From Verrucomicrobiota bacterium (GTDB lineage: Bacteria > Verrucomicrobiota > Verrucomicrobiia > Limisphaerales > PALSA-1396): a stretch of DNA of 64,000 nt. The translations under genes were made by a program, and so were the position numbers. The stretch is taken from assembly GCA_016200005.1 (NCBI GenBank), contig JACQFP010000087.1, positions 1 through 64,000 of the forward strand, in the 5' to 3' direction. Under the pieces are notes generated by a model that worked only from the letters and a program-made list of their open reading frames with translations, had not been told where the DNA came from and did no database searches. This document shows positions 1 to 64,000 of this stretch, in pieces; within the stretch, counting starts at the first letter, position 1; each line of letters starts with the position of its first letter.

Positions 1-1
1 C

Positions 2-280
2 CTGCAAGTCCCCAAGGCGTTGCTCGGCGCGCATGGGAGCAACCTGGAGAAGGACAAACGTTACGATCAAATTCTGCATTACGCGATCTACCCGGAGAAC
101 TTCACCAACGCCGGCGGCGAACTGGATTTCTACATTGACGAGGCGCACATCAAGGAATTATTTCCCCTTGGTCTGACCAAGGAAAAGTTCACCTTCCAAC
201 TCTCCGACCACCTGCCGCTCTGGATGCAGATCAACACCAATATCGACGGCCAGCAGCTCGAACAGATTATTCAAGGGTGA
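2..280 (+). CDS. C-terminal part of an endonuclease/exonuclease/phosphatase-family protein (cut by window edge)
   Basis: The reading frame is open from the first bases of the window, so the start lies upstream and only about 92 C-terminal residues are seen. The fragment ends with the motif SDHLPLWMQIN; an SDH followed by P and a hydrophobic strand is typical of the last catalytic block of the endonuclease/exonuclease/phosphatase fold, where the His completes the metal-dependent active site. A TTG at position 20 is in frame but starts in mid-domain and is unlikely to be the real start. Substrate cannot be told from this piece. Family call is moderately sure. Confidence 0.6.
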   Translation: MQVPKALLGAHGSNLEKDKRYDQILHYAIYPENFTNAGGELDFYIDEAHIKELFPLGLTKEKFTFQLSDHLPLWMQINTNIDGQQLEQIIQG

Positions 281-504
281 GTCGCGGGGTGGCGTTCCAC
301 TTTTGTCACTCAAGGCGCTGGAAATTCTGCTGGCATTTGAAGGCGGCTCGTGCTAAACAACGACGCAAGAAGTTCCCAGAATTGCAGGGTGCATAAATGT
401 CATGCTTGCCAAGTTGCTTTCGTACTCCTATGTGCCGCATTTTCCCCAATCACCCCTCAACGACAGGCAACGCTTCACCCGCTCAAGAAACCAACCCGAC
501 TAGG

Positions 505-3500
505 ATGATGAAAACTCTCCTCACCATGATGGCTCCCAAGAAACTGTGTTTACTTGCGCTGGGCTTGATCCTTATCTCACCCGCGGCGCGAGCCGGTCTG
601 ACGCTCCAATTGACACTCTGGAACGTCCACTACGGGGACAGCCAATATTATTTTCTTTCTTCGGATTTGACCACGAACGACACGCCACCGAACATAAGCG
701 TCGGCGATTACTATCTGGCATCACCGCAATCTCCTTCCAACGGCCTGGCCATCCTCTATCGGTTAGACAGCACCAATGGTTTTCACTTTGTCAGCGGCAA
801 CGGAGGTTGGGTTTACCCGGACTTTGCCTCGTTCCTGCAAGGACTCACGCAGACCAACTGGTCCATTTTCGTCACCAACGCCACCACCACCAACGTTTAT
901 AACTTCAGCGTGAATACCGGAGGCGTCAGCAGCAACTCCTTTCCTCCGGTAAGCATCTCCTTCCCCACCAACGGCGCGGTGAATGTCACGAACCAGCCTT
1001 TGTTCACCTGGCAGGGGCCGTCCAATTACACTGCGCTCAGCGTGTTCGCTGGCGATATCGACAGCATCTTTAGTGAGAACGCCGCTCTGCCACCGGCACA
1101 AACCAGTTGGCCGGGTACCGGCGTGCTTTTGAACGGCACCAACTACTTCACGGTGAACTACAACAGCAACTCAACCGCTGTTGTGGTCGCTTCGGTGCCG
1201 CGGGACGACTCGTCCAACGCCATCTCCGGCTGGGTTTCTGCGTCGCAGTTGATTGATTACGCCACGCTGCAATTTTTCGTCGGGCTGCCCGGCATTCCCA
1301 GCGTCGGGCACACAAATGTGGCGCACTACACCTTTGATGATAACGACATCTTCGCGACCGATGTTTCCGGCCACGGCAACAACGTTTCGACCATCTCCGG
1401 GTTTGGCAGCGGCAATGCCAGCACCACCAATGACGCTCTCGCCGGTCCCTACGCGGCAAACTTCGACAACAATGGCGGAAGTGGAGCCGGTTGGCTCAAT
1501 GCGCCCACCAACTTGTTGGCCACGTTCGCCGGCAGTTTCACCGTTTCGTTGTGGCTGAAAACCTCGGAGGTCCACGGCAACAACGATGATGGGGAATTCT
1601 CCGCTGAAGGCATCGTCTCCGCCTTGAACGGCGACACGGACACCGCTGTCATGCCCATGGGTCTGACCGGCAGCAAACTGGCCTTTTACACCGGCGGCGC
1701 GTCACACGACATTCTCCATTCCCAGGCGGACATCAACACCGGACTATACGTTCACCTCGTGGTGACGCGCGATCAGGGGACCGGCGAGAAAAGGATCTAC
1801 TTCAATGGCGCGCTTGATTCCTCCGTTTTCGCCGCGACCGGCATGTTGACCGGCCCTGACGCTCTGGACATTGGCTATAACAATGGCGCCGGATTCAACG
1901 GCCGGATGGACGACATTCAGTTTTATTCCGGCGTCCTGTCTCCAAGCGAGGTGGCCTACCTCTACAACAACCCCGGTTCCAACGTCGTGGACACGACCGC
2001 GACTCCAAGCGGCGCGCATACGAACGTGGCGCATTACCGGTTCGACCTAGGCAATCCGCTCGAGCACGACGATTCCGGCAACGGCAACGATTTCAATGGT
2101 GGCAGTTCTTGGGGCACGCCTGTCCACTCGCAAGATACGAACGCCATTGCCGGCTCGGCGGCTGTCTTGTTCGCAGGCGTGAGCAGCATGACGATGACAC
2201 CACCGAGTGACGCCTTCAGCAACATCACCAGCGTTCTGGCGGACACGTTCTCACTTTCTCTTTGGGTCCAAACGAGTGACTCGGTTGGCGTTGACACTGA
2301 CAACGCGATTGATGGCGCGACCATCGTCTGGGCGTATAACGATCTTGGCAATACGAACGACATCGTACCCGTCGCTCTCACCGGCGCGAAAGCCGCCTTC
2401 ACCACCCGCGATGAACTCGGCAACATCGACACGCTTCACTCAACGAACGACGTCAACGATGGGTTTTATCATCACATCGTCGTCACCCGGAACCGCGGCA
2501 CCGGCGAAAAAAAGATTTACGTGGACGGTGTGTTGGAGGGGACGCAGACGGCGACGACCAACCTGCTCAACGGGAACAATTACTATTTCTCACTCGGTGG
2601 CACGACCTATTCCAGCTACAGCGGACTGGTGGATGATGTGCAGCTTTACTCCGGCGTTTTGTCCGCCAGCGAAGTTGCTTACCTGCACAACAACCCCGGC
2701 GCGCAAGTCGCCGACTCGACCGGCGGCGTGCCCCCGACGAACAACATTGAGGCGACGTTCCTCTTGAACATCGTCCGCGACCAGAACCTGACGTTGGGCG
2801 ACGTTTATTACTGTTTCCCGTCATTCACGGCGATCAGTCCGTCGCCGATTACCACGCACGAAATCCACTCGCCCAGTGACAAGTTTGCGGGCGAGTTGCT
2901 TTCGTCGAGATCCGACAACCTGACCTCCCTCGACAGTCTCGTGAGCGAATGCACCAATGGGCAGTGGACCATTTACGTCAACAAGAACGATCCCAGCGAA
3001 CAGCAATTCAAGTTCAGTGTTTCCATCACCGGTCTGACCACGAACCTTCTCCAAAAAGTCACCATCCTGTCGCCCGCCAACGGCAACACGAATGTCCCCA
3101 GCATCCCGACTTATTATTGGAGCGGCCCGGCCACCTTTGAAGGAATTTTTGCCAACGTCAGTCGCACCAATTCCTCCATCGGCACCACCAACCTGCCCGG
3201 CACTGCCACCAACTGGGTATTCACCACGGCTTTGAGCACGGGCACAAATCAATTTTACCTTAACTACTTCACCAACGATGTTCCTAACATCACAATCGGT
3301 GCGCCCGTGGATGGCAATTCCGTCCCGTTGTACAGTTGGAGCGCGCAGGCCAACCTCAACAGCGAAGCCACGTCTGAGTTCGTGGTGTCTGCGCCGATGC
3401 CCGTTCAACTGGTCAATCCGCAGCGATCCGGCAACAACCTCCAGTTCGCCTTCACCGCCGCGGCCGGTCGGCCGTACATTGTTGAAGCGCGCACCAACCT

Positions 3501-3615
3501 GAGCAGCGGTGTGTGGATTGTGCTGACCAACATCACGGGCGACGGAACACTCACACAATTCACGTTCCCAACCACGAATCCGCCCATCCGCTTCTTCCGC
3601 GTGCGATCGGATTGA
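505..3615 (+). CDS. Large secreted protein with two LamG/concanavalin A-like domains
   Basis: I place the start at the ATG at 505 rather than 397 because it is followed at once by a signal peptide (Lys-rich start, hydrophobic LALGLILIS, cleavage near ARA). The mature part is rich in Asn, Thr and Ser. Two related LamG-like jelly-roll domains run at about residues 268-490 and 507-735; each contains a GTGEK-IYF/VDG block and ends in a VAYLYNN or VAYLHNN motif. A third region repeats the N-terminal 'DVYY...SPSDK' type of segment, and the last 65 residues form a C-terminal beta domain ending in FFRVRSD, common at the end of exported Verrucomicrobia proteins. Likely exported and carbohydrate- or surface-binding; no catalytic domain is recognised. 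No operon partner. Confidence 0.7.
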   Translation: MMKTLLTMMAPKKLCLLALGLILISPAARAGLTLQLTLWNVHYGDSQYYFLSSDLTTNDTPPNISVGDYYLASPQSPSNGLAILYRLDSTNGFHFVSGNGGWVYPDFASFLQGLTQTNWSIFVTNATTTNVYNFSVNTGGVSSNSFPPVSISFPTNGAVNVTNQPLFTWQGPSNYTALSVFAGDIDSIFSENAALPPAQTSWPGTGVLLNGTNYFTVNYNSNSTAVVVASVPRDDSSNAISGWVSASQLIDYATLQFFVGLPGIPSVGHTNVAHYTFDDNDIFATDVSGHGNNVSTISGFGSGNASTTNDALAGPYAANFDNNGGSGAGWLNAPTNLLATFAGSFTVSLWLKTSEVHGNNDDGEFSAEGIVSALNGDTDTAVMPMGLTGSKLAFYTGGASHDILHSQADINTGLYVHLVVTRDQGTGEKRIYFNGALDSSVFAATGMLTGPDALDIGYNNGAGFNGRMDDIQFYSGVLSPSEVAYLYNNPGSNVVDTTATPSGAHTNVAHYRFDLGNPLEHDDSGNGNDFNGGSSWGTPVHSQDTNAIAGSAAVLFAGVSSMTMTPPSDAFSNITSVLADTFSLSLWVQTSDSVGVDTDNAIDGATIVWAYNDLGNTNDIVPVALTGAKAAFTTRDELGNIDTLHSTNDVNDGFYHHIVVTRNRGTGEKKIYVDGVLEGTQTATTNLLNGNNYYFSLGGTTYSSYSGLVDDVQLYSGVLSASEVAYLHNNPGAQVADSTGGVPPTNNIEATFLLNIVRDQNLTLGDVYYCFPSFTAISPSPITTHEIHSPSDKFAGELLSSRSDNLTSLDSLVSECTNGQWTIYVNKNDPSEQQFKFSVSITGLTTNLLQKVTILSPANGNTNVPSIPTYYWSGPATFEGIFANVSRTNSSIGTTNLPGTATNWVFTTALSTGTNQFYLNYFTNDVPNITIGAPVDGNSVPLYSWSAQANLNSEATSEFVVSAPMPVQLVNPQRSGNNLQFAFTAAAGRPYIVEARTNLSSGVWIVLTNITGDGTLTQFTFPTTNPPIRFFRVRSD

Positions 3616-3639
3616 TGGAACGGTTTTTGAATGCAAGAA

Positions 3640-3667
3640 GACCGCAGCGTGACCGCTGCGGTCCTTT
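3640..3667. terminator. Bidirectional intrinsic terminator between the LamG gene and icd
   Basis: A perfect 10-bp GC-rich stem (GACCGCAGCG / CGCTGCGGTC) with a 4-nt TGAC loop lies 24 nt after the stop of the LamG gene and 23 nt before the stop of the convergent icd gene. It is flanked by an A-rich side on the left (GCAAGAA) and CTTT on the right, so it could work for both convergent transcripts. The U-tract is short, so efficiency is uncertain. Confidence 0.75.
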
Positions 3668-3689
3668 CACATTTCACCCCTCGCTTGGG

Positions 3690-5051
3690 TCACATGTGCT
3701 GGATGATGTTGTCGCCGAACTCGGAGCACTTGATCTCCGTCGCGCCTTCCATCTGCCGGGCGAAATCATAGGTGACTTGCTTCGATCCAATCGCGCCGTT
3801 TAGTCCTTTCAAAATCAAGTCCGCCACTTCGGTCCAACCTAGATAGCGGAACATCATCTCACCGCTTAAGACGACGCTGCCAGGGTTCACCTTGTCCAGG
3901 TTCGCGTACTTCGGCGCGGTGCCGTGCGTCGCTTCGAAGATCGCGTGACCGGTGACGTAATTGATGTTCCCGCCGGGCGCGATGCCAATGCCGCCTACCT
4001 GCGCCGCGAGCGCATCGCTGAGGTAATCGCCGTTCAGGTTCAGCGTGGCAATGACATCAAACTCGTCCGGTCGCGTTAGGACCTGCTGAAGCGTGATGTC
4101 GGCAATGGCATCCTTGATGAGAACCGCGCCGGCTTTTAACGCCGCCTTCTGTTCGTCATTCGCCGCGGCTTCGCCTTTCTCCTTCTTCGTCCGTTCCCAC
4201 TTGGCCCAAGTGTAAACCCGGTCGCCGAAAATCCGTTCCGCCGCCGAGTAAGCCCAATCGCGAAACGCGCCCTCAGTGAACTTCATGATGTTGCCCTTGT
4301 GCACGATGGTCACGCTTTTGCGTTTGAAACGAAGAGCATATTCAATCGCCGACTTGACGAGCCGAATGGTGCCGACGTTGGAAACCGCCTTGATGCCGAT
4401 GCCGACCTGCACCGGAATGTGCGACGCGTCGTGATCAGGCGAAGCCAACTTCATGTAGCCGACAATCGCCTCCTTCGTGCCGAAACGGATTTTGGCGAAG
4501 TCTTTCGGAAATTCCCTGGCGATAAAATCCAAAATCTTCTGCGCTTCGGGCGAGCCGCCGGCGTACTCGATCCCCGCGTAAATGTCCTCCGTGTTTTCGC
4601 GGAAGATGACCATCTGCACTTTCTCCGGGTGCTTCACCGGCGACGGCACGCCCTTGAAATACTGGACGGGCCGCAGACAAACGTAGAGATCCAGCATCTG
4701 CCGGAGCGCCACGTTCAGCGAGCGGATGCCCCCGCCGATCGGCGTGGTGAGCGGCCCTTTGATGCCGACCAAAAATTCCTTGAACGCCACCACCGTATCG
4801 TCCGGTAGCCAGTTGTTGAATTTCTTAAAAGCCGTTTCCCCGGCAAAAACCTCGAACCACGCGACCTTGCGCTTGCCACCATAAGCCTTTTGCACAGCGG
4901 CGTCGAACACGCGCTGGCTGGCGGCCCAGATGTCCGGGCCCGTGCCGTCGCCGCGAATGAACGGAAGGATTGGGTTTTCGGGAACGTTGAGTTTGCCGTT
5001 CGTGATGGAGATTTTTCCGCCGGTGGGAGGGGTGATGTCTTGGTAGGGCAT
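3690..5051 (-). CDS. icd: Isocitrate dehydrogenase (NADP-type)
   Basis: Oxidative decarboxylation of isocitrate to 2-oxoglutarate in the TCA cycle, cytoplasmic. The 453-aa protein carries the diagnostic [10 protein letters not shown] block (the Ser is the one phosphorylated in the E. coli enzyme and contacts isocitrate), [30 protein letters not shown], and [14 protein letters not shown] near the C-terminus. Length fits the E. coli-like homodimeric class with a small insertion ([13 protein letters not shown]). It is monocistronic and converges on the LamG gene. acnA, the preceding TCA step, is elsewhere in the window (45.9-48.8 kb), so the two are not an operon. Very sure of function; NADP rather than NAD is by family resemblance. 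Confidence 0.95.
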
Positions 5052-5205
5052 GATTTGATTTTGTTAAGCGTTCAAAATTCAGGCCAGGGGTTTATCTGTT
5101 TTGGCGCCACGCGGCAAGGGTAGAAATTGTGTGGAACGGACAAATTGCCACGGCGTGAAGCGTCCTTGCAGAAGGAACTTTCCCCTCTTACATTGCCACC
5201 GTTCT

Positions 5206-5535
5206 ATGAGCGCATTGGAAGCAGCCGAAGAAATTCTCGCCAAGCTCACGCGGGCGGAGAAGGCGCAATTGCTGCGTTGGGCGGCCAGTGATTTGAGTGA
5301 TGCCTTTCCCGGCATCGAGAGCCGTCCCGGCGTTTGCGGAGACGAGCCGTGCATCGTCCGCACGCGGATTCCGGTGTGGGTGCTGGAACAGGCACGCCGA
5401 TTGGGTGTGTCCGAGGCGGAACTCTTACGTTCCTATCCGACTTTGCGCGCGGAAGACCTGGCCAATGCCTGGGCTTACGTGCGGTCGCATCGCGACGAAA
5501 TCAACCGCCAGATTGAGGACAACGAAGCCGACTGA
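5206..5535 (+). CDS. DUF433 family protein (putative antitoxin)
   Basis: 109 aa from the ATG at 5206; the longer frame back to 5101 has no signal of being coding. The core (GIESRPGVCGDEPCIVRTRIPVWVL, then LGVSEAELLRSYPTLRAEDL) is the DUF433 signature: a short HTH-like domain with the conserved G-x-P-C-I-x-x-TRIPV and YP-L motifs. DUF433 proteins usually sit in front of a DUF5615 PIN-like protein and the two are regarded as a likely type II toxin-antitoxin pair. That arrangement is seen here, with the stop overlapping the next start by one base. Antitoxin role is inferred from family and context only. Confidence 0.8.
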   Translation: MSALEAAEEILAKLTRAEKAQLLRWAASDLSDAFPGIESRPGVCGDEPCIVRTRIPVWVLEQARRLGVSEAELLRSYPTLRAEDLANAWAYVRSHRDEINRQIEDNEAD

Positions 5536-5870
5536 TGGCGCGGCTCTATTCCAACGAAAACTTTCCGCTTCCCGCCGTCGAGAAGCTGCGCACGCTCGGC
5601 CACGACGTTTTGACCGTTCAGGAAGCTGGCAAGGCAGACCAAGCTCTGCCGGATGATGAAGTCCTCAAAACTGCAACAGGCGACAATCGCGCTGTGCTTA
5701 CATTGAATCGCCGCCACTTCATTCGGCTACATCGAAATGATCAAACGCACACGGGCATTATCGTTTGCACTTTTGATGCGGATTTTGCGGGCCAGGCGGA
5801 GAGGATTCACAAAGCCATCGGTGATCAAAGCTCACTGAACGGGCAGTTGATTCGCGTAAATCGGCCATGA
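5535..5870 (+). CDS. DUF5615 family PIN-like protein (putative toxin)
   Basis: 111 aa, starting in the TGATGG overlap with the DUF433 gene, so the two are translationally coupled. The start (LYSNENFPLPAVEKLRTLGHDVLTVQEAG) and the middle (LPDDEVLKTATGDNRAVLTLNRRHFIRLH) match DUF5615: a small PIN-like fold whose acidic residues (here N/E near the start, DDEVL, then the D-x-x-x-L-T-x-N block) would bind metal. The first acidic position, usually Asp in 'DENL', is here 'NENF'. Predicted RNase toxin or its degenerate relative; nuclease activity is not shown. No transposon or phage genes flank the pair. Confidence 0.8.
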   Translation: MARLYSNENFPLPAVEKLRTLGHDVLTVQEAGKADQALPDDEVLKTATGDNRAVLTLNRRHFIRLHRNDQTHTGIIVCTFDADFAGQAERIHKAIGDQSSLNGQLIRVNRP

Positions 5871-6073
5871 AAACCGGCGCGACCTCTCCGCAACTCCACC
5901 AGCGCGAGCACGCGACCAAGTCGGTGCCTGCAGGCGACGAAGTCGGTGTTGCAAACTGAAACCGAAATGATCAAAGCCATCCGCGAAGCCGGCCGCACGC
6001 CGGTGCAACGAAATACTTTTTACGAGCCGATCAAGGTCTGGGACGCCGCGCCGTGCGCAAATGAAGCCGAACC
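5867..6073 (+). pseudogene. Decayed C-terminal fragment of a radical-SAM menaquinone/F420-type enzyme (MqnE/MqnC/CofH family)
   Basis: This otherwise gene-free 316-bp gap holds two out-of-frame pieces of protein-like sequence. Piece one (frame of 5867) reads KTGATSPQL; piece two (about 5917-6073, another frame) reads ETEMIKAIREAGRTPVQRN followed by TFYEPIKVWD. Both resemble, in the right order, the last 50 or so residues of futalosine-pathway radical-SAM proteins, where a GAxTPQ-like stretch precedes E-E-x-x-x-x-IREAGRxPVxRDTxY. A local near-duplication (GCGACCAAGTCGGTG / GCGACGAAGTCGGTG) lies at the frame break. No start codon or radical-SAM CxxxCxxC core is present. The family assignment is from memory of the motif, so only moderately sure. 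Confidence 0.4.
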
Positions 6074-6186
6074 GCCGTCGGGCAAATCCAAAGTGTTGGA
6101 AGATAATTTGGCGACAGCGGGAAGCGGCGGTGGACAAATTGCCGCTTGTGAGCGCACAACCGATTCTTTAGGTTGCCGCGCGAATC

Positions 6187-7128
6187 ATGCAGGTTGGAAT
6201 CTCAGCCATCGAATACGCGCTGCCGGAACGGCGTGTCAGCCTGACCGAATTGGAAGCGGCGGGACAACTGGATACTCCCGCCGCGCGCCTGCGGGAGTTC
6301 GGTTTTGAATTCGCGCACGTGAGCGAGCAGCCGGCTGTCGCCCTGGCCACCCAAGCGCTCGGCCAACTTTTGCAGAACCATCCCATCCCGCCCGAATCAA
6401 TCGACGCGCTCTTCTACGCCGGCGCCCTCCCGCAGAGTCATTTTGTGGACGACCATCCCGGTGACTTCCTGAGCGGTTTCAATTATCCGGTCAGCAAGCT
6501 GCAATATGAATTCGGGTTGCTGAACGCGGCGGTGCTGGGCATCGGCCAGGTGGGTTGCCTCGGTTTGATGAGCGCGGTAAAGGCGGCCGCGAATTTTCTG
6601 AGGGCCAACCCGGATGCCCACCGCGCGCTTTGCGTGAGCGCCGACGTGTTTCCGCCTTCCGTCAAACGCGAAGTCATTTACAACGTGATTTCCGACGGCG
6701 CCTGCGCGGTGCTCGTGGAAAAGGACGTGGACACGAATCGCATCCTTGCCCACCAGCAAATCACCAAGGGCTACTACTGGGACAGCATCGCCCGCAAAAA
6801 CGAAATCATCGCCGCGTACTTTCCCACCTCCCGGCATATTGTCAGTGACACGCTTGGCCGCGCCGGCGTTGCATCAAAGGAACTCGCGTGGATTTTGCCG
6901 CACAACGTCTCACGGCGAAGCTGGGACATCCTGCTGGGATTGCTGGCTTTGCCGCCGGAAAAGCTTTGGGCGGACAATATCGCCACCAAGGGCCACGTCA
7001 TCGCCGCCGACAATTTCATCAATCTCAAAGACGCAACGGATCGTGGTGTCTTGAAGTCCGGCGATAAACTTTTGCTGTTCAATTTTGGTTTCGGCGCAAA
7101 CTGGAGTTGCATGGTATTGGAACATTGA
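6187..7128 (+). CDS. KAS III (FabH)-like ketoacyl synthase, first gene of the carrier-protein operon
   Basis: 313-aa thiolase-fold condensing enzyme. The nucleophile Cys is C124 in the block GIGQVGCLGLMSA, and the His of the classical PHQAN motif is H239 (ILPHNVSRRSWD). The third catalytic position, an Asn in the GNTSAAS motif of FabH, is here His (H270, TKGHVIAADN), followed by an Asn six residues on. The end (LLFNFGFGANWSCMVLEH) is normal for KAS III. It heads eleven tightly packed genes and ends one base before the next start. In family terms it would condense or transfer a carrier-bound or CoA-bound acyl group; the changed third residue suggests acyl transfer or altered decarboxylation rather than ordinary fatty acid initiation (inference). 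Confidence 0.8.
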   Translation: MQVGISAIEYALPERRVSLTELEAAGQLDTPAARLREFGFEFAHVSEQPAVALATQALGQLLQNHPIPPESIDALFYAGALPQSHFVDDHPGDFLSGFNYPVSKLQYEFGLLNAAVLGIGQVGCLGLMSAVKAAANFLRANPDAHRALCVSADVFPPSVKREVIYNVISDGACAVLVEKDVDTNRILAHQQITKGYYWDSIARKNEIIAAYFPTSRHIVSDTLGRAGVASKELAWILPHNVSRRSWDILLGLLALPPEKLWADNIATKGHVIAADNFINLKDATDRGVLKSGDKLLLFNFGFGANWSCMVLEH

Positions 7129-7129
7129 C

Positions 7130-8236
7130 ATGAAACAGATGCTCCTCATCACCGGCGGCAGCGGCGCAGTTGGCCGACCGCTGCTGGCCGCGCTCGCGGC
7201 GGTCGGTGAGGTCGAAAAGATTTACGTCCTAGTGCGTCACTTACCTGACAACTTCGAGTTGCCGAAGGTCAAACTCGTGCCGGGCGACGTGACGAATCCC
7301 AACAATTGCGGGCTGTCGCCGGAAACCGCGCGCGAACTCGCCGGCGAGGTGACAGCCATCCTGCACGGCGCGGCCCACACCCGCTTTGATGCGCCGCTGG
7401 ACTTGGCGCGTCACGTGAACGTCGCCGGCACGCAAAACCTGCTCACGCTGGCGACGCGCTGTCGGCGGCTGGAACGCTTTGGTTTTTTGAGCACCTGCCA
7501 CGTCGCTGGCAAGCGCTGCGGTAAAATTCTCGAATCCGAACTCACACACGCCTGTGGCTTCGTCAACGCCTACGAGCAAACCAAGCACGAAGCTGAGCAA
7601 CTTCTGCGCGCGGCTTACCCGGCGCTTCCCATCGCGGTCTATCGCCTTAGCACCATCCTTGGCGATGCGCCCACAGGTGCGGTGAACAAGCTCGCGGCGG
7701 TTCACCACGCCATCCGTTTCTTTTACGGTAGTCTCGCGCCGATGATTCCCGGCCAGGCGGACAGTCCGGTGGATTTGATCTCGCAGGATTACGCAGTGGC
7801 GGCGATATGTGAGTTGTTTTGCCATCGGTTTGCGGCGGGGCAGACCTTTCACGTGTGCGCGGGAGACGATGCCCTGCCGCTGGACGAATTTCTCGACCTC
7901 ACACTCAAAGTGTTCATGCGCCATCGACCCGCCTGGCGCAAGCGTGGGATTGAGAAGCCGGCCATTGTCGATTTGCCGACGTTTGAATTATTCGCCCGGT
8001 CCGTCGAGGAAATCGGCGATTCACCGCTCGTCCAGAGCGTCGCGCTGGTAAAGCATTTCGCCCCGCAGTTGGCGTTTCCAAAGCAGTTTGACGACACGGA
8101 ATGCGCTCGCGCTCTGGCGAACAGCGGCGTGACGCGGCCCGGCTTGCGGGAATTTTATCCGCGCGTCATTCAGTGGCTCATGGAACACCGTTGGGGCCCG
8201 CGCGCGTTGCCGGAGATGGAGGGCGTCGCAGCATGA
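7130..8236 (+). CDS. NAD(P)-dependent SDR, thioester-reductase / male-sterility-like
   Basis: 368 aa from the ATG at 7130, one base after the preceding stop. Extended short-chain dehydrogenase fold: GGSGAVG cofactor loop at residues 8-14, an Asp (PGDVTN) at the end of a later strand, ILHGAAHTRFD, the FLSTCHVAG strand with the catalytic Ser/Thr, and a YEQTK catalytic Tyr-Lys pair. The pattern is closest to the thioester-reductase (NAD_binding_4) group that releases carrier-bound acyl chains as aldehyde or alcohol, although epimerase-type reductases look similar. In this operon it is the natural candidate for reductive offloading. Its last bases (ATGA) overlap the first ACP gene. Sure of fold; specific reaction inferred. 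Confidence 0.75.
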   Translation: MKQMLLITGGSGAVGRPLLAALAAVGEVEKIYVLVRHLPDNFELPKVKLVPGDVTNPNNCGLSPETARELAGEVTAILHGAAHTRFDAPLDLARHVNVAGTQNLLTLATRCRRLERFGFLSTCHVAGKRCGKILESELTHACGFVNAYEQTKHEAEQLLRAAYPALPIAVYRLSTILGDAPTGAVNKLAAVHHAIRFFYGSLAPMIPGQADSPVDLISQDYAVAAICELFCHRFAAGQTFHVCAGDDALPLDEFLDLTLKVFMRHRPAWRKRGIEKPAIVDLPTFELFARSVEEIGDSPLVQSVALVKHFAPQLAFPKQFDDTECARALANSGVTRPGLREFYPRVIQWLMEHRWGPRALPEMEGVAA

Positions 8237-8490
8237 ACACCGCCACGACCTCGCTCCTGGAATTTGTGAATGGCGAATTGCTGCCGGACTCGGCGCAGCG
8301 CGTCAACGCGGACACCCCGCTGTTTGCGGATGGACTGGTGGATTCGCTGAAGATTTTGCAACTGATCGCTTTTGTCGAAATGAAAACGGGTCAGAACATT
8401 TCCGACCGCGACGTGGTGATGGAAAACTTCCGCACCGTCCAAACGATTATCGAACACTTTTACGATGCCGAGCCAATCGCCAACCAGTAA
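8233..8490 (+). CDS. Acyl carrier protein 1
   Basis: 85-aa acidic helical protein with the phosphopantetheine site Ser in the motif ADGLVDSLKILQL (consensus D/N-S-L). The ATG overlaps the stop of the reductase gene (ATGA), and the 3' end is overlapped by 26 bp by the ligase gene. The attachment motif is DSL with a Val before it, as in stand-alone carriers used by amino acid:[carrier protein] ligases and in many NRPS/PKS carriers; the house-keeping AcpP motif is closer to GADSLDTVEL. Direct adjacency suggests that this is the carrier that receives the amino acid from the next gene product (inference). Confidence 0.85.
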   Translation: MNTATTSLLEFVNGELLPDSAQRVNADTPLFADGLVDSLKILQLIAFVEMKTGQNISDRDVVMENFRTVQTIIEHFYDAEPIANQ

Positions 8491-9310
8491 AGTGTTCATT
8501 GACCCCGTGCCCGAACTGCTGCGGCGCGGCGAGCTGCGCACTGCCGGGGATGGCCGCGTCATCCTCAGCGGACAGCCCCTGGCGTTGTGGCATTGGTTCG
8601 ATGCGCAATTTGTCCGGCTGGCCCGCGAAACCGGCGCTATGGAAATTCAGTTCCCCGCGTTGATTGAGCGCAAAACCCTGGAGCGCGCGGGCTATTTCGA
8701 CGCGTTCGACGAAACGGCAACGCGGGTGACCGCAAACGGTGCGGAACAATCGCACGCCTTGACGCCGGCGGTGTGTTATCACTGCTACGCGCAATTTGCG
8801 GGCAAGCGTCTGGAACAGCCGCTTCTACTCACTTGCGTAGGCAAATGCTTTCGTCGCGAACCGGACGGATTTGAATCGCTTGCGCGGCTGTGGGAGTTCA
8901 CGATGCGCGAAGTGGTCTTTGTTGGTCCAGCCGGCTGGGTCGCGGAACGACGGAGCGAATGGCAGGGGCGGGTGAGCACATTCACAAAGTCGCTGGGATT
9001 GGTTGGGGAAATCGCTCTGGCGACCGATCCGTTTTTCGGGGGTGAAGGGCGTGGGAAAAAATTGCTTCAGCAACTCAAACAATTAAAATACGAACTGCGT
9101 CTGGAACTCGACGGCGAGAAAAATCTGGCCGTGGCCTCGTTCAATTTGCATGAGACATTTTTTGGTCGCCGCTTTGGAATCACGCTGGCCGATGGAACGA
9201 CCGCCCATTCCGGCTGCGTTGCGTTTGGGCTGGAGCGTTGGGTCCTCGCGTTCCTGACGCAACGTGGCGTTGAGGCCGCGGCGGAAGTTTGCGTTAAAGA
9301 CACGCTATGA
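8465..9310 (+). CDS. Amino acid:[carrier protein] ligase (class II seryl-tRNA synthetase-like)
   Basis: 281 aa, half the size of a seryl-tRNA synthetase: catalytic domain only, no N-terminal tRNA-binding coiled coil. Motif 2-like block CVGKCFRREP, then RLWEFTMREVVFVG, and motif 3 GLERW near the C-terminus. Family knowledge: in the Bradyrhizobium Bll0957 enzyme zinc is held by Cys131, Glu176 and Cys279; here C104 (TPAVCYHCYA), E149 (FTMREV) and C251 (AHSGCVAFG) fall at almost the same spacing, so the amino-acid pocket appears intact. Such enzymes activate glycine or alanine with ATP and load it on the phosphopantetheine of a small carrier protein. Embedded between carrier protein and diiron genes with overlaps at both ends. 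Substrate amino acid is unknown. Confidence 0.88.
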   Translation: MPSQSPTSKVFIDPVPELLRRGELRTAGDGRVILSGQPLALWHWFDAQFVRLARETGAMEIQFPALIERKTLERAGYFDAFDETATRVTANGAEQSHALTPAVCYHCYAQFAGKRLEQPLLLTCVGKCFRREPDGFESLARLWEFTMREVVFVGPAGWVAERRSEWQGRVSTFTKSLGLVGEIALATDPFFGGEGRGKKLLQQLKQLKYELRLELDGEKNLAVASFNLHETFFGRRFGITLADGTTAHSGCVAFGLERWVLAFLTQRGVEAAAEVCVKDTL

Positions 9311-10029
9311 TTTACGACGAATATCTTACGCAGGCGGAGTTGCAGCGCTGGATTCTGGAGTCGGACGTGGCCTGGAACCGTGTCGATGCCGCGCTGGCCC
9401 GCAGCCAACCCGAACTGCTCGACGAGTTACGCGATTCCGCCCTCATCGAATCGTACTTCCCGATCTACACCACTCAACTCATGCGCGCGCTGTGGGACCA
9501 GGTCGATGCCACCGCCGTCTTCTCCATCCAGCTCTACGAATCCTACAAACATTTTTACGTGTTGAATCGTTACCTTGAAGTTGTGGAATATCGGCCAATC
9601 TCGGAAGCGGAACTGATCGAGGTGCGACGGCGCAACCGCGATCGCGAAGTCGCGGACGGCGTCGGCGAACTGGCGCGTTACATGGTGAGCGAGCATTTCG
9701 CGGCTTACTTTTTTCTCCGGCTCGCGCGCCAGGTCAACGAGCCGGTGCTGCGGCAGATCGTCGAGTTCATCGCCAAGGACGAATTCCGCCATTCGCAGTT
9801 CGCGTTTGATCTGTTGGAAACGCGCCTCCGGAGCGAACCCGCCAGCCGTGAACGCGTGCTGGCTGCGGGATTGAATTTTCGGCACATCGGCGCGGACGTG
9901 CTGACCAAAGTTCCGGTTTCGGAGAAAAATGACTTGCAAGCGATTCTGACGCTGAACAAAAAGATGCATCGGCTTTGCGGCGTCAGTCTCACGGAATTTG
10001 CGAAGGGAACATTGCATGAGGGTTACTGA
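9307..10029 (+). CDS. Ferritin-like diiron oxidase/desaturase-like protein 1
   Basis: 240 aa, nearly all helical. Possible iron ligands: E48, E78 with H82 (YESYKH), E129 with H130 (VSEHF), and E159 with H162 in KDEFRHSQ. The DE-x-RH block is like the last ligand helix of acyl-ACP desaturases (ADEKRHE) and other ferritin-like diiron oxidases. The first E/H pair is spaced ExxxH rather than the usual ExxH. The ATG overlaps the stop of the ligase gene. In context it may oxidise, hydroxylate or desaturate a carrier-bound aminoacyl or acyl group. Exact chemistry unknown; alternative would be a non-catalytic ferritin-like protein. Confidence 0.65.
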   Translation: MIYDEYLTQAELQRWILESDVAWNRVDAALARSQPELLDELRDSALIESYFPIYTTQLMRALWDQVDATAVFSIQLYESYKHFYVLNRYLEVVEYRPISEAELIEVRRRNRDREVADGVGELARYMVSEHFAAYFFLRLARQVNEPVLRQIVEFIAKDEFRHSQFAFDLLETRLRSEPASRERVLAAGLNFRHIGADVLTKVPVSEKNDLQAILTLNKKMHRLCGVSLTEFAKGTLHEGY

Positions 10030-10576
10030 ACGGGAAATCTGGTTGTTGAATTTTTACCGCAACAGTGAACTGCACGGCGCGCTGTTCATGGGCAAGCTGG
10101 CGCGCAACTACCGCGATCCGGAGTTGCTCGTCCATCTCACGCAACATTGCGCGACCGAGGCGCATCACGCCGCGCTCCTGAGTGAAACCATCGTCGCCCT
10201 CGGCGTGCCGCTCGATCCTCAAACCGAAACGATCCAGAACCATTACGCAGCGAAAGGCGGCCTGCCGAAGGAACTGGTGGATCTGCTGGTGCTTTCCGAA
10301 ACGCTCGAAAAGCGCGTGCTCACCAGCTATCGCGCCCATCTCGCCCGCCCGGATGTTCATCCACAAGTGCGCGCCACGCTCGCGCAAATCCTCCACGAAA
10401 TGGAGGAGGAGGAAAATGGCGAGCACGCCGGCTGGATCGAAAAGACGTTGCAACAGCAACCGCACGAAAAAGTTGAAGCCGCCGAAGCCAGGTGGCGCTC
10501 CGTGGACGAACGCGTAGTCGCTGCGCTGCAACAGATGGTGGCGAAACAATTCTCCGAAGAAGCGATCCTCGAATGA
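10016..10576 (+). CDS. Ferritin-like diiron protein 2
   Basis: 186 aa from the ATG at 10016, which overlaps the previous stop by 14 bp (an earlier in-frame start at 9998 is less likely). Helical with metal-ligand-like residues: E18 and H20 (NSELHG), E48xxH51 (ATEAHHA), E95/E98 (LSETLEK) and an acidic run with E133 and H137 (EEENGEHAGW). This fits a ferritin-like four-helix bundle, distinct in sequence from the preceding diiron protein. The C-terminal 45 residues are a charged helix. Tandem placement suggests that the two act at successive steps or as partners. Stop overlaps the start of the second carrier protein gene. Confidence 0.6.
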   Translation: MRVTEREIWLLNFYRNSELHGALFMGKLARNYRDPELLVHLTQHCATEAHHAALLSETIVALGVPLDPQTETIQNHYAAKGGLPKELVDLLVLSETLEKRVLTSYRAHLARPDVHPQVRATLAQILHEMEEEENGEHAGWIEKTLQQQPHEKVEAAEARWRSVDERVVAALQQMVAKQFSEEAILE

Positions 10577-10815
10577 AATCTATTGAGCAACAAATCGCCC
10601 GCATCATCAGCCGCGCCGCCCATATCCCGGTGAGCGACGTGCGACCTGACGCCAAATTGTCCGAGCTGGGTGTCAACTCGCTGGACCAGGTCGAGTGTGT
10701 CATGGCGGTCGAAGAAACGTTTCAGATCGAGGTGGATCCGCAGGCTCTTTGGCGACTGCGAACCGTGCAGGACGTGATCAATGCGGTTGAAGCCGCGGTC
10801 GCCGCCCGCGCGTGA
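10573..10815 (+). CDS. Acyl carrier protein 2
   Basis: 80 aa with the phosphopantetheine site in LSELGVNSLDQVECVMAVE (NSLD motif). This is closer to a fatty-acid or polyketide type carrier than ACP 1 (DSLKI), so the two carriers probably have different partners. ATGA overlap with the preceding gene. ACP 2 lies just before the acyl-CoA dehydrogenase gene (9-bp gap), which suggests that the dehydrogenase may use an ACP-bound substrate (inference). Confidence 0.88.
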   Translation: MKSIEQQIARIISRAAHIPVSDVRPDAKLSELGVNSLDQVECVMAVEETFQIEVDPQALWRLRTVQDVINAVEAAVAARA

Positions 10816-10824
10816 TGTTGCGCC

Positions 10825-11934
10825 ATGCGAACTGCGCTCTTCAACGACACCCATCAACGGTTTCGCGCTGACGTTCGCGCGTTTGTCGAACGCAAACTGA
10901 AGCCCCACGCGTCGAAGTGGGAACGCGTCGGCCGCTTTCCGCGCACGGTGCTTGAAGAATTCGGCCAGCGCGGGTGGCTCGCGCTCGACCCGCAAGGCAA
11001 CGCGGTGCTGGCTGAGGAACTGCCGCGCAGCGAGTCGCTGGGGCTGGCGTTGAGCGTTTTCGTGCAGTCCAACCTCATCGCGCCGTTGCTGGCTGAACTT
11101 GGAACGAAATCACAGCAAGAAATCTTTTTGCCGCCGTTGCGGAGAGGAAAAATCATGGGCGCGATGGCGGTTTCCGAACCGGCGACTGGGTCGGACTTCG
11201 CCGCGTTGCAATCCACGGCGCAACGGAAGCGCGAACACCTGGTCGTCAACGGCGTCAAGACCTACATCACGAACGGTGCGTGCGCGGATTTTTTGATCGT
11301 GGCCGCGCGAACGCGGGACGAACCCGGGCTGGGTGCGCTCAGCCTGTTGCTGATTTCTACCGCCACCCCAGGTGTGCGGGTCAAGCGTCTGGCCACACTC
11401 GGCCTGAACAGTTCGGCGATGGGCGAAATCATGCTGCGCAATGTTCGCGTGCCCCGGTCCAGTCTCCTCGGCGACGAAGGCGCGGCGTTTAGCTACGTGC
11501 AGCAGGCTCTCAATCGCGAGCGCTTGTTCGGCGGCCTGGCCTGTGTGGCGTGGGCCGATTACGCGATGGAAAAAACCGTCGCGTTCGCCCGCCAACGACA
11601 GGCATTCGGCAAATCCCTGACGAGATTTCAGGCGATCCGACATCAGTTTGCCGAGATGGCGACGACACTCGAGGCGGCGCGGCAACTCAATTACGCAGCT
11701 TTGAATCGCTGGATCGCCGGCAAGGACGCCACCAAAGAGATCGGCATGGTCAAACTCTTCAGTTATCAAACGGCGCAGCAAGTGATCGAACGCTGTTTGC
11801 AATTGCACGGCGGCGCGGGTTATCTCGCCGACCACTGGATCAGCCGTTTTTACCGCGACGCGCGGGCGTTGACCATCGCCGCCGGTACACCCGAAATCAT
11901 GAAGGAACTGATCGCAGCTTATTTGCGACTCTAA
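10825..11934 (+). CDS. Acyl-CoA (or acyl/aminoacyl-ACP) dehydrogenase
   Basis: 369-aa FAD enzyme of the acyl-CoA dehydrogenase family. Seen: AVSEPATGSDFAAL (flavin/substrate block), YITNG, the RQAFGKSLTRFQAIRHQFAEM block and the C-terminal LHGGAGYLADHWISRFYRDAR. The catalytic Glu of the medium-chain enzymes lies in a YEGT motif near the C-terminus; here the site is IAAGT, with Ala. Isovaleryl-CoA dehydrogenase also has AGT there and uses a Glu on an earlier helix (LERL); the matching residue here is E232 in LNRERLFGG, so catalysis looks possible. Relatives oxidise prolyl carrier proteins in pyrrole pathways. In this operon a carrier-bound substrate is the more likely one (inference). Confidence 0.85.
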   Translation: MRTALFNDTHQRFRADVRAFVERKLKPHASKWERVGRFPRTVLEEFGQRGWLALDPQGNAVLAEELPRSESLGLALSVFVQSNLIAPLLAELGTKSQQEIFLPPLRRGKIMGAMAVSEPATGSDFAALQSTAQRKREHLVVNGVKTYITNGACADFLIVAARTRDEPGLGALSLLLISTATPGVRVKRLATLGLNSSAMGEIMLRNVRVPRSSLLGDEGAAFSYVQQALNRERLFGGLACVAWADYAMEKTVAFARQRQAFGKSLTRFQAIRHQFAEMATTLEAARQLNYAALNRWIAGKDATKEIGMVKLFSYQTAQQVIERCLQLHGGAGYLADHWISRFYRDARALTIAAGTPEIMKELIAAYLRL

Positions 11935-11937
11935 GCA

Positions 11938-12768
11938 ATGGCGCAATTCTTCAACCGCACCCGGGTCTCGAAATCCATCACGCTGAAGCTGCTCCGACAG
12001 GGCCGGCCACTGAGCGTGCTGGTCTATTGGCTCGTGCAAGCCAGCGACCTCGGCCGTGAAGGGATTGAACACTCGGGCAGTTATCGCTTCGCCGACCACA
12101 TCTATCGTAATGTCCCTTCGGGCCGCGGACGTTTTGGTCGCTGGCTCGATGCGAAATTCCTGGCGATGCCTGCCGTTCAATCCTTCCGCAATCGCTACCT
12201 AGCGGCGCGCGATGAACTGTGCCGGTTTCTCACCGAGCGCGTCGGCCACGGCAAACCGCTCGATGTCGTGAGCGCACCCTGCGGCATCCCGCGCGAACTG
12301 GTAGAGGGAGCGCGGCTGTTTCGCGAACGAACGGGGCAGACATTGGAGGGTGTGACGTTTCATGGTGTTGACCTGGATGCAGATTTGTTGGAACAAGACA
12401 AGCGCTTCGCAGCAGAAAACAGCCTGCCGAATTTCATCGCGCATCACGGCGACGCCCTCGACCGCGCCACGTATCCCGAAGGCGCGGACTTCATCACCTG
12501 CACCGGGCTGGCGGAATTTTTGAGCGATGAACTGTTGGAGCGGTTGTATCGCATTTTTTTTGACGTGCTGCGTTCCGACGGATTGCTGGTTACCAGCGGC
12601 ATGAAGCGCAAGCGGCTGCCCGATTATTTGCTGCGGCTGGCGGAGCTCAAGACCCACTATCGCACCCCGCCGCAACTGGCAGCCATCGCCCGCCGCGTGC
12701 CGTTCGCCGAGGTGCGCACGCGGGTGGATGAGTTCGGCATCCAGACCATTTTGAACGCGCGCAAATGA
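11938..12768 (+). CDS. Class I SAM-dependent methyltransferase
   Basis: 276 aa. N-terminal helical part with SGSYRFADHIYRNVPSGRG, a stretch like that of the PF12147 (Methyltransf_20) group, followed by a Rossmann core: LDVVSAPCGIPRELVEGA (motif I, with a Cys-Gly-Ile in place of the usual GxG), FHGVDLDADLL (acidic end of strand 2), FIAHHGDAL and FITCTGLAEFLSD. It starts 4 bp after the dehydrogenase and its stop overlaps the next start. The substrate may be the carrier-bound product or the released metabolite. Sure of fold, not of target. Confidence 0.75.
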   Translation: MAQFFNRTRVSKSITLKLLRQGRPLSVLVYWLVQASDLGREGIEHSGSYRFADHIYRNVPSGRGRFGRWLDAKFLAMPAVQSFRNRYLAARDELCRFLTERVGHGKPLDVVSAPCGIPRELVEGARLFRERTGQTLEGVTFHGVDLDADLLEQDKRFAAENSLPNFIAHHGDALDRATYPEGADFITCTGLAEFLSDELLERLYRIFFDVLRSDGLLVTSGMKRKRLPDYLLRLAELKTHYRTPPQLAAIARRVPFAEVRTRVDEFGIQTILNARK

Positions 12769-13130
12769 ATGTGCGCCTGTTCCAACGAAACGCGCGCTGG
12801 GTCTGGCGCTGGCGATGCCGGCAGTCGGCGGGACAGTTGGCGCAAACGTGGCTGGCGTGCCATCGAAAAACAGTGGATTGGCGGACGGTTTTTAGAGAGA
12901 GTCTCACCCTGATGGCCTTGGACGCACAAGACGAAGCCCATGGATTGCGCCTGGAAGCGGGCGCGGGCGAAGTCACGTGGCAACCGCGCGCCTGGGGCAC
13001 GACGATTTCCCTGCGGCTGGAGAAATTCTCCCCGCGAAAACAAAACCTGGTGGCGGCGGCGTTGGGAAAAGCCGCTCGCTACCATCAAATCGAAAAGGAA
13101 CCATGCCAACCGCGACCGAAAGCATTGTGA
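12765..13130 (+). CDS. Unknown small basic protein of the carrier-protein operon
   Basis: 121 aa; no family recognised. It starts in an ATGA overlap with the methyltransferase gene and its 3' end overlaps the SRPBCC gene by 28 bp, which supports a real gene. The first half is rich in Trp and Arg (RWVWRWRCRQ), the second half has an acidic then amphipathic pattern (LRLEAGAGEVTWQPRAWG). No signal peptide or clear membrane segment. It could be an accessory or partner protein. Confidence 0.55.
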   Translation: MNVRLFQRNARWVWRWRCRQSAGQLAQTWLACHRKTVDWRTVFRESLTLMALDAQDEAHGLRLEAGAGEVTWQPRAWGTTISLRLEKFSPRKQNLVAAALGKAARYHQIEKEPCQPRPKAL

Positions 13131-13540
13131 TTGCCGTGCCGCCACAGAAAGTGTTCGAGTATATCGCCGACGCTAAACGGGCGACCACCTTCATCCCCGG
13201 CCTCAACCGGATCAGCAACCTTTCCACGCCCACGGCCAAAGTCGGTCAGGAGTGGGAGTTTGAGTTCGACTGGTTCGGGCTGATCATCTCGGGCAAGAGC
13301 AAGTGCTCACGCTTGGAGCCTCCCGGTTTGTATCAATTCCAAACCGTCACCGGCTCCCTGAGCACCTGGACTTACCGCTTTCAACCCGAAGGCAGCCAGA
13401 CGCGCGTCGCGTTGGAAGTGGAATACGAAGTGCCGCAGAACTTGCTCGCCCGTTTCGCCGCGCAGCCGGTTTTGGAAAAGATGAACCAGAGCCGCGCGCG
13501 CGAAACTCTCGCCAATCTCAAAGCGCTGGTCGAATCGTAA
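13103..13540 (+). CDS. SRPBCC (START/polyketide-cyclase-like) protein
   Basis: 145 aa from the ATG at 13103, preceded by AAAAGGA about 5 nt upstream; the longer frame back to 12977 overlaps the previous gene too far. The pattern ESIVIAVPPQKVFEYIADAKRATTFIPGL at the N-terminus, a central beta stretch and a long C-terminal helix (NQSRARETLANLKAL) is the classic SRPBCC helix-grip fold with a hydrophobic ligand cavity. Members bind lipids or act as aromatase/cyclases on polyketide chains. Last gene of the operon; it converges on dxs with a 30-bp gap and no evident terminator. Confidence 0.8.
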   Translation: MPTATESIVIAVPPQKVFEYIADAKRATTFIPGLNRISNLSTPTAKVGQEWEFEFDWFGLIISGKSKCSRLEPPGLYQFQTVTGSLSTWTYRFQPEGSQTRVALEVEYEVPQNLLARFAAQPVLEKMNQSRARETLANLKALVES

Positions 13541-13570
13541 GCCAAGCCGGGAGGTAGAATCCGTCCGACG

Positions 13571-15553
13571 TCAAGCCACGACACTCACCCGCGCGGCTGG
13601 CGTTTCCGGGAACTCCGCCTTCACCTTTGCCACTGTGTTCTCCACGGTCAGACCATACTTCTTGCGTAAGTCGTCCACAGTGGAGGCGTGTTCAATGAAT
13701 TGGTCCGGCCAGCCGATGCGTACCACCGGGGTGCTGATCCGTTTGTCGCTCAGAAACTCCATGATAGTGCTGCCGTAGCCACCCGGCAACACGTGGTCTT
13801 CCATTGTTACGACGAGATCAGCGCCGCGCGCAAAGAATTCCGTCACCCCTTCGTCAATCGGCTTGGTGAAGCGCGGATTGATCACTGCAACGTCATATCC
13901 GTCCTCTGCGAGTTGCGCCGCCGCTTTTCGTCCCAGTTTCATCAGGTTGCCCAACGGGAACAGCGCGACCTTGCGTCCGCCGTTGTTGGAAAAGTTCTGG
14001 ATGATCTCGGCCTTGCCGATTTCCAGCAGCCGGGGCTGGTCTTTGATCGGCACGCCTTCCGCCGCGCCGCGCGGATACCGGATGAACGTGGGATGTTTGG
14101 TGTGTGTGCAGGTGAACATCATGTCCACGAGTTCATCTTCATCCTTCGGGGCCATGGCGATGATGTTCGGCACACAACGCAGATAGGCGATGTCGAACAT
14201 GCCGTGGTGCGTCGGGCCGTCATTGGCCGACAGCCCGGCGCGGTCCATGCAAAACATCACTGGCAGGTCCTGCAACGCCGCGTCGTGAATGATGCAATCG
14301 TAGGCGCGCTGGAGAAACGTGGAATAAATGGCGCACACCGGATGAAATCCCATCGTCGCCATGCCGCAGGCGAACAACACCGCGTGCTCCTCCGCAATGC
14401 CTACATCGTAGTAGCGATTCGGCATCGCCTTCTCCAACGCCTTCAAACCCGTGCCGCTGGGCATCGCCGCGGTGATGCCGACAACGGAATTGTCCTTCTT
14501 GCACAGTTTCACCATGGTTTCGCCAAAGACATCCTGCCAGTTCGGCGGCGTGCCCGGTTTGGGTGGCGGCGCGGCGCCGGTGGCGACGTCGTACGGCCCA
14601 GTGCCATGAAACTTCTCCGGTTGTTTGATGGCGATATCGTAGCCTTTGCCTTTTTTCGTCAACACATGGATCACGACCGGTTTGTCGCACGTCTTGGCAA
14701 ATTTCAACGTGTCGATCAGCAACGAGAGATTGTGACCGTCAATCGGCCCGAGATAGCGCAGTCCCATTTCCTCGAAAATCAAGCTGCTGCCGTAGCCGCC
14801 ACGGCCATCTGACTCAACCTGAGTGCCGCTAGGTCGCAGCCCCACTTCGGTCATCGCGCCTTTGAAACCTTCTTCGGCCTTGTGCGCCAGTTTCAAAGCC
14901 ACCTCGCCTTTCGGCAGCAAACGAATGAACCGTTCAAAATCCTTTTGTAACCGGTTGTACGACGGGTGCGTGATCAGCTTGTTGAGATAAGTCGCAATCG
15001 CGCCGACGTTCTTGGCGATGCTCCACTCGTTGTCGTTCAGAATGCCGATGAACCGTTTCGTCGTGTGCGTGATGTTGTTGAGCGCCTCGAATGAAATGCC
15101 GTTCGTCAACGCGGCGTCGCCGAAGATCGCAATCACATTTTCGTCGCTGCCCCGTTGATCGCGCGCCGCCGCCATGCCAAGCGCCGCGGACAAGGCCGTC
15201 CCCGCATGGGCCGCGCCGTAACAATCATGTTCGCTCTCCGTCCGCAACGCGAACCCGTTCAGGCCGCCGGTCATGCGGATGGTGTGAAAGCGGTTTTTCC
15301 GACCGGTGAGCAATTTATGGACGTAGGACTGGTGACTCACGTCCCAGACGAATTTGTCCTTGGGCGTGCTGAAGACGTAATGCAGAGCGATGGTCAACTC
15401 CACCACGCCGAGATTCGGCCCGAGATGACCGCCCGTTTTGGAGAGCACCTGGATCAGTTCCTGGCGGATCTCCTGCGCCAGTTGCAACTGTTGAACCAGG
15501 GTCAGCTTTTTGACGTGGACGGGATCGTCCACCATGTCGAGATATCGGCTCAT
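13571..15553 (-). CDS. dxs: 1-deoxy-D-xylulose-5-phosphate synthase
   Basis: 660-aa thiamine-diphosphate enzyme that joins pyruvate and glyceraldehyde 3-phosphate, the first step of the non-mevalonate isoprenoid pathway. N-terminal GGHLGPNLGVVELTIALHYVF, the ThDP site IFGDAALTNGISFEALN, YLGPIDGHNL, the transketolase-like middle with VGIAEEHAVLFACGMA (catalytic Glu) and the C-terminal LPGGYGSTIMEFL. All domains are present and length is normal. Next upstream on the same strand is xseB (64-bp gap), as in many bacteria where xseB and dxs are neighbours. Confidence 0.96.
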   Translation of the reverse strand: MSRYLDMVDDPVHVKKLTLVQQLQLAQEIRQELIQVLSKTGGHLGPNLGVVELTIALHYVFSTPKDKFVWDVSHQSYVHKLLTGRKNRFHTIRMTGGLNGFALRTESEHDCYGAAHAGTALSAALGMAAARDQRGSDENVIAIFGDAALTNGISFEALNNITHTTKRFIGILNDNEWSIAKNVGAIATYLNKLITHPSYNRLQKDFERFIRLLPKGEVALKLAHKAEEGFKGAMTEVGLRPSGTQVESDGRGGYGSSLIFEEMGLRYLGPIDGHNLSLLIDTLKFAKTCDKPVVIHVLTKKGKGYDIAIKQPEKFHGTGPYDVATGAAPPPKPGTPPNWQDVFGETMVKLCKKDNSVVGITAAMPSGTGLKALEKAMPNRYYDVGIAEEHAVLFACGMATMGFHPVCAIYSTFLQRAYDCIIHDAALQDLPVMFCMDRAGLSANDGPTHHGMFDIAYLRCVPNIIAMAPKDEDELVDMMFTCTHTKHPTFIRYPRGAAEGVPIKDQPRLLEIGKAEIIQNFSNNGGRKVALFPLGNLMKLGRKAAAQLAEDGYDVAVINPRFTKPIDEGVTEFFARGADLVVTMEDHVLPGGYGSTIMEFLSDKRISTPVVRIGWPDQFIEHASTVDDLRKKYGLTVENTVAKVKAEFPETPAARVSVVA

Positions 15554-15616
15554 AATTCAGTAATGTTTTACTGGAGTGTTGGAGTGTTGGAACGGAACGC
15601 CCAACACTTTGGTTAA

Positions 15617-15892
15617 TTATTCGTTGGAATTGTCGCCCAAGGCAATTGGCTTTAATTTCAATTCGCCCGCCGCGTTTTTTTCCAATTGTTGAATTTTCAC
15701 CTCCGCCTCCGCCAGTTTGGCCTGGCAAATCCGGGCCAGTCGCGTGCCTTCTTCGTAGCGCGCCAGAAGGGTTTCCAACGGCAAATTGTCTGCCTCCATG
15801 GCTTCGACGATGGTTTCGAGTTTTTTTAGCGCCGCTTCAAACGGCAGATTCTCCGGCTTCGCCGCATCCACGGTTTTGACTGCCTTCGACAT
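15617..15892 (-). CDS. xseB: Exodeoxyribonuclease VII small subunit
   Basis: 91 aa with the XseB signature LPFEAALKKLETIVEAMEADN followed by LPLETLLARYEEGTRLARIC and a heptad-like helix (QAKLAEAEVKIQQLE). The small subunit forms a two-helix coiled coil that wraps on XseA in the single-strand exonuclease complex. xseA is not in this window. Located just upstream of dxs on the same strand. Confidence 0.93.
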   Translation of the reverse strand: MSKAVKTVDAAKPENLPFEAALKKLETIVEAMEADNLPLETLLARYEEGTRLARICQAKLAEAEVKIQQLEKNAAGELKLKPIALGDNSNE

Positions 15893-16026
15893 ACCGGCAA
15901 GCTAAATGAAGCCCCCTTGCCCGTCCAGTCCGACTTTCACAGAGGTTGCCAGGTTCAAGTTGTGTTCACAGGGCCGGTCGATCCCCAGAGATGCGGAAGA
16001 TGGAGAGATATGGGACGTGGAATCGG

Positions 16027-16701
16027 TTAACGCTTCAATGATTGAAGCGCTTCTGTGCCGGGCGGCGCGTATTCCGGCGAGATCGAGCCGAGGCTGATGA
16101 TGTACTTGATGCCGTCGGCCACGGACATTTCCAGTTTGGTCACCTTGTCCTCCGGCACGAGCACGAGGAAGCCGCTTGTGGGATTCGGAGTCGTCGGGAC
16201 AAAGACGCAAACCACCTTCTCCTTCGTCTTCGTCTGCACTTCGTCGTGCTGTTCGCTGGTGATGAAACCAATGGAATACATGCCGGTGCGCGGGAATTCG
16301 ATCAGCACGACGGTTTTGAAGGAAGATTTGCTGCCGGAGGAAAAGGCCTCGTTGACCTGCTTGATGGCGCCGTAGATCTTGTTGAGCAACGGGACGCGCA
16401 GGAGCGCCGTGTCCACCCAGCGGATCATTTTTTTGCCGAGATAATAGCGCGCCAAAAGTCCGACCAGACTGATCAGGAGAATCGCCAGCACCAGCGCTAC
16501 GAGACTCCAGTACCAATACATCGGACCGTCGCCGCTGCGTTCGTGCGTCAGGGTTTTGGGGAGGAAAATGAGCAACGTGTCGGTGAGGCTGGAAACGGTA
16601 CCGAAGAGCCACTTGGCCACGGCCAGGGAAATCACGGCCGGCAGCACGACCGCCAGCCCGGTCAAGAAGTTGGCCCGACCGCGGGCAAAAAGATTTTTCA
16701 T
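16027..16701 (-). CDS. DUF502 family inner-membrane protein
   Basis: 224 aa. Two transmembrane segments, at about residues 11-35 (FLTGLAVVLPAVISLAVAKWLF) and 64-86 (WSLVALVLAILLISLVGLLA), then a soluble domain with LLRVPLLNKIYGAIKQVNEAF, VVLIEFPRTGMYSIGFIT and VFVPTTPNPTSGFLVLVPEDKV. The last blocks are diagnostic of DUF502. Role unknown in bacteria. Lies 134 bp upstream of xseB, probably its own transcript. Confidence 0.88.
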   Translation of the reverse strand: MKNLFARGRANFLTGLAVVLPAVISLAVAKWLFGTVSSLTDTLLIFLPKTLTHERSGDGPMYWYWSLVALVLAILLISLVGLLARYYLGKKMIRWVDTALLRVPLLNKIYGAIKQVNEAFSSGSKSSFKTVVLIEFPRTGMYSIGFITSEQHDEVQTKTKEKVVCVFVPTTPNPTSGFLVLVPEDKVTKLEMSVADGIKYIISLGSISPEYAPPGTEALQSLKR

Positions 16702-16732
16702 CCCGCCACTTTAGCCTGCTCTCCCCCAAAAG

Positions 16733-18157
16733 TCACTTTCCCGCTTTTACGCCAGCATCGTAATTCGGATTCGGATTCATCATTTGAGCTTTCACATCCC
16801 GACGCCAGGCATCGAGTTTCACTTCCAAGGCCATCGCCTTGTCCGGCATTCTGTCCGCCAGATTATGCTTTTCGCCGATGTCCTGCTTGAGATCGTAAAG
16901 CTCCAGGTGTCCGTCTTCGTAAAACTCAATCAGCTTGTAGTCGCCTTGACGAATGATCCCGCCCGGTTTGCCGCCTTGGTTCGCGTAGTGCGGATAATGC
17001 CAGTAGAGCGCGTCGCGTTTGAAGTCGCCGATCTGCTTCAGCAACGGCACGAGGCTGACGCCATCGACAGACTGCCGGAATTTCACGCCGGCCATTTCGA
17101 GAATCGTCGGAAAGAAATCGATGCTGCAAACCGGCGTGTGACAAATACTGCCGGCTTGAATGACGCCGGGCCAGCGAATGATCAGTGGCGCACGAATGCC
17201 GCCTTCATACAAATAGCCTTTGCCTTCCCGCAACGGCGCGTTGGAGGTCGATGGCGTGTTCGGCCCTTCTTTCACAGCCAGGCCGCCGTTGTCGGACATA
17301 AAAAAGATGACTGTGTTGTCGGCGAGCTTGAGCTCCTCCAGTTTTTCCATCACGCGCCCGACGCTTTCGTCCACGCTTTGAATCATCGCCGCATAAACTG
17401 CGTTGGTGTGCGTCTGGCCGGGGTTGGCAGCGTTTTGAAATCTGGCGATGAGTTCCGATTTGGCGGCCAATGGAATATGGACGGCATAGTGCGCGAGGTA
17501 GAGAAAGAACGGTTTGCCTTTGTGGCGCTCAATGAACTTTTCCGCTTCAGTGGTGAGACGATCCGTGAGGTATTCTCCCGGCATGCCGTCTTCGAGCGAT
17601 CGAATGCTGCGATTCGCATTGCGATAGGGATGGAAATAACTAGCGGGCGAACCGGCGTCATTGCCGGCGATGTTCAGATCAAATCCCTGATCTTCCGGGC
17701 TGAACCCCTTGCCGCCGAGATGCCATTTGCCGATGCTTGCCGAAACGTAACCCGCAGGTTTCAGCGCCTCGGCCAGGGTCACTTCAGCGAGCGGGAGCTG
17801 GCGGAGAAAATCGGGACGCAACAGTTTTTGCGAGGGTCCGTCGCCACGGCCGGGCAGCCAGTCGGTCAGGTGCAACCGTGCCGGATATTTGCCCGTCAGA
17901 ATGCTGGCGCGTGTCGGTGAACAAACCGGGCAGGCGGCGTAAGCAGCGGTGAATTTCATCCCTTGCTCGGCGAGCCGGTCGATGTTCGGCGTCTTGTAAA
18001 ATGTGCTTCCGAAACAGCCGAGATCCGTCCACCCGAGGTCGTCGATAAGAATGAAAACAAAGTTGGGCGGGCGTGCTTCAACAGATCGCGTTGTTGTGAC
18101 CCAACAACAACATGCGATGATGAGCGTTATCACCCATGTCCTCAATTTCAGCCGCAA
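16733..18157 (-). CDS. Sulfatase 1 (arylsulfatase A-like), exported
   Basis: Formylglycine-dependent sulfatase. CSPTRASILTGKYP contains the C-x-P-x-R motif whose Cys is oxidised to formylglycine; PNFVFILIDDLGWTDLGC gives the first metal ligands; later SDNGG and GKWHLGGKG supply others. I prefer the TTG start at 18157, which begins a short signal peptide (RLKLRTWVITLIIACCCWV, cleavage near VEA); the frame runs on to 18325, but that part is a run of palindromes (18181-18312) and an ATG at 18259 would place 34 extra residues before it. Ends 31 bp before the DUF502 gene. First of three neighbouring sulfatases, all on the minus strand; suggests use of sulfated polysaccharide. Confidence 0.85.
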   Translation of the reverse strand: MRLKLRTWVITLIIACCCWVTTTRSVEARPPNFVFILIDDLGWTDLGCFGSTFYKTPNIDRLAEQGMKFTAAYAACPVCSPTRASILTGKYPARLHLTDWLPGRGDGPSQKLLRPDFLRQLPLAEVTLAEALKPAGYVSASIGKWHLGGKGFSPEDQGFDLNIAGNDAGSPASYFHPYRNANRSIRSLEDGMPGEYLTDRLTTEAEKFIERHKGKPFFLYLAHYAVHIPLAAKSELIARFQNAANPGQTHTNAVYAAMIQSVDESVGRVMEKLEELKLADNTVIFFMSDNGGLAVKEGPNTPSTSNAPLREGKGYLYEGGIRAPLIIRWPGVIQAGSICHTPVCSIDFFPTILEMAGVKFRQSVDGVSLVPLLKQIGDFKRDALYWHYPHYANQGGKPGGIIRQGDYKLIEFYEDGHLELYDLKQDIGEKHNLADRMPDKAMALEVKLDAWRRDVKAQMMNPNPNYDAGVKAGK

Positions 18158-18180
18158 CGATGCATTCGAGAATGGGGAAT

Positions 18181-18312
18181 GCAGCCGCCCCGGCTGCAAT
18201 TCGGCGCGCCCTCGCGCCGAACCCAAAACGCCTTTTATAAATGCTCTGGCTCTTTTCATTACCAAACCAAGCCAACGACGAGGGCGTCGTTGGCAACACT
18301 CGAGGCGAGTGT
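18181..18312. repeat. Array of four perfect short palindromes between sulfatase genes
   Basis: Four perfect hairpins follow one another: 18181-18197 (7-bp stem, GCAGCCG), 18200-18221 (9-bp, TTCGGCGCG), 18271-18294 (10-bp, GCCAACGACG) and 18296-18312 (7-bp, ACACTCG), with 3-4 nt loops. The intervening 49 nt are AT-richer. The array occupies the intergenic space between sulfatase 2 and sulfatase 1. It may act as a terminator or mRNA stabiliser, or be a REP-type mobile palindrome cluster. Confidence 0.75.
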
Positions 18313-18356
18313 GCTCCCCGAGCAAACGCCGTTTTTCGTCATCGGAAGCAGCACGG

Positions 18357-19877
18357 TCACTGTGATTTCTTCGGCTTCACGTTGTCGCCGTCGTCGGAGT
18401 TTTTCCCAGCGGTTGGCGCATCCGGCGCGTTGGTTGTCGGCAACCAAACGGCGAGTTGTTTCTTGGTAACTTCGTATTTGGCGTTGCTCGCGAGGTTTGT
18501 CCATTCGAGTGGATCGGCATTGTGATCGTAAAGTTCTTCGGTGCCGTCACTATAACGGATGTAGCGCCAGCGCTCGTTGCGAACGGCGTGGTTGTTGCGT
18601 CCATGAGTCGTGACTGATGGATGATCCCAAGCCTGTGCAGGATTCTTTAATAACGGCATGATGCTGGTCGCTTCATGGCCTTCCTTCTTCGGCAACCCGC
18701 ACAGTTCGATCAACGTAGGGTAAATGTCCATGAGGTTGACCGTCCGCTCGCAATGTTGGTTTGGTTTTGTGACACCGGGTGCAACAATCATGAACGTGAC
18801 ACGGGTGGCTTCCTCCCAAAGCGCGAACTTGCGCCAGTGCTGCTTCTCGCCGAGATGCCAGCCGTGATCGCTCCACAGAACAATGATGCTGTTCGTCGCA
18901 TAAGCGCTGGCGTCAAACGCGTCCAACAGCCGACCGACTTGCGCGTCGGCGAAAGTGATGCTCGCCAGATAACCTTGCACCGCTTTCTCCCATTGCTTCG
19001 CTTCGACGACTTTTTTGTGATCACCTTCGGGCTTGGCCATTTGACGGCCGATCGGTGGAATGTCGTCGAGATCGTCGGCTTTGATCTTGGGCAAAGTAAT
19101 TTGTCCCAGCGGATAAAGATCAAAATATTTCTGCGGCACATACCAGGGCAAGTGCGGACGAATCAAACCCACTGCCAGAAACATGGGCTTATCATGTTTC
19201 GCCTTCAACTGGGCGATGCCCCAATCGACCACTTTAAAGTCGCCCATCTCGTCATCGCCGACGTTGACTGGACCCCAATCGAACTGCGCGGCGTGCAAAC
19301 CGTTGACGGGTTTATTGGCTGGCTCGGGCGACGGCTGCGGTTTGAGGTAAACCTCCCACGACTTTCGATCGTTGAATGAGTTGTGGAAAATCTTTCCACC
19401 ACCGGCGACGTAATAGCCGTTGGCCATAAAATTTTGGGGCAACGTGACGACGTTGGGCAGCACTGGCCGCCACGGCTGGCTATTGTGATAGACACCGGAC
19501 GATGCAGGGCGGACGCCAGTGAGCAGACTGGCCCGCGACGGGTTGCACGCGGGGGCGGAACAATAAGCGCGAGTAAACAACATGCCGCGCTTTGCGAGCC
19601 GGTCGAGATTGGGTGTCTGGACGTCAGGGCGTTTGCCGAGCGCGCCGATCCAATCGTTGAGATCATCAATGGCGATGAAGAGAACGTTGGGCGGACGCGA
19701 TTCGGCGGCGTGCGTTATCGCAAACCAGCAAGAACACGCGATGAGGAGCACGATGAGCGAGGCACACAATCCATGCGCCGAACGTAGCCGCCGAAGTAAC
19801 GAGGCGGATGGACGTTGGCGCGCGTCGCGAGAGTCTGCCTGCTCGCGGCGGCGGCTACAAGTTATCGGCCGCTTCAT
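18357..19877 (-). CDS. Sulfatase 2 (iduronate-2-sulfatase/choline-sulfatase-like), exported
   Basis: 506 aa. CNPSRASLLTGVRP carries the formylglycine motif; PPNVLFIAIDDLNDW gives the metal ligands; VLWSDHGWHLGEKQHWRKF is the typical block of iduronate-2-sulfatase-like members. Hydrophobic segment LCASLIVLLIACSCWFAI and cleavage near THAAES indicate export. The ATG at 19877 overlaps the stop of sulfatase 3 (ATGA), but residues 7-32 before the signal sequence are encoded by an inverted repeat (19784-19858); a TTG start just before the signal (reading LCASLIVLL) is an alternative. C-terminus is acidic and ends in KPKKSQ. Confidence 0.85.
   Translation of the reverse strand: MKRPITCSRRREQADSRDARQRPSASLLRRLRSAHGLCASLIVLLIACSCWFAITHAAESRPPNVLFIAIDDLNDWIGALGKRPDVQTPNLDRLAKRGMLFTRAYCSAPACNPSRASLLTGVRPASSGVYHNSQPWRPVLPNVVTLPQNFMANGYYVAGGGKIFHNSFNDRKSWEVYLKPQPSPEPANKPVNGLHAAQFDWGPVNVGDDEMGDFKVVDWGIAQLKAKHDKPMFLAVGLIRPHLPWYVPQKYFDLYPLGQITLPKIKADDLDDIPPIGRQMAKPEGDHKKVVEAKQWEKAVQGYLASITFADAQVGRLLDAFDASAYATNSIIVLWSDHGWHLGEKQHWRKFALWEEATRVTFMIVAPGVTKPNQHCERTVNLMDIYPTLIELCGLPKKEGHEATSIMPLLKNPAQAWDHPSVTTHGRNNHAVRNERWRYIRYSDGTEELYDHNADPLEWTNLASNAKYEVTKKQLAVWLPTTNAPDAPTAGKNSDDGDNVKPKKSQ
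19784..19858. repeat. Inverted repeat inside the 5' end of sulfatase 2
   Basis: Perfect 10-bp arms GTAGCCGCCG (19784-19793) and CGGCGGCTAC (19849-19858) enclose 55 nt. In frame it encodes an Arg/Ser-rich stretch before the signal peptide of sulfatase 2. Looks like one member of the palindromic repeats scattered in this genome. Confidence 0.65.
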
Positions 19878-21325
19878 AATTTCCCGGTGGTGCCAGACGG
19901 TTGGCCTGGCTTCGCGAGTAGCAACTGTTGGTTCATCGCGTCATAGAGCGCCTTCAATCGTCTGACCACATCGGGGTGTTGTTCCGCGACGTCGTGTTGC
20001 TCTGCGGGATCATCTTCCAGATTGAAAAGCGACATCGCCTTGGTTTCGTCGCCGGTCAACACGCCGGGATATTGACTGGGATGAGCTTGCTCATACGGCG
20101 CCAGAATCGTCACGCCGTCCGGCGCGCGCGCGTCGATCCATTTCTCGTCCGGTTTCATGACCCGGGGTTTGTTTGGCGCAATGACGTGCAACTTCCACGG
20201 ACCACTGCGAACGGTGTAAAGCTTCGCGCCTTGCATCGCGAATAACGCCTCGTGCGGGGTCTTGGCCTCGGAGGTCAGCAACGGAAAAATGTCTTTGCCA
20301 TCGATGACGCGATCTTGGGGAATCGGAATCCCGGCGGCAGTCAATGCCGTCACAAAGAGGTCAACCATGATAGCCGGTTCACGGCTCTCGTGACCTGCGG
20401 GAATTTTCCCGGGCCAGCGCGCGATCAACGGTTCGCGAATGCCGCCTTCCCAAGTGTTGCTTTTCATGCCGCGCAATCCGCCCGTGCTGCCGCCGTACCA
20501 CGGGCCATTGTCGCTGGAAAAGAAGACCAGTGTGTTCTCGTCCAATCCAAGCTCCTTGAGTTTCGCCAGCACCTGGCCGACGCACCAATCGAGTTCCGCC
20601 ACGGCGTCGCCGTAAAGTCCACCGCCGCTTTTCTTGTAAAATGCTTCCGAGGCGGCCAGCGGTTTGTGCGGCATGGCGCCGGGTAGATAGAGGAAAAATG
20701 GTTTCTTCCGGTTGCGCTCAATGAATGAAAGCGCGCGTTCGGTGTAGCGTTTGGTGAGCGTTGCCTGAACCACCGGATACTCCACGACCTTCTCGCCGTC
20801 GAGCACTTGCACGGGCCGCATGTCGTTGCTGTAAAGGATGCCGAGATATTCATCGAAACCGTGGCGCGTCGGATAAAACTCCGGCTTGTGACCGAGATGC
20901 CATTTGCCTATGCAGATGGTTCTGTAACCCGCCTTCTGGAACGCCTGGCCCAAAGTGATTTCCGAAGCAGGTATGCCAATGTCGTTGATGCCCGAGTCGG
21001 GCGATGGGTTGTTCACCACACCGCTTCGGAACTGATAGCGGCCCGTCATCAGCGACGCCCGCGACGGCGCGCAGTAGGGACATGCGCTGTAGAACTGGGT
21101 CAACCGCGCGCCTTCACTCGCCATGCGGTCGATGTTCGGCGTCTTGAATTTCGTGTTGCCGTAACAACCGAGATCACCCCAGCCGAGGTCGTCGGCAAAA
21201 ACTATGATTACGTTCGGCAGGCGCGCCGCAGCGCTTGAACTTTCTTCGGTGCAGAAAATCATCGGCAGCATCAACAGGGCAGTCGCAATCCAGCGGTATT
21301 GCCGCCAAAATGATTCGAATTTCAT
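19874..21325 (-). CDS. Sulfatase 3 (arylsulfatase A-like), exported
   Basis: 483 aa, start ATG at 21325. Signal peptide: FWRQYRWIATALLMLPMIFC. PNVIIVFADDLGWGDLGCYG gives the metal ligands, CAPSRASLMTGRYQFR the formylglycine motif, GKWHLGHKPEFYPTRHGFDE and FFSSDNGPWYGG further active-site blocks. Length is normal for arylsulfatases. Stop overlaps the start of sulfatase 2, so these two are probably co-transcribed. No FGE or anSME maturase gene is seen in the window. Substrate cannot be set from sequence alone. Confidence 0.87.
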   Translation of the reverse strand: MKFESFWRQYRWIATALLMLPMIFCTEESSSAAARLPNVIIVFADDLGWGDLGCYGNTKFKTPNIDRMASEGARLTQFYSACPYCAPSRASLMTGRYQFRSGVVNNPSPDSGINDIGIPASEITLGQAFQKAGYRTICIGKWHLGHKPEFYPTRHGFDEYLGILYSNDMRPVQVLDGEKVVEYPVVQATLTKRYTERALSFIERNRKKPFFLYLPGAMPHKPLAASEAFYKKSGGGLYGDAVAELDWCVGQVLAKLKELGLDENTLVFFSSDNGPWYGGSTGGLRGMKSNTWEGGIREPLIARWPGKIPAGHESREPAIMVDLFVTALTAAGIPIPQDRVIDGKDIFPLLTSEAKTPHEALFAMQGAKLYTVRSGPWKLHVIAPNKPRVMKPDEKWIDARAPDGVTILAPYEQAHPSQYPGVLTGDETKAMSLFNLEDDPAEQHDVAEQHPDVVRRLKALYDAMNQQLLLAKPGQPSGTTGKL

Positions 21326-21525
21326 AGGTGTGGAAAAATATTATTCCGCGAGCTTCTTCTTTGTCACTGTCTAATTCTGTTGGGCTTTGTACCTGATTTC
21401 CTTTGGGCCATCGGACACGCTAAAGCGTGAACTCCAACGTCGCGCACGGGCCGTTTGCGTTGAAGTTCAACCTTCAGGTTGTTCCTGTCTGCATCAAAGG
21501 GAATCAAGTGCATCGCCCAATATTG

Positions 21526-22674
21526 CTATTGGCTCTTGCTGAGAAACTCCTTGATGAGCGCTGCCGCCGTTTCGTCGCAAGCCTTCGCGCCTTCGTCGCC
21601 GCCTTGATTGGTCGCCACGAGCACCGCGAAGTCGCGCAACGGCGCGATCCACACCACGGCGAAGTTTTGGTTGTTGCTGCCGTTGTGAGTCAGAACGCGA
21701 CCACCACCCCACTTGCGATTCGCGACCGCCCACCCGAACGCGTAATCGCCGCCGAACATCGGCGTGTGCAGCTTCCTGAAAGTTTCCGGTTTCAACAGGC
21801 CTACCCAGTTCGTCTCGCCGCGCACGTGGATGGCGACGAATTTCGCCCAGTCACCCAGCGAGCAATACACAGTTCCGGCCGGACCGATGACGAGAGGGTT
21901 GTCACTGCGCGGGCCGGGACCGATGGCGTGGTGGTTCGTGGCTTCGAGCGCGTGTTGCCAGGGCTGATCGATTTTACCCGGCGTGCCCATGGCGCCGAAT
22001 CCCGCGCTCGTCATTCCAAGGGGCTTGAACAACATTCGCGTCGTCAAGTCTTCCCATGAAGCGTTCATGACTTTCTCAGCCATCGCACCCACGACGACAT
22101 AACCCATGTTGGAATAAATGAATTTTTCTCCCGGCCTGGCCTCTGGAGGTGTGCGCAACGCCATTTCGAGGTACGCTCGTCGCTGCTCGCGCCGTGTGCC
22201 GGCAAGTTTGTGCAGATCCAAAAGTGTTTTGCCCGGTGGCGCTGTCTCATTTGGAAAGCCGCCGCGATGCGATAGAAGTTGCTCCAGCGTCACGTCCCGG
22301 TACTGCGGCTGCATCGACGCAGCGAGGTCCGGAAAAACATTCGCGATGGTTGTGTCCCATGAGAGCCGGCCTTGTTCCACCAGCATGGCCACAAACGTTG
22401 CGGTCATGGATTCTGTGCACGATCCGATGTGGAACTGGTCGGCGCTCGTGACCTTGACAGTCTCGCCGTATTTTCGAAATCCGACTGCGCCAAGGGCGAC
22501 CGTGCGTCCACCCTTCACGACCGCCGCCGCTAATGCCGGCAGGTCGTGTTGTTTGCGAATCAACTCGAGCAGTTTGTCGATGGACTGTGTCTCGGCTGCG
22601 CCTGACGAAAAAGGTGGAACGAGGAGAGCAGTGCAAAGAGGGAGGGCGGCCCACCGTGAAGACGCGACGCTCAT
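21526..22674 (-). CDS. Serine beta-lactamase/esterase-family protein with altered SxxK motif, exported
   Basis: 382 aa from the ATG at 22674 (the frame open to 22803 runs into the rhodanese gene). N-terminal signal (WAALPLCTALLVPPFSSGA). Class C beta-lactamase/DD-peptidase fold: Y-S-N motif in KFIYSNMGYVVVG and the late THNGSNNQ block in place of the K-T-G box. The first motif reads FHIGSCTESMTATFVAMLVEQG: the family expects S-x-x-K but the codon at 22411-22413 is Glu, so the general-base Lys is missing. Either an inactive paralogue or a changed mechanism. Starts 3 bp after the rhodanese stop, so likely co-transcribed with it. Confidence 0.8.
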   Translation of the reverse strand: MSVASSRWAALPLCTALLVPPFSSGAAETQSIDKLLELIRKQHDLPALAAAVVKGGRTVALGAVGFRKYGETVKVTSADQFHIGSCTESMTATFVAMLVEQGRLSWDTTIANVFPDLAASMQPQYRDVTLEQLLSHRGGFPNETAPPGKTLLDLHKLAGTRREQRRAYLEMALRTPPEARPGEKFIYSNMGYVVVGAMAEKVMNASWEDLTTRMLFKPLGMTSAGFGAMGTPGKIDQPWQHALEATNHHAIGPGPRSDNPLVIGPAGTVYCSLGDWAKFVAIHVRGETNWVGLLKPETFRKLHTPMFGGDYAFGWAVANRKWGGGRVLTHNGSNNQNFAVVWIAPLRDFAVLVATNQGGDEGAKACDETAAALIKEFLSKSQ

Positions 22675-22676
22675 GC

Positions 22677-23108
22677 CTAACGCTCGACCGGTTTGCCGGC
22701 TTTCTCCCACGCCTTGATGCCGCCCTCGAGATGGTAAATCGTCCTGAATTGCTGGGTCTTCATCAATTCGCGCGCTTTGGCGCTGCGGCCGCCGACGGCG
22801 CAATGGACGAGGTACGGCTGGCTTTTATCGAGCGCCGCCAGCTTCTTTGCAAAGTCGGTGTCGAAGAAATTGATGTTTGTGGCGCCGGCAATGTGCCCGG
22901 CGGAAAATTCCTTGGGGGTGCGGACATCGAGCACAACCACTTTCTTGTTCTCTTTCAGAAGTTTTTCCGCTTCGTTAGCATCGAGATTCTTGACGGAGAC
23001 TTTCTGGTCGGATTGTTTGTTGGAAGGAGCGTCTTTGCCTTGGGCGTGGATTTTGTCGCCGCCTAGCAGCAGGGCGGATGCACAAATCAGTGTGAACAGA
23101 TTTCTCAT
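22677..23108 (-). CDS. Periplasmic rhodanese-like sulfurtransferase
   Basis: 143 aa from the ATG at 23108, chosen because a signal peptide follows (MRNLFTLICASALLLGGDKIHA). One rhodanese domain: VVVLDVRTPKEFSAGHIAGATNINF, then the active loop LVHCAVGGRSA with the catalytic Cys in a six-residue C-x-x-G-G-R loop, then LEGGIKAWEKAGKPV. Transfers sulfane sulfur or binds small anions in the periplasm. Probably in one transcript with the serine hydrolase. Confidence 0.88.
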   Translation of the reverse strand: MRNLFTLICASALLLGGDKIHAQGKDAPSNKQSDQKVSVKNLDANEAEKLLKENKKVVVLDVRTPKEFSAGHIAGATNINFFDTDFAKKLAALDKSQPYLVHCAVGGRSAKARELMKTQQFRTIYHLEGGIKAWEKAGKPVER

Positions 23109-23205
23109 GGGTTCGTGGTTTTGGTCTTGAATCATTCGCCAATCGGCACCGATCGTCAAAGAAAAACCCCGGCCGGGAGCGCGGTAAAGAGCGCGGAAGA
23201 AGCCG

Positions 23206-23233
23206 TTGACAAAGCCGGGCGTTCCGATACCGT
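23206..23233 (+). promoter_or_regulatory. Possible promoter for rpsT
   Basis: A consensus TTGACA (23206-23211) followed after 16 bp by TACCGT (23228-23233), about 33 bp before the rpsT start. The -35 is perfect, the -10 is weak. Position is right for a ribosomal protein gene with a short leader, but this rests on pattern only. Confidence 0.3.
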
Positions 23234-23265
23234 TGCCCGCTCTGAAAGATTTAACCGAGTAAACT

Positions 23266-23529
23266 ATGCCGAACACCAAATCAGCCGAACGCCGGATGCG
23301 TAACAGCGCCCGCAAACAACTGGGCAATCGCAGCATCACCTCGCGCCTGCACACGTTGGAAAGAAATTACCTGGCGCTTGTGGACACGGGCAAAAAGGAT
23401 GAGGCGGTGCAAGCCTTGCGGACCGTCAATTCCGCTTTCGATAAAGCCGCCAAGACGCGCGTCGTGCACCGGGCCACCGCCAACCGCAAAAAATCCCGCC
23501 TGGCCTTGTATTTGAAGAAGATCAAGTGA
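23266..23529 (+). CDS. rpsT: 30S ribosomal protein S20 (bS20)
   Basis: 87-aa very basic protein, starting MPNTKSAERRMRNSARK and ending NRKKSRLALYLKKIK; the SA-KR-R pattern at the start and the A-N-KKSRL end are typical of bS20, which binds 16S rRNA in the small subunit. Length normal. Stand-alone gene, divergent from the rhodanese gene (157-bp gap). Confidence 0.95.
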   Translation: MPNTKSAERRMRNSARKQLGNRSITSRLHTLERNYLALVDTGKKDEAVQALRTVNSAFDKAAKTRVVHRATANRKKSRLALYLKKIK

Positions 23530-23651
23530 GCGGGGTCTGGTGACAGGTTGCCAGGGCCACGTCATCAAATTGCAGTGTCTCATTCCACTGATACGGGTTT
23601 CCACGTCGCCACGCGTTGACGTTCAAGCTTTACGCGTTATGCTCCGCCATC

Positions 23652-24902
23652 ATGGCATTTCGCGCGCGTCGAAACTTGCTCGCCACGTCAGCCGTTATTC
23701 TGCTTTGGCAATGCACCGGGGAAAGTGTGCGCGCATTGGACAACGGCATTGACCCTGCCAATCTCGGCAAGGGTGATTGGATTTACTTTCTTTCCCAGGC
23801 CACAAACCAGCTCGGCGGTCATGTGCCCGGCGTGCGCGATGTCCCCAGCCTGATGGCGTTTGAAAAAAGCCAGGGGATGCATTTTATTGTCGTCAAGGCC
23901 GGAACGGGCGCCGCCGACTTTCCCTCGCCAACCAATCCCCAATTCACCGCCCATCTTGTGAATGAAGCTCATGCGGCGGGACTGAGGATCTTTGGCTACA
24001 CGCGCTCGGACGGCGCCGATGTCGCGGGTGAGATTGTCCTGGCGACCAGAATATACAATCTGGGCGCGGACGGCTTTGTCATCGACGCCGAGGCCGAATG
24101 GGAATCCGCAAACTTGCCGGACAACCTGAACAAGGCGCTGCAACTGGGTGCGGGAATCAAAACCAATTTCCCCACGCGATTTCTCGCTCACGCGCCATTC
24201 CCGATCATCGGCAATCACACCACGTTTCCTTACAAAGAATTCGGCTTCCACTGCGACGCCGTCATGCCGCAGGCTTATTGGAAAAGCATTGGAGTATCGC
24301 CGGCTTACATGGTTCGTTGGATGGACATCGAATGGCGCAACTGGCAGAATTCACTCACCGGACAATGGACGAATGCCATCAAGCCGCTCGCGCCGGTCGG
24401 CCAGGGTTGGAGTCCCTCGGCGAGAGAAATTACGACTGGCGCGGAAATCACCGCGTTCGTCAATGCCTTGAAGAATGACACCAATCCGCCAACGGCTGGC
24501 GGCTACAAAGGAGCGAGTTACTGGCGGGCCGACCTGCACAACGCCGACATGTGGACGGCCATCGCCACAAACAGCATTGGCGATCCAAACACCAATCCGC
24601 CGGTGATTTTTAATCTTGTGGTCAGCAACATCACGAATGCCAGCGCCATCATCAGTTGGAACACGGATACGCGTTCTGACAGCGTGGTTGAAATTGGAAC
24701 GACAACCGACTCCGCCAGCTCGATTACGAACGCAGCACTCGTTTATGCGCATTCAATCACTTTGAGCGGCTTGGACGCTGCGACTACGAATCGTTTCCGC
24801 GTCAAATCCACGGACGCAGCTTTCCGTCAATCCGTTTCCAGCAACTTCACCTTTGTGACGAAGCCAGCGGGAGTCATCACGAATTCTCTCATCGACAACT
24901 GA
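23652..24902 (+). CDS. Exported protein of unknown function with TIM-barrel-like part and C-terminal Fn3-like domain
   Basis: 416 aa from the ATG at 23652 with a signal peptide (NLLATSAVILLWQCTGESVRA). The main part has alternating strands and helices: DWIYFLSQATNQ, GMHFIVVKAGTG, AGLRIFGYTRSDGAD, LGADGFVIDAEAEWE, FHCDAVMPQAYWKSIG, and a Trp-rich end. 'GFVIDAE' followed later by 'VMPQAYW' is the sort of pattern found in glycoside-hydrolase-like TIM barrels, but I cannot name a family. The last 95 residues (VSNITNASAIISWNT, then GLDAATTNRFRVKS) form a fibronectin type III-like domain. Probably secreted and acting on glycans. Confidence 0.6.
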   Translation: MAFRARRNLLATSAVILLWQCTGESVRALDNGIDPANLGKGDWIYFLSQATNQLGGHVPGVRDVPSLMAFEKSQGMHFIVVKAGTGAADFPSPTNPQFTAHLVNEAHAAGLRIFGYTRSDGADVAGEIVLATRIYNLGADGFVIDAEAEWESANLPDNLNKALQLGAGIKTNFPTRFLAHAPFPIIGNHTTFPYKEFGFHCDAVMPQAYWKSIGVSPAYMVRWMDIEWRNWQNSLTGQWTNAIKPLAPVGQGWSPSAREITTGAEITAFVNALKNDTNPPTAGGYKGASYWRADLHNADMWTAIATNSIGDPNTNPPVIFNLVVSNITNASAIISWNTDTRSDSVVEIGTTTDSASSITNAALVYAHSITLSGLDAATTNRFRVKSTDAAFRQSVSSNFTFVTKPAGVITNSLIDN

Positions 24903-24972
24903 GCGGGCTTCGGGTTTGGCGCGGCCAACCGCTCCGCTAAAGAAAAGTTTCGGGACGCACTCAAAATCCGTC

Positions 24973-25001
24973 TTGCAACCAAGTCTCAATTAACCTAGAT
25001 T
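24973..25001 (+). promoter_or_regulatory. Possible promoter of the feo operon
   Basis: TTGCAA (24973-24978), a 17-bp spacer, then TAGATT (24996-25001). Both boxes match the sigma-70 consensus at four or five of six positions and the spacing is ideal. It lies just before the first feoA frame. I see no convincing Fur box, so iron control is not shown by the sequence. Confidence 0.4.
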
Positions 25002-25008
25002 GCGCCAC

Positions 25009-25305
25009 GTGAAACGGCAGAAGCCAACGTGTGCCAGCAAGAATGGATGTAGCGGAGAACCCTTCCTTTGCCCATTGAGTCGTGTCATTGCGGGTACCGC
25101 CGTTCGTATCAAACGCCTTTCAGCTCCCGCGCCCGTTATTTCCCGTCTCCGGGAAATGGGTTTTTGTGAAGAGCAACAAATCAAGCTTCTCAGTTGCTAC
25201 CCCAATCTCATCTGCCTGGTTTGCAACGCGCGCCTCGGTCTCAGCGCGGAACTGGCAGACATCATTTTGGTTGAGCCTCTTCCTGCGACCGAAAACGCAG
25301 AGTGA
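25009..25305 (+). CDS. feoA: FeoA-domain protein with N-terminal cysteine cluster
   Basis: About 98 aa; start uncertain (GTG 25009 chosen; TTG 25000 and TTG 25075 are other options). The SH3-like FeoA domain is clear: VIAGTAVRIKRL, VISRLREMGFCEEQQIKLL, ARLGLSAELADIILVEPL. Before it is a Cys-rich leader with C-x5-C-x6-C (CASKNGCSGEPFLC) and two further Cys inside the domain (LICLVCNARLG). FeoA stimulates the FeoB ferrous iron transporter. The Cys pattern suggests an Fe-S or metal-sensing form (inference). First gene of the feo operon; the next start overlaps or lies within 3 bp. Confidence 0.8.
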   Translation: MKRQKPTCASKNGCSGEPFLCPLSRVIAGTAVRIKRLSAPAPVISRLREMGFCEEQQIKLLSCYPNLICLVCNARLGLSAELADIILVEPLPATENAE

Positions 25306-25307
25306 GT

Positions 25308-25550
25308 ATGCCCGCTGAAAGCCAACCGTTGACCTCCCTCAAGGTCGGCAGCGCCGGCACGGTCACCGAAATCAACGTCGCTCCGGCAAACAAATCCCGG
25401 TTGCTGGAAATGGGTTTGCTTGTCGGCACGACCGTGGAACTCGTCCGCTTCGCGCCACTCGGCGACCCGGTTGAAATCAAAGTGCGCGGCTACAATCTCA
25501 CCCTGCGCAAAAGCGAGGCGGAGCAGATTTTGGTGAGGACGAATTCGTAA
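25308..25550 (+). CDS. feoA: FeoA, second copy
   Basis: 80 aa; ATG at 25308 (a GTG at 25302 overlapping the previous stop is also possible). Compact FeoA domain: LTSLKVGSAGTVTEINV, RLLEMGLLVGTTVELVRFAPLGDPVEIKVRGYNLTLRKSEAEQI. This is the ordinary form, without extra cysteines, in contrast to the preceding copy. Cytoplasmic partner of FeoB in ferrous iron uptake. Confidence 0.9.
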   Translation: MPAESQPLTSLKVGSAGTVTEINVAPANKSRLLEMGLLVGTTVELVRFAPLGDPVEIKVRGYNLTLRKSEAEQILVRTNS

Positions 25551-25566
25551 TCAACTTTGGCATCTT

Positions 25567-25821
25567 ATGAACACTGATTCAAAGATTACTCAAATTCCTT
25601 TTCCCGGCGGTTCGGGAAACGTGCCAACTGGGGCGATACAACTCCAAGATGACTGGCCAGGTTTGTTCCTGCGCGGCGATACGGCGATCTCTATCCTCTC
25701 GTGTATCCGAGGTCTTCGACAACGGCTTGCCCAGCACGCAGACCCAGTTGTTGGGGCGGCGCTGAGTCAGTTGCAGCAGATAGCTGACATCATTGAACGG
25801 GATGTCATTGCTCGGAAATGA
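25567..25821 (+). CDS. Small protein of unknown function between feoA and feoB
   Basis: 84 aa; no family recognised. Starts 17 bp after feoA and ends 8 bp before the feoB ATG, so it fits the operon. The first 40 residues (PFPGGSGNVPTGAIQLQDDWPGLF) look flexible, the rest helical (CIRGLRQRLAQHADPVVGAALSQLQQIADIIERD). Position alone recalls small accessory Feo proteins, but no FeoC-type winged helix or cysteines are seen. Confidence 0.5.
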   Translation: MNTDSKITQIPFPGGSGNVPTGAIQLQDDWPGLFLRGDTAISILSCIRGLRQRLAQHADPVVGAALSQLQQIADIIERDVIARK

Positions 25822-25828
25822 AGCCTCG

Positions 25829-28228
25829 ATGAACCCCGCAGTCGCATCGGTCGAAAAGAAACCCGCCGGGAAAATCTCCGCGCCGGCTTACGTCGCGTTG
25901 ACCGGAAATCCGAACTGCGGCAAAACGACTTTGTTCAATGCACTCACCGGCTTGCGCGCCAAGGTCGGCAACTACGCCGGCGTCACCGTCGAGCGCAAGG
26001 AGGGTCGTCTGCTCCGCGCGCCCCGTGGAATAAACACCTCGCCCACTTCGGACGCTGAGCACACTGCTATTCCGCGGGGCAAGCCGGCCGACGCGAACAT
26101 CCGCGTCCTCGATTTGCCCGGCACTTACAGTTTGAGTCCGAACTCGCTCGATGAACAGATTTCGCGCGACGTTTTGTTGAATCGCCTTCCCGAACTGCCG
26201 CCGCCGGATCTGATCCTCGTCGTGGTGGATGCCTCAAACCTTCAGCGAAACCTTTACTACGCCACGCAAGTCGTCGAACTCGGCCATCCGACCCTCATCG
26301 CGCTCAACATGGTCGATGTGGCGGAAGCCAACGGCCATCGGATCGACGAGAAGAAGCTTTCTGAAACCCTCGGCGTGCCGGTTCTGCCGATTGTGGCCAG
26401 CACCGGACAGGGAGTGCCGGAGTTGCGCGCCAAGATTGTTGCGTTCATCCAGAACCCGCCCGAAATGAAGCCGCAGTTGTTCTGTCAGTTGCCGGGATTG
26501 TTTCGGATCGAAGCGACCGGACTGGCCAATTTGCTGGCGGAAACTTTTCAGGAGCGGCGATTGCAAGCCACGGCGGAGGCGTTGTTGATTCTGAGCAACG
26601 AAAACGCACTGGCGTCGAGCAGCACACATTATCCACCCGCAATACAGAACGCCGTGACCGCCGCGCGCAAGCGATTGGACGCGCACAAAATCGACTGGCG
26701 CGGCGCGCCCATCGAATGGCGTTATGCGCGCGTGGCGGAAATGGAGCATGCGGTGACGACGGAAACTGCGGCGCCAAAGGAGACGTTTAGCGACAAGCTG
26801 GATCGCATCTTGACCCATAAGGTCTGGGGCGTGCTGATCTTCGTCGTCATCATGGCGCTCTTGTTTCAGAGCATCTTCACTTTTGCCAAGTGGCCGATGG
26901 ATTTATTAACGACGGGGGTTGATGCCTTTGGCGGTTTGGTCGGCGCGTTCCTGCCGCCGGGGGATTTGAACTCGCTGCTGGTTGCGGGTGTGATCAAGGG
27001 TGTCGGCGCGGTGATCGTGTTTCTGCCGCAAATTCTGCTGCTGTTCTTGTTCATCAGCATTCTGGAAGACACCGGCTACATGGCGCGCGCGGCGTTTTTG
27101 ATGGATCGGTTGATGAGCAAGGTGGGGTTGCACGGCAAGAGCTTCATCCCGATGCTCAGTTCGTTTGCGTGCGCGATCCCCGGCATCATGGCCACACGCA
27201 CGATTGAAAGCCCGAAGGACCGCCTGGTGACGATTCTGGTTGCGCCATTGATGAGTTGCTCGGCGCGGTTGCCGGTTTACGCCGTGCTGATCGCCGCGTG
27301 CATTCCAGATATTCGCGTGTTTGGTTTTTGGAAACTCTCCGGCATCACGATGCTGTCGATGTATCTGCTCGGCATCGTGGTGGCGTTGTTGATGGCGTGG
27401 CTGTTCAAGAAGACGCTGCTCAAAGGCCCGACGCCGATGCTCATCATGGAACTGCCGCCCTACAAGCGTCCGTTGCTACATGTCGTGCTGCGGCACATGT
27501 GGGACCGCTCGAAACTATTTCTTCGCCGCGCCGGCACGGTGATCCTGGGGATCAACATTCTGCTCTGGTTTCTGGCGACGTATCCGAGGAGTTCTGAAAT
27601 TGAAACGAGTTACCAAGATAAAATGCAGACAGCATTTCAGCAGGCGTTTCCGAATACGAACGTCAAACTGTCTGACATCCTTGAAGGTCGTTTCCGTGGT
27701 ACATTCGCAATCACTGACAATTCGCCTGCTCAATTAGAGCAACACAGAGTATTTGAGGAAAAAGTTGCTTCGATATCGAAGGAACATGCAGGCGAGCGAC
27801 TGCGCCAAAGCTTCGCCGGGCGGTTGGGTCGGATCATTGAACCGGTCATCGCCCCACTTGGTTTCGATTGGAAGATGGGCATCGGCATCGTCGCTTCGTT
27901 TGCGGCGCGTGAAGTGTTTGTGAGCACCATGTCCACGGTCTATAACGTCGGGGAATACGACAAGAGCGCCGCAGCGACTTCGAGTCTGGCCAAGACCTTG
28001 CAGGAGCAAAAGCATCCCGATGGCTCGCCGGTGTACACGCCGCTGGTGGCCGTCACCTTGATGGTTTTTTATGTATTCGCGTTGCAATGTGTCAGCACGG
28101 TCGCCGTGGTGCGCCGGGAAACCAATTCTTGGAAATGGCCCATTTTTCAATGGGTTTACATGGGTTTGCTGGCCTGGTCACTGGCTTTCATCACGTATCA
28201 CGGGGGTCGGCTGTTTGGCTGGAATTAG
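25829..28228 (+). CDS. feoB: Ferrous iron transporter FeoB
   Basis: 799 aa from ATG 25829. N-terminal G domain: GNPNCGKTTLFNAL (G1), a G2 Thr in VGNYAGVTVE, DLPGTYSL (G3), NMVD (G4). Then a helical spacer domain and a membrane part with two Gate motifs: FIPMLSSFACAIPGIMATR with LVAPLMSCSARLPVYA, and the C-terminal SFAAREVFVSTMSTVY. An insertion of about 30 residues between G2 and G3 (PRGINTSPTSDAEH) is unusual. Inner-membrane Fe(II) uptake. Downstream, the sigma factor begins 84 bp later. Confidence 0.96.
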   Translation: MNPAVASVEKKPAGKISAPAYVALTGNPNCGKTTLFNALTGLRAKVGNYAGVTVERKEGRLLRAPRGINTSPTSDAEHTAIPRGKPADANIRVLDLPGTYSLSPNSLDEQISRDVLLNRLPELPPPDLILVVVDASNLQRNLYYATQVVELGHPTLIALNMVDVAEANGHRIDEKKLSETLGVPVLPIVASTGQGVPELRAKIVAFIQNPPEMKPQLFCQLPGLFRIEATGLANLLAETFQERRLQATAEALLILSNENALASSSTHYPPAIQNAVTAARKRLDAHKIDWRGAPIEWRYARVAEMEHAVTTETAAPKETFSDKLDRILTHKVWGVLIFVVIMALLFQSIFTFAKWPMDLLTTGVDAFGGLVGAFLPPGDLNSLLVAGVIKGVGAVIVFLPQILLLFLFISILEDTGYMARAAFLMDRLMSKVGLHGKSFIPMLSSFACAIPGIMATRTIESPKDRLVTILVAPLMSCSARLPVYAVLIAACIPDIRVFGFWKLSGITMLSMYLLGIVVALLMAWLFKKTLLKGPTPMLIMELPPYKRPLLHVVLRHMWDRSKLFLRRAGTVILGINILLWFLATYPRSSEIETSYQDKMQTAFQQAFPNTNVKLSDILEGRFRGTFAITDNSPAQLEQHRVFEEKVASISKEHAGERLRQSFAGRLGRIIEPVIAPLGFDWKMGIGIVASFAAREVFVSTMSTVYNVGEYDKSAAATSSLAKTLQEQKHPDGSPVYTPLVAVTLMVFYVFALQCVSTVAVVRRETNSWKWPIFQWVYMGLLAWSLAFITYHGGRLFGWN

Positions 28229-28311
28229 CAGTCACCCCACGAGACGAACGGTCGCGGACTGTTTTTTATACAAATCTTGCTTCTCCGGTGTCTATTGGTT
28301 GGAATCTAATT

Positions 28312-28860
28312 GTGAGCAACTCGAACCTCGACTGGTGTCGGCGACTTTACGAAGCGAAGGCCGCGGAGATGATTCTCTATGGCCGGGCGCTGGGTTTGAG
28401 CCATAACGAGGCTGAAGACGTTTTGCAGGAGACGTTCCTAGGTTTGATGCAGCGAGCCAAACCGCCCGAACAACCGCTCCATTATTGTCTGCGCAGCTTT
28501 CGGAATCGGGCGCTCAATTACCGGCGCAGTCTTTGGCGACGGTTAACGCGCGAATTGGAATCGCATCGTTGGTTCGAACGTGGCGAGGAGGAAACGCCGC
28601 AGGAACGCGCGGCGATGCGTTGCCTGGCGAAACTCCCGCTCGAACAACGCGAAGTCATCGTCCTCAAAATCTGGCATCAGCACACCTTCGAGGCGATCGG
28701 GGAGTTGCTGGGACTTTCGCCCAACACCGTCGCCGGACGTTACCGCTACGGTCTGCAAAAACTGCGGGCCTGTTTGAAAGGAGTAAGTTATGAACGACTG
28801 GAATCAGTGGGAAAATCAATTGAGTGGCTGGGTGCCACGCCGCCCCTCGCCGAGAGTTAA
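28312..28860 (+). CDS. RNA polymerase sigma factor, ECF-like
   Basis: 182 aa from a GTG at 28312 (ATG 28369 also possible, but would cut region 2). Region 2: AAEMILYGRALGLSHNEAEDVLQETFLGLMQ; region 4: LPLEQREVIVLKIWHQHTFEAIGELLGLSPNTVAGRYRYGLQKLR with a standard helix-turn-helix. The 3' end overlaps the next gene by 71 bp. The pair sigma factor plus small membrane protein suggests an anti-sigma system. Confidence 0.85.
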   Translation: MSNSNLDWCRRLYEAKAAEMILYGRALGLSHNEAEDVLQETFLGLMQRAKPPEQPLHYCLRSFRNRALNYRRSLWRRLTRELESHRWFERGEEETPQERAAMRCLAKLPLEQREVIVLKIWHQHTFEAIGELLGLSPNTVAGRYRYGLQKLRACLKGVSYERLESVGKSIEWLGATPPLAES

Positions 28861-29209
28861 GCGACGGGTCTTTCCGTCCGCACCGACGGTCAAGTCGGAG
28901 TTGCCTTGGGCGGTATCCTGGCGCTGGCTGGCGGTGGCGAGTTCGTTCGCGTTGTTGGCCGTGATTGTATTGAGCCAATCCTACTTTGGCGCTGGTCACG
29001 CTTCAACTTCACGCTGCAGCCATCTTCTCGCGGGCCTTTCTTTGAGCAACGAAAACCATTCTTCCTATAGCCTGCCGAACCGTCACAGCCGCCAGAACGC
29101 CTGGTCAATCGTCAAATCGGTGGGCACTTTTGAATGGACAAATACACCGCGTTCCCCTTCAACTACAGGCTCTTTTCTGATCGGGATGACAAATAGTTTG
29201 ATTCGCTAA
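28790..29209 (+). CDS. Small membrane protein, possible anti-sigma partner
   Basis: 139 aa; starts inside the sigma factor gene. N-terminal 40 residues are cytoplasmic-looking and basic, one transmembrane segment ([21 protein letters not shown]) follows, and the rest is Ser/Asn-rich. No zinc-binding HxxxCxxC is seen. The arrangement (sigma gene overlapping a one-TM protein gene) is typical of anti-sigma factors; the assignment rests on that. Stops 2 bp before the DUF2723 gene. Confidence 0.5.
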
Positions 29210-29211
29210 GC

Positions 29212-32200
29212 ATGAGTAACGACAAATCGAAATCGCCGGATGGTAAAATCAAACCGGCGATGCCGGCCAAAACGACCACAACGAACCCCGTGGCGCCTCT
29301 CAAACCGGCCACACCGCCGCTTTTTCGAAAGATCGACTGGTTGACGTTTGGTCTGACGACGTTGCTGGTGTTCATCGGTTATTACCTCACGCTGGCGCCG
29401 GATCTGACGCTGGAAGATTCGGGCGAATTGGCCACCGGTTCCTTCTATGCGGGTGTCCCCCACCCTCCCGGCTATCCTGTGTGGACAGTTTATACCTGGT
29501 TGTTCACGGTGTTGTTCCCGGTGGCCAACATTGCCTATCGCGTGGCGGTCGCGTCCGCGGTTTCCGCCGCGCTGGCGAGCGGGTTTCTGGCGTTCATCGT
29601 CTCGCGCGGCAGCAGCATGATGATCGAGGGCATTGCCGATTTGAAGACGATGGATCGGCGATGGGAAAACGCCATCTGTGTCGTCTCCGGCTTTGTCGCT
29701 GGAATGTTGCTCGCCTTCAACGGGTACATGTGGAGTCAATCGGTGATCGTGGAGGTCTATCCATTCAGTGTGCTGTCGTTGATGGGAGTATTGCTTTGTC
29801 TGTTGCGCTGGATCTACGCGCCGCACCAGAGGCGCTACGTTTATTGGGCGATGTTCCTCTTTGGCATCTGCTTTACAAATCATCAAAGCCTGCTCGTCGC
29901 AGCGATGGGTATTGAAGTGGCCATTATTGCCACGCAACCAAAACTGGGCCGTGATTTCATGGTCGCCAATAGTCTCTGTTACCTCGTCGGACTCTTGCTG
30001 AAATTGAATCACAAGCTGCCCACTTTCGACAGTGCGCCGGGCCAGATAAACATGATGTTCGTAATTTTCAACCTTGTGGGAGTTGCCTCACTGGTGGCCT
30101 GTTTCTGGCTCACCCTCAAAACTGAAAGATTTCTGACCGAGTGGAAACCTGTTTTGCTATCAGGGTTTTTGTTCCTGGTTGGTGCGGGCTTCTACCTCTA
30201 CATGCCTTTGGCAGGAATGTCCGACCCGCCGATGCAATGGGGTTACCCACGGACCGTGGAAGGATTCATTCATGCGCTGACTCGCGGCCAATATGAGAAG
30301 GCCAATCCCACCAATTTCCTGACGGATCCGCTGCGTTTCTTTCAACAATTGGGTTCGTATTTTGAGGGAGCGGTGGAGGAGTTCAGCCTGGTTTATCTTT
30401 TCATAGCACTGGTCCCGTTTCTGTTTTTCCTAAAAATGCAGAAACGCGAACGGTCCTGGATGACCGGTATATTCGGCTTTTGGGTCTGTCTCGCCATACT
30501 GCTCTTGATCCTCCTTAATCCCAACCCGGACCGCCAGAGCAAGGAACTCATCCGGGTCTTCTTCACCGCGTCGTACGTCATGATTGCGATGTGGGTGGGC
30601 TATGGCCTGACGTTGATCGCCGCGTTCATGGCCACACACTACGAACGTTTTCGGAGGTGGGGCTTGTACGGCGGAGCGGTGGCCACGGCGCTGGCATTAT
30701 ACTCACTCGACAAAACGACCGAAACCTTTTTTGGCGACCAACCCGGAATGAGCGGCCTTAAACTGTTTTCGTACGCCATCAGCAAGTCATTTGAAAAGAA
30801 CCAATACGGTTTGCCCATTCATGCCGGCATGATCGTGGTCGGTTTGGCGCTGGTATTCCTGTTGTCCATTCTGGTTTTTCGATCGCGTCCGCGTTTGTCG
30901 CTGTTGCTGACCCTGTTTGCGATCATGCCGTCCAATTCCATCCTCTCCCATTGGTCGGATAACGAGCAGCGGAATCATCTGTTCGGTTATTGGTTTGGCC
31001 ACGACATGTTCACTCCCCCGTTCAACGGCACCGACGGCAAACCGCTTTATCCTGAGATGACACGCGACACCGTGTTGTTTGGCGGCACGGACCCGGGACG
31101 TTTTTGTCCCACGTATATGATTTTTTGCGAAAGCTTCATTCCGCCGGAGAAGAAGAAGACCTATATCAAAACTCCGATTTATGAGTATAGCGATCCCAAC
31201 TTCGACCGGCGCGATGTTTACATCATCACGCAAAACGCCCTGGCTGACGGAACCTACCTGAGCTATATCCGCGCACACTACAATCGCAGCACTCAAATCG
31301 ATCCTCCCTTCTTCCAGGAATTACTTCGCAGCAAGAAGGAAATCGAACAGAATTACACCACGAATCTGCTGGCGCGCATCGCCTACAACCTGTTGGACAA
31401 GCCATTCACGGCGCTGGGCGACTACATTGAGAAACACCGGCGCGCGGGTAGTTCTTACTTCACAGAAAAGGATTTCACAGACCTACCCGGCCTCATCGCC
31501 AAACTCCGGAAAGGCGACCAACAGGATGCTTTGTCCAGGTATCTTTTCGACAGTTTTTCCAAAGAGACGCAGGATTTGCTTTCGCGCAACGCGGACACGC
31601 CCGCGGTTCGGCGTGGCTTGGCTAAAGAACTTAACCAGATTTTGGAAAAGGAACTGGTTGAAAAGAACCCCGACCAGCGACAGCCGCTTTACACTCCAGA
31701 GAGGTTCAAAGACATAAAACTCTCCGAGACGACGCTGGCGTTCATCAAGGAAAATCCGAAGAGTCACACGCGCATCCGCCTCAATCGGCTGCTTTTGGAG
31801 GAGGCCTATTCTGGTAAAATTGCCAAGAGCCTCGGCGGCGTTTATCCCGACCGCGAAATCCACACCCCGACACCGGAAGATTCACAGCGTTGTTTCCAGG
31901 AATACCTTCAAGATGCTTCACGCCGGTTGGAACACGACAATAAATTTCCCAACGAGCCAAGACAGATCAAGCCGGGCGAGGACATCAAGTTGATCGAGAA
32001 CCGCGTGCAGGTGGCCGGCCAGGTGGCCGTCATGTCCATCAACGGCCTGTTGACCAAGGTGATCTTCGACAAAAATCCCGACCACGAGTTCTTCGTCGAA
32101 GAAAGTTTCCCGCTCGATTGGATGTATCCTTATCTTTCGCCCTTCGGCGTCATCATGAAGATCAATCGCCAGCCGTTGCCGGAGATTAGCGAGGACATGG

Positions 32201-33156
32201 TGAAGAAGGACCATGAGTTCTGGAGCCGCTATTCCGAGCGCCTCATTGGCAACTGGATCACGTACGATACGACGCTGAAAGAAATCAATGACTTCATCGA
32301 GAAGGTTTATCTTCGCCGGGATTTCAGCGGGTTCAAAGGCGACCGGAAATTCGTCCGTGACGACCAGGCGCAAAAAGCCTTCTCCAAACTGCGCAGCTCC
32401 ATTGGCGGTATTTATAGCTGGCGCATCAACAATTCAAAGAATCCCGTCGAGCAACAACGCATGATCAAGGAAGCCGATTTTACCTACCGGCAGGCCTTCG
32501 CCTTCTGCCCGTACAGTCCGGAGGCCGTTTTTCGCTACGTGAACCTGTTGCTGAGTATGAGTCGGATCGATGACGCGCTGGCAGTTGCCGAAACCTGCAA
32601 GAAACTCGACCCCTACAACGGCCAGGTGGATGGCTTGATCAAGCAACTCGGCGAAATGAAGAAGCGGCAGGCGCAACTGGTGCAGACTCAAACCAATTTG
32701 CAACAATTGGAAAAGGAGGTTCGCGACAATCCGACCAATTTCCAGGGAGTTTTCAATTTGGCTTCAGCCTATCTGGGCATGCAACAGACCAACCGCGCCA
32801 TTCAACTACTGGACGGCGTATTGAACAATCCGCGTGCCGACGTCAACGCCATCCTCGCCGTGGCTCAGGCTTACGTGCACTTGAACAACTATCTCAAGCT
32901 CGAAGCCACGCTCGAAAAACTCGTGAAGGTGGCACCGGACAGCCCCGAAGCCTGGTACGACCTCGCGGCCATGAAAGCTTCACTCGGCAAACCACCTGAA
33001 GCCGTCACGAATCTTCGCCGGGCATTGGAACTGAGCACGCAGCGACTGACTCGCGATCCCAAACAGCGGGACCTGCGGGCTGAAGCGCTCAAGGACCCCC
33101 GCTTCAATCCCTTGCGCGCGATGCCTGAATTCCAGCAGCTCACCACGCACAAATAA
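29212..33156 (+). CDS. DUF2723 multi-spanning membrane protein with C-terminal TPR domain
   Basis: 1314 aa. Residues about 40-560 have some 12 hydrophobic segments. The start of the domain ([37 protein letters not shown]) holds the acidic E-D-S-G-E and the HPPGYP motif typical of DUF2723, a GT-C glycosyltransferase-like family related to TMEM260 protein O-mannosyltransferases. A large soluble part follows, and from about residue 1080 there are TPR-like helices ([78 protein letters not shown]). Likely transfers sugar to exported proteins, which would fit the many secreted proteins in this region (inference). Confidence 0.85.
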
Positions 33157-33194
33157 ATCCCTCGAGCCGTCCGTGGCGATCACGGGGCACAACC

Positions 33195-33224
33195 TTGTTG
33201 CCCCTTGCCCAACAATCGTATATT
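33195..33224 (+). promoter_or_regulatory. Possible promoter of grpE-dnaJ
   Basis: TATATT (33219-33224) lies 23 bp before the grpE ATG, with TTGTTG (33195-33200) 18 bp upstream. No CIRCE inverted repeat (TTAGCACTC-N9-GAGTGCTAA) is present, so HrcA control is not indicated. Confidence 0.35.
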
Positions 33225-33246
33225 TTGTGCCGCATTGGATTTTGGA

Positions 33247-33831
33247 ATGACACGGACCAACACGATGAACAAACCGCCACCTGATGCTGATCCACCGCCG
33301 GAAGAGGCGGCGACGTCTCCGACCGAGGCGCTAACACCGGTCGAGCCACCGACATTGACGCCGGAACAAGTTGAAGACTTGAAGACAAAGGCGGCCAAAG
33401 CCGATGAAAACTGGGACCGCCTTTTGAGGACAATGGCGGACTTCGAGAATTTCAAGAAACGCGCGGCGCGGGAACGTCAGGAAGCGATCAAGTTCGCCAA
33501 CGAGTCGCTGCTGCGAAAATTCATCGCGGTGCTGGACAATTTCGACATGGCGGTGTCCGCCGCCAAGGACGTCGATTCCGTCGAATCCTTCAAGACAGGC
33601 GTCGGCCTGATCCATCAACAATTCAAGAACCTGCTGGCGGAGGCTGGCGTGGAGGAAATTGACGCCACCGGCAAGCCGTTTGATCCGAACTGGCATGAAG
33701 CGGTCGCCCAGCAAGAGACCAGCGAATTGCCCGAAGGACAAGTGCTCCGGCAGCATCGCGCCGGCTACAAACTGCGCGACCGCCTGATTCGCCCGGCCAG
33801 CGTGGTGGTCGCCAAGAAACCAGCCAACTAG
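33247..33831 (+). CDS. grpE: GrpE, nucleotide exchange factor of DnaK
   Basis: 194 aa (ATG 33247; ATG 33265 possible). Pro-rich acidic N-terminus, long helix ([44 protein letters not shown]), then [21 protein letters not shown] and the beta domain [46 protein letters not shown]. Standard GrpE. 4 bp before dnaJ; dnaK is not in the window. Confidence 0.95.
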
Positions 33832-33835
33832 AACC

Positions 33836-34969
33836 ATGGCCAAACGCGATTATTACGAGGTCCTCGGCGTGGATCGCAATGCCGACGACGAAGAAATAAA
33901 AAAAGCCTATCGCAAACTGGCGATCAAATTTCACCCCGACAAGAACCCGGGCGACAAAACGTGTGAAGAGAAATTTAAGGAACTCGGCGAGGCGTACGAG
34001 GCCCTGAGCGACCCTCAAAAGCGCGCGGCCTACGATCAGTATGGCCACGCGGCGTTTGATTCGCGTTCGCGCTGGCCCGGCGGCGGACGCGGCTTCCACG
34101 ATCCAGTGGATATTTTCCGCGAGGTTTTCGGCGGTGGCGCGGGCAGCATTTTCGAAGACTTGTTTGGCGGCGGCCGCTCCGACCCCACGCAAGCGCAGCG
34201 AGGCGCTGACCTCCGCTACGATTTGGAAATCAGTTTGGAGGACGCGGCTCAAGGGTGCGAAAAGGAGATTTCCTTTTCCAAACAGGAACGCTGCGATGTC
34301 TGCCAAGGCGCCGGAGCGGAAGCCGGGTCCAAAGTCAAAATCTGCCCCGCCTGCGGCGGACGGGGACAGGTGCTAAGTTCCCGTGGCATCTTCAGCATCG
34401 CGCAGACCTGCTCCCGGTGCGAGGGCGCCGGGCGCGTCATTGAGAAGCCGTGCCGAACCTGCCACGGCTCCGGCCGGCGGGAACGCGCCACCAAGATCAA
34501 ACTTAAAATCCCGCCCGGCGTGGACACCGGCGCGCGTTTGCGTTCATCTGGCAATGGAGAAGCCGGATTGCGCGGCGGGCCGTCGGGAGATTTGTACGTC
34601 GTGCTGCATGTCAAGACGCATGCCCTGTTCCAGCGTGATGGGGATGATTTGCTTTGCGATGTGCCCGTCAACTTTGTGCAGGCGGCGATGGGTGCAGAAA
34701 TTGAAGTGCCGACCCTGAATGGCAAGGCCAGCATCAAGATTCCGGCCGGCACCCAGCCCGGCACCACCTTTCGACTCAAAGGCAGAGGCGTAAAGAACAT
34801 TCAGGGCTATGGCCATGGTGATTTGCATATCCGCATCTCCGTGGAAGTGCCCCGGCATCTGAACGCCGCGCAACGGGCCAAGCTGCAGGAATTCGCCGAC
34901 CTGTGCGACGAATCCGTGAATCCGTTGAGCCAGGGCTTCTTCGACAAAGCGAAGAATTTCTTCAGTTGA
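33836..34969 (+). CDS. dnaJ: Chaperone DnaJ
   Basis: 377 aa, type I DnaJ. J domain with the HPD motif ([11 protein letters not shown]), short Gly/Phe region ([26 protein letters not shown]), zinc domain with four CxxCxGxG repeats ([32 protein letters not shown]) and C-terminal substrate domain ([20 protein letters not shown]). Complete. Co-transcribed with grpE; stimulates DnaK ATPase and presents unfolded clients. Confidence 0.97.
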
Positions 34970-34984
34970 AGACCGGGCGAGAAC

Positions 34985-35052
34985 CAAAGGCCAAAGGCTC
35001 AAGGCAAACGGCTAGAGTCGTTCTTAGCATTCAGCATTTAGCTTTCAGCCTT
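34985..35052. repeat. Low-complexity GGCTxAAGG / TTCAGCxTTxAGC intergenic sequence
   Basis: The dnaJ-rsmE spacer is made of near-repeats (CCAAAGGCCAAAGGCTCAAGG, then CATTCAGCATTTAGCTTTCAGCC). The same type of sequence is at 39786-39842 and 45862-45893, each time between genes. Confidence 0.5.
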
Positions 35053-35067
35053 TCCTAGAACGCGCCG

Positions 35068-35823
35068 ATGCACCGTTTCTATTTGCCGCCGACAGAATGT
35101 GAAAGCCCGCCACTGTGGCTGACGGGTCGTGAAGCTCACCATGCGCTCCATGTCCTGCGACTGCGCCCCAAGGAAAAGGTGATTGTCCTCGACGGCGTGG
35201 GCAATGAATACCTCTGCGAAGCCGGAGAGCCGGAGCGTGAAGAAGTTAAACTTTCCGTCGTGCAAAAGAACTTCTTTCCCCTGCCGACCTCTCAAATCAC
35301 ACTGCTCCAAGCGATACCCAAGGGGAAAATCATCGAATCCATCATCCAAAAGGGCACGGAGTTGGGGACAACGCGGATCGTGCCCTTACTCTCCGAGCGC
35401 GTAGCAACTCAACTGGACGACGAAAGTGCGGTCGCCAAAGTTGAAAAATGGCGGCTCACGGCGATTGAAGCCATCAAACAATGCGGTGCGGTCTGGTTGC
35501 CAACCGTGGAAGCTCCGATGACGCCGAAAGAATTCCTGGCCCGCGCAGAAAAATTTGAATTGCCGTTGATCGCGTCATTGCAAAGCGACCGCCGGCATCC
35601 GCGGGAATATTTCCAGGCATTTTACGCGGAGCATCAACGGCTGCCCCGATCCGTTTGCGTCTGGGTCGGACCGGAGGGCGATTTCACGCCGGCGGAGCTT
35701 GGTGCCATTAAATCGGCCGGCGCGCTTCCCATCACTCTTGGGCGGCTTGTTTTGCGCAGTGAAACTGCGGCCATTTACTGCCTCTCCGTGCTCAATTACG
35801 AACTCCAATGTCAAAAGGGTTAG
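35068..35823 (+). CDS. rsmE: 16S rRNA (uracil-1498-N3)-methyltransferase
   Basis: 251 aa, SPOUT (trefoil-knot) methyltransferase. N-terminal PUA-like part (HRFYLPP, LTGREAHHALHVLRLRPKEKVIVLDGVG), then QAIPKGKIIESIIQKGTELGTTRIVPLLSERV and the knot KAIEAIKQCG-like, VCVWVGPEGDFTPAELGAIKSAGALPITLGRLVLRSETAAIYCLSVL. The GPEGDF and LGxxxLRxETA motifs are diagnostic of RsmE. 99 bp after dnaJ; the dnaJ-rsmE order is common. Confidence 0.95.
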   Translation: MHRFYLPPTECESPPLWLTGREAHHALHVLRLRPKEKVIVLDGVGNEYLCEAGEPEREEVKLSVVQKNFFPLPTSQITLLQAIPKGKIIESIIQKGTELGTTRIVPLLSERVATQLDDESAVAKVEKWRLTAIEAIKQCGAVWLPTVEAPMTPKEFLARAEKFELPLIASLQSDRRHPREYFQAFYAEHQRLPRSVCVWVGPEGDFTPAELGAIKSAGALPITLGRLVLRSETAAIYCLSVLNYELQCQKG

Positions 35824-36126
35824 AGCTGTTGCCAGAATACATTTCCCAACCGAAATACGCAAACCCCTCACCCGGCCTTCAGCCACCCTATCCATGAACC
35901 TCGTAGCAGCGGACGTGAGTCCGTTCCATCTGAATTCGATGAAAGTCAGAGCCGACTGACGTCGGCTGCTACAGCCAGCCCCGATTCGGAGGCGGGGTTC
36001 GGGTTCAAAGCGCGAAAATCTTTTTCGGTGAATTCTCTTCCCATCGGATGAAGAGAGAGAAGGGTTGAGGGAAAATCCGGAAATTAAGAGGGGCGGTTCC
36101 CCGGCTCGGAAGGGTTGGAGTTGGTT
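35824..36126. other. Gene-free interval with a palindromic repeat
   Basis: 303 bp between rsmE and the hydroxylase gene. It contains the imperfect inverted repeat at 35903-35972 and purine-rich sequence (GAAGAGAGAGAAGGGTTGAGGG). No ORF with coding character is seen. Confidence 0.5.
35903..35972. repeat. Imperfect inverted repeat GTAGCAGCGGACGTGAGTCC ... GGCTGCTAC
   Basis: Left arm 35903-35923 and right arm 35951-35972 (GCCGACTGACGTCGGCTGCTAC) pair with a few mismatches. The right arm also carries its own small palindrome GACGTC. Same style as the repeat at 19784-19858; likely a dispersed palindromic element. Confidence 0.6.
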
Positions 36127-36945
36127 TCATTTCCTGTAAAACTTCCTTTCCCATTGCTTCTGTTTGGCGCCTGCTTCGCGGAGGAAAGGCGCCAAAGCGC
36201 CGATGCCCAGAAACGCTTCATTCATCCGATGGAACGGCGGCTTCAGCGGTCGCGCGAAATCTACAAAGAGCACGACGCGATAGCCGTCCGTGTCGTTCCA
36301 AACTTCGTGATTGAAGGTGTCGTCGAAGATCAGGCTTTTCCCTTCGGTCCAATGACGGATTTCGTTGCCGATGCGAATACGGCATCTTTCCCGCGGTTCC
36401 GGCACCATCAGACCAAGGTGAAAACGCAGGATGCCGTTGTAGGCGCCACGATGGGCGGGAATGTGTTTGTGAGGTGAGAGAATGGAGAAGAACGCCGTCT
36501 TCATTCCCGGGATTTTTTTCAGCAGCCGCATGGTTTCCGGGCAACGCCGCGCGTTTTCCTCGCAGTCCATGCCAATGCCGGCCAGGAAAAAGGTTTTCCA
36601 ATTTTGATCAGTCGTGATGGTGGAGACTTCCTTCAGGATTTCGTGGAAGCTGGGGATCTGGTCGCGATACTGCATCACGGCGTCGAGCTCGGCGCGGATC
36701 TTTCGCCACTCCGCCTCGATTTGTGCGGCCCACGGGAACAGCGCATTCGGATAGATCGGCGGGTCGCCGTGCAGCGAAAGCCTGGCGACCCGCGTTTCCA
36801 ACCAATCCTGAAAGACCAGCAAACTTCGACCACCAAGACCAGTCGGCGGGTTGAGGCGGTGTTTACGGTCACAGAAATCCAATTCCGGCTTCGCTTGTAT
36901 TGCTGTCATTGAATCCAGCGTTGGTTCCCCGCTTTCCGTTTTCAT
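36127..36945 (-). CDS. Aspartyl/asparaginyl beta-hydroxylase-family dioxygenase
   Basis: 272 aa. The core is the Asp_Arg_Hydrox domain: FFLAGIGMDCEENARRCPETMRLLKKIPGMKTAFFSILSPHKHIPAHRGAYNGILRFHLGL with the first iron His, ERCRIRIGNEIRHWTEGKSLIFDDTFNHEVWN with the second His, and R in DGYRVVLFVDFARPL for 2-oxoglutarate. Fe(II)/2-oxoglutarate dioxygenase. In bacteria, members hydroxylate lipid A acyl chains (LpxO) or peptides; the target here is open. Stand-alone gene. Confidence 0.87.
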   Translation of the reverse strand: MKTESGEPTLDSMTAIQAKPELDFCDRKHRLNPPTGLGGRSLLVFQDWLETRVARLSLHGDPPIYPNALFPWAAQIEAEWRKIRAELDAVMQYRDQIPSFHEILKEVSTITTDQNWKTFFLAGIGMDCEENARRCPETMRLLKKIPGMKTAFFSILSPHKHIPAHRGAYNGILRFHLGLMVPEPRERCRIRIGNEIRHWTEGKSLIFDDTFNHEVWNDTDGYRVVLFVDFARPLKPPFHRMNEAFLGIGALAPFLREAGAKQKQWERKFYRK

Positions 36946-37486
36946 ATCCCTGCGAAATCGCGATTGATTTTCGTTTAATCAGAATTAACTCCAGGCGCAA
37001 ACAAAAAATCAATTGGATAGGCTGGGTAGATCGCGACCCCCTGTGGTGAAGATCAAAGTCTTGAGCAAGCGACGAAAGTGGATTGGCCGTGTTGGCGCGC
37101 ATTACAGAAGGTTGCCAGAGAAATCTTGAATGAGACCGAATCGCCGACACCGACTGATCTGCCGCCCGCGGATTATCATCAGACAAAACGCATTGAGCAT
37201 CGGTTGATTTTACCGGGCCATTAATCTGGTGCCACGCAATCGTCCCTTGAAATCGAAGGAGTTTCAAGCGGCAGGGCATTGCTGACCCGCTCGCCGCGTT
37301 TCGGACTGCCTGCACTGCGCAACGCGCCGAAATCGCGTAGGCAAACGCAGTTCTCCTCGCATCGCCTAAAATGTTCCTCAAGTGATCAAGCGCTTCAATG
37401 TGAGATGCGAGGTCGGGCAGGATCGGGTAATTGCCGGGGTGAGGTTGCCAACCGCGTTGTCGCTCCAGAACAAATGCGGGCGCGCT
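36946..37486. other. Gene-free interval with a possible gene remnant
   Basis: 541 bp between two minus-strand genes. On the plus strand at about 37045-37223 a frame without start codon reads EQATKVDWPCWRALQKVARE and onward to a TAA, with protein-like composition, and may be the tail of a lost gene. From 37250 to 37400 the sequence is GC-rich with the palindrome-like GCGTTTCGG/GCCGAAATCGC. No complete gene is convincing on either strand. Confidence 0.35.
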
Positions 37487-38614
37487 TCAACGCGATTGGA
37501 TCAATACCCGAAACGGCCGGCCTAAATGTTCCGGATGGGTGAGCGTTCGGAACTGGCGTAACTGGGCCGGGGTCCAACTGTTCCGCGCGCCATTCGCGCG
37601 CCAGATCTGTTCCGCAATCCGGGTCAAGAATTGCGCCTGCGAGCAAAATGAATCCGTCATCAGGCCGGCGGCTTCACCTGCGCATTGCAGCGGGGTAAAA
37701 TTGACGTGCGCAGTAAGGTCCTGTTCGCCCACCTTCGCCAGCACATCGCCGCTCACGCGGTGGCGATGATACGCGCGCAGCGTTCCTTGCATTCGTGCCG
37801 GTTGGAAGAATTGTTCGGTCGTCAAACCGTAATCAATGGTCAGCAGTTTCCCGCTTCGCAATAGGTTGGAGGCTTGGCGCCACCAGTTCTCGGCGAGCAC
37901 GCAAACCTCCGTCATGAAACCGTCCGGCAGGACGGCGAGCAATTCGGCCGATAAATCGGGCCAGGCCGTTGGAAGTTTTCCATTCCCCGGTTGAAATGCT
38001 TTTCCCGGCATGCTGGTCCAGACAAATGCGTCGTCCTTGAGCGTGACGCCCCATTCCATCCAACTCCGACTGTTCGCCTCCCACGCGAAACGATGCGTCG
38101 GCAGGGCATCCAGAAATTCGTTGGAAAAAATAATTCCACAGACGCCGCTTTGTGGGAGCGCTTCCAACGAATCAAACCACACAACTTTTTCCGCGAAAGC
38201 GCGCAAGTTTCCCATCTGCCAGTTCCGCCGTCTGGGGGAAGGCTCGATGATCCAGTACTCCACGTTCCCGAAACCTTCAGGCTGATGCTTTTGCAGCCAG
38301 GTCAGGATATCCGCGGCCAGTTGGCCATCGTGCGCTCCGGCCTCCACCAGTTGTACTGGTCTCGATTTTGCTGATTGCCTGTTCTCATGTGCTGTTTCAG
38401 ACAACCAGCGCGCGAATTGGAAGGCCAGAAGTTCACCGTAGAGGCTGCCGACACTGACATTGGTGTAAAAATCGCCGGCCCGTCCGATGGTGTCTTCTTC
38501 CCGTTCATAGTAACCATAAACAGGACAATAGAGCGCCAGCTCCATGAATCGAGCGAAGGAAATGGCCCCTTCTGAAACAATCGCTTGACGGATGGTTTCG
38601 TTCAGTGAGTTCAT
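37487..38614 (-). CDS. MidA/NDUFAF7-like SAM-dependent methyltransferase (COG1565)
   Basis: 375 aa. N-terminal GAISFARFMELALYCPVYGYYEREEDTIGRAGDFYTNVSVGSLYGELLAFQF is diagnostic of the family (the mitochondrial homologue methylates an arginine of complex I). SAM loop LVEAGAHDGQLAADIL and FSNEFLDALPTHRF, then LLTIDYGLTTEQFFQPARMQGTLRAYHRHRVSGDVLAKVGEQDLTAHVNF. Complete. Diverges from pilT with a 60-bp gap. Substrate in bacteria unknown. Confidence 0.88.
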   Translation of the reverse strand: MNSLNETIRQAIVSEGAISFARFMELALYCPVYGYYEREEDTIGRAGDFYTNVSVGSLYGELLAFQFARWLSETAHENRQSAKSRPVQLVEAGAHDGQLAADILTWLQKHQPEGFGNVEYWIIEPSPRRRNWQMGNLRAFAEKVVWFDSLEALPQSGVCGIIFSNEFLDALPTHRFAWEANSRSWMEWGVTLKDDAFVWTSMPGKAFQPGNGKLPTAWPDLSAELLAVLPDGFMTEVCVLAENWWRQASNLLRSGKLLTIDYGLTTEQFFQPARMQGTLRAYHRHRVSGDVLAKVGEQDLTAHVNFTPLQCAGEAAGLMTDSFCSQAQFLTRIAEQIWRANGARNSWTPAQLRQFRTLTHPEHLGRPFRVLIQSR

Positions 38615-38674
38615 TGCTTGCAGACAAACGGGAATGTGGTTAATAATCGCAGCAGTTTCTATTGAGGATCATAT

Positions 38675-39769
38675 ATGGCTAAGATCGACGCTTTCTTCAA
38701 TTTAATGTTCGAGCAAAAAGCTTCGGACCTCCATCTGTCCACGGGCAACCCGCCCATGCTGCGCGTCAACGGCGAATTGCAGCGGGTCGATTTTCCGCCG
38801 CTCGAAAATGACAGCCTCAAGACGATGATTTACGAAATCACGCCCGAATACAAAATCAAAGTCTTTGAAGAAACCGGCGACGTGGATTTTGGCTACGAGA
38901 TTCCCAACGTCTCTCGCTTCCGGGCCAACTTTTTCAACCAGAAAAACGGCGTCGCCGCCGTGTTCCGTCAGATTCCGACAAAAGTCCTTTCCTTTGAAGA
39001 TTTCGAAAAATTTGACGCGCCCCTGCCCGCGGTGCTGAAAAAGTTTTCCATGTTGCACAAGGGATTGATCGTCGTCACCGGTCCGACCGGCTCGGGCAAA
39101 TCCACCACGCTGGCCGCCATGGTGGATTATTCGAACAAGAATCGCAAAGACCACATCATCACCGTCGAAGACCCGATCGAATTCGTCCACGAAAGCAAGA
39201 ACTGCCTGGTCAACCATCGCGAAGTCGGCGTCCACACCCAATCCTTTGCCTCGGCGCTGCGCGGCGCGTTGCGCGAAGACCCCGACATCATTCTCATCGG
39301 CGAGTTGCGCGATTTGGAAACCATTGAACTGGCCATCACCGCCGCCAACACCGGCCACCTGGTGTTCGGCACCCTGCACACCCAGAGCGCCGCCAAAACC
39401 GTGGACCGCATCATCGACGTTTTCCCCGCCGACCAGCAGAATAAAATCCGCGCCACCTTGTCGGAATCCCTCAAAGGCGTCGTCGCCCAAGGCCTGTTCA
39501 AACGCACGGACAAAAAAGGCCGTGTGGCCGCCATGGAAATTCTCGCCGTGACCACCGCCGTGGCCAACCTGATTCGCGAAGGCAAGACCCACCAGATCCC
39601 GGGCATGATTCAGGTCGGCAAGAAACTAGGCAACCAGCCCCTCGATGATTCCATCATGGAGCACATCCGCATGAAACGCATCTCCCCCGAAGAAGCCTAT
39701 GACAAATGCCTCGACAAGAAGAAATTTCGCGGCTTTCTTCCCCACCCACCCGATGAAGATGAAATCTGA
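38675..39769 (+). CDS. pilT: Twitching motility ATPase PilT
   Basis: 364 aa. PAS-like N-terminal domain (FNLMFEQKASDLHLSTGNPPMLRVNGEL), Walker A GPTGSGKSTTLAAMVDY, Asp box DHIITVEDPIEFVHE, Walker B DIILIGELRDLETIELAITAANTGHLVFGTLHT with the His box. The AIRNLIRE-like end is present as TTAVANLIREGKTHQIPGMIQ. Hexameric ATPase that retracts type IV pili. Followed 81 bp later by a second PilT-type gene. Confidence 0.94.
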   Translation: MAKIDAFFNLMFEQKASDLHLSTGNPPMLRVNGELQRVDFPPLENDSLKTMIYEITPEYKIKVFEETGDVDFGYEIPNVSRFRANFFNQKNGVAAVFRQIPTKVLSFEDFEKFDAPLPAVLKKFSMLHKGLIVVTGPTGSGKSTTLAAMVDYSNKNRKDHIITVEDPIEFVHESKNCLVNHREVGVHTQSFASALRGALREDPDIILIGELRDLETIELAITAANTGHLVFGTLHTQSAAKTVDRIIDVFPADQQNKIRATLSESLKGVVAQGLFKRTDKKGRVAAMEILAVTTAVANLIREGKTHQIPGMIQVGKKLGNQPLDDSIMEHIRMKRISPEEAYDKCLDKKKFRGFLPHPPDEDEI

Positions 39770-39785
39770 CGAACCAGTTGGGAAT

Positions 39786-39842
39786 GGCTGGCTGAGAGCT
39801 GAGAGCCAAAAAACTTTGGCCTTCAGCCTGCAGCTTTCAGCC
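39786..39842. repeat. Imperfect hairpin of GGCTGAGAGCT / AGCTTTCAGCC type
   Basis: In the gap between the two pilT genes, GGCTGAGAGCTGAGAGCCAAA can pair with the later TTTGGCCTTCAGCCTGCAGCTTTCAGCC. Same low-complexity family as at 34985 and 45862. Confidence 0.5.
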
Positions 39843-39850
39843 TTTTGAAT

Positions 39851-41056
39851 ATGCGCCGCCACGAGCTTGATTACATCCTATCGACGATGTTGGACTCCCA
39901 AGATGAGGTGTCCGACTTGCTCTTCACCGTGGGCAAATCCCTCCAAGTCGAATCCAACGGGGAACTCCTCACCGTGGCCTGTGATCCCCCACTGGATACC
40001 TTGACTCCCTTCCAGACCGAAACCATCGCCTTGAACCTCATTGGGGAAAACCCCTGGCTCATCGAAGACTTGTTGCGCATGGGGTCGTGCGACTCCGCGT
40101 ACACCGTCGCCGACAAGGCCCGCTTCCGCATCAACATTTTTTCCCAGCGCGGCAATTATTCCATCGTCCTGCGCAAACTCAACACCACCATCCCCACCCT
40201 TGATGACCTGAAATTTCCCGACGTCATCAAGCAAGTGCCCAAGGAAAAAACCGGCCTCGTCCTGGTCACCGGCGCCACTGGCTCGGGCAAATCCACCACG
40301 CTGGCTGCCGTCCTCAACGAAATCAACGAATCCAAGGCCATCCACATCATCACCCTGGAAGACCCCGTTGAATTCGTCCATTCCCACAAGAAAGCCACCT
40401 TCAACCAGCGCGAGCTGGGTCTGGACTTCAACAGCTTCGCCAACGGTCTGCGCGCCGCCCTGCGCCAGGCTCCGAAAGTCATCCTCGTCGGCGAAATGCG
40501 CGATCGCGACACCGTTCAGATCGCCCTCAGCGCCGCCGAAACTGGTCACCTCGTCCTCAGCACCCTCCACACCGTCGATGCCGGTCAGACCATCAACCGC
40601 ATCCTGGGCATGTTTGAACTGGAAGAACAAGAGCAAGTCCGCATCCGCCTGGCCGACACCCTCCGCTGGGTCATCAGTCAACGCCTCGCCCCCAAGGTCG
40701 GCGGCGGCCGTTACGCCCTGCTCGAAATCATGGGCTCAAACCTCCGCATCCGCGAAACCATTGCCCAAGGGGAGAGCGAAGGCAAAAGCTTTTATGAAAT
40801 CATTGAAGCCAGCCAACCCTTCGGCTGGCGCACCTTCGACGCGGCGGCGTTGGAAGCCTATGAGCAAGGAGTCATCACCGAGGAAACGGCCCTGCTTTAC
40901 TGCACCAAACGCGGCCCCGTCACCCGCGGCATTGACAACATCAAGAAATCCCGGGGCGAATCCACCACCAGCGTCGGCAACTTGCGGATGAAACAAGGAC
41001 AGGAGGTCGGCAAATCCGGCGGCCCACCCATCCCCAAAACCCTCAAATTGAAATGA
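39851..41056 (+). CDS. PilT/PilU-like ATPase
   Basis: 401 aa from ATG 39851. Same architecture as PilT: Walker A GATGSGKSTTLAAVLNEIN, Asp box HIITLEDPVEFVHSHKKATFNQRELGLD, Walker B KVILVGEMRDRDTVQIALSAAETGHLVLSTLHTVDAGQTINRILGMF. It is longer than PilT, with a divergent C-terminal tail (TRGIDNIKKSRGESTTSVGNL and on) of the kind seen in PilU. Likely an accessory retraction ATPase. Stop is 3 bp before the next ATG, so co-transcribed with it. Confidence 0.87.
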   Translation: MRRHELDYILSTMLDSQDEVSDLLFTVGKSLQVESNGELLTVACDPPLDTLTPFQTETIALNLIGENPWLIEDLLRMGSCDSAYTVADKARFRINIFSQRGNYSIVLRKLNTTIPTLDDLKFPDVIKQVPKEKTGLVLVTGATGSGKSTTLAAVLNEINESKAIHIITLEDPVEFVHSHKKATFNQRELGLDFNSFANGLRAALRQAPKVILVGEMRDRDTVQIALSAAETGHLVLSTLHTVDAGQTINRILGMFELEEQEQVRIRLADTLRWVISQRLAPKVGGGRYALLEIMGSNLRIRETIAQGESEGKSFYEIIEASQPFGWRTFDAAALEAYEQGVITEETALLYCTKRGPVTRGIDNIKKSRGESTTSVGNLRMKQGQEVGKSGGPPIPKTLKLK

Positions 41057-41059
41057 ATC

Positions 41060-41533
41060 ATGGCGGACGAATTTGACTTCATCGGCGCGTCGGACAAACC
41101 GGCCCTGCTCGCCATCTCCACACCCGACTGGATGGAAGCCTCCAAGACCGCCCTCAACGAACTGGGTTACAAGGTCCACACCGCCGCCACCCACAGCGAC
41201 TTCCTCACACGCTTCGGCCAGATTCAGTACGAAGTCGTCGTCGTTCAGGAACTGTTTGCAGCGAACACCCTCGAGGAAAACTCCACCTTGAAGTCACTGC
41301 AGACCATGTCGATGGGTCAGCGGCGTCATGCCACGGTGATTCTGCTGGCAGACTCCTTTCAAACCTTCAACACCCTGCAAGCCTTTCAACAAAGCGTCCA
41401 CGCCATCATCAACAGTTCCGAACTGCTGCTGCTCGGCCAGCTCATTGAAAAAGCTGTGGCGGACAACACCCGCTTTCTCCACGGCTACCGCGAAACCCAG
41501 GCGCGCGTCCTGCGAGGGAAGTCAGAAGGCTAA
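41060..41533 (+). CDS. Receiver-like domain protein without phospho-acceptor
   Basis: 157 aa; no firm family. The order of strands (PALLAISTPDWMEASKTALNELGYKVHTAAT, YEVVVVQELF, RHATVILLADSF) looks like a response-regulator receiver fold, but the expected phospho-acceptor Asp after the third strand is replaced (VVVQELFAAN), so it would be a pseudo-receiver. Four base pairs after the PilT-like gene. May couple the retraction ATPases to a signal (inference). Confidence 0.55.
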   Translation: MADEFDFIGASDKPALLAISTPDWMEASKTALNELGYKVHTAATHSDFLTRFGQIQYEVVVVQELFAANTLEENSTLKSLQTMSMGQRRHATVILLADSFQTFNTLQAFQQSVHAIINSSELLLLGQLIEKAVADNTRFLHGYRETQARVLRGKSEG

Positions 41534-41598
41534 AGTTTTCCCTCCGGGCCGTAGGCCGATCCAGGCCGGAGGCAGCCTTCGGCCTTTAGTCTTGTTTC

Positions 41599-42342
41599 AT
41601 GAACCGACTTGATCAGGCGCTGGTCGAACGCGGCCTTTGTGAAAGCCGTGAAAGAGCCAGGCGCGCCATCATGGCCGGTCAGGTTCAAATCAATCAGCAG
41701 CCCGCCCAAAAACCAGGTCAAACCGTCAAGCCGGGTGATCAACTCATTTTGCTGACGCCAGCAAAATACGTCAGCCGGGGCGGCACCAAACTCGAGCACG
41801 CCCTGATGCACTTTCAACTCCAAGTCGCGGGTCTGAGGGTCCTGGACCTAGGCGCGTCCACCGGCGGATTCACGGACTGCCTGCTGCAACACGGCGCCGA
41901 CAAGGTGTACGCCGTCGATGTCGGGCAAGGGCAACTGGCCTGGAAACTGCGCCAGGACCCGCGCGTGGTCGTCATGGAAAAAACCAATGCCCGCGAATTG
42001 ACCGCGACGGGATTCCCAACGCCTTTTTCACCCGTTGATCTGGTGGTTATTGACTGTTCCTTCATTTCGCTGCGCAAGATTCTTCCTCCCGCCGTTGCAT
42101 TGCTGCGCCGTTCAGGTAACATCGTGGCGCTGATCAAGCCGCAGTTCGAGGCTGGCAAGGCCGAGGCGGACCGGGGCAAAGGCGTCATCTCGGACCCGGC
42201 CATTCATGCCCGCGTGATCGGTGAGTTGGAACAGTTCGTCAGCCAACAGCCGCAGTTGACGTGGCGCGGGTTGACTGAGTCCCCGCTGCGCGGGCCGGCA
42301 GGCAACAAGGAATTCTTTGTTTGGATTGAAAAAACTGGCTGA
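41599..42342 (+). CDS. tlyA: TlyA-family S4/FtsJ rRNA methyltransferase
   Basis: 247 aa. N-terminal S4 RNA-binding domain (RLDQALVERGLCESRERARRAIMAGQV), linker KYVSRGGTKLEHAL, then Rossmann core with LDLGASTGGFTDCLLQHGADKVYAVDVG, and LVVIDCSFISLRKILPPAVALL. C-terminal GPAGNKEFFVWIEK is standard. TlyA proteins 2'-O-methylate cytidines in rRNA in some species. The 3' end overlaps nadK by 26 bp; the tlyA-nadK order is a common pairing. Confidence 0.92.
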   Translation: MNRLDQALVERGLCESRERARRAIMAGQVQINQQPAQKPGQTVKPGDQLILLTPAKYVSRGGTKLEHALMHFQLQVAGLRVLDLGASTGGFTDCLLQHGADKVYAVDVGQGQLAWKLRQDPRVVVMEKTNARELTATGFPTPFSPVDLVVIDCSFISLRKILPPAVALLRRSGNIVALIKPQFEAGKAEADRGKGVISDPAIHARVIGELEQFVSQQPQLTWRGLTESPLRGPAGNKEFFVWIEKTG

Positions 42343-43210
42343 CAAAATCAAGCGGGTCGGACTCATCGGCAATTCCGAAAAGCCCTTGTGCAGTGGCGTG
42401 GTCCGAGCCGCCGCCCGCCTAATCGCCCGCAGCGGACGCGTTGCGTTCAGCGATGCGGCCACCGCCCGATTGGCCGGTCTGAGAGCAACCGTGTGTCGCG
42501 ACGCCGCCGCCCTGACCGAGGCCGTGGACTTGCTTCTGGTTTTCGGCGGGGACGGAACGATGCTGCGCGTGGCGCGGGAAGTGGCCGGCTCGCGAACGCC
42601 GATTCTGGGCATCAACCTTGGCGGACTCGGCTTCCTCACCGCGGTGTCGTCCCCGGAACTGGCGCGCGCGCTGAAGCAGGTTTGGAACAACGATTTCACG
42701 CTCGAATCCCGCGCCTTGATCGAAGCCAGCGGCCAATGTAACGGTCGCCCGATCCGGCAATGCGCGTTGAACGATATCGTGATCAGCCGTGGCGTCGTCG
42801 CCCGCCTGATCGAACTGGAAGTCGGCGTCGATGGGCAACTGCTGACACGCTATCGCTGCGATGGCTTGATTGTGAGTTCGCCAACCGGCTCAACGGCCTA
42901 TGCCTTGGCAGCCGGCGGCGCCATCGTTTCCCCCACCGCCGACGTGTTCAGTATCACGCCGATCTGCCCTCATACGCTTTCGAACCGTTCGGTCATCGTC
43001 AGCCTTGCTTCCAGGATCCAGGTCAAATTAATCAGCTTGAAACCGGAAACCATTTTGAGCGCGGACGGACAGGGCGTGAGCGAATTGGCCGCTGGTGATG
43101 TCGTTACCGTCCGGCGCAGCCGGCATACGGTCCGCTTGCTGCACCTTGCGGGCAGTTCCTTTTTCCAGACCTTGCGGCACAAACTCAATTGGAGCGGGAC
43201 GAACGTTTAA
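42317..43210 (+). CDS. nadK: NAD kinase
   Basis: 297 aa. Start is TTG (42317 or 42326); no ATG is available near the N-terminus. NADK motifs: LLLVFGGDGTMLRVAR (GGDG, catalytic Asp), INLGGLGFLTAV, ALNDIVISRG (NE/D motif) and VSSPTGSTAYALAAGGAIV. Converts NAD to NADP. Tight overlap with tlyA. Length normal. Confidence 0.94.
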   Translation: MFGLKKLADKIKRVGLIGNSEKPLCSGVVRAAARLIARSGRVAFSDAATARLAGLRATVCRDAAALTEAVDLLLVFGGDGTMLRVAREVAGSRTPILGINLGGLGFLTAVSSPELARALKQVWNNDFTLESRALIEASGQCNGRPIRQCALNDIVISRGVVARLIELEVGVDGQLLTRYRCDGLIVSSPTGSTAYALAAGGAIVSPTADVFSITPICPHTLSNRSVIVSLASRIQVKLISLKPETILSADGQGVSELAAGDVVTVRRSRHTVRLLHLAGSSFFQTLRHKLNWSGTNV

Positions 43211-43234
43211 TCAAAGAAAGACGCCAATCTTGCC

Positions 43235-44260
43235 ATGGTTCGTTTGAAAGACATTGCCGAACGCGCCGGGGTCTCTGTCATGACCGTTTCCAAAGTCTTG
43301 CGCGACGCGAAGGATGTTTCCGCCGCCACAAAAACCCGCGTCAAGCTGCTCGCGCAGCAGATGGGTTACGTTCCCAACTCCATGGCGCAGAGTTTGCGCA
43401 GCCGCACCACCAAACTGTTTGGGCTGGTCCTATCAAGCCCGACGGATCCCATCTTCTCTCGGGTCCTGCTGGCGCTTGAAGAGCGGGCGCATGAATTGGG
43501 CTGCGAAATCATATTGACCCACACCCTCAACATCCCCGAACGCGAGGACGCCTGCATTCGCCGATTGCTGTCCCGTCGGGTGGATGGACTTTTCATATCG
43601 CCGGTTTATCGGATGTCGCCGGAAGCGCCGATTTATCGCGAGCTGGGGCACCGCAAAGTCCCGACGGTCATTCTCGGACATTGCGCGGCGTTTTGCAGTC
43701 AGTTTGTAAACGTGGAAACTGATGATTTGATTGCCAGCTACCGGGCCACCCAACATTTGCTCCAGCTTGGGCATAAACGAATCGCTTTCTTTGCCGGACC
43801 GCTGGCCAATCCTTCGGGTCAAGAACGCTTTGAGGGTTATCGTCGTGCGCTGCGCGAAGCCTCGTTGGAGGTTGACGACCGGCTGGTTTTTCAAGCCGGC
43901 AACACGATTGAAGACGGCGCCAAAGCGGCGTTGCAGATGATGAACGAGGATGTGAAAGCCACGGCGGTTCAAGCCGTCAACGACCTGGTGGCCATCGGTG
44001 CCGCGAACACGTTTTTGAATCAGGGCATTAAAATCCCGCAGGACCTTTCCGTGGTCGGCTTCGGCAACATTCTGACAAGTGAATACTTTCGGGTGCCCTT
44101 GACCACGGTCCGTCAACCCAAGTTTCGCCTCGGCTCCGCCGCCATGGATTCCATGCTGAAACTATTGCGCGGCGAACGCCCGGAACCGAAACGGTTGCCT
44201 GCTGACTTGATTATTCGGGAGAGCACCGCGCCGCCACTCAGCGCGCATCCAAAGTCTTGA
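43235..44260 (+). CDS. LacI/GalR-family transcriptional regulator
   Basis: 341 aa. N-terminal helix-turn-helix and hinge: LKDIAERAGVSVMTVSKVL, then AATKTRVKLLAQQMGYVPNSMAQSLRSRTT. Periplasmic-binding-like effector domain follows (TKLFGLVLSSPTDPIFSRVL, FFAGPLANPSGQERFEGYRRAL, QDLSVVGFGNI, TTVRQPKF). No obvious sugar operon is adjacent, so the regulon is unknown. Starts 24 bp after nadK. Confidence 0.92.
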   Translation: MVRLKDIAERAGVSVMTVSKVLRDAKDVSAATKTRVKLLAQQMGYVPNSMAQSLRSRTTKLFGLVLSSPTDPIFSRVLLALEERAHELGCEIILTHTLNIPEREDACIRRLLSRRVDGLFISPVYRMSPEAPIYRELGHRKVPTVILGHCAAFCSQFVNVETDDLIASYRATQHLLQLGHKRIAFFAGPLANPSGQERFEGYRRALREASLEVDDRLVFQAGNTIEDGAKAALQMMNEDVKATAVQAVNDLVAIGAANTFLNQGIKIPQDLSVVGFGNILTSEYFRVPLTTVRQPKFRLGSAAMDSMLKLLRGERPEPKRLPADLIIRESTAPPLSAHPKS

Positions 44261-44313
44261 TCCGCACCTCGGCCGCGAGTGTCTTGGCATCCGGTCTGCT
44301 AAAACCTCCTCGT

Positions 44314-44724
44314 ATGAAAAGAATACTTTTATTGATCGGTTTGGTGGCCTGTTTGGCCGGTGTGGCTTGGACAGTTCAAGCCTGGACAAAGTGGCAGACC
44401 AATTTGAAAACCGCCAAATTCAACGAGGATGTCGAGAATCTCTTCGTCGGCCTGCAACAATACAAGGAGCATGTGGGCACTTACCCCAGTGGCAGTAACT
44501 CCGAAATTGCCAAGGCGCTGCTGGGTCATAACCCAAAGAATGTCATTATTCTTGTGGGGCGTAAAAATGAGCTGAACGAAAAGGGTGAATTCGTCGATCC
44601 GTGGGGAACCCCGCTGCGGATTTATTTTTCCGACCTCGGCGTCCTGATCCGCTCGGCGGGACCCAACAAACGATTTGATGACACCACTGTCCTGAATGCG
44701 GACGACTATATTCGTTCGAACTGA
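44314..44724 (+). CDS. GspG-like minor pseudopilin or related secretion protein
   Basis: 136 aa. N-terminal membrane anchor (RILLLIGLVACLAGVAWTVQAW) followed by a soluble part with LFVGLQQYKEHVGTYPSGSNSEIAKALLG and GEFVDPWGTPLRIYFSDLGVLIRSAGPNKRFDD. The DPWGTP and SAGP-D motifs are those of GspG major pseudopilins, but the usual prepilin FTLIE signal is missing. Probably a membrane-anchored relative. Confidence 0.6.
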   Translation: MKRILLLIGLVACLAGVAWTVQAWTKWQTNLKTAKFNEDVENLFVGLQQYKEHVGTYPSGSNSEIAKALLGHNPKNVIILVGRKNELNEKGEFVDPWGTPLRIYFSDLGVLIRSAGPNKRFDDTTVLNADDYIRSN

Positions 44725-44734
44725 GCCCGTGAAC

Positions 44735-45889
44735 TCATCCTCTCCTCTGCCAGGCGGCCAGGAACATTCCGTTGCCGCGGGTTTCCTGAGGCCAAAACCA
44801 AAGCCGGGGCGCGGACTCCTTCGCACGAAAGGGATTCGCCAGAGTCAAAGATTTGAATTGCGGAAATTGTTCTCCAAACACCTCAGCCACTTCGTCAGTC
44901 TCGGCGCGAGTCATCGTGCAGACTGAGTAGATCAGTTTCCCGCCGGGCTTTACCGCCGCCGCCGCATTTGCCAGCATCTGCTTTTGCACTTCGCTGAGCT
45001 CCCTCACATCGTCCGGCGTGACCGTCCAACGCGCGTGTGGATTGCGTTGCCAGGTGCCAACGCCCGTGCAAGGCGCGTCCACCAGCACCCCATCAAATTT
45101 TGTTTTGGTCGGCAGCCGTTCGCCGCCATTCCATATCGCGACCCGATAATTGAAAGCTTTGGCGCGAGCCGCACGTTGTTTGAGCTTCTTCAGTCGCCAC
45201 TCGACGCGGTCGCTCGCCAAGATCAATCCTCGATTCTCCATCAGGTCTGAAAGGTGAAGCAGTTTTCCGCCTTCGCCGGCACAGGCATCCCACCACGTTT
45301 CTCCCGGCTGCGGATCACATAGCAGTCCGACGGCTTGCGAGTTGATGTCCTGCAACTCAAACTCGCCATTGTGGAATTCCGGCGTGCGAAACAAATCCTC
45401 CGAGCCTTCATAACGAATTGCGTCGTTTAACACCCCGTCGCCCACCCAACACTCTCCCAATCGTTCCGCCAGCATTCTCGCCTGACCGCGTCGGGCGCGC
45501 AACCAAAGCGGCGGTTCCGTCTGCAAACTCTTGGCCCAGGCGGGTGAAACTTCCATTTCATCGGCGACCCAGACCGGCACCGCCTTGGCCGCCAACTCTT
45601 GGTCCGTGAAAATATTCGGCTGCGCGCTGAACCGCTCCCGAAGCTCAACTGCCTTTTCGATCCGATCGACCACAGACTCCTGTTGATCCAACCAACCCAA
45701 CCAACGGTAATAAGCGAACACCGCCCGGCTGATCTCCCGGCTGTCAGCGCGCGAAAGACCACCCGCTCGCCTCAACTCCTCCCGCAGCACGACATCCGCC
45801 GGATGCGCGCGGTCGCTCCGCCCAACCACGCTTTCAGCAATTCGCAGAAGGCGCGTCTGCCGGCTGAAGGCTGAAGGCTGAGGGCTCAA
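44735..45889 (-). CDS. RsmB-like rRNA (cytosine-C5)-methyltransferase
   Basis: 384 aa with a TTG start at 45889. N-terminal NusB-like helical part (ADVVLREELRRAGGLSRADSREISRAVFAYYRWLGWL), Rossmann core WWDACAGEGGKLLHLSDLM, and the m5C catalytic blocks VDAPCTGVGTWQRNPHARW (Cys in PC) and YSVCTMTRAETDEV (second Cys). The first ten residues are encoded by the GGCTGAAGG low-complexity repeat, so the true start could be an alternative codon a little downstream. Target cytosine cannot be fixed. Confidence 0.87.
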   Translation of the reverse strand: MSPQPSAFSRQTRLLRIAESVVGRSDRAHPADVVLREELRRAGGLSRADSREISRAVFAYYRWLGWLDQQESVVDRIEKAVELRERFSAQPNIFTDQELAAKAVPVWVADEMEVSPAWAKSLQTEPPLWLRARRGQARMLAERLGECWVGDGVLNDAIRYEGSEDLFRTPEFHNGEFELQDINSQAVGLLCDPQPGETWWDACAGEGGKLLHLSDLMENRGLILASDRVEWRLKKLKQRAARAKAFNYRVAIWNGGERLPTKTKFDGVLVDAPCTGVGTWQRNPHARWTVTPDDVRELSEVQKQMLANAAAAVKPGGKLIYSVCTMTRAETDEVAEVFGEQFPQFKSLTLANPFRAKESAPRLWFWPQETRGNGMFLAAWQRRG

Positions 45890-45893
45890 GGCT
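45862..45893. repeat. GGCTGAAGG direct repeats at the 5' end of the RsmB-like gene
   Basis: GGCTGAAGG-CTGAAGG-CTGAGGG-CTCAAGG-CT: four near-copies of a 7-8-bp unit. The unit lies between acnA and the methyltransferase and runs into the predicted coding start of the latter. Confidence 0.6.
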
Positions 45894-48768
45894 AACCCCG
45901 GCTCGGAGTCGGCGTCGCCACCAATTGCCTCAGCACATAAGGCAGGATGCCCCCGTGCTGGTAGTAGTCGATCTCAATCGGCGTATCGATCCGGCAACGC
46001 ACGGAAACTTCTTCCGCTTTTCCGCTGGCGCGGGTGATCCGAACGGTGAGGTCTTGTTGCGGTTTGAGGTTCTGGCTCAGTCCCAGCACATCGAAAAATT
46101 CCGTCCCGTCGAGTTTCAGCGTTTGCGCCGTCACGCCATCCTTGAATTGCAGCGGCAGCACTCCCATGCCGACCAGGTTCGAGCGATGAATGCGTTCGTA
46201 ACTCTGCGCAATCACCGCCCGCACACCAAGCAACGCCGTCCCCTTCGCTGCCCAGTCGCGCGAACTGCCCGTGCCATATTCCTGCCCGGCCACCACCACC
46301 AGCGGCGTCCTGGTCTTCGCGTATTCGGTGGCTGCGTGATAGATGCTCATTTGTTCGCCAGCGGGTTGAAACCGGGTCACGCCGCCTTCAACACCATGCA
46401 CCATGAGATTCTTGATGCGCACATTGGCAAACGTGCCGCGTGTCATCACCCGGTCGTTGCCCCGGCGCGAGCCGTAGCTGTTGAAGTCCGCCGGCTGCAC
46501 GCCGTGCTTGATCAGGTAATCACCCGCCGGCGAAGTCTTCTTGATCGAACCCGCGGGTGAAATGTGGTCAGTCGTGACACTGTCGCCAAAAATTGCCAGC
46601 GCGCGCGCACCTTTGATCTCGCGGATTTCGCCCGTCTGCATCGAGAAGTTCTCGAAGAACGGCGGCTCTTGAATGTAAGTGCTCTGGCTGTCCCACTCAT
46701 AAACATTACCCACCGAAGAAGGGATTTCGTTCCACTTCGGGTTCTGCGCGGCGAAATCCTGGTAGAGCTTGCGGAAAACTTCCGGTTGCAACGCGGTCTG
46801 CATGAGGTCGCGAATTTCGCGCAGGCTGGGCCAGAGGTCGCGCAGGTAAACAGGTTTGCCATCCTTGCCGTTGCCGAGTGGTTCGGTGTTCAGGTCGAGG
46901 TCCACGCGACCCGCCAGCGCGAACGCCACCACCAGCGGCGGCGACATGAGAAAATTCGCCTTGATGCTTTGATGCACGCGGGCTTCGAAATTGCGGTTGC
47001 CCGACAGCACCGAGGCGGCGACGAGATCATATTTGTTGATGGCGTCCTCGATGTGCGCGGCGAGCGGGCCGGAGTTGCCAATGCAGGTGGTGCAACCGTA
47101 GCCGACGAGGTTGAACCCAAGCCGGTCGAGAAACGGCTGCAAGCCGGTGCGGTTCAGGTAATCGGTGACGACGCGTGAGCCGGGCGCCAGCGAGGCTTTC
47201 ACCACCGGGTTTACGGTCAGCCCGCGTTCGACGGCTTTCTTGGCGAGCAGTCCGGCGGCGAGCATCACGCTGGGATTGGAGGTGTTGGTGCAACTGGTGA
47301 TCGCGGCGATGAGGACGCTGCCGTGGTGAATCTCGCTCTCGGCTTTTGGAAACGCGCTGGCCGGCACTTGCTCCGGCGTGTCCGGCACGGGATGTTGGTC
47401 GCGCATCTCGGATTCGCTCGCGTCGATGCCCAGCTTGCGATGGCCGTAGCTGTGGTCAATGAACGGATGCACTTCGCGGGCGGTGTTGACCCGCGCCATG
47501 ACGTGCAATTCCTCCGCCCGTTTGCCAAAGCCGCTTTCGGTCACCGGTCTGGTCAGCGAACTGAGAAACGCTTCTTTCAACTTCGGCAACTCGATGCGAT
47601 CTTGCGGGCGCTTTGGACCGGCCACGCTGGGAACGACGCCACCCAGGTCCAACTCCAATTCGGTCGAGTAGTCGATCTGTCCCTTTTGCGGAATGCCAAA
47701 GAGACCTTGGGCGCGATAGTAATTCTCGTAGAGCTTGCAATGTTCCTCGCTGCGACCGGTGGCGCGCAGATAATTCACGCACTCGCCGTCAATCGGGAAA
47801 AATCCCATCGTCGCGCCGTATTCCGGGGCCATGTTCGCAATCGTCGCGCGATCCACCACCGGCAAAGCCGCGGCGCCGGGGCCGTAAAACTCGACAAACT
47901 TCCCAACCACCTTCGCCTTGCGCAGCATTTCAGTGACGGTCAGCGCCAGGTCAGTTGCCGTCACACCTTCACGTAACGCCCCGGTCAGATGAACACCGAC
48001 GACATCCGGCGTCAGGAAATAAACCGGCTGGCCGAGCATCCCTGCTTCCGCCTCGATTCCACCCACACCCCAGCCGACAATTCCAAGTCCGTTGATCATC
48101 GTCGTGTGCGAATCCGTGCCGACGAGGGTGTCGGGGAAGAAGATTTCGGATTTCGGATTTCGGATTTCGGATTTTGCTGAGAGCACGCCCTTGGCGAGGT
48201 ATTCCAGATTGACCTGATGCACAATGCCGATTCCCGGCGGCACGACTTTGAACGTGTCGAATGCCTGCATGCCCCATTTCAGAAACTGGTATCGCTCGCG
48301 GTTGCGTTGGAATTCCATCTCCAGATTTTTTCGCAGGGCATCGGCGTTGCCCGCAAAATCGACCTGCACGGAATGGTCCACCACCAAATCCACTGGCACT
48401 AGCGGCTCAATTATTTTGGGGTCCTTGCCCATCCGCGCCACAGCGGAACGCATCGCCGCCAGGTCCACCAGCAACGGTACGCCGGTGAAGTCTTGCAGCA
48501 CAACGCGCGCGACAATGAACGGAATTTCCTCGGTGCGCGCGCCCTTGGGTTTCCATTGCGCAAGTTCCTTGACGTTTTTCTCCGTCACTTTTTTACCGTC
48601 GCAATTCCGCAGCACCGCTTCGAGCACCAGCCGGATGGACACCGGCAATCGCGAAATCCGGCCAACACCAGCCTTTTCCAAAGCTGGCAGCGAATAGAAG
48701 TTTCCCTGGCGGCCGTTGCCGGGATCAAAACTCTGAAGTGAATTAAACAGGTTGTGCGGTTCGTTCAT
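45892..48768 (-). CDS. acnA: Aconitate hydratase A
   Basis: 958 aa from the ATG at 48768, where [14 protein letters not shown] begins; the open frame back to 48999 overlaps the next, divergent gene. TCA-cycle Fe-S enzyme. Seen: [32 protein letters not shown] with the first cluster Cys, [13 protein letters not shown] with the other two, and C-terminal [16 protein letters not shown]. Loop before [11 protein letters not shown] is encoded by a 7-bp tandem repeat (48142-48175; KSEIRNP unit). The other sequence is normal. Confidence 0.95.
48142..48175. repeat. 7-bp tandem repeat (GATTTCG) inside acnA
   Basis: Four perfect head-to-tail copies of GATTTCG (48142-48169) and a partial fifth. Because 7 is not a multiple of 3, the frame cycles and gives the 7-residue unit KSEIRNP on the minus strand. 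It replaces part of the variable loop just before [11 protein letters not shown]. Confidence 0.85.
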
Positions 48769-48928
48769 AAAATCGTTGGGCTTGCCTTGCCCTTTCGGGA
48801 CGGCGAAAGCAAAAAAATGCGGCTTGAAGGAAGCTGTGTCAAGGTGCTTGCGCCGTGGATAGCGACCAGGGATTGCACGGAATCGCGCTTTTCCTTCCGC
48901 GAAGAACGTGATAGGGTCGCGCCGTCGC

Positions 48929-49684
48929 ATGAATGTCGCGCGCTCAGAAGCGGAATCAGCCTTGCCGGGCCAGGGCACGCACGCGGAATTTCCACCCACC
49001 CACTGGTCCAGAATCTTGAGCGCGGGCGCATGCGCGTCGCAGGGCGATTCGCCGGAACTGGAGGAACTTTGCCGCGCCTATTGGCCGCCGCTGTATGCGT
49101 TCCTCCTGCGGCAAGGCCGTTCGCCGCACGACGCCTAAGACTTGGTGCAAGGCTTTCTGGCCCGTTTACTGGCGCGTGAGGACCTGGCGGGCGTGGGGCC
49201 GGAGAAGGGACGCTTCCGCACGTTTCTGCTCACCTCGCTGCGAAATTTCGTGATCAAGCAAGCCTTGCGCGAGAAGGCGCTCAAACGCGGCGCCGGGCAG
49301 ATTCCCATTTCGATCAACGCCGAGGAGGCGGAGCGGCTTTGCGGGCCGGACCTGACGGCCACCTCGCCCGAAGCCGCCTTTGATCGGCGCTTCGCCCAAG
49401 CCGTGGTCACGCGCGCCTTCGCCACACTGCGCGAGGAACATCGCGCCCGCGACAAGGAGAAAATGTTTGCCGCGCTTGCGCCGCACCTCGACGGCACCGA
49501 ATCGGAGGGATACGAGCGCACCGCCACGCAACTGGGCATGACGCCGGGCGCCGTGGCGGTGGCGGTTCACCGCCTCCGGGGACGGCTGCGCGAACTGTTG
49601 CGGGCCGAAGTCCGGCAGCTTTGCGCTTCCGCCGCCGAGGAAGAGCAGGAGTTGAAATACTTGCTGGAAGTCTGGTCGCGTTGA
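48929..49684 (+). pseudogene. ECF-type sigma factor split by one in-frame stop codon (TAA at 49136-49138)
   Basis: Two frames in the same phase give one sigma-factor sequence: [16 protein letters not shown] ... [23 protein letters not shown], stop, then DLVQGFLARLLAREDLAGVGPEKGRFRTFLLTSLRNFV ... YERTATQLGMTPGAVAVAVHRLRGRLRELL. Related sigma factors read SP-DAQDL-QGF here, so a CAA (Gln) has become TAA; a single C to T change. Region 2 would stop inside its key helix, leaving no complete sigma factor unless the stop is read through or translation restarts at GTG 49145. The region 4 part has no other damage, so the change looks recent. Start chosen at ATG 48929; the frame runs from 48908. Divergent from acnA; upstream of the WD40 kinase. 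Confidence 0.85.
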
Positions 49685-49690
49685 GCATGA

Positions 49691-49798
49691 CGCGCGGCGT
49701 TCACGCCGCTTCAAGGTCCGACCGGGTTGGTGCGTGCGTCCGTCTTGAAATTGTCGCTCGTAGGCATTCGGATGCTGAAGCGGCGTGAACGCCGCGCG
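49691..49798. repeat. Perfect 22-bp inverted repeat between sigma factor and kinase
   Basis: Arms 49691-49712 and 49777-49798 (CGCGCGGCGTTCACGCCGCTTC and its exact complement) flank a 64-nt centre. Each arm is itself a hairpin (GCGGCGT-TC-ACGCCGC). A large cruciform or a stem with two internal hairpins is possible; it lies 7 bp past the sigma stop. Confidence 0.8.
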
Positions 49799-49875
49799 CC
49801 GGACGCAACTTGCCGCGTCTGTGCGTCCAGACTGGTTCGCGACGTAATCCCGCAGCCTCGCTGCGGCTTAATCAG

Positions 49876-52800
49876 ATGGTGGCAGCCACCTCAGATTCAG
49901 GAACGAAAGTTTGTCGCCGCTGCGGTGAGCCGCTGGCGGGTGCGGAGCTTTCTGGCAATTGCCCGCGCTGTCTCACCGCGCTGCTTCTGTCACCCGACAC
50001 ACCCGAGCCGGGTGAAACGTCGCCGGCTCCAATTCTGCGGCGCTTGGGGGATTATGAACTGCTGGAAGAAGTCGCGCGGGGCGGCATGGGCGTCGTGTTC
50101 CGCGCGCGTCAATCCAGCCTCGGCCGCGAAGTAGCCGTCAAGGTTTTGCGGGACGCCTGGCTGGCCACGCCGATTCAAGTCAAACGCTTTCGCGCCGAGG
50201 CGGCCAATGCGGCGAAGTTGAAACATCCGAACATCGTGCCAGTGCATGAGGTGGGCGAACAAAGCGGCCAACATTACTTCGCGATGGATTTGATCAAGGG
50301 GACGAACCTCGCTGAGTTGACTCGAGATGGACCCTTGCCACCGCGCCGGGGCGCGGAGTTGGTCGAGAAAGTGGCGGAGGCGGTGCAGCACGCGCACCAG
50401 GAAGGCGTGCTCCATCGCGATCTCAAGCCCTCGAATGTGCTCCTCGATGCACAAGGCGAGCCGCAGGTGACGGACTTCGGCCTAGCCCGACCAATGGATG
50501 ACGATAGTTCGCTGACACTCACGGGACAGGTGTTGGGGACTCCCGGTTACATCGCGCCGGAGCAGGCCAAAGGGGGCGGCACGGTGGGCCCGGCGGCGGA
50601 TGTGTATGGATTGGGAGCCCTGCTTTTCCATCTGCTCACGGGTCGGGCGCCGTTTGTCGGAGCGAGCGCGGCGGAGACGCTGACGCAGGTGTTGCAGCAG
50701 GAGCCATTGTCGCCGCGGTTGCTGAATCCGGCCGTGCCGATGGATTTGGCGGCGGTGTGTGGGAAGTGTTTGGCGAAGTTGGCCGGCCAACGGTACGCGA
50801 GTGCCAGGGAGCTGGCCGAGGACCTGCGGCGGTTCCTCGATGGCCAAGCCACGCGGGCGCGGCCCGCAGGGGTGGTGGAGCGGGGGGTGCGGTGGTGCCG
50901 GCGTAAACCCGCGCTGGCCGGCACGCTCGCCAGTGCTTTGTTGCTGCTCATCGTGGTGGCGGTGGGCGCGCCGATCGCCGCCTACCGCATCAACCGTGAG
51001 CGGAGCACGGCGCGGCAGCTCTTATACGCGGCAGACATGCGGGTCGTGCAACAGGCGATTGAAGAAGGCGACCTTGGCCGCGCTCGCGAACTGCTCGCGT
51101 ACCATGTCCCCACGGCGGCGGCAACCGACTTGCGCGGATTCGAATGGCGCTATTTCAGTCACCGTGCCCGCGGCGATCAACTGGCGACGATTGAATCTGA
51201 TGTAAGGAACGTCCGCCATCTGGCGGTTTCGTCGGACGGCCACTTCGTCGCGGCGGGCCGGCGCGTGTGGAATGCGTCGTCGCAGAAACTGGTTTTGGAC
51301 CAGAGCTTGGACGAAGGAGACAGAGCTTTGGCTTTTCTGCCGCACAGCTATGTTCTGCTCATCGCTGCCCGAGACGGTTTGAAGCGCCGGGACTTGCTGA
51401 CGGGTGACGGAGGAATGCTTCTGCCCGGCGAAACGAATGTGTCGGCGTTTGCATTCTCAAAGTCCGGGCAATGGCTGGCCATTGGGAGCGACAGCGGTCC
51501 AACCCAGGGATTGAAAGTGTATGACGCTCGCGCATGGACCTTGACCGGCTGCAACACGAGCCTCTGGTTCGACCCTCTCTTTGGCGCGAAGGCGCTGGCC
51601 TTTTCGCCAGACGAGTCGGTGCTCGTGACCGCCGCCGGGGATGCCAGAACAGACGCGAGCGAACTGCAATGCTGGGAGGTGCCTTTGCTGAAAGCGCTGC
51701 CGTTCCCGACCAACACCGTGAAGAACGCCGCGTGCATCAGCTTCTCGCCGGATGGGGGCCAGTTGTTCACCGGCTCCTGGGATGGCGTTGTCCGCGTTTG
51801 GGATGCTAAGACCCGGACCGAATTGCCGAATCGCCGATCCGTCCAACATCATCGCAGTTGGATTGCGGACATGGCTTTTCTGCCCGGCAGCCACCAGCTC
51901 GTGACGGCTGGCTCGGACCGCTGCGTTCGCCTCTGGGGAACGGAGCTTGCGGAACGGCCGGTGACGTTGCGGGGACATACGGCTGAACTCCGGGCCATGG
52001 CGCTGACCACGAATGGCGAGATTTTCAGCGTCAGCGAGGATGGGACGATAAACGAGTGGTCCGCCCGTTCGGCGCACCAGGGCGAATGGCTTTCGCAAAA
52101 GGAACCGCGCCTCGTGCCCGTTGGTTTGTCTGCTGACGGTCAGGTGGCGGTGACGCTGGCAGAGGGTGCGCTCAAGTTTTGGGATGTGAGCCAGCGAGAG
52201 TTCAGCGAAATGATCCCTCGCCGCTGGGAAGCAAACCAATTCAAAGAACTGCAAGTTGATTCAGATCGCGCTGAGGAAACCCTCACCATCTCGCCCGATC
52301 TGAAGTGGCTTGTCGTCGTCCGTCTCGATCAACCGACGCAGCTCTGGAATGTAGGCGAACGCACACTGCGAGTACTCCCCAGCATTGGGGGGTGGCGCGT
52401 CTTCGCTGTTTTCTCGCCGGACAGCCAAATCCTGGCCGCGCCGATATCTGCGGATGCGGTAGCGCTATGGAACCCAACGACCGGGCGGCAGCTTGCTTCG
52501 ATCCCGTGGCCGGTGCCTAGCGAAGCGACCGTGTCATTTGCCGCTGTCGCGCACATCCTGGCCCTCGGCGGACGAACCAATGTTTTGCTGTGGGACTTGC
52601 GGACGCAGCAACGCCTCAGCCAATTCGCCATTCAGGGTGATCGTTCGATTGCCCTTTCACCGGACGCGAAGTTGCTGGCGACCGGTAGCAGGGATCAGAA
52701 GGTTCGACTCTACGATTGCCAAACGGGACAGAAGTTTTCGGCCCCGCTGCTGGGCCACCTTTCCGGCGTCGAGCGCGTTTCCTTTGCACCGGATGGACGG

Positions 52801-53010
52801 ACTCTCGTGAGCGCCAGCCGTCAATGGGTGAAATTATGGAATCTGGCCACCCGGCGGGAGGTCGCTTCCTACCAGCAGCCGGCGCGGGTCCTTCTCACGA
52901 CCTTCTCCACCGATGGCAGCACGCTGCTGACCTCTGACGGCGCGGGCCACTACATCCAAATCTGGCGCGCACCCGCACTCCCTGGGACTGAACATCTGAG
53001 CCACCCTTGA
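49876..53010 (+). CDS. Membrane-anchored Ser/Thr protein kinase with zinc ribbon and WD40 domain
   Basis: 1044 aa from the ATG at 49876. Order: zinc ribbon (C13-x2-C16 ... C29-x2-C32), kinase domain about 60-330 with GGMGVVF loop, K89 in VAVKVL, HRDLKPSN (D182), DFGLA (D200) and GTPGYIAPEQ, one transmembrane segment about 345-370 (ALAGTLASALLLLIVVAVGAPIAA), then some 600 residues of WD40 repeats (for example LAFSPDESVLVTAAGDA, ISFSPDGGQLFTGSWDGVVRVWD, FLPGSHQLVTAGSDRCVRLWG). All catalytic residues are present. Kinases of this type often pair with a sigma factor in Planctomycetes/Verrucomicrobia; here that partner is broken. Likely senses an external state through the propeller (inference). 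Confidence 0.92.
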   Translation: MVAATSDSGTKVCRRCGEPLAGAELSGNCPRCLTALLLSPDTPEPGETSPAPILRRLGDYELLEEVARGGMGVVFRARQSSLGREVAVKVLRDAWLATPIQVKRFRAEAANAAKLKHPNIVPVHEVGEQSGQHYFAMDLIKGTNLAELTRDGPLPPRRGAELVEKVAEAVQHAHQEGVLHRDLKPSNVLLDAQGEPQVTDFGLARPMDDDSSLTLTGQVLGTPGYIAPEQAKGGGTVGPAADVYGLGALLFHLLTGRAPFVGASAAETLTQVLQQEPLSPRLLNPAVPMDLAAVCGKCLAKLAGQRYASARELAEDLRRFLDGQATRARPAGVVERGVRWCRRKPALAGTLASALLLLIVVAVGAPIAAYRINRERSTARQLLYAADMRVVQQAIEEGDLGRARELLAYHVPTAAATDLRGFEWRYFSHRARGDQLATIESDVRNVRHLAVSSDGHFVAAGRRVWNASSQKLVLDQSLDEGDRALAFLPHSYVLLIAARDGLKRRDLLTGDGGMLLPGETNVSAFAFSKSGQWLAIGSDSGPTQGLKVYDARAWTLTGCNTSLWFDPLFGAKALAFSPDESVLVTAAGDARTDASELQCWEVPLLKALPFPTNTVKNAACISFSPDGGQLFTGSWDGVVRVWDAKTRTELPNRRSVQHHRSWIADMAFLPGSHQLVTAGSDRCVRLWGTELAERPVTLRGHTAELRAMALTTNGEIFSVSEDGTINEWSARSAHQGEWLSQKEPRLVPVGLSADGQVAVTLAEGALKFWDVSQREFSEMIPRRWEANQFKELQVDSDRAEETLTISPDLKWLVVVRLDQPTQLWNVGERTLRVLPSIGGWRVFAVFSPDSQILAAPISADAVALWNPTTGRQLASIPWPVPSEATVSFAAVAHILALGGRTNVLLWDLRTQQRLSQFAIQGDRSIALSPDAKLLATGSRDQKVRLYDCQTGQKFSAPLLGHLSGVERVSFAPDGRTLVSASRQWVKLWNLATRREVASYQQPARVLLTTFSTDGSTLLTSDGAGHYIQIWRAPALPGTEHLSHP

Positions 53011-53035
53011 ATGAAGCATGAGAAAGGCTGGAAAT

Positions 53036-54034
53036 ATGACAACTCGCCGCGGCATAGGAATTCCACAACGGCTTCCCATTTCAGCCGAGACAGCATGCAC
53101 AAACTGTCCTGCACGGTCCGCCGCTCGGGGTGAACTCAGAGAAGCCGGCAATGTTTCACTCGGCTCCAGGATGCCGGGTAGATCATCCACCGGTGCTTTT
53201 ACTCTCATCGAATTGCTGGTTGTCATCGCCATCATCGCGATCCTGGCGGCGATGCTGTTGCCTGCGTTGGTGAAGACGAAGCAGAAGGCCCAAGGCATCG
53301 CCTGCCTCAACAACCTCAACCAACTCCAACGCGCCTGGTTCATGTATGCGGGTGACCACAACGACAAGCTGGTGCCCAACCTCGGCCTGTTTTTCAAGGA
53401 CCAGGGGGTCCTGACCACGGACAACACCTGGATGATGGGCGGGCTGACTTTGGACGGCGAACGGATCAATAACGCCGACAACACCAACACGTTTTACCTG
53501 AAACAGAGCCTGCTCTTCCCGTATTTTCGTTCGTTCGGCATCTTCAAATGTCCCGGCGACCGCAGCACCGCGACCCTCTGGGGCGTTCGTTACCCGCGAG
53601 TTCGCAGCCTCTCCATGAACATCTGGCTCGGTCGCTACCTGCCCGACGGCCGTCTGGGAGGCTTTCCGGAAGGCCCTCCCTTTTTCGGTGACGGCGCCTA
53701 CCGCATCAACGTCAAGCTCAGTGATCTCACGGTTCCGCCACCCGTGCAGACGTTCGTGTTCATTGACGAGCGCGAGGACAGCATCGGCGACTGCGGGTTC
53801 TACGTCGGCATGGGGCAGCGCGGCAGCACTGCATACTGGGTTGATCTGCCGGCCGCCTACCATAACGGGTCCGCCGGGCTGTCGTTCGCCGACGGCCACG
53901 CCGAAACCAAACGCTGGCTGGACGCGCGCACGAGGCCGCCGCTGCGCCCGAACCAGCCCCTCGATCACCCCTTCTCCAGTCCAAACAACCCAGATGTAAA
54001 GTGGCTTCAAGACCGTGCGACCGGAAGGCAATAG
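53036..54034 (+). CDS. Prepilin-like protein with H-X9-DG domain
   Basis: 332 aa from ATG 53036, preceded by GAGAAAGG; ATG 53018 and ATG 53171 are alternatives. Prepilin signal [24 protein letters not shown], preceded by G-A (cleavage after G). The C-terminus has [20 protein letters not shown], where [12 protein letters not shown] is the H-X9-DG motif of prepilin-like proteins common in Planctomycetes and Verrucomicrobia. With start 53171 the leader would be 8 residues, which is normal for prepilins; the longer leader is odd. Function unknown, likely a surface pseudopilus-like protein. Confidence 0.8.
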
Positions 54035-54091
54035 AGCCAGCTTCATCCAATCTCCCAGCTTCTCGACTCATTCGACCTGCGTTTCACTGTG

Positions 54092-54183
54092 TTTCACGCA
54101 TGGCATTTGGGGAGAATCCGTTGGTTTGCTCGCAGGGCTCCACCGCTCTGGGTGTAATGTCCGATGCTATTTGCGGCTTATTA
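54092..54183 (+). promoter_or_regulatory. 92-nt conserved upstream element, copy A
   Basis: Matches 55915-56006 without gaps at 79 of 92 positions (86%). It ends 68 nt before the ATG at 54252 of an exported protein. Long identical blocks: GGAGAATCCGTTG, GGGTGTAATGTCCGA, CGGCTTATTA. Could be a promoter/leader module, a structured RNA or a mobile palindrome remnant. See findings. Confidence 0.55.
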
Positions 54184-54251
54184 TGCTGAAGAACGAAGAT
54201 GGAAGCGATGGCTTCCCGCACAAGTACGAACAACGCAGAACAGACTCGAAC

Positions 54252-55631
54252 ATGAAAACCAACAACAGTCTTTTAATGTCCGCCGCGCTCTTGGCCATGG
54301 CGATGAGCAGCTTTGGCCAACCAGACATCACCCAGCAACCGACAAATCAAATGCCCTATGTCGGCAGCACCGCGACCTTCAGCGTCGCGGCCAGTGGCTC
54401 GCCCACGCCGACGTACCAGTGGCGCTTCAACGGCACCGAGCTCCTCGACAAAACCAACACCAGCCTCAGCCTGGTCAACGTGCAATTCACCAACGCCGGC
54501 CCGTATTCGGTGGTGGTGAGCAACGATGGCGGCTCTTTCACCAGCCAGGTGGCCTGGCTCTCGGTGCTTCCCACGAACGTCGTGAATCTGGGTGATCTTG
54601 AACTGCGCTTTGGCGTGCCGACGAACCTGACATCGCTGAACTCCAGTTATTTGGAGGATGAGTCCAGCATCAGCACGGACGGGCTTACAATCTTTTTCGA
54701 GTCCGACAGACCTGGCGGTTCTGGATTGGTTGATATTTGGACGTCCACGCGGCCGACAGCAGCTTCGCCTTGGGGCGCGCCGGTTAACCTGGGTGCTCCC
54801 GTCAACAGCGCATCGGACGACGGCAGTCCCAGGATTTCGCCGGACGGATTGTCGCTCTACTTCGGGAGCTTCCGAGCCGGAGGCGCCGGGAGCGGCGACA
54901 TTTGGGTCGCCACCCGGCCAACGCCCACCGATCCATTCGGTGCGCCGGTGAACCTTGGCCCGGAGGTCAACAGCGCTTCGGAGGAGTTTGGACCCTCGAT
55001 TACGGCGGACGGTCTCACCTTGCTCTTCTCCGCCATAGACCGACCCGGCGGATTGGGTGGGGGCGACATCTGGATCAGCACGCGGACAAATTCCACGGCA
55101 CCGTGGGAGCCTGCGCGCAACCTCGGAGCACCCGTGAATACATCGTACTATGATGTATTCCCGTGCCTCTCCACAGACGGCTTGTTGCTCTTCTTCATGT
55201 CCGATCGCGCGAACCCCGGGACCGGTAACGCCTGGGTTGCCAAACGCGCCACAACCGCGTCGCCGTTCGGCCCGCCCGTCCGGATTCGCGCCATCGCCGA
55301 ACCTACTGTCCGCGCGCGACCGCACGCCATTTCCGCTGACGGAACCACACTCTACTTCGGTTCTGACCGCAGTGGTGGCCTGGGCAATTGGGACCTCTGG
55401 CAGATCAGCGTGACAAGGTTGCCCGCGTTGACCGCGCTGGGCGTGAGCGCGAATGGCGAATTTCAGTTCGAGTTGCTGGGCCGCGCAGGGGCGACCTACG
55501 ACATTGAAGTCTCGCCGGACTTCAGCACATGGACGCCGTGGGTCAGGACCAACACCAGCGACCGCGTGGAGCTTTCCGACCCGGCTTCGGCTCCAGAAGG
55601 CCACCGTTTCTACCGCGCCTTGAGCCACTGA
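54252..55631 (+). CDS. Exported protein with Ig-like domain and WD40/PD40-like propeller
   Basis: 459 aa from ATG 54252 with signal peptide (MKTNNSLLMSAALLAMAMSSFG). Residues about 20-105: Ig-like domain (TQQPTNQMPYVGSTATFSVAASGSPTPTYQWRFNG). Residues about 130-400: five beta-propeller-like repeats of the PD40/TolB kind (SISTDGLTIFFESDRPGGSG, RISPDGLSLYFGSFRAGGAG, SITADGLTLLFSAIDRPGG, CLSTDGLLLFFMSDRAN, AISADGTTLYFGSDRSGG). C-terminal 60 residues end in HRFYRALSH, the same type of tail as in other secreted proteins here. Probably binds at the cell surface. Confidence 0.75.
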   Translation: MKTNNSLLMSAALLAMAMSSFGQPDITQQPTNQMPYVGSTATFSVAASGSPTPTYQWRFNGTELLDKTNTSLSLVNVQFTNAGPYSVVVSNDGGSFTSQVAWLSVLPTNVVNLGDLELRFGVPTNLTSLNSSYLEDESSISTDGLTIFFESDRPGGSGLVDIWTSTRPTAASPWGAPVNLGAPVNSASDDGSPRISPDGLSLYFGSFRAGGAGSGDIWVATRPTPTDPFGAPVNLGPEVNSASEEFGPSITADGLTLLFSAIDRPGGLGGGDIWISTRTNSTAPWEPARNLGAPVNTSYYDVFPCLSTDGLLLFFMSDRANPGTGNAWVAKRATTASPFGPPVRIRAIAEPTVRARPHAISADGTTLYFGSDRSGGLGNWDLWQISVTRLPALTALGVSANGEFQFELLGRAGATYDIEVSPDFSTWTPWVRTNTSDRVELSDPASAPEGHRFYRALSH

Positions 55632-56171
55632 GGCGGCGCAGTGCATTTCCGCTCGCGTGAGCGGAGGGCGCGTCTTGGCAACACCGTGCGGGCGCCAAGG
55701 CCTGCCCGTTCTGGAGACTGAACACGAAAGGCTGAACGCCTATGAACATCACGATCAACCAGCCGATTCGTTTCGTGGCGAGGCAACTCCGTCTCGTTTC
55801 GTTACGGTGGAAACAGTGCGGCGCCAGGGCGATGAACGCTTTCTGGAGTTTCTGCACTTACACCAATTCCGCTCGCCCCTGCTTGGCGAAGGATTTCCAA
55901 ATGCGATCCAAATATTTCACGAATGGCATTTGTGGAGAATCCGTTGAGGTGCTCTCCGGGCACCGCCGCTCCGGGTGTAATGTCCGAAGCCATTTCCGGC
56001 TTATTAAGGAGGCGGGTGCCGGAGTTCGTGCGGGCAAGGCGCTGTAGTCGGTGATTACGTGCAGCGAAACACCCTGCGACGGAATGGCGGCATGACGGAA
56101 TTGGAATTCCGTCTTCAACCCAGCCTTCCGCAGTAGTCAAAAAGTTAAACAAAAACGAAAAGACAGAACCT
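55632..56171. other. Gene-free interval with palindromes and a conserved element
   Basis: 540 bp. Contains a small hairpin (CCGCTCGCGTGAGCGG, about 55659), the 92-nt element copy B at 55915-56006, and a 9-bp palindrome GACGGAATT-GG-AATTCCGTC at 56094-56113. Open frames here are not backed by any domain or codon pattern. Last 40 nt before the esterase start are A-rich (AAAAAGTTAAACAAAAACGAAAAG), likely its leader. Confidence 0.5.
55915..56006 (+). promoter_or_regulatory. 92-nt conserved upstream element, copy B
   Basis: Second copy of the element, 166 nt before the ATG of the GDSL esterase at 56172. Thirteen substitutions relative to copy A, no indels; the identity drops outside. Frame gives MAF-ENPL-CS in both copies, but without a conserved reading frame downstream. 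Confidence 0.55.
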
Positions 56172-57128
56172 ATGAAGACAATCAAAAACCTCGCATTCGC
56201 GACCCTGGCGATTGCTCTGCTGTTCCAAACTTCGATCACGCGGGCCGACGATTCGACGCCGTTCAGCCGGATCTTCGTCTTTGGGGACAGCCTCTCGGAT
56301 ACCGGCAACCTTTTCCGACTCAGCGGCGGGTTTCCGCCTCCACCGTATTTCGAGGGCCGGGCCTCCAACGGCCGTCTCTGGGTGGAGCAGTTGGCCGATG
56401 CCCTCGGCATGAGCATCGCCCCCGGTGACAATTACGCGGTCTTCGGGGCCACGACGGGCGACTTCAACTTGAATGATGGTCTCAACGGACGGGTTTACCC
56501 AGGATTGCTTGATGAGATCGCCAGCTTCACAACCACGCGAAGCGCGGCGGAAGCTCAAGGCGCGTTGTTCGTGGTCTGGGCGGGAGCCAACGACTTTTTC
56601 CTGGCGCTCGCGACCGGTCAGGCCCCGGCAGTTCTAATCGGCAACGGTGTGGGCAACACGGTGCAAGCCATTCAACAACTCTGGCAAGCTGGTGCGCGCC
56701 ACATCATGGTGGTCAATGTGCCCGACCTTGGTCTCACGCCTTTCGCGCTCGGCCTGGGCATTGGAAGCCCCCTAACCCAACTCAGTGCGGCCTATAACCA
56801 GGTGCTGAACTCGGCTTTGGACAGCTTCGCCTCCGCGGGCATCCCAACCATTCGAGTGGATGCCTTTGCTTTGCTGCGTGAAATGGTCGCCCAGCCGGCC
56901 CAGTTCGGCTTCACGAACGTAACGGATCAACTCATTGTGGTTGGCGGCAATGCTGACGAATTCCTGTTCTGGGACCGTGTCCATCCGACCACAAAAGGCC
57001 ACGCGGTGGTTGCCAAAGTGGCCGCTGATTCCTTGATCAGCTACTTCTCGCCGCGTCAAGGCGAAGGAACACCCGCCCCACTCATCAACTCCCTTAACGG
57101 CTTGGTGAATGCCTGGGACAAAAGGTGA
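56172..57128 (+). CDS. SGNH/GDSL-family esterase, exported
   Basis: 318 aa with a signal peptide (MKTIKNLAFATLAIALLFQTSITRA). Block I FVFGDSLSDTGNLF (Ser nucleophile), block II Gly in AVFGATTGDFN, block III WAGANDFFL (GxND), block V FWDRVHPTTKGHAVVA with Asp and His of the triad. Length matches the phospholipase/acyltransferase and plant-type GDSL group. Likely a periplasmic or secreted lipase/esterase on acetylated glycans or lipids. Confidence 0.92.
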   Translation: MKTIKNLAFATLAIALLFQTSITRADDSTPFSRIFVFGDSLSDTGNLFRLSGGFPPPPYFEGRASNGRLWVEQLADALGMSIAPGDNYAVFGATTGDFNLNDGLNGRVYPGLLDEIASFTTTRSAAEAQGALFVVWAGANDFFLALATGQAPAVLIGNGVGNTVQAIQQLWQAGARHIMVVNVPDLGLTPFALGLGIGSPLTQLSAAYNQVLNSALDSFASAGIPTIRVDAFALLREMVAQPAQFGFTNVTDQLIVVGGNADEFLFWDRVHPTTKGHAVVAKVAADSLISYFSPRQGEGTPAPLINSLNGLVNAWDKR

Positions 57129-57176
57129 CGATTAGACTACGGTTGCACTGCCGGAGTGGTCCGATTAGGATTGGAT

Positions 57177-57208
57177 CGCCGGCGCGGCGAAGTTCGACCG
57201 CGCCGGCG
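57177..57208. repeat. Perfect 11-bp inverted repeat after the GDSL esterase
   Basis: CGCCGGCGCGG at 57177-57187 pairs with CCGCGCCGGCG at 57198-57208 across a 10-nt loop. No T-tract, so a poor intrinsic terminator. A second hairpin with an AGCCCCCC/GGGGGGCT stem lies at 57300-57317. Confidence 0.6.
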
Positions 57209-57353
57209 TTCAGTTCCGTACGGCCTGCTCCTCCTGGTAGAGCCGGACCGCCTTGAGCTTTTCGGCCACGGTGTAGCGCCGTCGATTTTGGGCGGCGCGA
57301 GCCCCCCTCGGGGGGCTGGGGGTTCTCTTCTCTGCTACTGTTTGTTCATTCAT

Positions 57354-57506
57354 GTTAACACTTCAACGTTGTTCCGCATCGGCTCAGTCACCAAGCTGTT
57401 CACCTGGACCGCGGTGATGCAACTGGCCGAGCAGGGCAAGCTCGATTTGAAGGCGGATGTGAACACGTATCTCAAAGCCTTTAAAATTCCGGTGACGTTT
57501 CCGGGA
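57354..57506 (+). pseudogene. Fragment of a beta-lactamase-family serine hydrolase
   Basis: About 51 codons in frame read NTSTLFRIGSVTKLFTWTAV then MQLAEQGKLDLKADVNTYLK, the S-x-x-K region (here SVTK, intact) and following helix of class C beta-lactamase-like proteins. The N-terminal 40% and everything after 'IPVTFP' are missing; gltD begins at once on the other strand. Preceded by the GC-rich palindromes at 57177-57317. Clear relic of a serine hydrolase gene. Confidence 0.75.
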
Positions 57507-57515
57507 GAGACAGAT

Positions 57516-58982
57516 TCAACTCGTGTTGGTTAACGGCTCCGCCACTTGAATCTGATTTATGTCCTTGGTTTGCTGCGACACATAGCTGTGGATGGCGCGG
57601 GCCGCCTTCCGGCCATCCCGCACGGCATGAACCACCAGACTGGGACCCCGCACCAGGTCGCCACCCGCAAAAACACCCGGCACATTCGTCATCTGGTTCG
57701 CGTCCACCTTCACGGCTCCCCAGTCGTTGACGGCGATCTGTGCCAGATCGCTCCCAGGCGGAAAAGGCACGGGATCAAAACCGTAGGCGACCAAAACAAC
57801 CTCCGCCGGCACCTCGAATTCCGAGCCGGCTATCGCTCGTGGCTTGCGACGGCCACTCGCGTCGGGCGCGCCCAATTCCATGCGAATGCACCGGGCCTGC
57901 GTCACCTCACCCGCGCCGTTGCCGCTGAGCGCGACGGGCGCGATCAGGAATTGAAACTTCGCTCCTTCCTCGATGGCGTTGGCGTATTCCTTGCGGTTGC
58001 CCGGCATGTTTTCCAAATCGCGACGATAGAGACAGAGGGCTTCGCTGGCGCCACACCGAATGGCCGTGCGCAGACAATCCATGGCCGTGTCGCCGCCGCC
58101 CAAAACCGCGACGCGCCGGCCTCGCACTTCGATGGGCGGAATCTCCATCGGGAAATCAACATTCTTTTGGATCAGGAATGGGAGGGCTTGATAGACGCCG
58201 CCCAGTTCCGCGCCAGGAACATCAAGCGGTTTGGCTTGCTGCGCGCCAATGCCTAAAAAGACGGCGTCAAACTCGCGGCGCAAATCTGCCAACGATAAAT
58301 CCCAACCCACCTTCACGCCGAGACGAAACTCCACGCCGCGCTTGCGCAGAATCTCGATTCGCCGCGCCACAATTGTTTTCTCCAATTTGAAAGCCGGGAT
58401 TCCATTGACCAGCAAGCCGCCGGGAAGCATTTGCGATTCAAAAACGGTGACCGCATAACCCAGCTTGGCCAGTTCATCGGCGCAGGCCATGCCGCCCGGC
58501 CCGGAGCCGATGACCGCCGCTTTGAATCCGTTCGGCGTCGCGGGTGTGGTCGCGATGGCGTCGTGTTCGAAGGCGTACTCGTTCAGGAAGCGCTCGATCG
58601 CACCGATGGAAACCGGTTCGCTCCGGCTGTTGAGAATGCACGAGCCTTCGCACAGGCGTTCCTGCGGACAGACGCGCGAACAGATTTCCGGCATGTTGCT
58701 CGTCGAGCCGGAGAGCGCGGCGGCCTCCAGAAAATGTCCCTCCGCCGTCAGGGCCAGCCATTCGGGAATGCGATTCGCCAATGGGCAACCCTCGGCGCAG
58801 GTTGGCTTGGGACATTGGATGCAGCGGCTGGCCTGCTCGCGCGCCGTCGCTTCGTCGTAGGTGGAATAAATTTCCAGGAAATCAGCCGCCCGCTCGACCG
58901 CCGAGCGTTTGGGCGGCGTCGCGCGCGGGACGGAACTCCAATTGTGCTTGGCTTTGCCTTTGCCCGTGGTTTCCTGACTCAT
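57516..58982 (-). CDS. gltD: Glutamate synthase small subunit (NADPH, GltD-like)
   Basis: 488 aa from the ATG at 58982. N-terminal 4Fe-4S region: CIQCPKPTCAEGCPLANRIPEW and CPQERLCEGSCILN; FAD dinucleotide fold AVIGSGPGGMACADELAKLGYAVTVFE; NAD fold VAVLGGGDTAMDCLRTA; and C-terminal VPGVFAGGDLVRGPSLVVHAVRDGRKAARAI. Feeds electrons from NADPH to GltB for glutamate synthesis. No gltB in the window; may also work in other oxidoreductase complexes of this family. Confidence 0.9.
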   Translation of the reverse strand: MSQETTGKGKAKHNWSSVPRATPPKRSAVERAADFLEIYSTYDEATAREQASRCIQCPKPTCAEGCPLANRIPEWLALTAEGHFLEAAALSGSTSNMPEICSRVCPQERLCEGSCILNSRSEPVSIGAIERFLNEYAFEHDAIATTPATPNGFKAAVIGSGPGGMACADELAKLGYAVTVFESQMLPGGLLVNGIPAFKLEKTIVARRIEILRKRGVEFRLGVKVGWDLSLADLRREFDAVFLGIGAQQAKPLDVPGAELGGVYQALPFLIQKNVDFPMEIPPIEVRGRRVAVLGGGDTAMDCLRTAIRCGASEALCLYRRDLENMPGNRKEYANAIEEGAKFQFLIAPVALSGNGAGEVTQARCIRMELGAPDASGRRKPRAIAGSEFEVPAEVVLVAYGFDPVPFPPGSDLAQIAVNDWGAVKVDANQMTNVPGVFAGGDLVRGPSLVVHAVRDGRKAARAIHSYVSQQTKDINQIQVAEPLTNTS

Positions 58983-59073
58983 AATCGCTGCCCGCAAAAG
59001 CGAGCGTCCGCTTTGCGCGGCGATCGAAGTCTAAACTCTGGCAGCGGCCGTGGCAAATCTGCTTTCAGGCGGA

Positions 59074-59553
59074 TTACTTCAACTTCGCCAACGTCTCCTT
59101 GACCTTGTTGAAGTTGGGCAAATCTTTCGGCGACGGCGTTTGCTCGCTGTATTGGACGACGCCGTTCTTGTCGATGACGAACGCCGCGCGCGCCGCGGTG
59201 TCCCCCACACCGGCCAGCATCGGGAACACCACGTCATATTTCTTGATGACCTCTTTGTTGAGGTCGCTGGCCAGCGTGATGCCGATCTTTTCCTTCTGCG
59301 CCCAGGCCTCTTGCGCGAACGGCGTATCGACGCTGATACCGACCACCTCGGCGTTCATGCCGGTATAGGCATTCAAACCGGCGGTGATTTCGCACAATTC
59401 GGTGGTGCAAACTCCGGTGAACGCCGCCGGAAAGAACAGCAGGACGGTGTTCTTCTGGCCGAGATTATTGCTGAGCTTCACGTCCACCAGACCGGAAGCC
59501 TGTTTGGATTTCAAAGTAAAATCAGGAGCCTTGGAGCCGACAGGAATTGCCAT
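59074..59553 (-). CDS. Peroxiredoxin (AhpE/BCP-like)
   Basis: 159 aa. Thioredoxin fold with the peroxidatic site FFPAAFTGVCTTELCE (P-x3-T-x2-C), preceded by KAPDFTLKSKQ, and VVGISVDTPFAQEAWAQ after it. A second Cys four residues later (TELC) could be resolving. Reduces peroxides. Stand-alone gene 76 bp after the gltD start. Confidence 0.92.
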   Translation of the reverse strand: MAIPVGSKAPDFTLKSKQASGLVDVKLSNNLGQKNTVLLFFPAAFTGVCTTELCEITAGLNAYTGMNAEVVGISVDTPFAQEAWAQKEKIGITLASDLNKEVIKKYDVVFPMLAGVGDTAARAAFVIDKNGVVQYSEQTPSPKDLPNFNKVKETLAKLK

Positions 59554-59786
59554 AATGATAATCGGTTAAATGGTTGAATGGTCAAACGTTAACTGCCCGG
59601 CGTTTATAATCGTCGGCCATTGCCGTGTCAAACCGGGATTGCGCTGAAGTTCAAGCCTCGGCTTGCGGAGCTCCCGGCATTCGCCAGCGGCGGGCGCACC
59701 GTGGTTGAGAACGAGGAGATGGAACCAACTCTGAGAACCGTCACTATGGGTCAATGCGCCGCCCAATGATCAGCGCCCACGGGCAT

Positions 59787-60686
59787 TCACCGGGGATTGT
59801 CTCCGGACGATTTATTCACGTGCCGACACAGCCGTCCGAGCAGCAAGAGACAACCAGCTTCCGCCAGCAACGTGGACGCCGAGGGTTCGGGGATCGTGCT
59901 GAGAATCCACGGAGTGAAGGCCGAGACCCGCCCGAAGCCGTTGACGTCGCCATAATCGGCATTGGCACTGCCATCCGTGGCCGCCACGAAAGAGATCACA
60001 CCGGCCAAGTAGATTTGCGAGTTGATCGTGAGGAATACACCGCCACCGCTGTCGCCCGGTGCCACCGAGCCTTCAAGACCCAGCGGAGTTGCCTCGCCAA
60101 ACGCGTTGTCCGCTGTCGAATTTGGGTTGTCGAAATCGCAGCCCAGCAAAATGGCTGGATTGCCGAAATCGCCGTCGATGACGTTTTGAAATGCGCGCTT
60201 CTGGTTATCGAGGGTTTGGTAGCCAGTCAGGCCGGTGCCCGTGAGACCGAATCCGACGAATGTTGCGGTCTGCCCGAATTCCGCTGACCCGGTGTAGAGC
60301 GACGCCGGAGTGACACCAGTGACCATGGCGCTGAGATGCGCCAGGCCAAAATCGTAACCGTTGAGCGCATTGCCATTCCAACCGGGATTTCGATAAAGTT
60401 CGGTCGAGGTGTAGGCAATCCCATTGATCGTGAAAGTCCCGGAACTGGCGGCCACCAGAACGTGTGCGGCCGTGAGCACCCAGTCCGGCGCGATGAGCGT
60501 GCCGCTGCCGCTGATTCCCGCAACGAATGTTCCAACCGGCGCGTAATCCAGGTTGTTGGCAAGCTCGAGATAATTGCTGTCGGGCTGGTCATCGCGGATC
60601 GTGGCGCTCCAGCTTGCGGTCGGGTGGAGCGTCGTCGCGGCAAAAATTCCGACGAGCGCGACCAATCCGATTTTGCCCAATCTCAT
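59787..60686 (-). CDS. Trypsin-like serine protease with PEP-CTERM anchor
   Basis: 299 aa from ATG 60686. Signal peptide (RLGKIGLVALVGIFAATTLHPTASWS). Catalytic triad: His in WVLTAAHVLV, Asp in NGYDFGLAHL, Ser in VAPGDSGGGVFL. C-terminal IPEPSASTLLAEAGCLLLLGRL then basic RHVNK: a PEP-CTERM signal, sorted by an exosortase. Exported protease. No exosortase is in the window. Divergent from the HYR protein gene. Confidence 0.9.
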   Translation of the reverse strand: MRLGKIGLVALVGIFAATTLHPTASWSATIRDDQPDSNYLELANNLDYAPVGTFVAGISGSGTLIAPDWVLTAAHVLVAASSGTFTINGIAYTSTELYRNPGWNGNALNGYDFGLAHLSAMVTGVTPASLYTGSAEFGQTATFVGFGLTGTGLTGYQTLDNQKRAFQNVIDGDFGNPAILLGCDFDNPNSTADNAFGEATPLGLEGSVAPGDSGGGVFLTINSQIYLAGVISFVAATDGSANADYGDVNGFGRVSAFTPWILSTIPEPSASTLLAEAGCLLLLGRLCRHVNKSSGDNPR

Positions 60687-60979
60687 GGCTGGATGGCTCC
60701 ATAACGAACACCGCGCGTCAAGACGCATCTCGGCAACCTGGGCCGCGAAACGCGCATTCTGACCATGCTTCCGCGGCAATCGTGCTGCATTAACTGCTTC
60801 CCTTTGATCGCCAGCCTGGTATAAATTTCTGCCGTGGCCACGAAGTCGAACCTCCAGGATTGGCAAACAGCCCTTCGCTCTGCAACCTGCGGTCCGCGAC
60901 CAATGCACGACTGGATGCGCCACACTCCTCCAACTTTCACGACGTTCCAGCAACCTCAACCCCTGACACAACACACTCC

Positions 60980-63838
60980 ATGAAAACATCGTTGCTCCCG
61001 TCGCAGCACCAACCGGATCGGAAGATCATTTGCTCACAATTTGTCGCCCTGCGCATGCTCTGCCGGTGGATTCCGCAGGGGCTGGGTTGGTTGATCGGGT
61101 GCTGGTTGTTTTTTCACCCGGCTTTTGCTGGCGCACAGACAACCATCTTGTCTGAAGGATTTGAATTCGCGTTTCCGGGCGTTTGGACGGTGGGCAACAC
61201 CGGCAGTGGAGCGACCTGGCGGGATGTCAATGCGACGTTCGGCGGCGAGGGCACACACAGCGGTAATTGGAAAGGCTACTGCGCAGGCACAGCTTATCCC
61301 TTCAATAGCAACGAGCCGAATCCAACCTACACCAACAACATGGCCGCCTACATGGAGACCAATCTCAACCTGCGCGTCTGCCAAAACCGCGCCATCTTGC
61401 GATTCTGGTCGAAGATTCCCTCGATCGAGTCCGGCTTTGACGCGGCCAAGGTGTTCCTTGACGGCACTGTCATCTGGTCGAACAGCAGCCCGCAAGTCGC
61501 GTGGACGGAAGTGGCGTTGGACCTCAGTGCGTTTATCGGCGACTTCCACAAGCTGCGATTCGAGTTCGATTCGGATTTTTCCAATACGGCTGAAGGCTGG
61601 TACCTGGATGACATCAGCGTGACCGCCTACGACACGATGCCACCATCGGTGACGTGTCCGGCCAACATCGTCGTGGACACGGACCCCGGCCAATGCTCGA
61701 AGAGCAACGTGACTTTTCTCGCCACGGTCACCGATAATTGTCCCGGCGTGACGGTCGCGTGTATTCCGCCCAGCGGTTCGACCTTTCCGGCGGGCCTGAC
61801 CGCGGTGACTTGCACGGCCACGGACGCCGCCGGCAATACTGATCAGTGCAGCTTCACCGTAATCGTCCGTGACGAGCCGTTCATCATGTGCCCGTCGAAC
61901 AACGTCGCGCTGGCCTGCTCGAACAGCGCCCGCGTCGATTTCGCCGTCTTCACGAGCAACCAGTGTGCTTACGCCGGAGCGTGCGTCGTTCCTGACAACG
62001 GCAACGGCACGGCGGACCTCCCGCCGCCGGATTGCCAGTATGGGGTGCCGAATGACGCGCTGCGGATCATTAACGGGCTGCCGGTGGGAACGACGATCGA
62101 AATGCCGCCCGTCCTGAAGGATTTCACCTGCGGCACGAGCGTGGTCAGCGTGTGTTCGTTCCCGCCGACGCCGGGCGTGTGCATGGTGCCGGGCGGCACG
62201 CTGGGAGGCGAGAAGGGTTGCAGCGGCGCGACGTTGGCCCTCAAACTGATCGGCACGGGCACGCTGGGCGGATTTAATCGCGCCATCAATCTCCCCGTGG
62301 ACTTTGAAACGCACATCGCCCCGCGCACGTTGGGCGCGCCGGTGCAGAGCTTCAACACGGACTTGTTCCGTTTCTTCGGTCAACTCACGGGCGACCCGGA
62401 TTTTGATTTGTTGCGGATCACGGCCGGCACGGATTTCGGGATGCCCAGTCCCGGCCACACTACGTTGACCAGCCAACCCGGTAACAAGTGGGCGGTGGAC
62501 AGCTTTTTTGACATCACGTACCGGATTGATTTTGTGGGCCATCCAGGTGGAGCGGTGGGAGGCATGTCAGGCTCGACGACGGGCACGATCCGGATTTGGA
62601 CCGGGAGCGGGCCGCCGCCAATCGTGACGTGCACGCCGCCTTCCGGCAGCGACTTCCCATTGGGCACGAACGTGGTGACGTGCGTGGCGAGCAACGTGTG
62701 GGGACGGACGAGCAGTTGCGAGTTCTTCGTAACGGTGTTGCCGGACACGCGACCACCCGACATGCCGTGCCCGTCGAACATCGTGGTGCAGACCTGCTCG
62801 AATAGTTTCCCGGTCGAGTTCTTCCCGATCGCCACCAACCACTGCCCGAACGGTCCGGCCTGCGCTGTCTCCGACAACGGGACCGGCACCGCCGCCCTGC
62901 CCCCGGCGGGTTGCCAATATATCGCCCCGGATGATGTGATGCAGATCATTGACGGGCTGGCCCCCGGAACCACGATCAGGATGACGCCCATTCTCAAGAA
63001 TTTCCTTTGCACCACGAGCGGGGTGGACATTTGTTCGTTCGCGTCCCCAACGCCGGGCGTGTGCCACGAACCGGGCGGCAGTCTGGGCGGCGAAAAGGAA
63101 TGTAGCGATGCCACGCTGGCGCTCGACCTGAACGGCACGGGCACGCTCGCGGGTTACCATCGTGCGCTCAACATCGCCGTTGGTTTTGAAACTCATACCG
63201 CCCCGCGCACGCTGGGCGCGCCGGTGCAGAGTTTCGACACGGACATGTTCCGCTTCTTCGGTCAAATCACGGGCGACCCGGACTTTGATTTGTTGCGGAT
63301 CACAGCTGGCACGGATTTCGGGTTGCCCAGTCCCGGGCACACCATGTTGACCCGGCAGCCGGACGGCACCTGGGCGGTGGACAGTTTCTTCGACATTACC
63401 TACCGGGTTGATTTTGTCGGCGCGGCGGGTGGACCGCTGGCGGGCAGATCCGGTTCGACGACTGGCACGATCCGCATGTTGACCGGGGCCGGGTTGTATC
63501 CGCCCGTGGCCTGCTCGCCGCCCTCGGGCAGCCCGTTTCCACTGGGCGTAACCCTCGTGACTTGCACCGCCAGCAACCAATGGGGCTATACCAATTGCTC
63601 CTTCAAGGTGACGGTGAACCTCACTAGGCCGATGCTGAACGTCGCGCGGCAATCCACCAACATCGTGATTCGCTGGCCGGATGTTTGCACGGCGTTCCGA
63701 TTGCAATCCGCACCGTATCTGACGCCGCCCATACCGTGGATAGACGTGACCAACACCCCGGCGCACGTCGGGTCGGAGTCGCAGGTAATCGTATCCGCTG
63801 TGAACAGCAACAGATTCTTTCGCCTCTATTCACCTTAG
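60980..63838 (+). CDS. Large secreted HYR-domain protein with duplicated module
   Basis: 952 aa from the ATG at 60980 with a signal-like segment (GLGWLIGCWLFFHPAFAGA). N-terminal beta domain (EGFEFAFPGVWTVGNTGSGATWRD) is followed by HYR domains (TCPANIVVDTDPGQC ... TAVTCTATDAAGNTDQCSFTVIV). Two long, closely related modules follow at nt 61889-62767 and 62768-63630; both hold PTPGVC, LGGEK, FETH-APRTLGAPVQSF and DPDFDLLRITAGTDFG. Ends in FRLYSP, a C-terminal tail as in other exported proteins here. Cys-rich, so likely stabilised by disulfides in a surface location. Confidence 0.75.
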   Translation: MKTSLLPSQHQPDRKIICSQFVALRMLCRWIPQGLGWLIGCWLFFHPAFAGAQTTILSEGFEFAFPGVWTVGNTGSGATWRDVNATFGGEGTHSGNWKGYCAGTAYPFNSNEPNPTYTNNMAAYMETNLNLRVCQNRAILRFWSKIPSIESGFDAAKVFLDGTVIWSNSSPQVAWTEVALDLSAFIGDFHKLRFEFDSDFSNTAEGWYLDDISVTAYDTMPPSVTCPANIVVDTDPGQCSKSNVTFLATVTDNCPGVTVACIPPSGSTFPAGLTAVTCTATDAAGNTDQCSFTVIVRDEPFIMCPSNNVALACSNSARVDFAVFTSNQCAYAGACVVPDNGNGTADLPPPDCQYGVPNDALRIINGLPVGTTIEMPPVLKDFTCGTSVVSVCSFPPTPGVCMVPGGTLGGEKGCSGATLALKLIGTGTLGGFNRAINLPVDFETHIAPRTLGAPVQSFNTDLFRFFGQLTGDPDFDLLRITAGTDFGMPSPGHTTLTSQPGNKWAVDSFFDITYRIDFVGHPGGAVGGMSGSTTGTIRIWTGSGPPPIVTCTPPSGSDFPLGTNVVTCVASNVWGRTSSCEFFVTVLPDTRPPDMPCPSNIVVQTCSNSFPVEFFPIATNHCPNGPACAVSDNGTGTAALPPAGCQYIAPDDVMQIIDGLAPGTTIRMTPILKNFLCTTSGVDICSFASPTPGVCHEPGGSLGGEKECSDATLALDLNGTGTLAGYHRALNIAVGFETHTAPRTLGAPVQSFDTDMFRFFGQITGDPDFDLLRITAGTDFGLPSPGHTMLTRQPDGTWAVDSFFDITYRVDFVGAAGGPLAGRSGSTTGTIRMLTGAGLYPPVACSPPSGSPFPLGVTLVTCTASNQWGYTNCSFKVTVNLTRPMLNVARQSTNIVIRWPDVCTAFRLQSAPYLTPPIPWIDVTNTPAHVGSESQVIVSAVNSNRFFRLYSP
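61889..62767 (+). repeat. Module 1 of the duplicated unit in the HYR protein
   Basis: Tandem duplication unit with a period of 879 bp. Starts CPSNNVALACSNS and ends before CPSNIVVQTCSNS of module 2. Long shared stretches at protein and DNA level (for example GGGCGACCCGGA) indicate a recent duplication. Confidence 0.8.
62768..63630 (+). repeat. Module 2 of the duplicated unit in the HYR protein
   Basis: Second copy of the 879-bp unit; begins CPSNIVVQTCSNS and fades after the final HYR-like block (TCTASNQWGYTNCSFKVTV). Divergence from module 1 is scattered, with the LGAPVQSF-xTD and DPDFDLLRITAGTDFG blocks the most conserved. Confidence 0.8.
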
Positions 63839-64000
63839 CTCGTGAATGAAAACGAATGGTGGCGGTGTGCCCGTGCGCCGGGCGCTCAAACCAAAGCGGC
63901 ACCGTCAGGAGCGTCGCCTTCGTCGGACCGCGAGCTCGATGTTTCGGCGCGGCAAGCAGCTTTCAAAGTGCAGAGCAACACTACTGGCGATACAAAGAAA

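Follow-up and report, generated by a model that had tools for sequence, protein, structure and literature searches.

Amino acid:[carrier protein] ligases of the bll0957/Atu2573 type were reportedly described by Mocibob et al. in 2010. The operon analysed here comprises eleven plus-strand ORFs (positions 6187-13540) within a 64,000-nt stretch of DNA from a Verrucomicrobiota bacterium (hereafter the window), and it encodes a ligase that resembles these enzymes in its fold, zinc ligands and class-II motifs, as well as in having a neighbouring free-standing carrier and a nearby acyl-CoA-dehydrogenase-family flavoprotein (ACAD). The operons of the bll0957/Atu2573-type ligases (ACP-ACAD-ligase-DUF1839), unlike the window, lack a KAS, an SDR, diiron proteins and a methyltransferase (MT), and their ACADs gave no match to that of the window. 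The window ligase also falls below the cut-off of the NCBIfam equivalog NF005479 (161.8 bits; cut-off 357), and its sequence places it as a divergent relative of that family, not as the named equivalog.

Two further systems bear comparison. Aminomalonyl-ACP extender sets (zwittermicin logic; loci L065 of Streptomyces and L066 of Alkalihalophilus) likewise combine an aaRS-like ligase, carriers and an ACAD acting on a carrier-bound amino acid, and the ACAD of L065 is 33% identical to that of the window. However, the operon encodes no 3-hydroxyacyl-CoA dehydrogenase and no AT domain and has no PKS to feed, and thus is not a set of this type. Aliphatic azoxy clusters (valanimycin, azodyrecin; VlmA/B/O) share with the window a ferritin-like diiron enzyme of similar fold, SerRS relatives and a methyltransferase, and some of them contain KAS III-like genes (PMC9379638); in place of tRNA, the window has a carrier. 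No description of the gene set of the window was found in the open-licence literature.

Organisation and conservation of the operon

The genes of the operon are joined by overlaps of 4-28 bp or by gaps of 1, 3 and 9 bp, the last being the largest, which agrees with the overlapping or near-abutting junctions reported in the initial annotation. No transporter or regulator gene adjoins the operon, and scans for promoters and terminators performed no better than shuffles. Family assignments rest on Pfam and NCBIfam, with those of the two ferritin-like proteins (DI1 and DI2) made by profile and fold comparison only. The genome is 96% complete and holds only four matches to the carrier protein family PF00550, two of them within the operon, leaving no room for an NRPS or modular PKS; the absence of such a megasynthase, proposed earlier, therefore applies genome-wide. 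A single PPTase was found in the genome, judged to be AcpS-type from its size and as the sole match.

The initial annotation regarded the eleven genes as a single carrier-protein pathway, a view that depended on the grouping being present in related genomes. The grouping recurs in six other genomes and the claim stands; chance association of these genes was consequently rejected. An acidobacterial MAG contig (L005) carries the genes from CP1 to that of the SRPBCC protein in the same order as the window (35-69% identity); this contig ends before the KAS/SDR position, and the rest of that genome yielded no good match to the KAS. Five other Verrucomicrobiota genomes possess an eight-gene core (KAS-SDR-CP1-ligase-CP2-DI1-DI2-MT), with the CP2 gene preceding that of DI1 in these five and following that of DI2 in the window. 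As ACAD, ORF121 and SRPBCC are absent from these five of the seven loci, the core consists of eight genes rather than eleven. Given that five further Verrucomicrobia share this core and that an Acidobacterium has the greater part of the block, the operon very likely represents a real and as yet unnamed biosynthetic pathway.

Among the accessory products, the ACAD (10825-11934) possesses all three ACAD domains above cut-off (PF02771, PF02770 and PF00441, the last with 139 bits). Alignment to 2pg0 showed a Glu at the isovaleryl-CoA-dehydrogenase-type position (NRERL) and an Ala at the MCAD-type position. The ACAD is also encoded in L005. ORF121 (12765-13130) has no Pfam match; a homologue occurs at the equivalent place in the acidobacterial contig (35% identity, E 1.6e-11), which indicates that it is a real gene. 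The SRPBCC/Polyketide_cyc2 protein (13103-13540; PF10604, 63.8 bits) has a homologue in L005 with 52% identity. The MT (11938-12768) belongs to the core and is a class I SAM methyltransferase-like protein of the Methyltransf_20 family (PF12147, 32 bits, above cut-off), an assignment also based on an alignment.

Insertion between dxs and icd

In the window the operon is flanked by dxs and icd. In a relative of the same order (G023, locus L081), xseB, dxs and icd are adjacent, and the segment missing there (5052-13570) comprises a DUF433/DUF5615 pair together with the operon. This empty site is based on one genome: the contig of the same-genus genome G001 stops inside dxs, and two other relatives (L082, L083) contain dxs without icd in the stretch retrieved. 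The GC content of the segment is 0.58-0.61, with approximately 0.57 in the flanks. Occurrence is patchy, being limited to five of the 388 genomes sampled from the phylum and one of 245 in the order of the window, while one of 396 genomes from the other sampled phylum gave a match at E < 1e-15. Given the adjacency of dxs and icd in the relative, the operon was probably acquired horizontally, as judged from gene order. Vertical inheritance or a housekeeping role was rejected on account of this empty site and because all other sampled genomes of the order lack the operon.

Ligase and carrier proteins

The ligase-like protein (8465-9310; PDB match bll0957, 3mey, E 6e-35) is a catalytic core of 281 aa without a tRNA-binding domain. 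When aligned to 3mey it keeps the zinc ligands and the arginines of class-II motifs 2 and 3, and residues C104, E149 and C251 (zinc ligands) together with R130, E132 and R258 are invariant in an alignment of sixteen ligases. Its gene overlaps that of CP1 (this overlap would disappear if translation began at the alternative GTG at 8492), and a carrier also adjoins the ligase in homologous loci. Two pocket subtypes were identified: SFNLH/SGC in the window and L005, and SINRH/SAC in the core loci. In a tree of the sixteen ligases the five core-type sequences group together with strong support (0.999), with weak support (0.17) for the pairing of the window and L005. As there are two subtypes, the amino acid used may differ among the seven loci; naming the amino acid from the pocket was rejected, since the two subtypes offer no basis for assignment. 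Ligase homologues elsewhere adjoin carriers and ACADs, AurF-type diiron enzymes or aminomalonyl-type genes, and thus the family appears recurrently tied to oxidation of carrier-bound amino acids.

CP1 (8233-8490; PF00550, 27.7 bits, above cut-off) is the presumed aminoacyl carrier and possesses a DSL motif, of which S38 is invariant in fourteen carriers. By NCBIfam models it resembles AsbD, DltC and ornithine-lipid carriers, and CP2 (10573-10815; PF00550, 53.6 bits) is like the ACPs of fatty acid synthesis. The phosphopantetheine serine is kept in both. The earlier description of two different carriers is supported. These likenesses would suit the formation of an aminolipid, in which KAS would move a fatty acyl group from CP2 to an amino acid on CP1 to give a membrane or signalling lipid. 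The resemblance of DI1 to acyl-ACP desaturases and the absence of an exporter gene are in keeping with such a product, but the operon encodes neither a glycerol/lipid acyltransferase nor an acyl-ACP synthetase, and this route is considered quite unlikely.

KAS III-like protein and SDR

The KAS III-like protein (6187-7128; PF08541/PF08545 above cut-off) shares its fold and nucleophilic cysteine (Cys124) with FabH, as seen on alignment to FabH 2ebd, but the Cys-His-Asn condensing triad is not kept. The FabH Asn is replaced by His270 in six of six homologues, and the FabH-type His is found in the window only (His240), with Thr or Asn in the other five of six. The altered active site noticed initially is hence a feature of the family. 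Loss of the Asn throughout and of the catalytic His in most members argues for acyl transfer by this family over decarboxylative, malonyl-driven extension, though the window protein might differ from its homologues, as it alone retains His240. An extension of glycine or alanine, suggested in the initial annotation, accordingly loses its footing, the specificity of the ligase also being unreadable from sequence.

The SDR (7130-8236) is an extended, thioester-reductase-like protein (PF07993, NAD_binding_4, 146 bits) in which the Ser-Tyr-Lys residues S121, Y148 and K152 are invariant on alignment. Its best PDB match is the reductase domain of MxaA (a PKS/NRPS reductase domain), and it does not reach the cut-off of TIGR01746 (105 bits; cut-off 213). 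Its description as thioester-reductase-like was borne out.

Ferritin-like proteins DI1 and DI2

Neither DI1 nor DI2 passes a Pfam cut-off. DI1 (9307-10029; 240 aa) shares its fold and most metal ligands with acyl-ACP desaturases (castor, DesA2; DesA2 E 2.4e-6): its model (pLDDT 86.6) gives VIA Z scores of 15.6-17.2 to these over 213-223 residues, and E48, E78/H82, E129 and E159xxH162 were identified as metal-ligand residues from alignments. However, it scores below the desaturase family PF03405 (16.9 bits; cut-off 22.7), and its first motif is E78xxxH82 where desaturases have ExxH, so that the two ExxH motifs of desaturases are not both present. Searched against plasmids, DI1 retrieved only distant ferritins, whose neighbours were a haem-oxygenase-like enzyme and a crotonase.

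The fold of DI1 also matches that of the azoxy synthase VlmB (Z 14.6), which raises the question of N-oxidation, whereby DI1 and DI2 would convert the carrier-bound amino nitrogen to a hydroxylamine, oxime, nitro or N-N product. In Streptomyces NBC_00335 and Agrobacterium vitis F2/5, AurF-family N-oxygenases are encoded next to ligase homologues, and the A. vitis locus has a nitronate monooxygenase as well; VlmA-type azoxy clusters contain KAS III-like and SerRS genes (PMC9379638). This explanation is nevertheless judged unlikely: DI1 lies below the AurF cut-off (PF11583, 15.5 bits; cut-off 29.6), none of VlmA, VlmO or a flavin N-hydroxylase is among the eleven operon products, and the seventh His that marks FDO N-oxygenases, four residues before the helix-4 Glu (PMC12154687), is Ile/Val at position 155 of DI1.

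DI2 (10016-10576) has a predicted ADO/MiaE-like fold (model pLDDT 90.4; VIA Z 15-17 to ADO, 3ez0 and MiaE), and a plasmid search with it gave no match. E48xxH51 is kept, as is the helix-4 ExxH in the five core loci; the helix-4 motif is altered in the remaining two of seven, being ENGEH in the window and lacking the His in L005. Owing to this degenerate motif, the window DI2 may bind fewer than two irons. The proposal of two ferritin-like oxidases acting on a bound acyl group remains plausible for DI1 and is less certain for DI2. Matches of the DI2 model to ADO (Z 15-16.6) and of the SDR to acyl reductases recall the cyanobacterial AAR-ADO route, in which the SDR would convert an acyl group on a carrier to an aldehyde, to be shortened or oxidised by DI2 (or DI1). 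Ferritin-like bundles frequently reach Z scores of this size in fold comparison, however, and the sequence of DI2 is closer to MiaE and other ferritins than to ADO; with the helix-4 motif also altered in two loci, such a route appears highly improbable.

Proposed pathway and its significance

The reading leaned towards, and held to be somewhat probable, is that of a compact, horizontally spread cluster acting on amino acids bound to free-standing carriers, which replace NRPS modules. We infer the chemical steps, their order and the product, the observed basis being the gene set, its conservation, the insertion, the active-site residues and the folds. AcpS would arm CP1 and CP2, and the ligase would activate one amino acid as its adenylate and load it on CP1 (a putative pairing). 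DI1 could then act as an oxidase on the loaded amino acid, introducing a C-H desaturation or hydroxylation, and DI2 would serve either as its partner or as a second oxidase. KAS would use its cysteine to move or join acyl groups between CP1 and CP2, or to transfer them to an amine or hydroxyl, without malonyl extension; the SDR would release the product as an aldehyde or alcohol by reducing its thioester (putative direction), and the MT may cap it. In the subtype found in the window, ACAD would add an alpha,beta-oxidation, with ORF121 and the SRPBCC protein as possible helpers. More tentatively, and with rather less confidence, the operon could represent a previously unrecognised NRPS-/PKS-free thiotemplate family, with an aaRS-derived ligase, two ferritin-like oxidases and a triad-less KAS III that joins a second carrier-bound unit, yielding a new class of small molecules.

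According to a 2022 review, the biological role of the attachment of amino acids to carrier proteins by these ligases remains unknown (PMC9437257). As the ligase of the window belongs to a conserved and transferable pathway that is nearly complete and whose partner enzymes are defined, this role becomes directly testable. The operon also offers a KAS III-like enzyme that has lost its condensing residues and two as yet unassigned ferritin-like oxidases; all three probably act on substrates bound to carriers, and they come from a phylum in which few metabolites have been characterised.

Organisation of the operon

The genome (6.54 Mb, 87 contigs, 96% complete) carries eleven genes on the forward strand at 6187-13540; neighbouring genes either overlap by 4-28 bp or lie 1, 3 or 9 bp apart. 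Pfam/NCBIfam analysis identified a KAS III protein (KAS; PF08541), a NAD_binding_4, thioester-reductase-like protein (SDR; PF07993), two PP-binding carriers (CP1 and CP2; PF00550), a tRNA-synt_2b protein whose nearest model is amino acid--[ACP] ligase (the ligase), an acyl-CoA dehydrogenase (ACAD), a Methyltransf_20 methyltransferase (MT) and a Polyketide_cyc2 protein (SRPBCC). Two ferritin-like proteins (DI1 and DI2) fell under every cut-off of these databases, and ORF121 is the sole product without any match to them. Only four PF00550 matches occur genome-wide, two of them within the operon, indicating that the genome encodes no NRPS or modular PKS; its one PPTase is of the ACPS family. The cluster is classified as a carrier-protein pathway founded on an amino acid:[carrier protein] ligase, and no named counterpart was found in the open-licence literature searched.

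Conservation and acquisition

The cluster is real and conserved. A ligase scan of genome contigs identified an acidobacterial MAG (L005) encoding, in the same order, CP1 (51% identity), ligase (43%), DI1 (69%), DI2 (52%), CP2 (53%), ACAD (59%), MT (57%), ORF121 (35%) and SRPBCC (52%); its contig stops short of the expected KAS/SDR position. When 388 Verrucomicrobiota genomes were scanned with DI1, five gave a match, the window and four others, and a denser order-level scan added a fifth such locus. All five of these other Verrucomicrobiota loci share the order KAS-SDR-CP1-ligase-CP2-DI1-DI2-MT, with every gene on the same strand, and none has ACAD, ORF121 or SRPBCC. This defines a core of eight genes, the other three being accessory genes of the subtype shared by the window and L005. 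The cluster is rare among the genomes sampled: the window is its sole carrier among 97 relatives (ligase search) and 245 genomes of its order (DI1 search). Apart from the L005 genome itself, no clear carrier was seen among the 396 genomes sampled from its phylum or the 95 from its order.

The genes xseB, dxs and icd adjoin on one strand in G023, a relative from the same order, whereas here dxs and icd are separated by 5052-13570, a segment comprising a DUF433/DUF5615 pair and the operon, with a GC content of 0.58-0.61 against about 0.57 outside. This split, the GC content and the patchy distribution point to horizontal acquisition, the empty site being seen in one genome, G023; the cluster is probably mobile. 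The DUF433/DUF5615 pair (5101-5870), of a type known from toxin-antitoxin systems, adjoins the operon inside the inserted segment.

Proposed loading, transfer and release

The best PDB match of the ligase is bll0957 (3mey; E 6e-35), and an alignment of 16 homologues shows no variation at C104, R130, E132, E149, C251 or R258; as the ligase scores under the NF005479 cut-off, it is a divergent relative. The carrier serine is invariant in all 14 carriers aligned, with CP1 nearest to AsbD, DltC and ornithine-lipid carrier models and CP2 to fatty-acid ACPs.

In FabH, a His and an Asn support malonyl decarboxylation. KAS retains an invariant Cys124, but the Asn position is His270 in 6/6 homologues and the His is present only in the window protein among the six, from which we infer a role in acyl transfer rather than extension. 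S121, Y148 and K152 of SDR are invariant, its best PDB match being the MxaA reductase domain. PDB alignment of ACAD places Glu at the isovaleryl-type position and Ala at the MCAD-type position.

In the best-supported mechanism, each chemical step of which is predicted, an amino acid would be loaded on CP1 and oxidised there, KAS would carry out a transfer or joining, and methylation and reductive release of the product would follow.

Diiron proteins

The DI1 model (pLDDT 86.6) matches acyl-ACP desaturases (Z 16-17 across some 220 residues), followed by VlmB (Z 14.6), R2lox (14) and ADO (13.6); by sequence, its best PDB match is DesA2 (E 2.4e-6). Residues E48, E129 and E159xxH162 are kept in 7/7 homologues, and E78 and H82 have ExxxH spacing. 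In the alignment of homologues, DI1 has no counterpart of the seventh His diagnostic of N-oxygenases (PMC12154687). N-oxidation of the amino acid is the main chemical rival. A distant DI1 relative, annotated as ferritin, follows a crotonase and a haem-oxygenase-like iron enzyme on Methylibium petroleiphilum plasmid RPME01 (7291-9843), and Burkholderia plasmids carry a similar one.

The DI2 model (pLDDT 90.4) matches 3ez0, ADO and MiaE (Z 15-17). As helical bundles score high by default, these fold matches for DI1 and DI2 set the superfamily and not the reaction. The helix-4 ExxH of DI2 is kept in the five core-type proteins; the window has ENGEH (10400-10447, residues 128-140) and the L005 protein (1803-2357) lacks the His there. 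Only the subtype with ACAD, ORF121 and SRPBCC shows the altered motif, which would fit ACAD having assumed an oxidation step.

Relatives of the ligase

Ligase relatives on proteobacterial plasmids lie in an ACP-ACAD-ligase-DUF1839-GH2 arrangement, and a Priestia plasmid has ACP-ACAD-ligase only. Another plasmid context joins a 3-hydroxyacyl-CoA dehydrogenase, carrier, ACAD and acyltransferase domain to the ligase relative. In the loci with this set in Streptomyces sp. NBC_00557 (6452-11273) and Alkalihalophilus pseudofirmus (7680-13770), the ligase homologue stands in for an adenylation domain, in keeping with aminomalonyl-type extender units. In a third, AurF-family diiron oxygenases adjoin the ligase relatives: Agrobacterium vitis F2/5 plasmid pAvF25a (5920-9476) encodes consecutively an AurF-family oxygenase, nitronate monooxygenase, ligase homologue, FlK-type thioesterase and PPTase, which looks like a small pathway N-oxidising a carrier-bound amino acid. 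Together, these plasmid contexts suggest that oxidation of carrier-bound amino acids recurs around the ligase family, with the oxidases varying.

Follow-up and report, generated by a model that had tools for sequence, protein, structure and literature searches.

In a gene cluster of a Limisphaerales bacterium (Verrucomicrobiota), a 92-nt intergenic element is present in two copies, each ahead of a gene for an exported protein, and no further copies are detected in the genome. The element can be read, with about an even chance of being correct, as a leader private to this cluster, probably a promoter region, that has been copied within a single assemblage of genes for an ECF sigma factor, a Ser/Thr kinase and a prepilin-like protein. 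At the same locus in the isolate SJ485, one such leader stands between the prepilin-like gene and an exported gene; the leader would carry a promoter or a 5' control region that lets the genes of the cluster be co-expressed, plausibly under the sigma factor whose gene lies next to that of the kinase, and a new exported gene entering the cluster would keep or acquire a copy. In the window, that is, the entire stretch of 64,000 nucleotides that was analysed, the element is present twice, with the segment that carries the Ig/PD40 gene between the copies, so that each exported gene has one. This reading is preferred, at no better than that chance, because the layout recurs with other sequences at other kinase clusters; the window taken alone is equally explained by a neutral duplication at a junction.

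Two diverged copies bound to one locus

The copies (Table 1) are identical in 79 of the 92 positions (85.9%), with 0 gaps, and the 13 mismatches consist of four transitions and nine transversions, so that recomputation bears out the two gapless copies of 86% identity described, at the same positions, in an earlier note on this DNA. The edges of the pair are sharp, the identity at the 1823-nt offset being 0.10-0.45 in most 20-nt steps outside it, and copy 2 is found with E = 1.9e-24 in a whole-genome BLAST search, which excludes chance. Both copies indeed precede genes for exported proteins that start with MKT: from the end of copy 1 to ATG 54252 (MKTNNS..) there are 68 nt, as previously given, and from the end of copy 2 to ATG 56172 (MKTIKN..) there are 165 nt, one less than claimed. 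The two proteins are unrelated to each other.

Table 1. The element, its parts and the surrounding genes, with positions in the window
Feature	Position	Strand	Evidence or remark
ECF-type sigma factor gene, in-frame TAA at codon 70 (49136-49138)	48929..49684	+	translation
Ser/Thr protein kinase with WD40 repeats	49810..53010	+	Pkinase E 2.3e-45, WD40 E 3e-42; crude gene call starts at 50044
Prepilin-like gene	53018..54034	+	N_methyl E 1.4e-06; TIGR02532 above cut-off; crude gene call starts at 53171
92-nt element, copy 1	54092..54183	+	pairwise alignment
31-nt core	54153..54183	+	common to copy 1, copy 2 and SJ485, which all agree in 27 of 31 columns
Exported protein, Ig domain and PD40 beta-propeller repeats	54252..55631	+	Pfam PD40 E 4.4e-26, Ig_3 E 3e-13
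Stretch resembling the G039 leader, behind the Ig/PD40 gene	about 55645..55705	+	BLAST 55650-55678, 29 nt, 83%; alignment
92-nt element, copy 2	55915..56006	+	pairwise alignment
Right-hand extension of copy 2	56007..56062	+	common to SJ485, absent from copy 1
Small palindrome GTAGTC-GGT-GATTAC	56044..56058	+	SJ485 has GCAGTC-GGT-GATTGC; folds within shuffle range
Exported GDSL-type lipase/acylhydrolase	56172..57128	+	Lipase_GDSL E 1.6e-28

The element is bound to its locus and does not represent a genome-wide promoter family, which follows from the two copies in its own genome and the single other copy, at the same locus, among 320 genomes. In the own genome (6.54 Mb in 87 contigs, about 96% complete), both BLAST and a sequence profile find just the two copies, and two further profile matches are non-significant (E 0.46 and 0.55). 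When 320 genomes of the order were scanned for the core pattern TGTAATGTCCGANGCNATTTNCGGCTTA, allowing up to three mismatches, it was present in two of these, in two places in the own genome and in one place in another, on contig JADLHS010000573.1 of Limisphaerales isolate SJ485, which the taxonomy labels assign to a different family. Among the weak profile matches inspected in other genomes, only the one in SJ485 held up; of those rejected, the one in genome G001 falls in what looks like coding sequence, and long open frames contain several of the others. One match (L061) resembles what we take to be a GxxExxY-type gene, a resemblance judged to be due to chance. An early excess of 15-mers in the own genome (93, compared with 51 for the reversed pattern) was likewise dropped, because 28 of the 30 stored places are not the two copies and most of them are in open frames. 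Exact short blocks of the element are absent from the viral contigs searched, and an exact match to one short block was sought in genome contigs and not found.

The genome search is the one that the earlier note had proposed, naming copies scattered with no preference for upstream positions as evidence against its view; two copies at one locus were found, none dispersed, and no scattered copies exist. A repeat, one of the possibilities raised in that note, is therefore apt in the sense of a two-copy local duplication, whereas dispersal is not seen and phage and plasmid records contain no match to the element. A dispersed mobile repeat of the MITE or REP type was considered and rejected: in place of many dispersed copies there are two at one locus, the ends of the 92 nt (TTTCAC and CTTATTA) are not mutual inverted repeats, no significant palindromic fold is seen and no transposon end was identified for the element. 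Small mobile intergenic repeats, such as the enterobacterial RU-1/2/3 and MITEs, resemble it in being intergenic and about 100-170 nt long, but they are described as occupying multiple intergenic regions (PMC2759123), unlike the two copies, at one locus and with no terminal inverted repeats seen, that are considered here.

There is no sign of selection on the 92-nt element, because its divergence is about that of fourfold-degenerate sites of the neighbouring genes. The identity at such sites between the window and SJ485 is 80% for the kinase gene (534 sites) and 87% for the prepilin-like gene (123 sites), and that of the element, 86% between the copies and 82% to SJ485, is not above this neutral expectation. 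The blocks that the earlier note singled out as unchanged do lack mismatches; they are, however, no evidence of constraint, because mismatches placed at random often give equal or stronger clustering: with 13 random mismatches, at least eight fall within some 26-nt window in 10.6% of the trials, and an identical run of at least 15 nt appears in 83%.

Two interpretations of the element as something other than a promoter region or a scar can be dismissed almost entirely. A structured RNA, such as a riboswitch-like leader, is a very improbable reading, largely refuted, although the earlier note had entertained it: the fold energies of the copies are within those of shuffled sequences (z 0.16 and -0.92), as are those of the 87-nt stretches of copy 2 and SJ485 (z -0.88 and -0.89), the predicted folds of the two copies differ, no covariation is seen within the 92 nt in the three sequences, and Rfam yields no match on the element, with one sub-threshold match elsewhere in 3 kb. 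What speaks for an RNA is the position in leaders and the small palindrome, where one pair is changed on both sides in SJ485; this is one event in two sequences, and it lies outside the 92 nt and outside copy 1. A remnant of coding sequence can hardly be credited either. Some frames are open in both copies, but the partly open frame of the earlier note is uninformative: over the codon positions of the six frames the mismatches are distributed 5/5/3, 5/3/5 or 3/5/5, with no excess at third positions, and Pfam has no match to the 101-aa frame that spans copy 2.

The SJ485 locus and the possible origin of the pair

In SJ485, the same kinase/WD40 gene (88.5% match to window 49904-53071) is followed by the prepilin-like gene (84.5% match to 53167-54090), approximately 140 nt without a match, the core and then a different exported protein. 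Copy 1 has 33 nt in common with SJ485, at 94% identity, and copy 2 has 87 nt (55976-56062), at 82%. Thus, copy 1 keeps the left flank of the SJ485 locus and copy 2 the right flank, with the 1.73-kb Ig/PD40 segment separating the copies, and, because the flanks match in this manner, the sequences bordering copy 1 on the left and copy 2 on the right are those found together in SJ485. The core of copy 2 is 196 nt away from the ATG, compared with 190 nt in SJ485; if one 1823-nt repeat unit is subtracted, the window would have 314 nt between the prepilin stop and the lipase start, compared with 386 nt in SJ485. From these alignments, the Ig/PD40 segment would have been either gained in the lineage of the window or lost in that of SJ485. 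Farther along the contig of SJ485, past the exported gene, a tyrosine recombinase adjoins a Y2/IS91-type transposase (L139:3002-5043).

The genes at window 49810-54090 are 84-88% identical to those of SJ485, from another family, but the same-genus genome compared matches the prepilin region only weakly (E 1.1e-20). The likeness of the kinase and prepilin-like genes to those of a genome from another family would be compatible with either horizontal transfer or a misbinned contig.

A relative of the Ig/PD40 segment, 74% identical at the DNA level, was detected in contig C441 of genome G039, which belongs to yet another family (the DNA was searched in 320 genomes and the protein in 39, among the best-ranked candidates). 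There, the Ig/PD40 orthologue is located directly behind a kinase/WD40 gene and lies between two 121-nt copies, 86% identical to each other, of another leader; together with two shorter ones, C441 carries four related copies of that leader.

All this could also reflect a neutral scar, which is quite possible, if somewhat short of an even chance: a segment of approximately 1.73 kb with the Ig/PD40 gene would have been inserted or rearranged at an unstable spot, 92 bp would have been duplicated at the junctions, and the copies would have no function. The synonymous-site level of divergence of the element is what such a scar predicts, the relative of the segment sits elsewhere, beside the kinase in G039, and the left edge of copy 1 (54092) falls where the SJ485 homology stops (54090). 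Rearrangement is further suggested by a broken gene nearby and by the transposase and recombinase on the SJ485 contig, and local two-copy intergenic repeats are common in the own genome. Against a scar stand the recurrence of the layout, with other sequences, beside kinases and the position of both window copies ahead of exported genes. The broken gene is a fragment of a beta-lactamase-type serine hydrolase gene (57159-57530, Pfam E 5.2e-14); beside it, the opposite strand has a weak transposase-like stretch (HTH_Tnp_1 E 0.044).

A site of recombination or integration, at which gene cassettes enter and leave element-gene-element layouts behind, is an improbable explanation. Such layouts are seen both in the window and in G039, and the core precedes three different genes (the Ig/PD40 gene, the lipase gene and the gene in SJ485), which speaks for such a site; however, no recombinase in the region of the window is tied to the element, the copies fold poorly, the sequence varies by cluster, and the element is never seen as a dispersed site.

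Leader pairs at other kinase clusters

The evidence that tips the balance towards the cluster-private leader comes from other kinase clusters, in which the layout recurs with sequences that differ between the clusters (the window, C22, C19 and G039). The region C22:185549-192987 of the own genome mirrors the window: a kinase gene (185549-189658), preceded by a sigma-factor gene (184738-185475), is followed by a prepilin-like gene and then by two exported genes, each with its own copy of a 69-nt leader ahead of it (the copies being 88% identical). Downstream of the kinase gene at 50913-54947 of contig C19, 68-nt leaders (78%) precede two exported genes, and another repeat precedes the kinase gene itself and a neighbour gene. 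In G039, exported genes that follow one another beside the kinase of C441 are preceded by local copies of a leader; of the two kinases in the G039 pieces examined (eight of 14 contigs), this one shows the pattern. The proteins downstream of the paired leaders are unrelated (best E 0.016 in eight comparisons), so the leaders appear to have been copied without the genes.

In a sample of the own genome (1.94 Mb, 1373 genes, with crude gene calls and a crude rule for signal peptides), three of nine kinases are followed within 6 kb by a local leader pair that precedes two exported genes, compared with 28 of 1364 other genes (Fisher p 0.0008); when the window pair is left out, the count is two of eight kinases (p 0.012). 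This enrichment is only suggestive because the genes of the comparison group are not independent of one another and because some of the support, namely the C22 case, came to light by inspection; both the calling of genes and the rule for signal peptides are crude as well. The remaining six of the nine kinases have no such pair. In a later batch, collected after the idea had been formulated, one of two kinases, both on C19, had a pair. Leader pairs are also present away from kinases, the same sample containing 19 gene pairs with local leaders, seven of these with both genes judged exported. On C19, 12 kb from the kinase, a 123-nt repeat (82%; L254:7343-7465 and L254:12742-12864, that is, C19:67343 and C19:72742) lies 129 and 139 nt ahead of two genes for exported proteins.

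The leaders of C22 and G039, which come from genomes of two families and both stand behind a kinase (in C22 with a sigma-factor gene before it), share CCGCAMCT-N20-TAMGGAGTG at constant spacing, which looks as a promoter would. Only exact occurrences of this motif count, because, when up to three mismatches are allowed, matches are no more frequent than in shuffled sequence (10 matches in the 395,024 nt of loci from other genomes, compared with 12-20 after shuffling). G039 has three exact occurrences. In the sample of the own genome, the C22 leaders account for one exact occurrence and one that differs at a single position; a second match with one mismatch, at C22:193178, is spaced differently. 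The window copies lack the motif, which counts against the promoter reading but would be compatible with a private promoter recognised by another sigma factor; a scan of the element found no sigma-70-like promoter, which also counts against that reading. The window copies share 92 nt, so two short boxes would be indistinguishable there.

The promoter or leader shared by the two exported genes, one of the possibilities raised in the earlier note, is thus retained in a narrower form, confined to one kinase cluster, given that other clusters have different local leader pairs. A more general scheme, in which each ECF sigma/Ser-Thr kinase cluster of Limisphaerales has a promoter-leader of its own, with a copy placed before each gene for an exported protein that the cluster recruits, so that unrelated surface proteins would be wired to one kinase-controlled sigma factor, is tentative and on balance doubtful; the window pair would be one case of it, and CCGCAMCT-N20-TAMGGAGTG would be the promoter of another cluster type.

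The sigma factor and comparison with known systems

The sigma-factor gene of the window has an in-frame stop (Table 1), with the frame open on both sides of the TAA and the downstream part open from 49142. The segment 49142-49681 matches NCBIfam sigma70-ECF with E 5.7e-07, under the family cut-off, and the Pfam sigma70 r4/r2 matches are weak. The stop reflects either a broken gene or an assembly error, so that, if the cluster's own sigma factor once drove the element, it may no longer function in this genome unless the stop is such an error. Between the sigma-factor and kinase genes, an inverted repeat with 42-nt arms (81% complementary) occupies 49680-49809.

The adjacency of a sigma-factor gene and a Ser/Thr kinase gene is shared with the STPK-linked ECF groups (ECF43, ECF59, ECF61, ECF62, ECF217 and ECF283), in which the kinase is proposed to activate the sigma factor that drives the targets; in the portion of that source available, tested cases are described in ECF43 alone (PMC8999054). 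The window cluster differs in the in-frame stop of its own sigma gene and in the local leader repeats, which are not described in that portion (PMC8999054). The intergenic repeats of halovirus HF2 are comparable to the element as short repeated intergenic sequences and, according to the part of the report available, were cloned upstream of a reporter gene, but they belong to a haloarchaeal virus (PMC8707807), whereas here there are two copies at one bacterial locus. A literature search found no paper combining ECF sigma factor, serine threonine kinase and Verrucomicrobia, and, within the partly available sources of this limited search, no description was found of the recurring layout, in which unrelated exported genes of a sigma/kinase cluster are preceded by local leaders private to that cluster. 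The two-copy local duplication as such is ordinary; the layout that recurs is a possible new form of co-regulation through shared promoters, which is itself known. Should local copies of a leader mark the genes under the control of each cluster, the target sets and candidate promoters of many clusters could be read directly from genomes; otherwise, the pair is no more than a common local duplication at a locus undergoing rearrangement.

The window contains other repeats. A dispersed repeat of approximately 140-160 nt (21375-21522) has relatives on the own contigs C22 and C6 that are 85-88% identical, a 127-nt intergenic repeat (35864-35990) is 88% identical to C20:168982-169107, and a 300-nt direct repeat (82%) at 62165-63346 lies within one long frame (60860-63838) and is an internal protein repeat.
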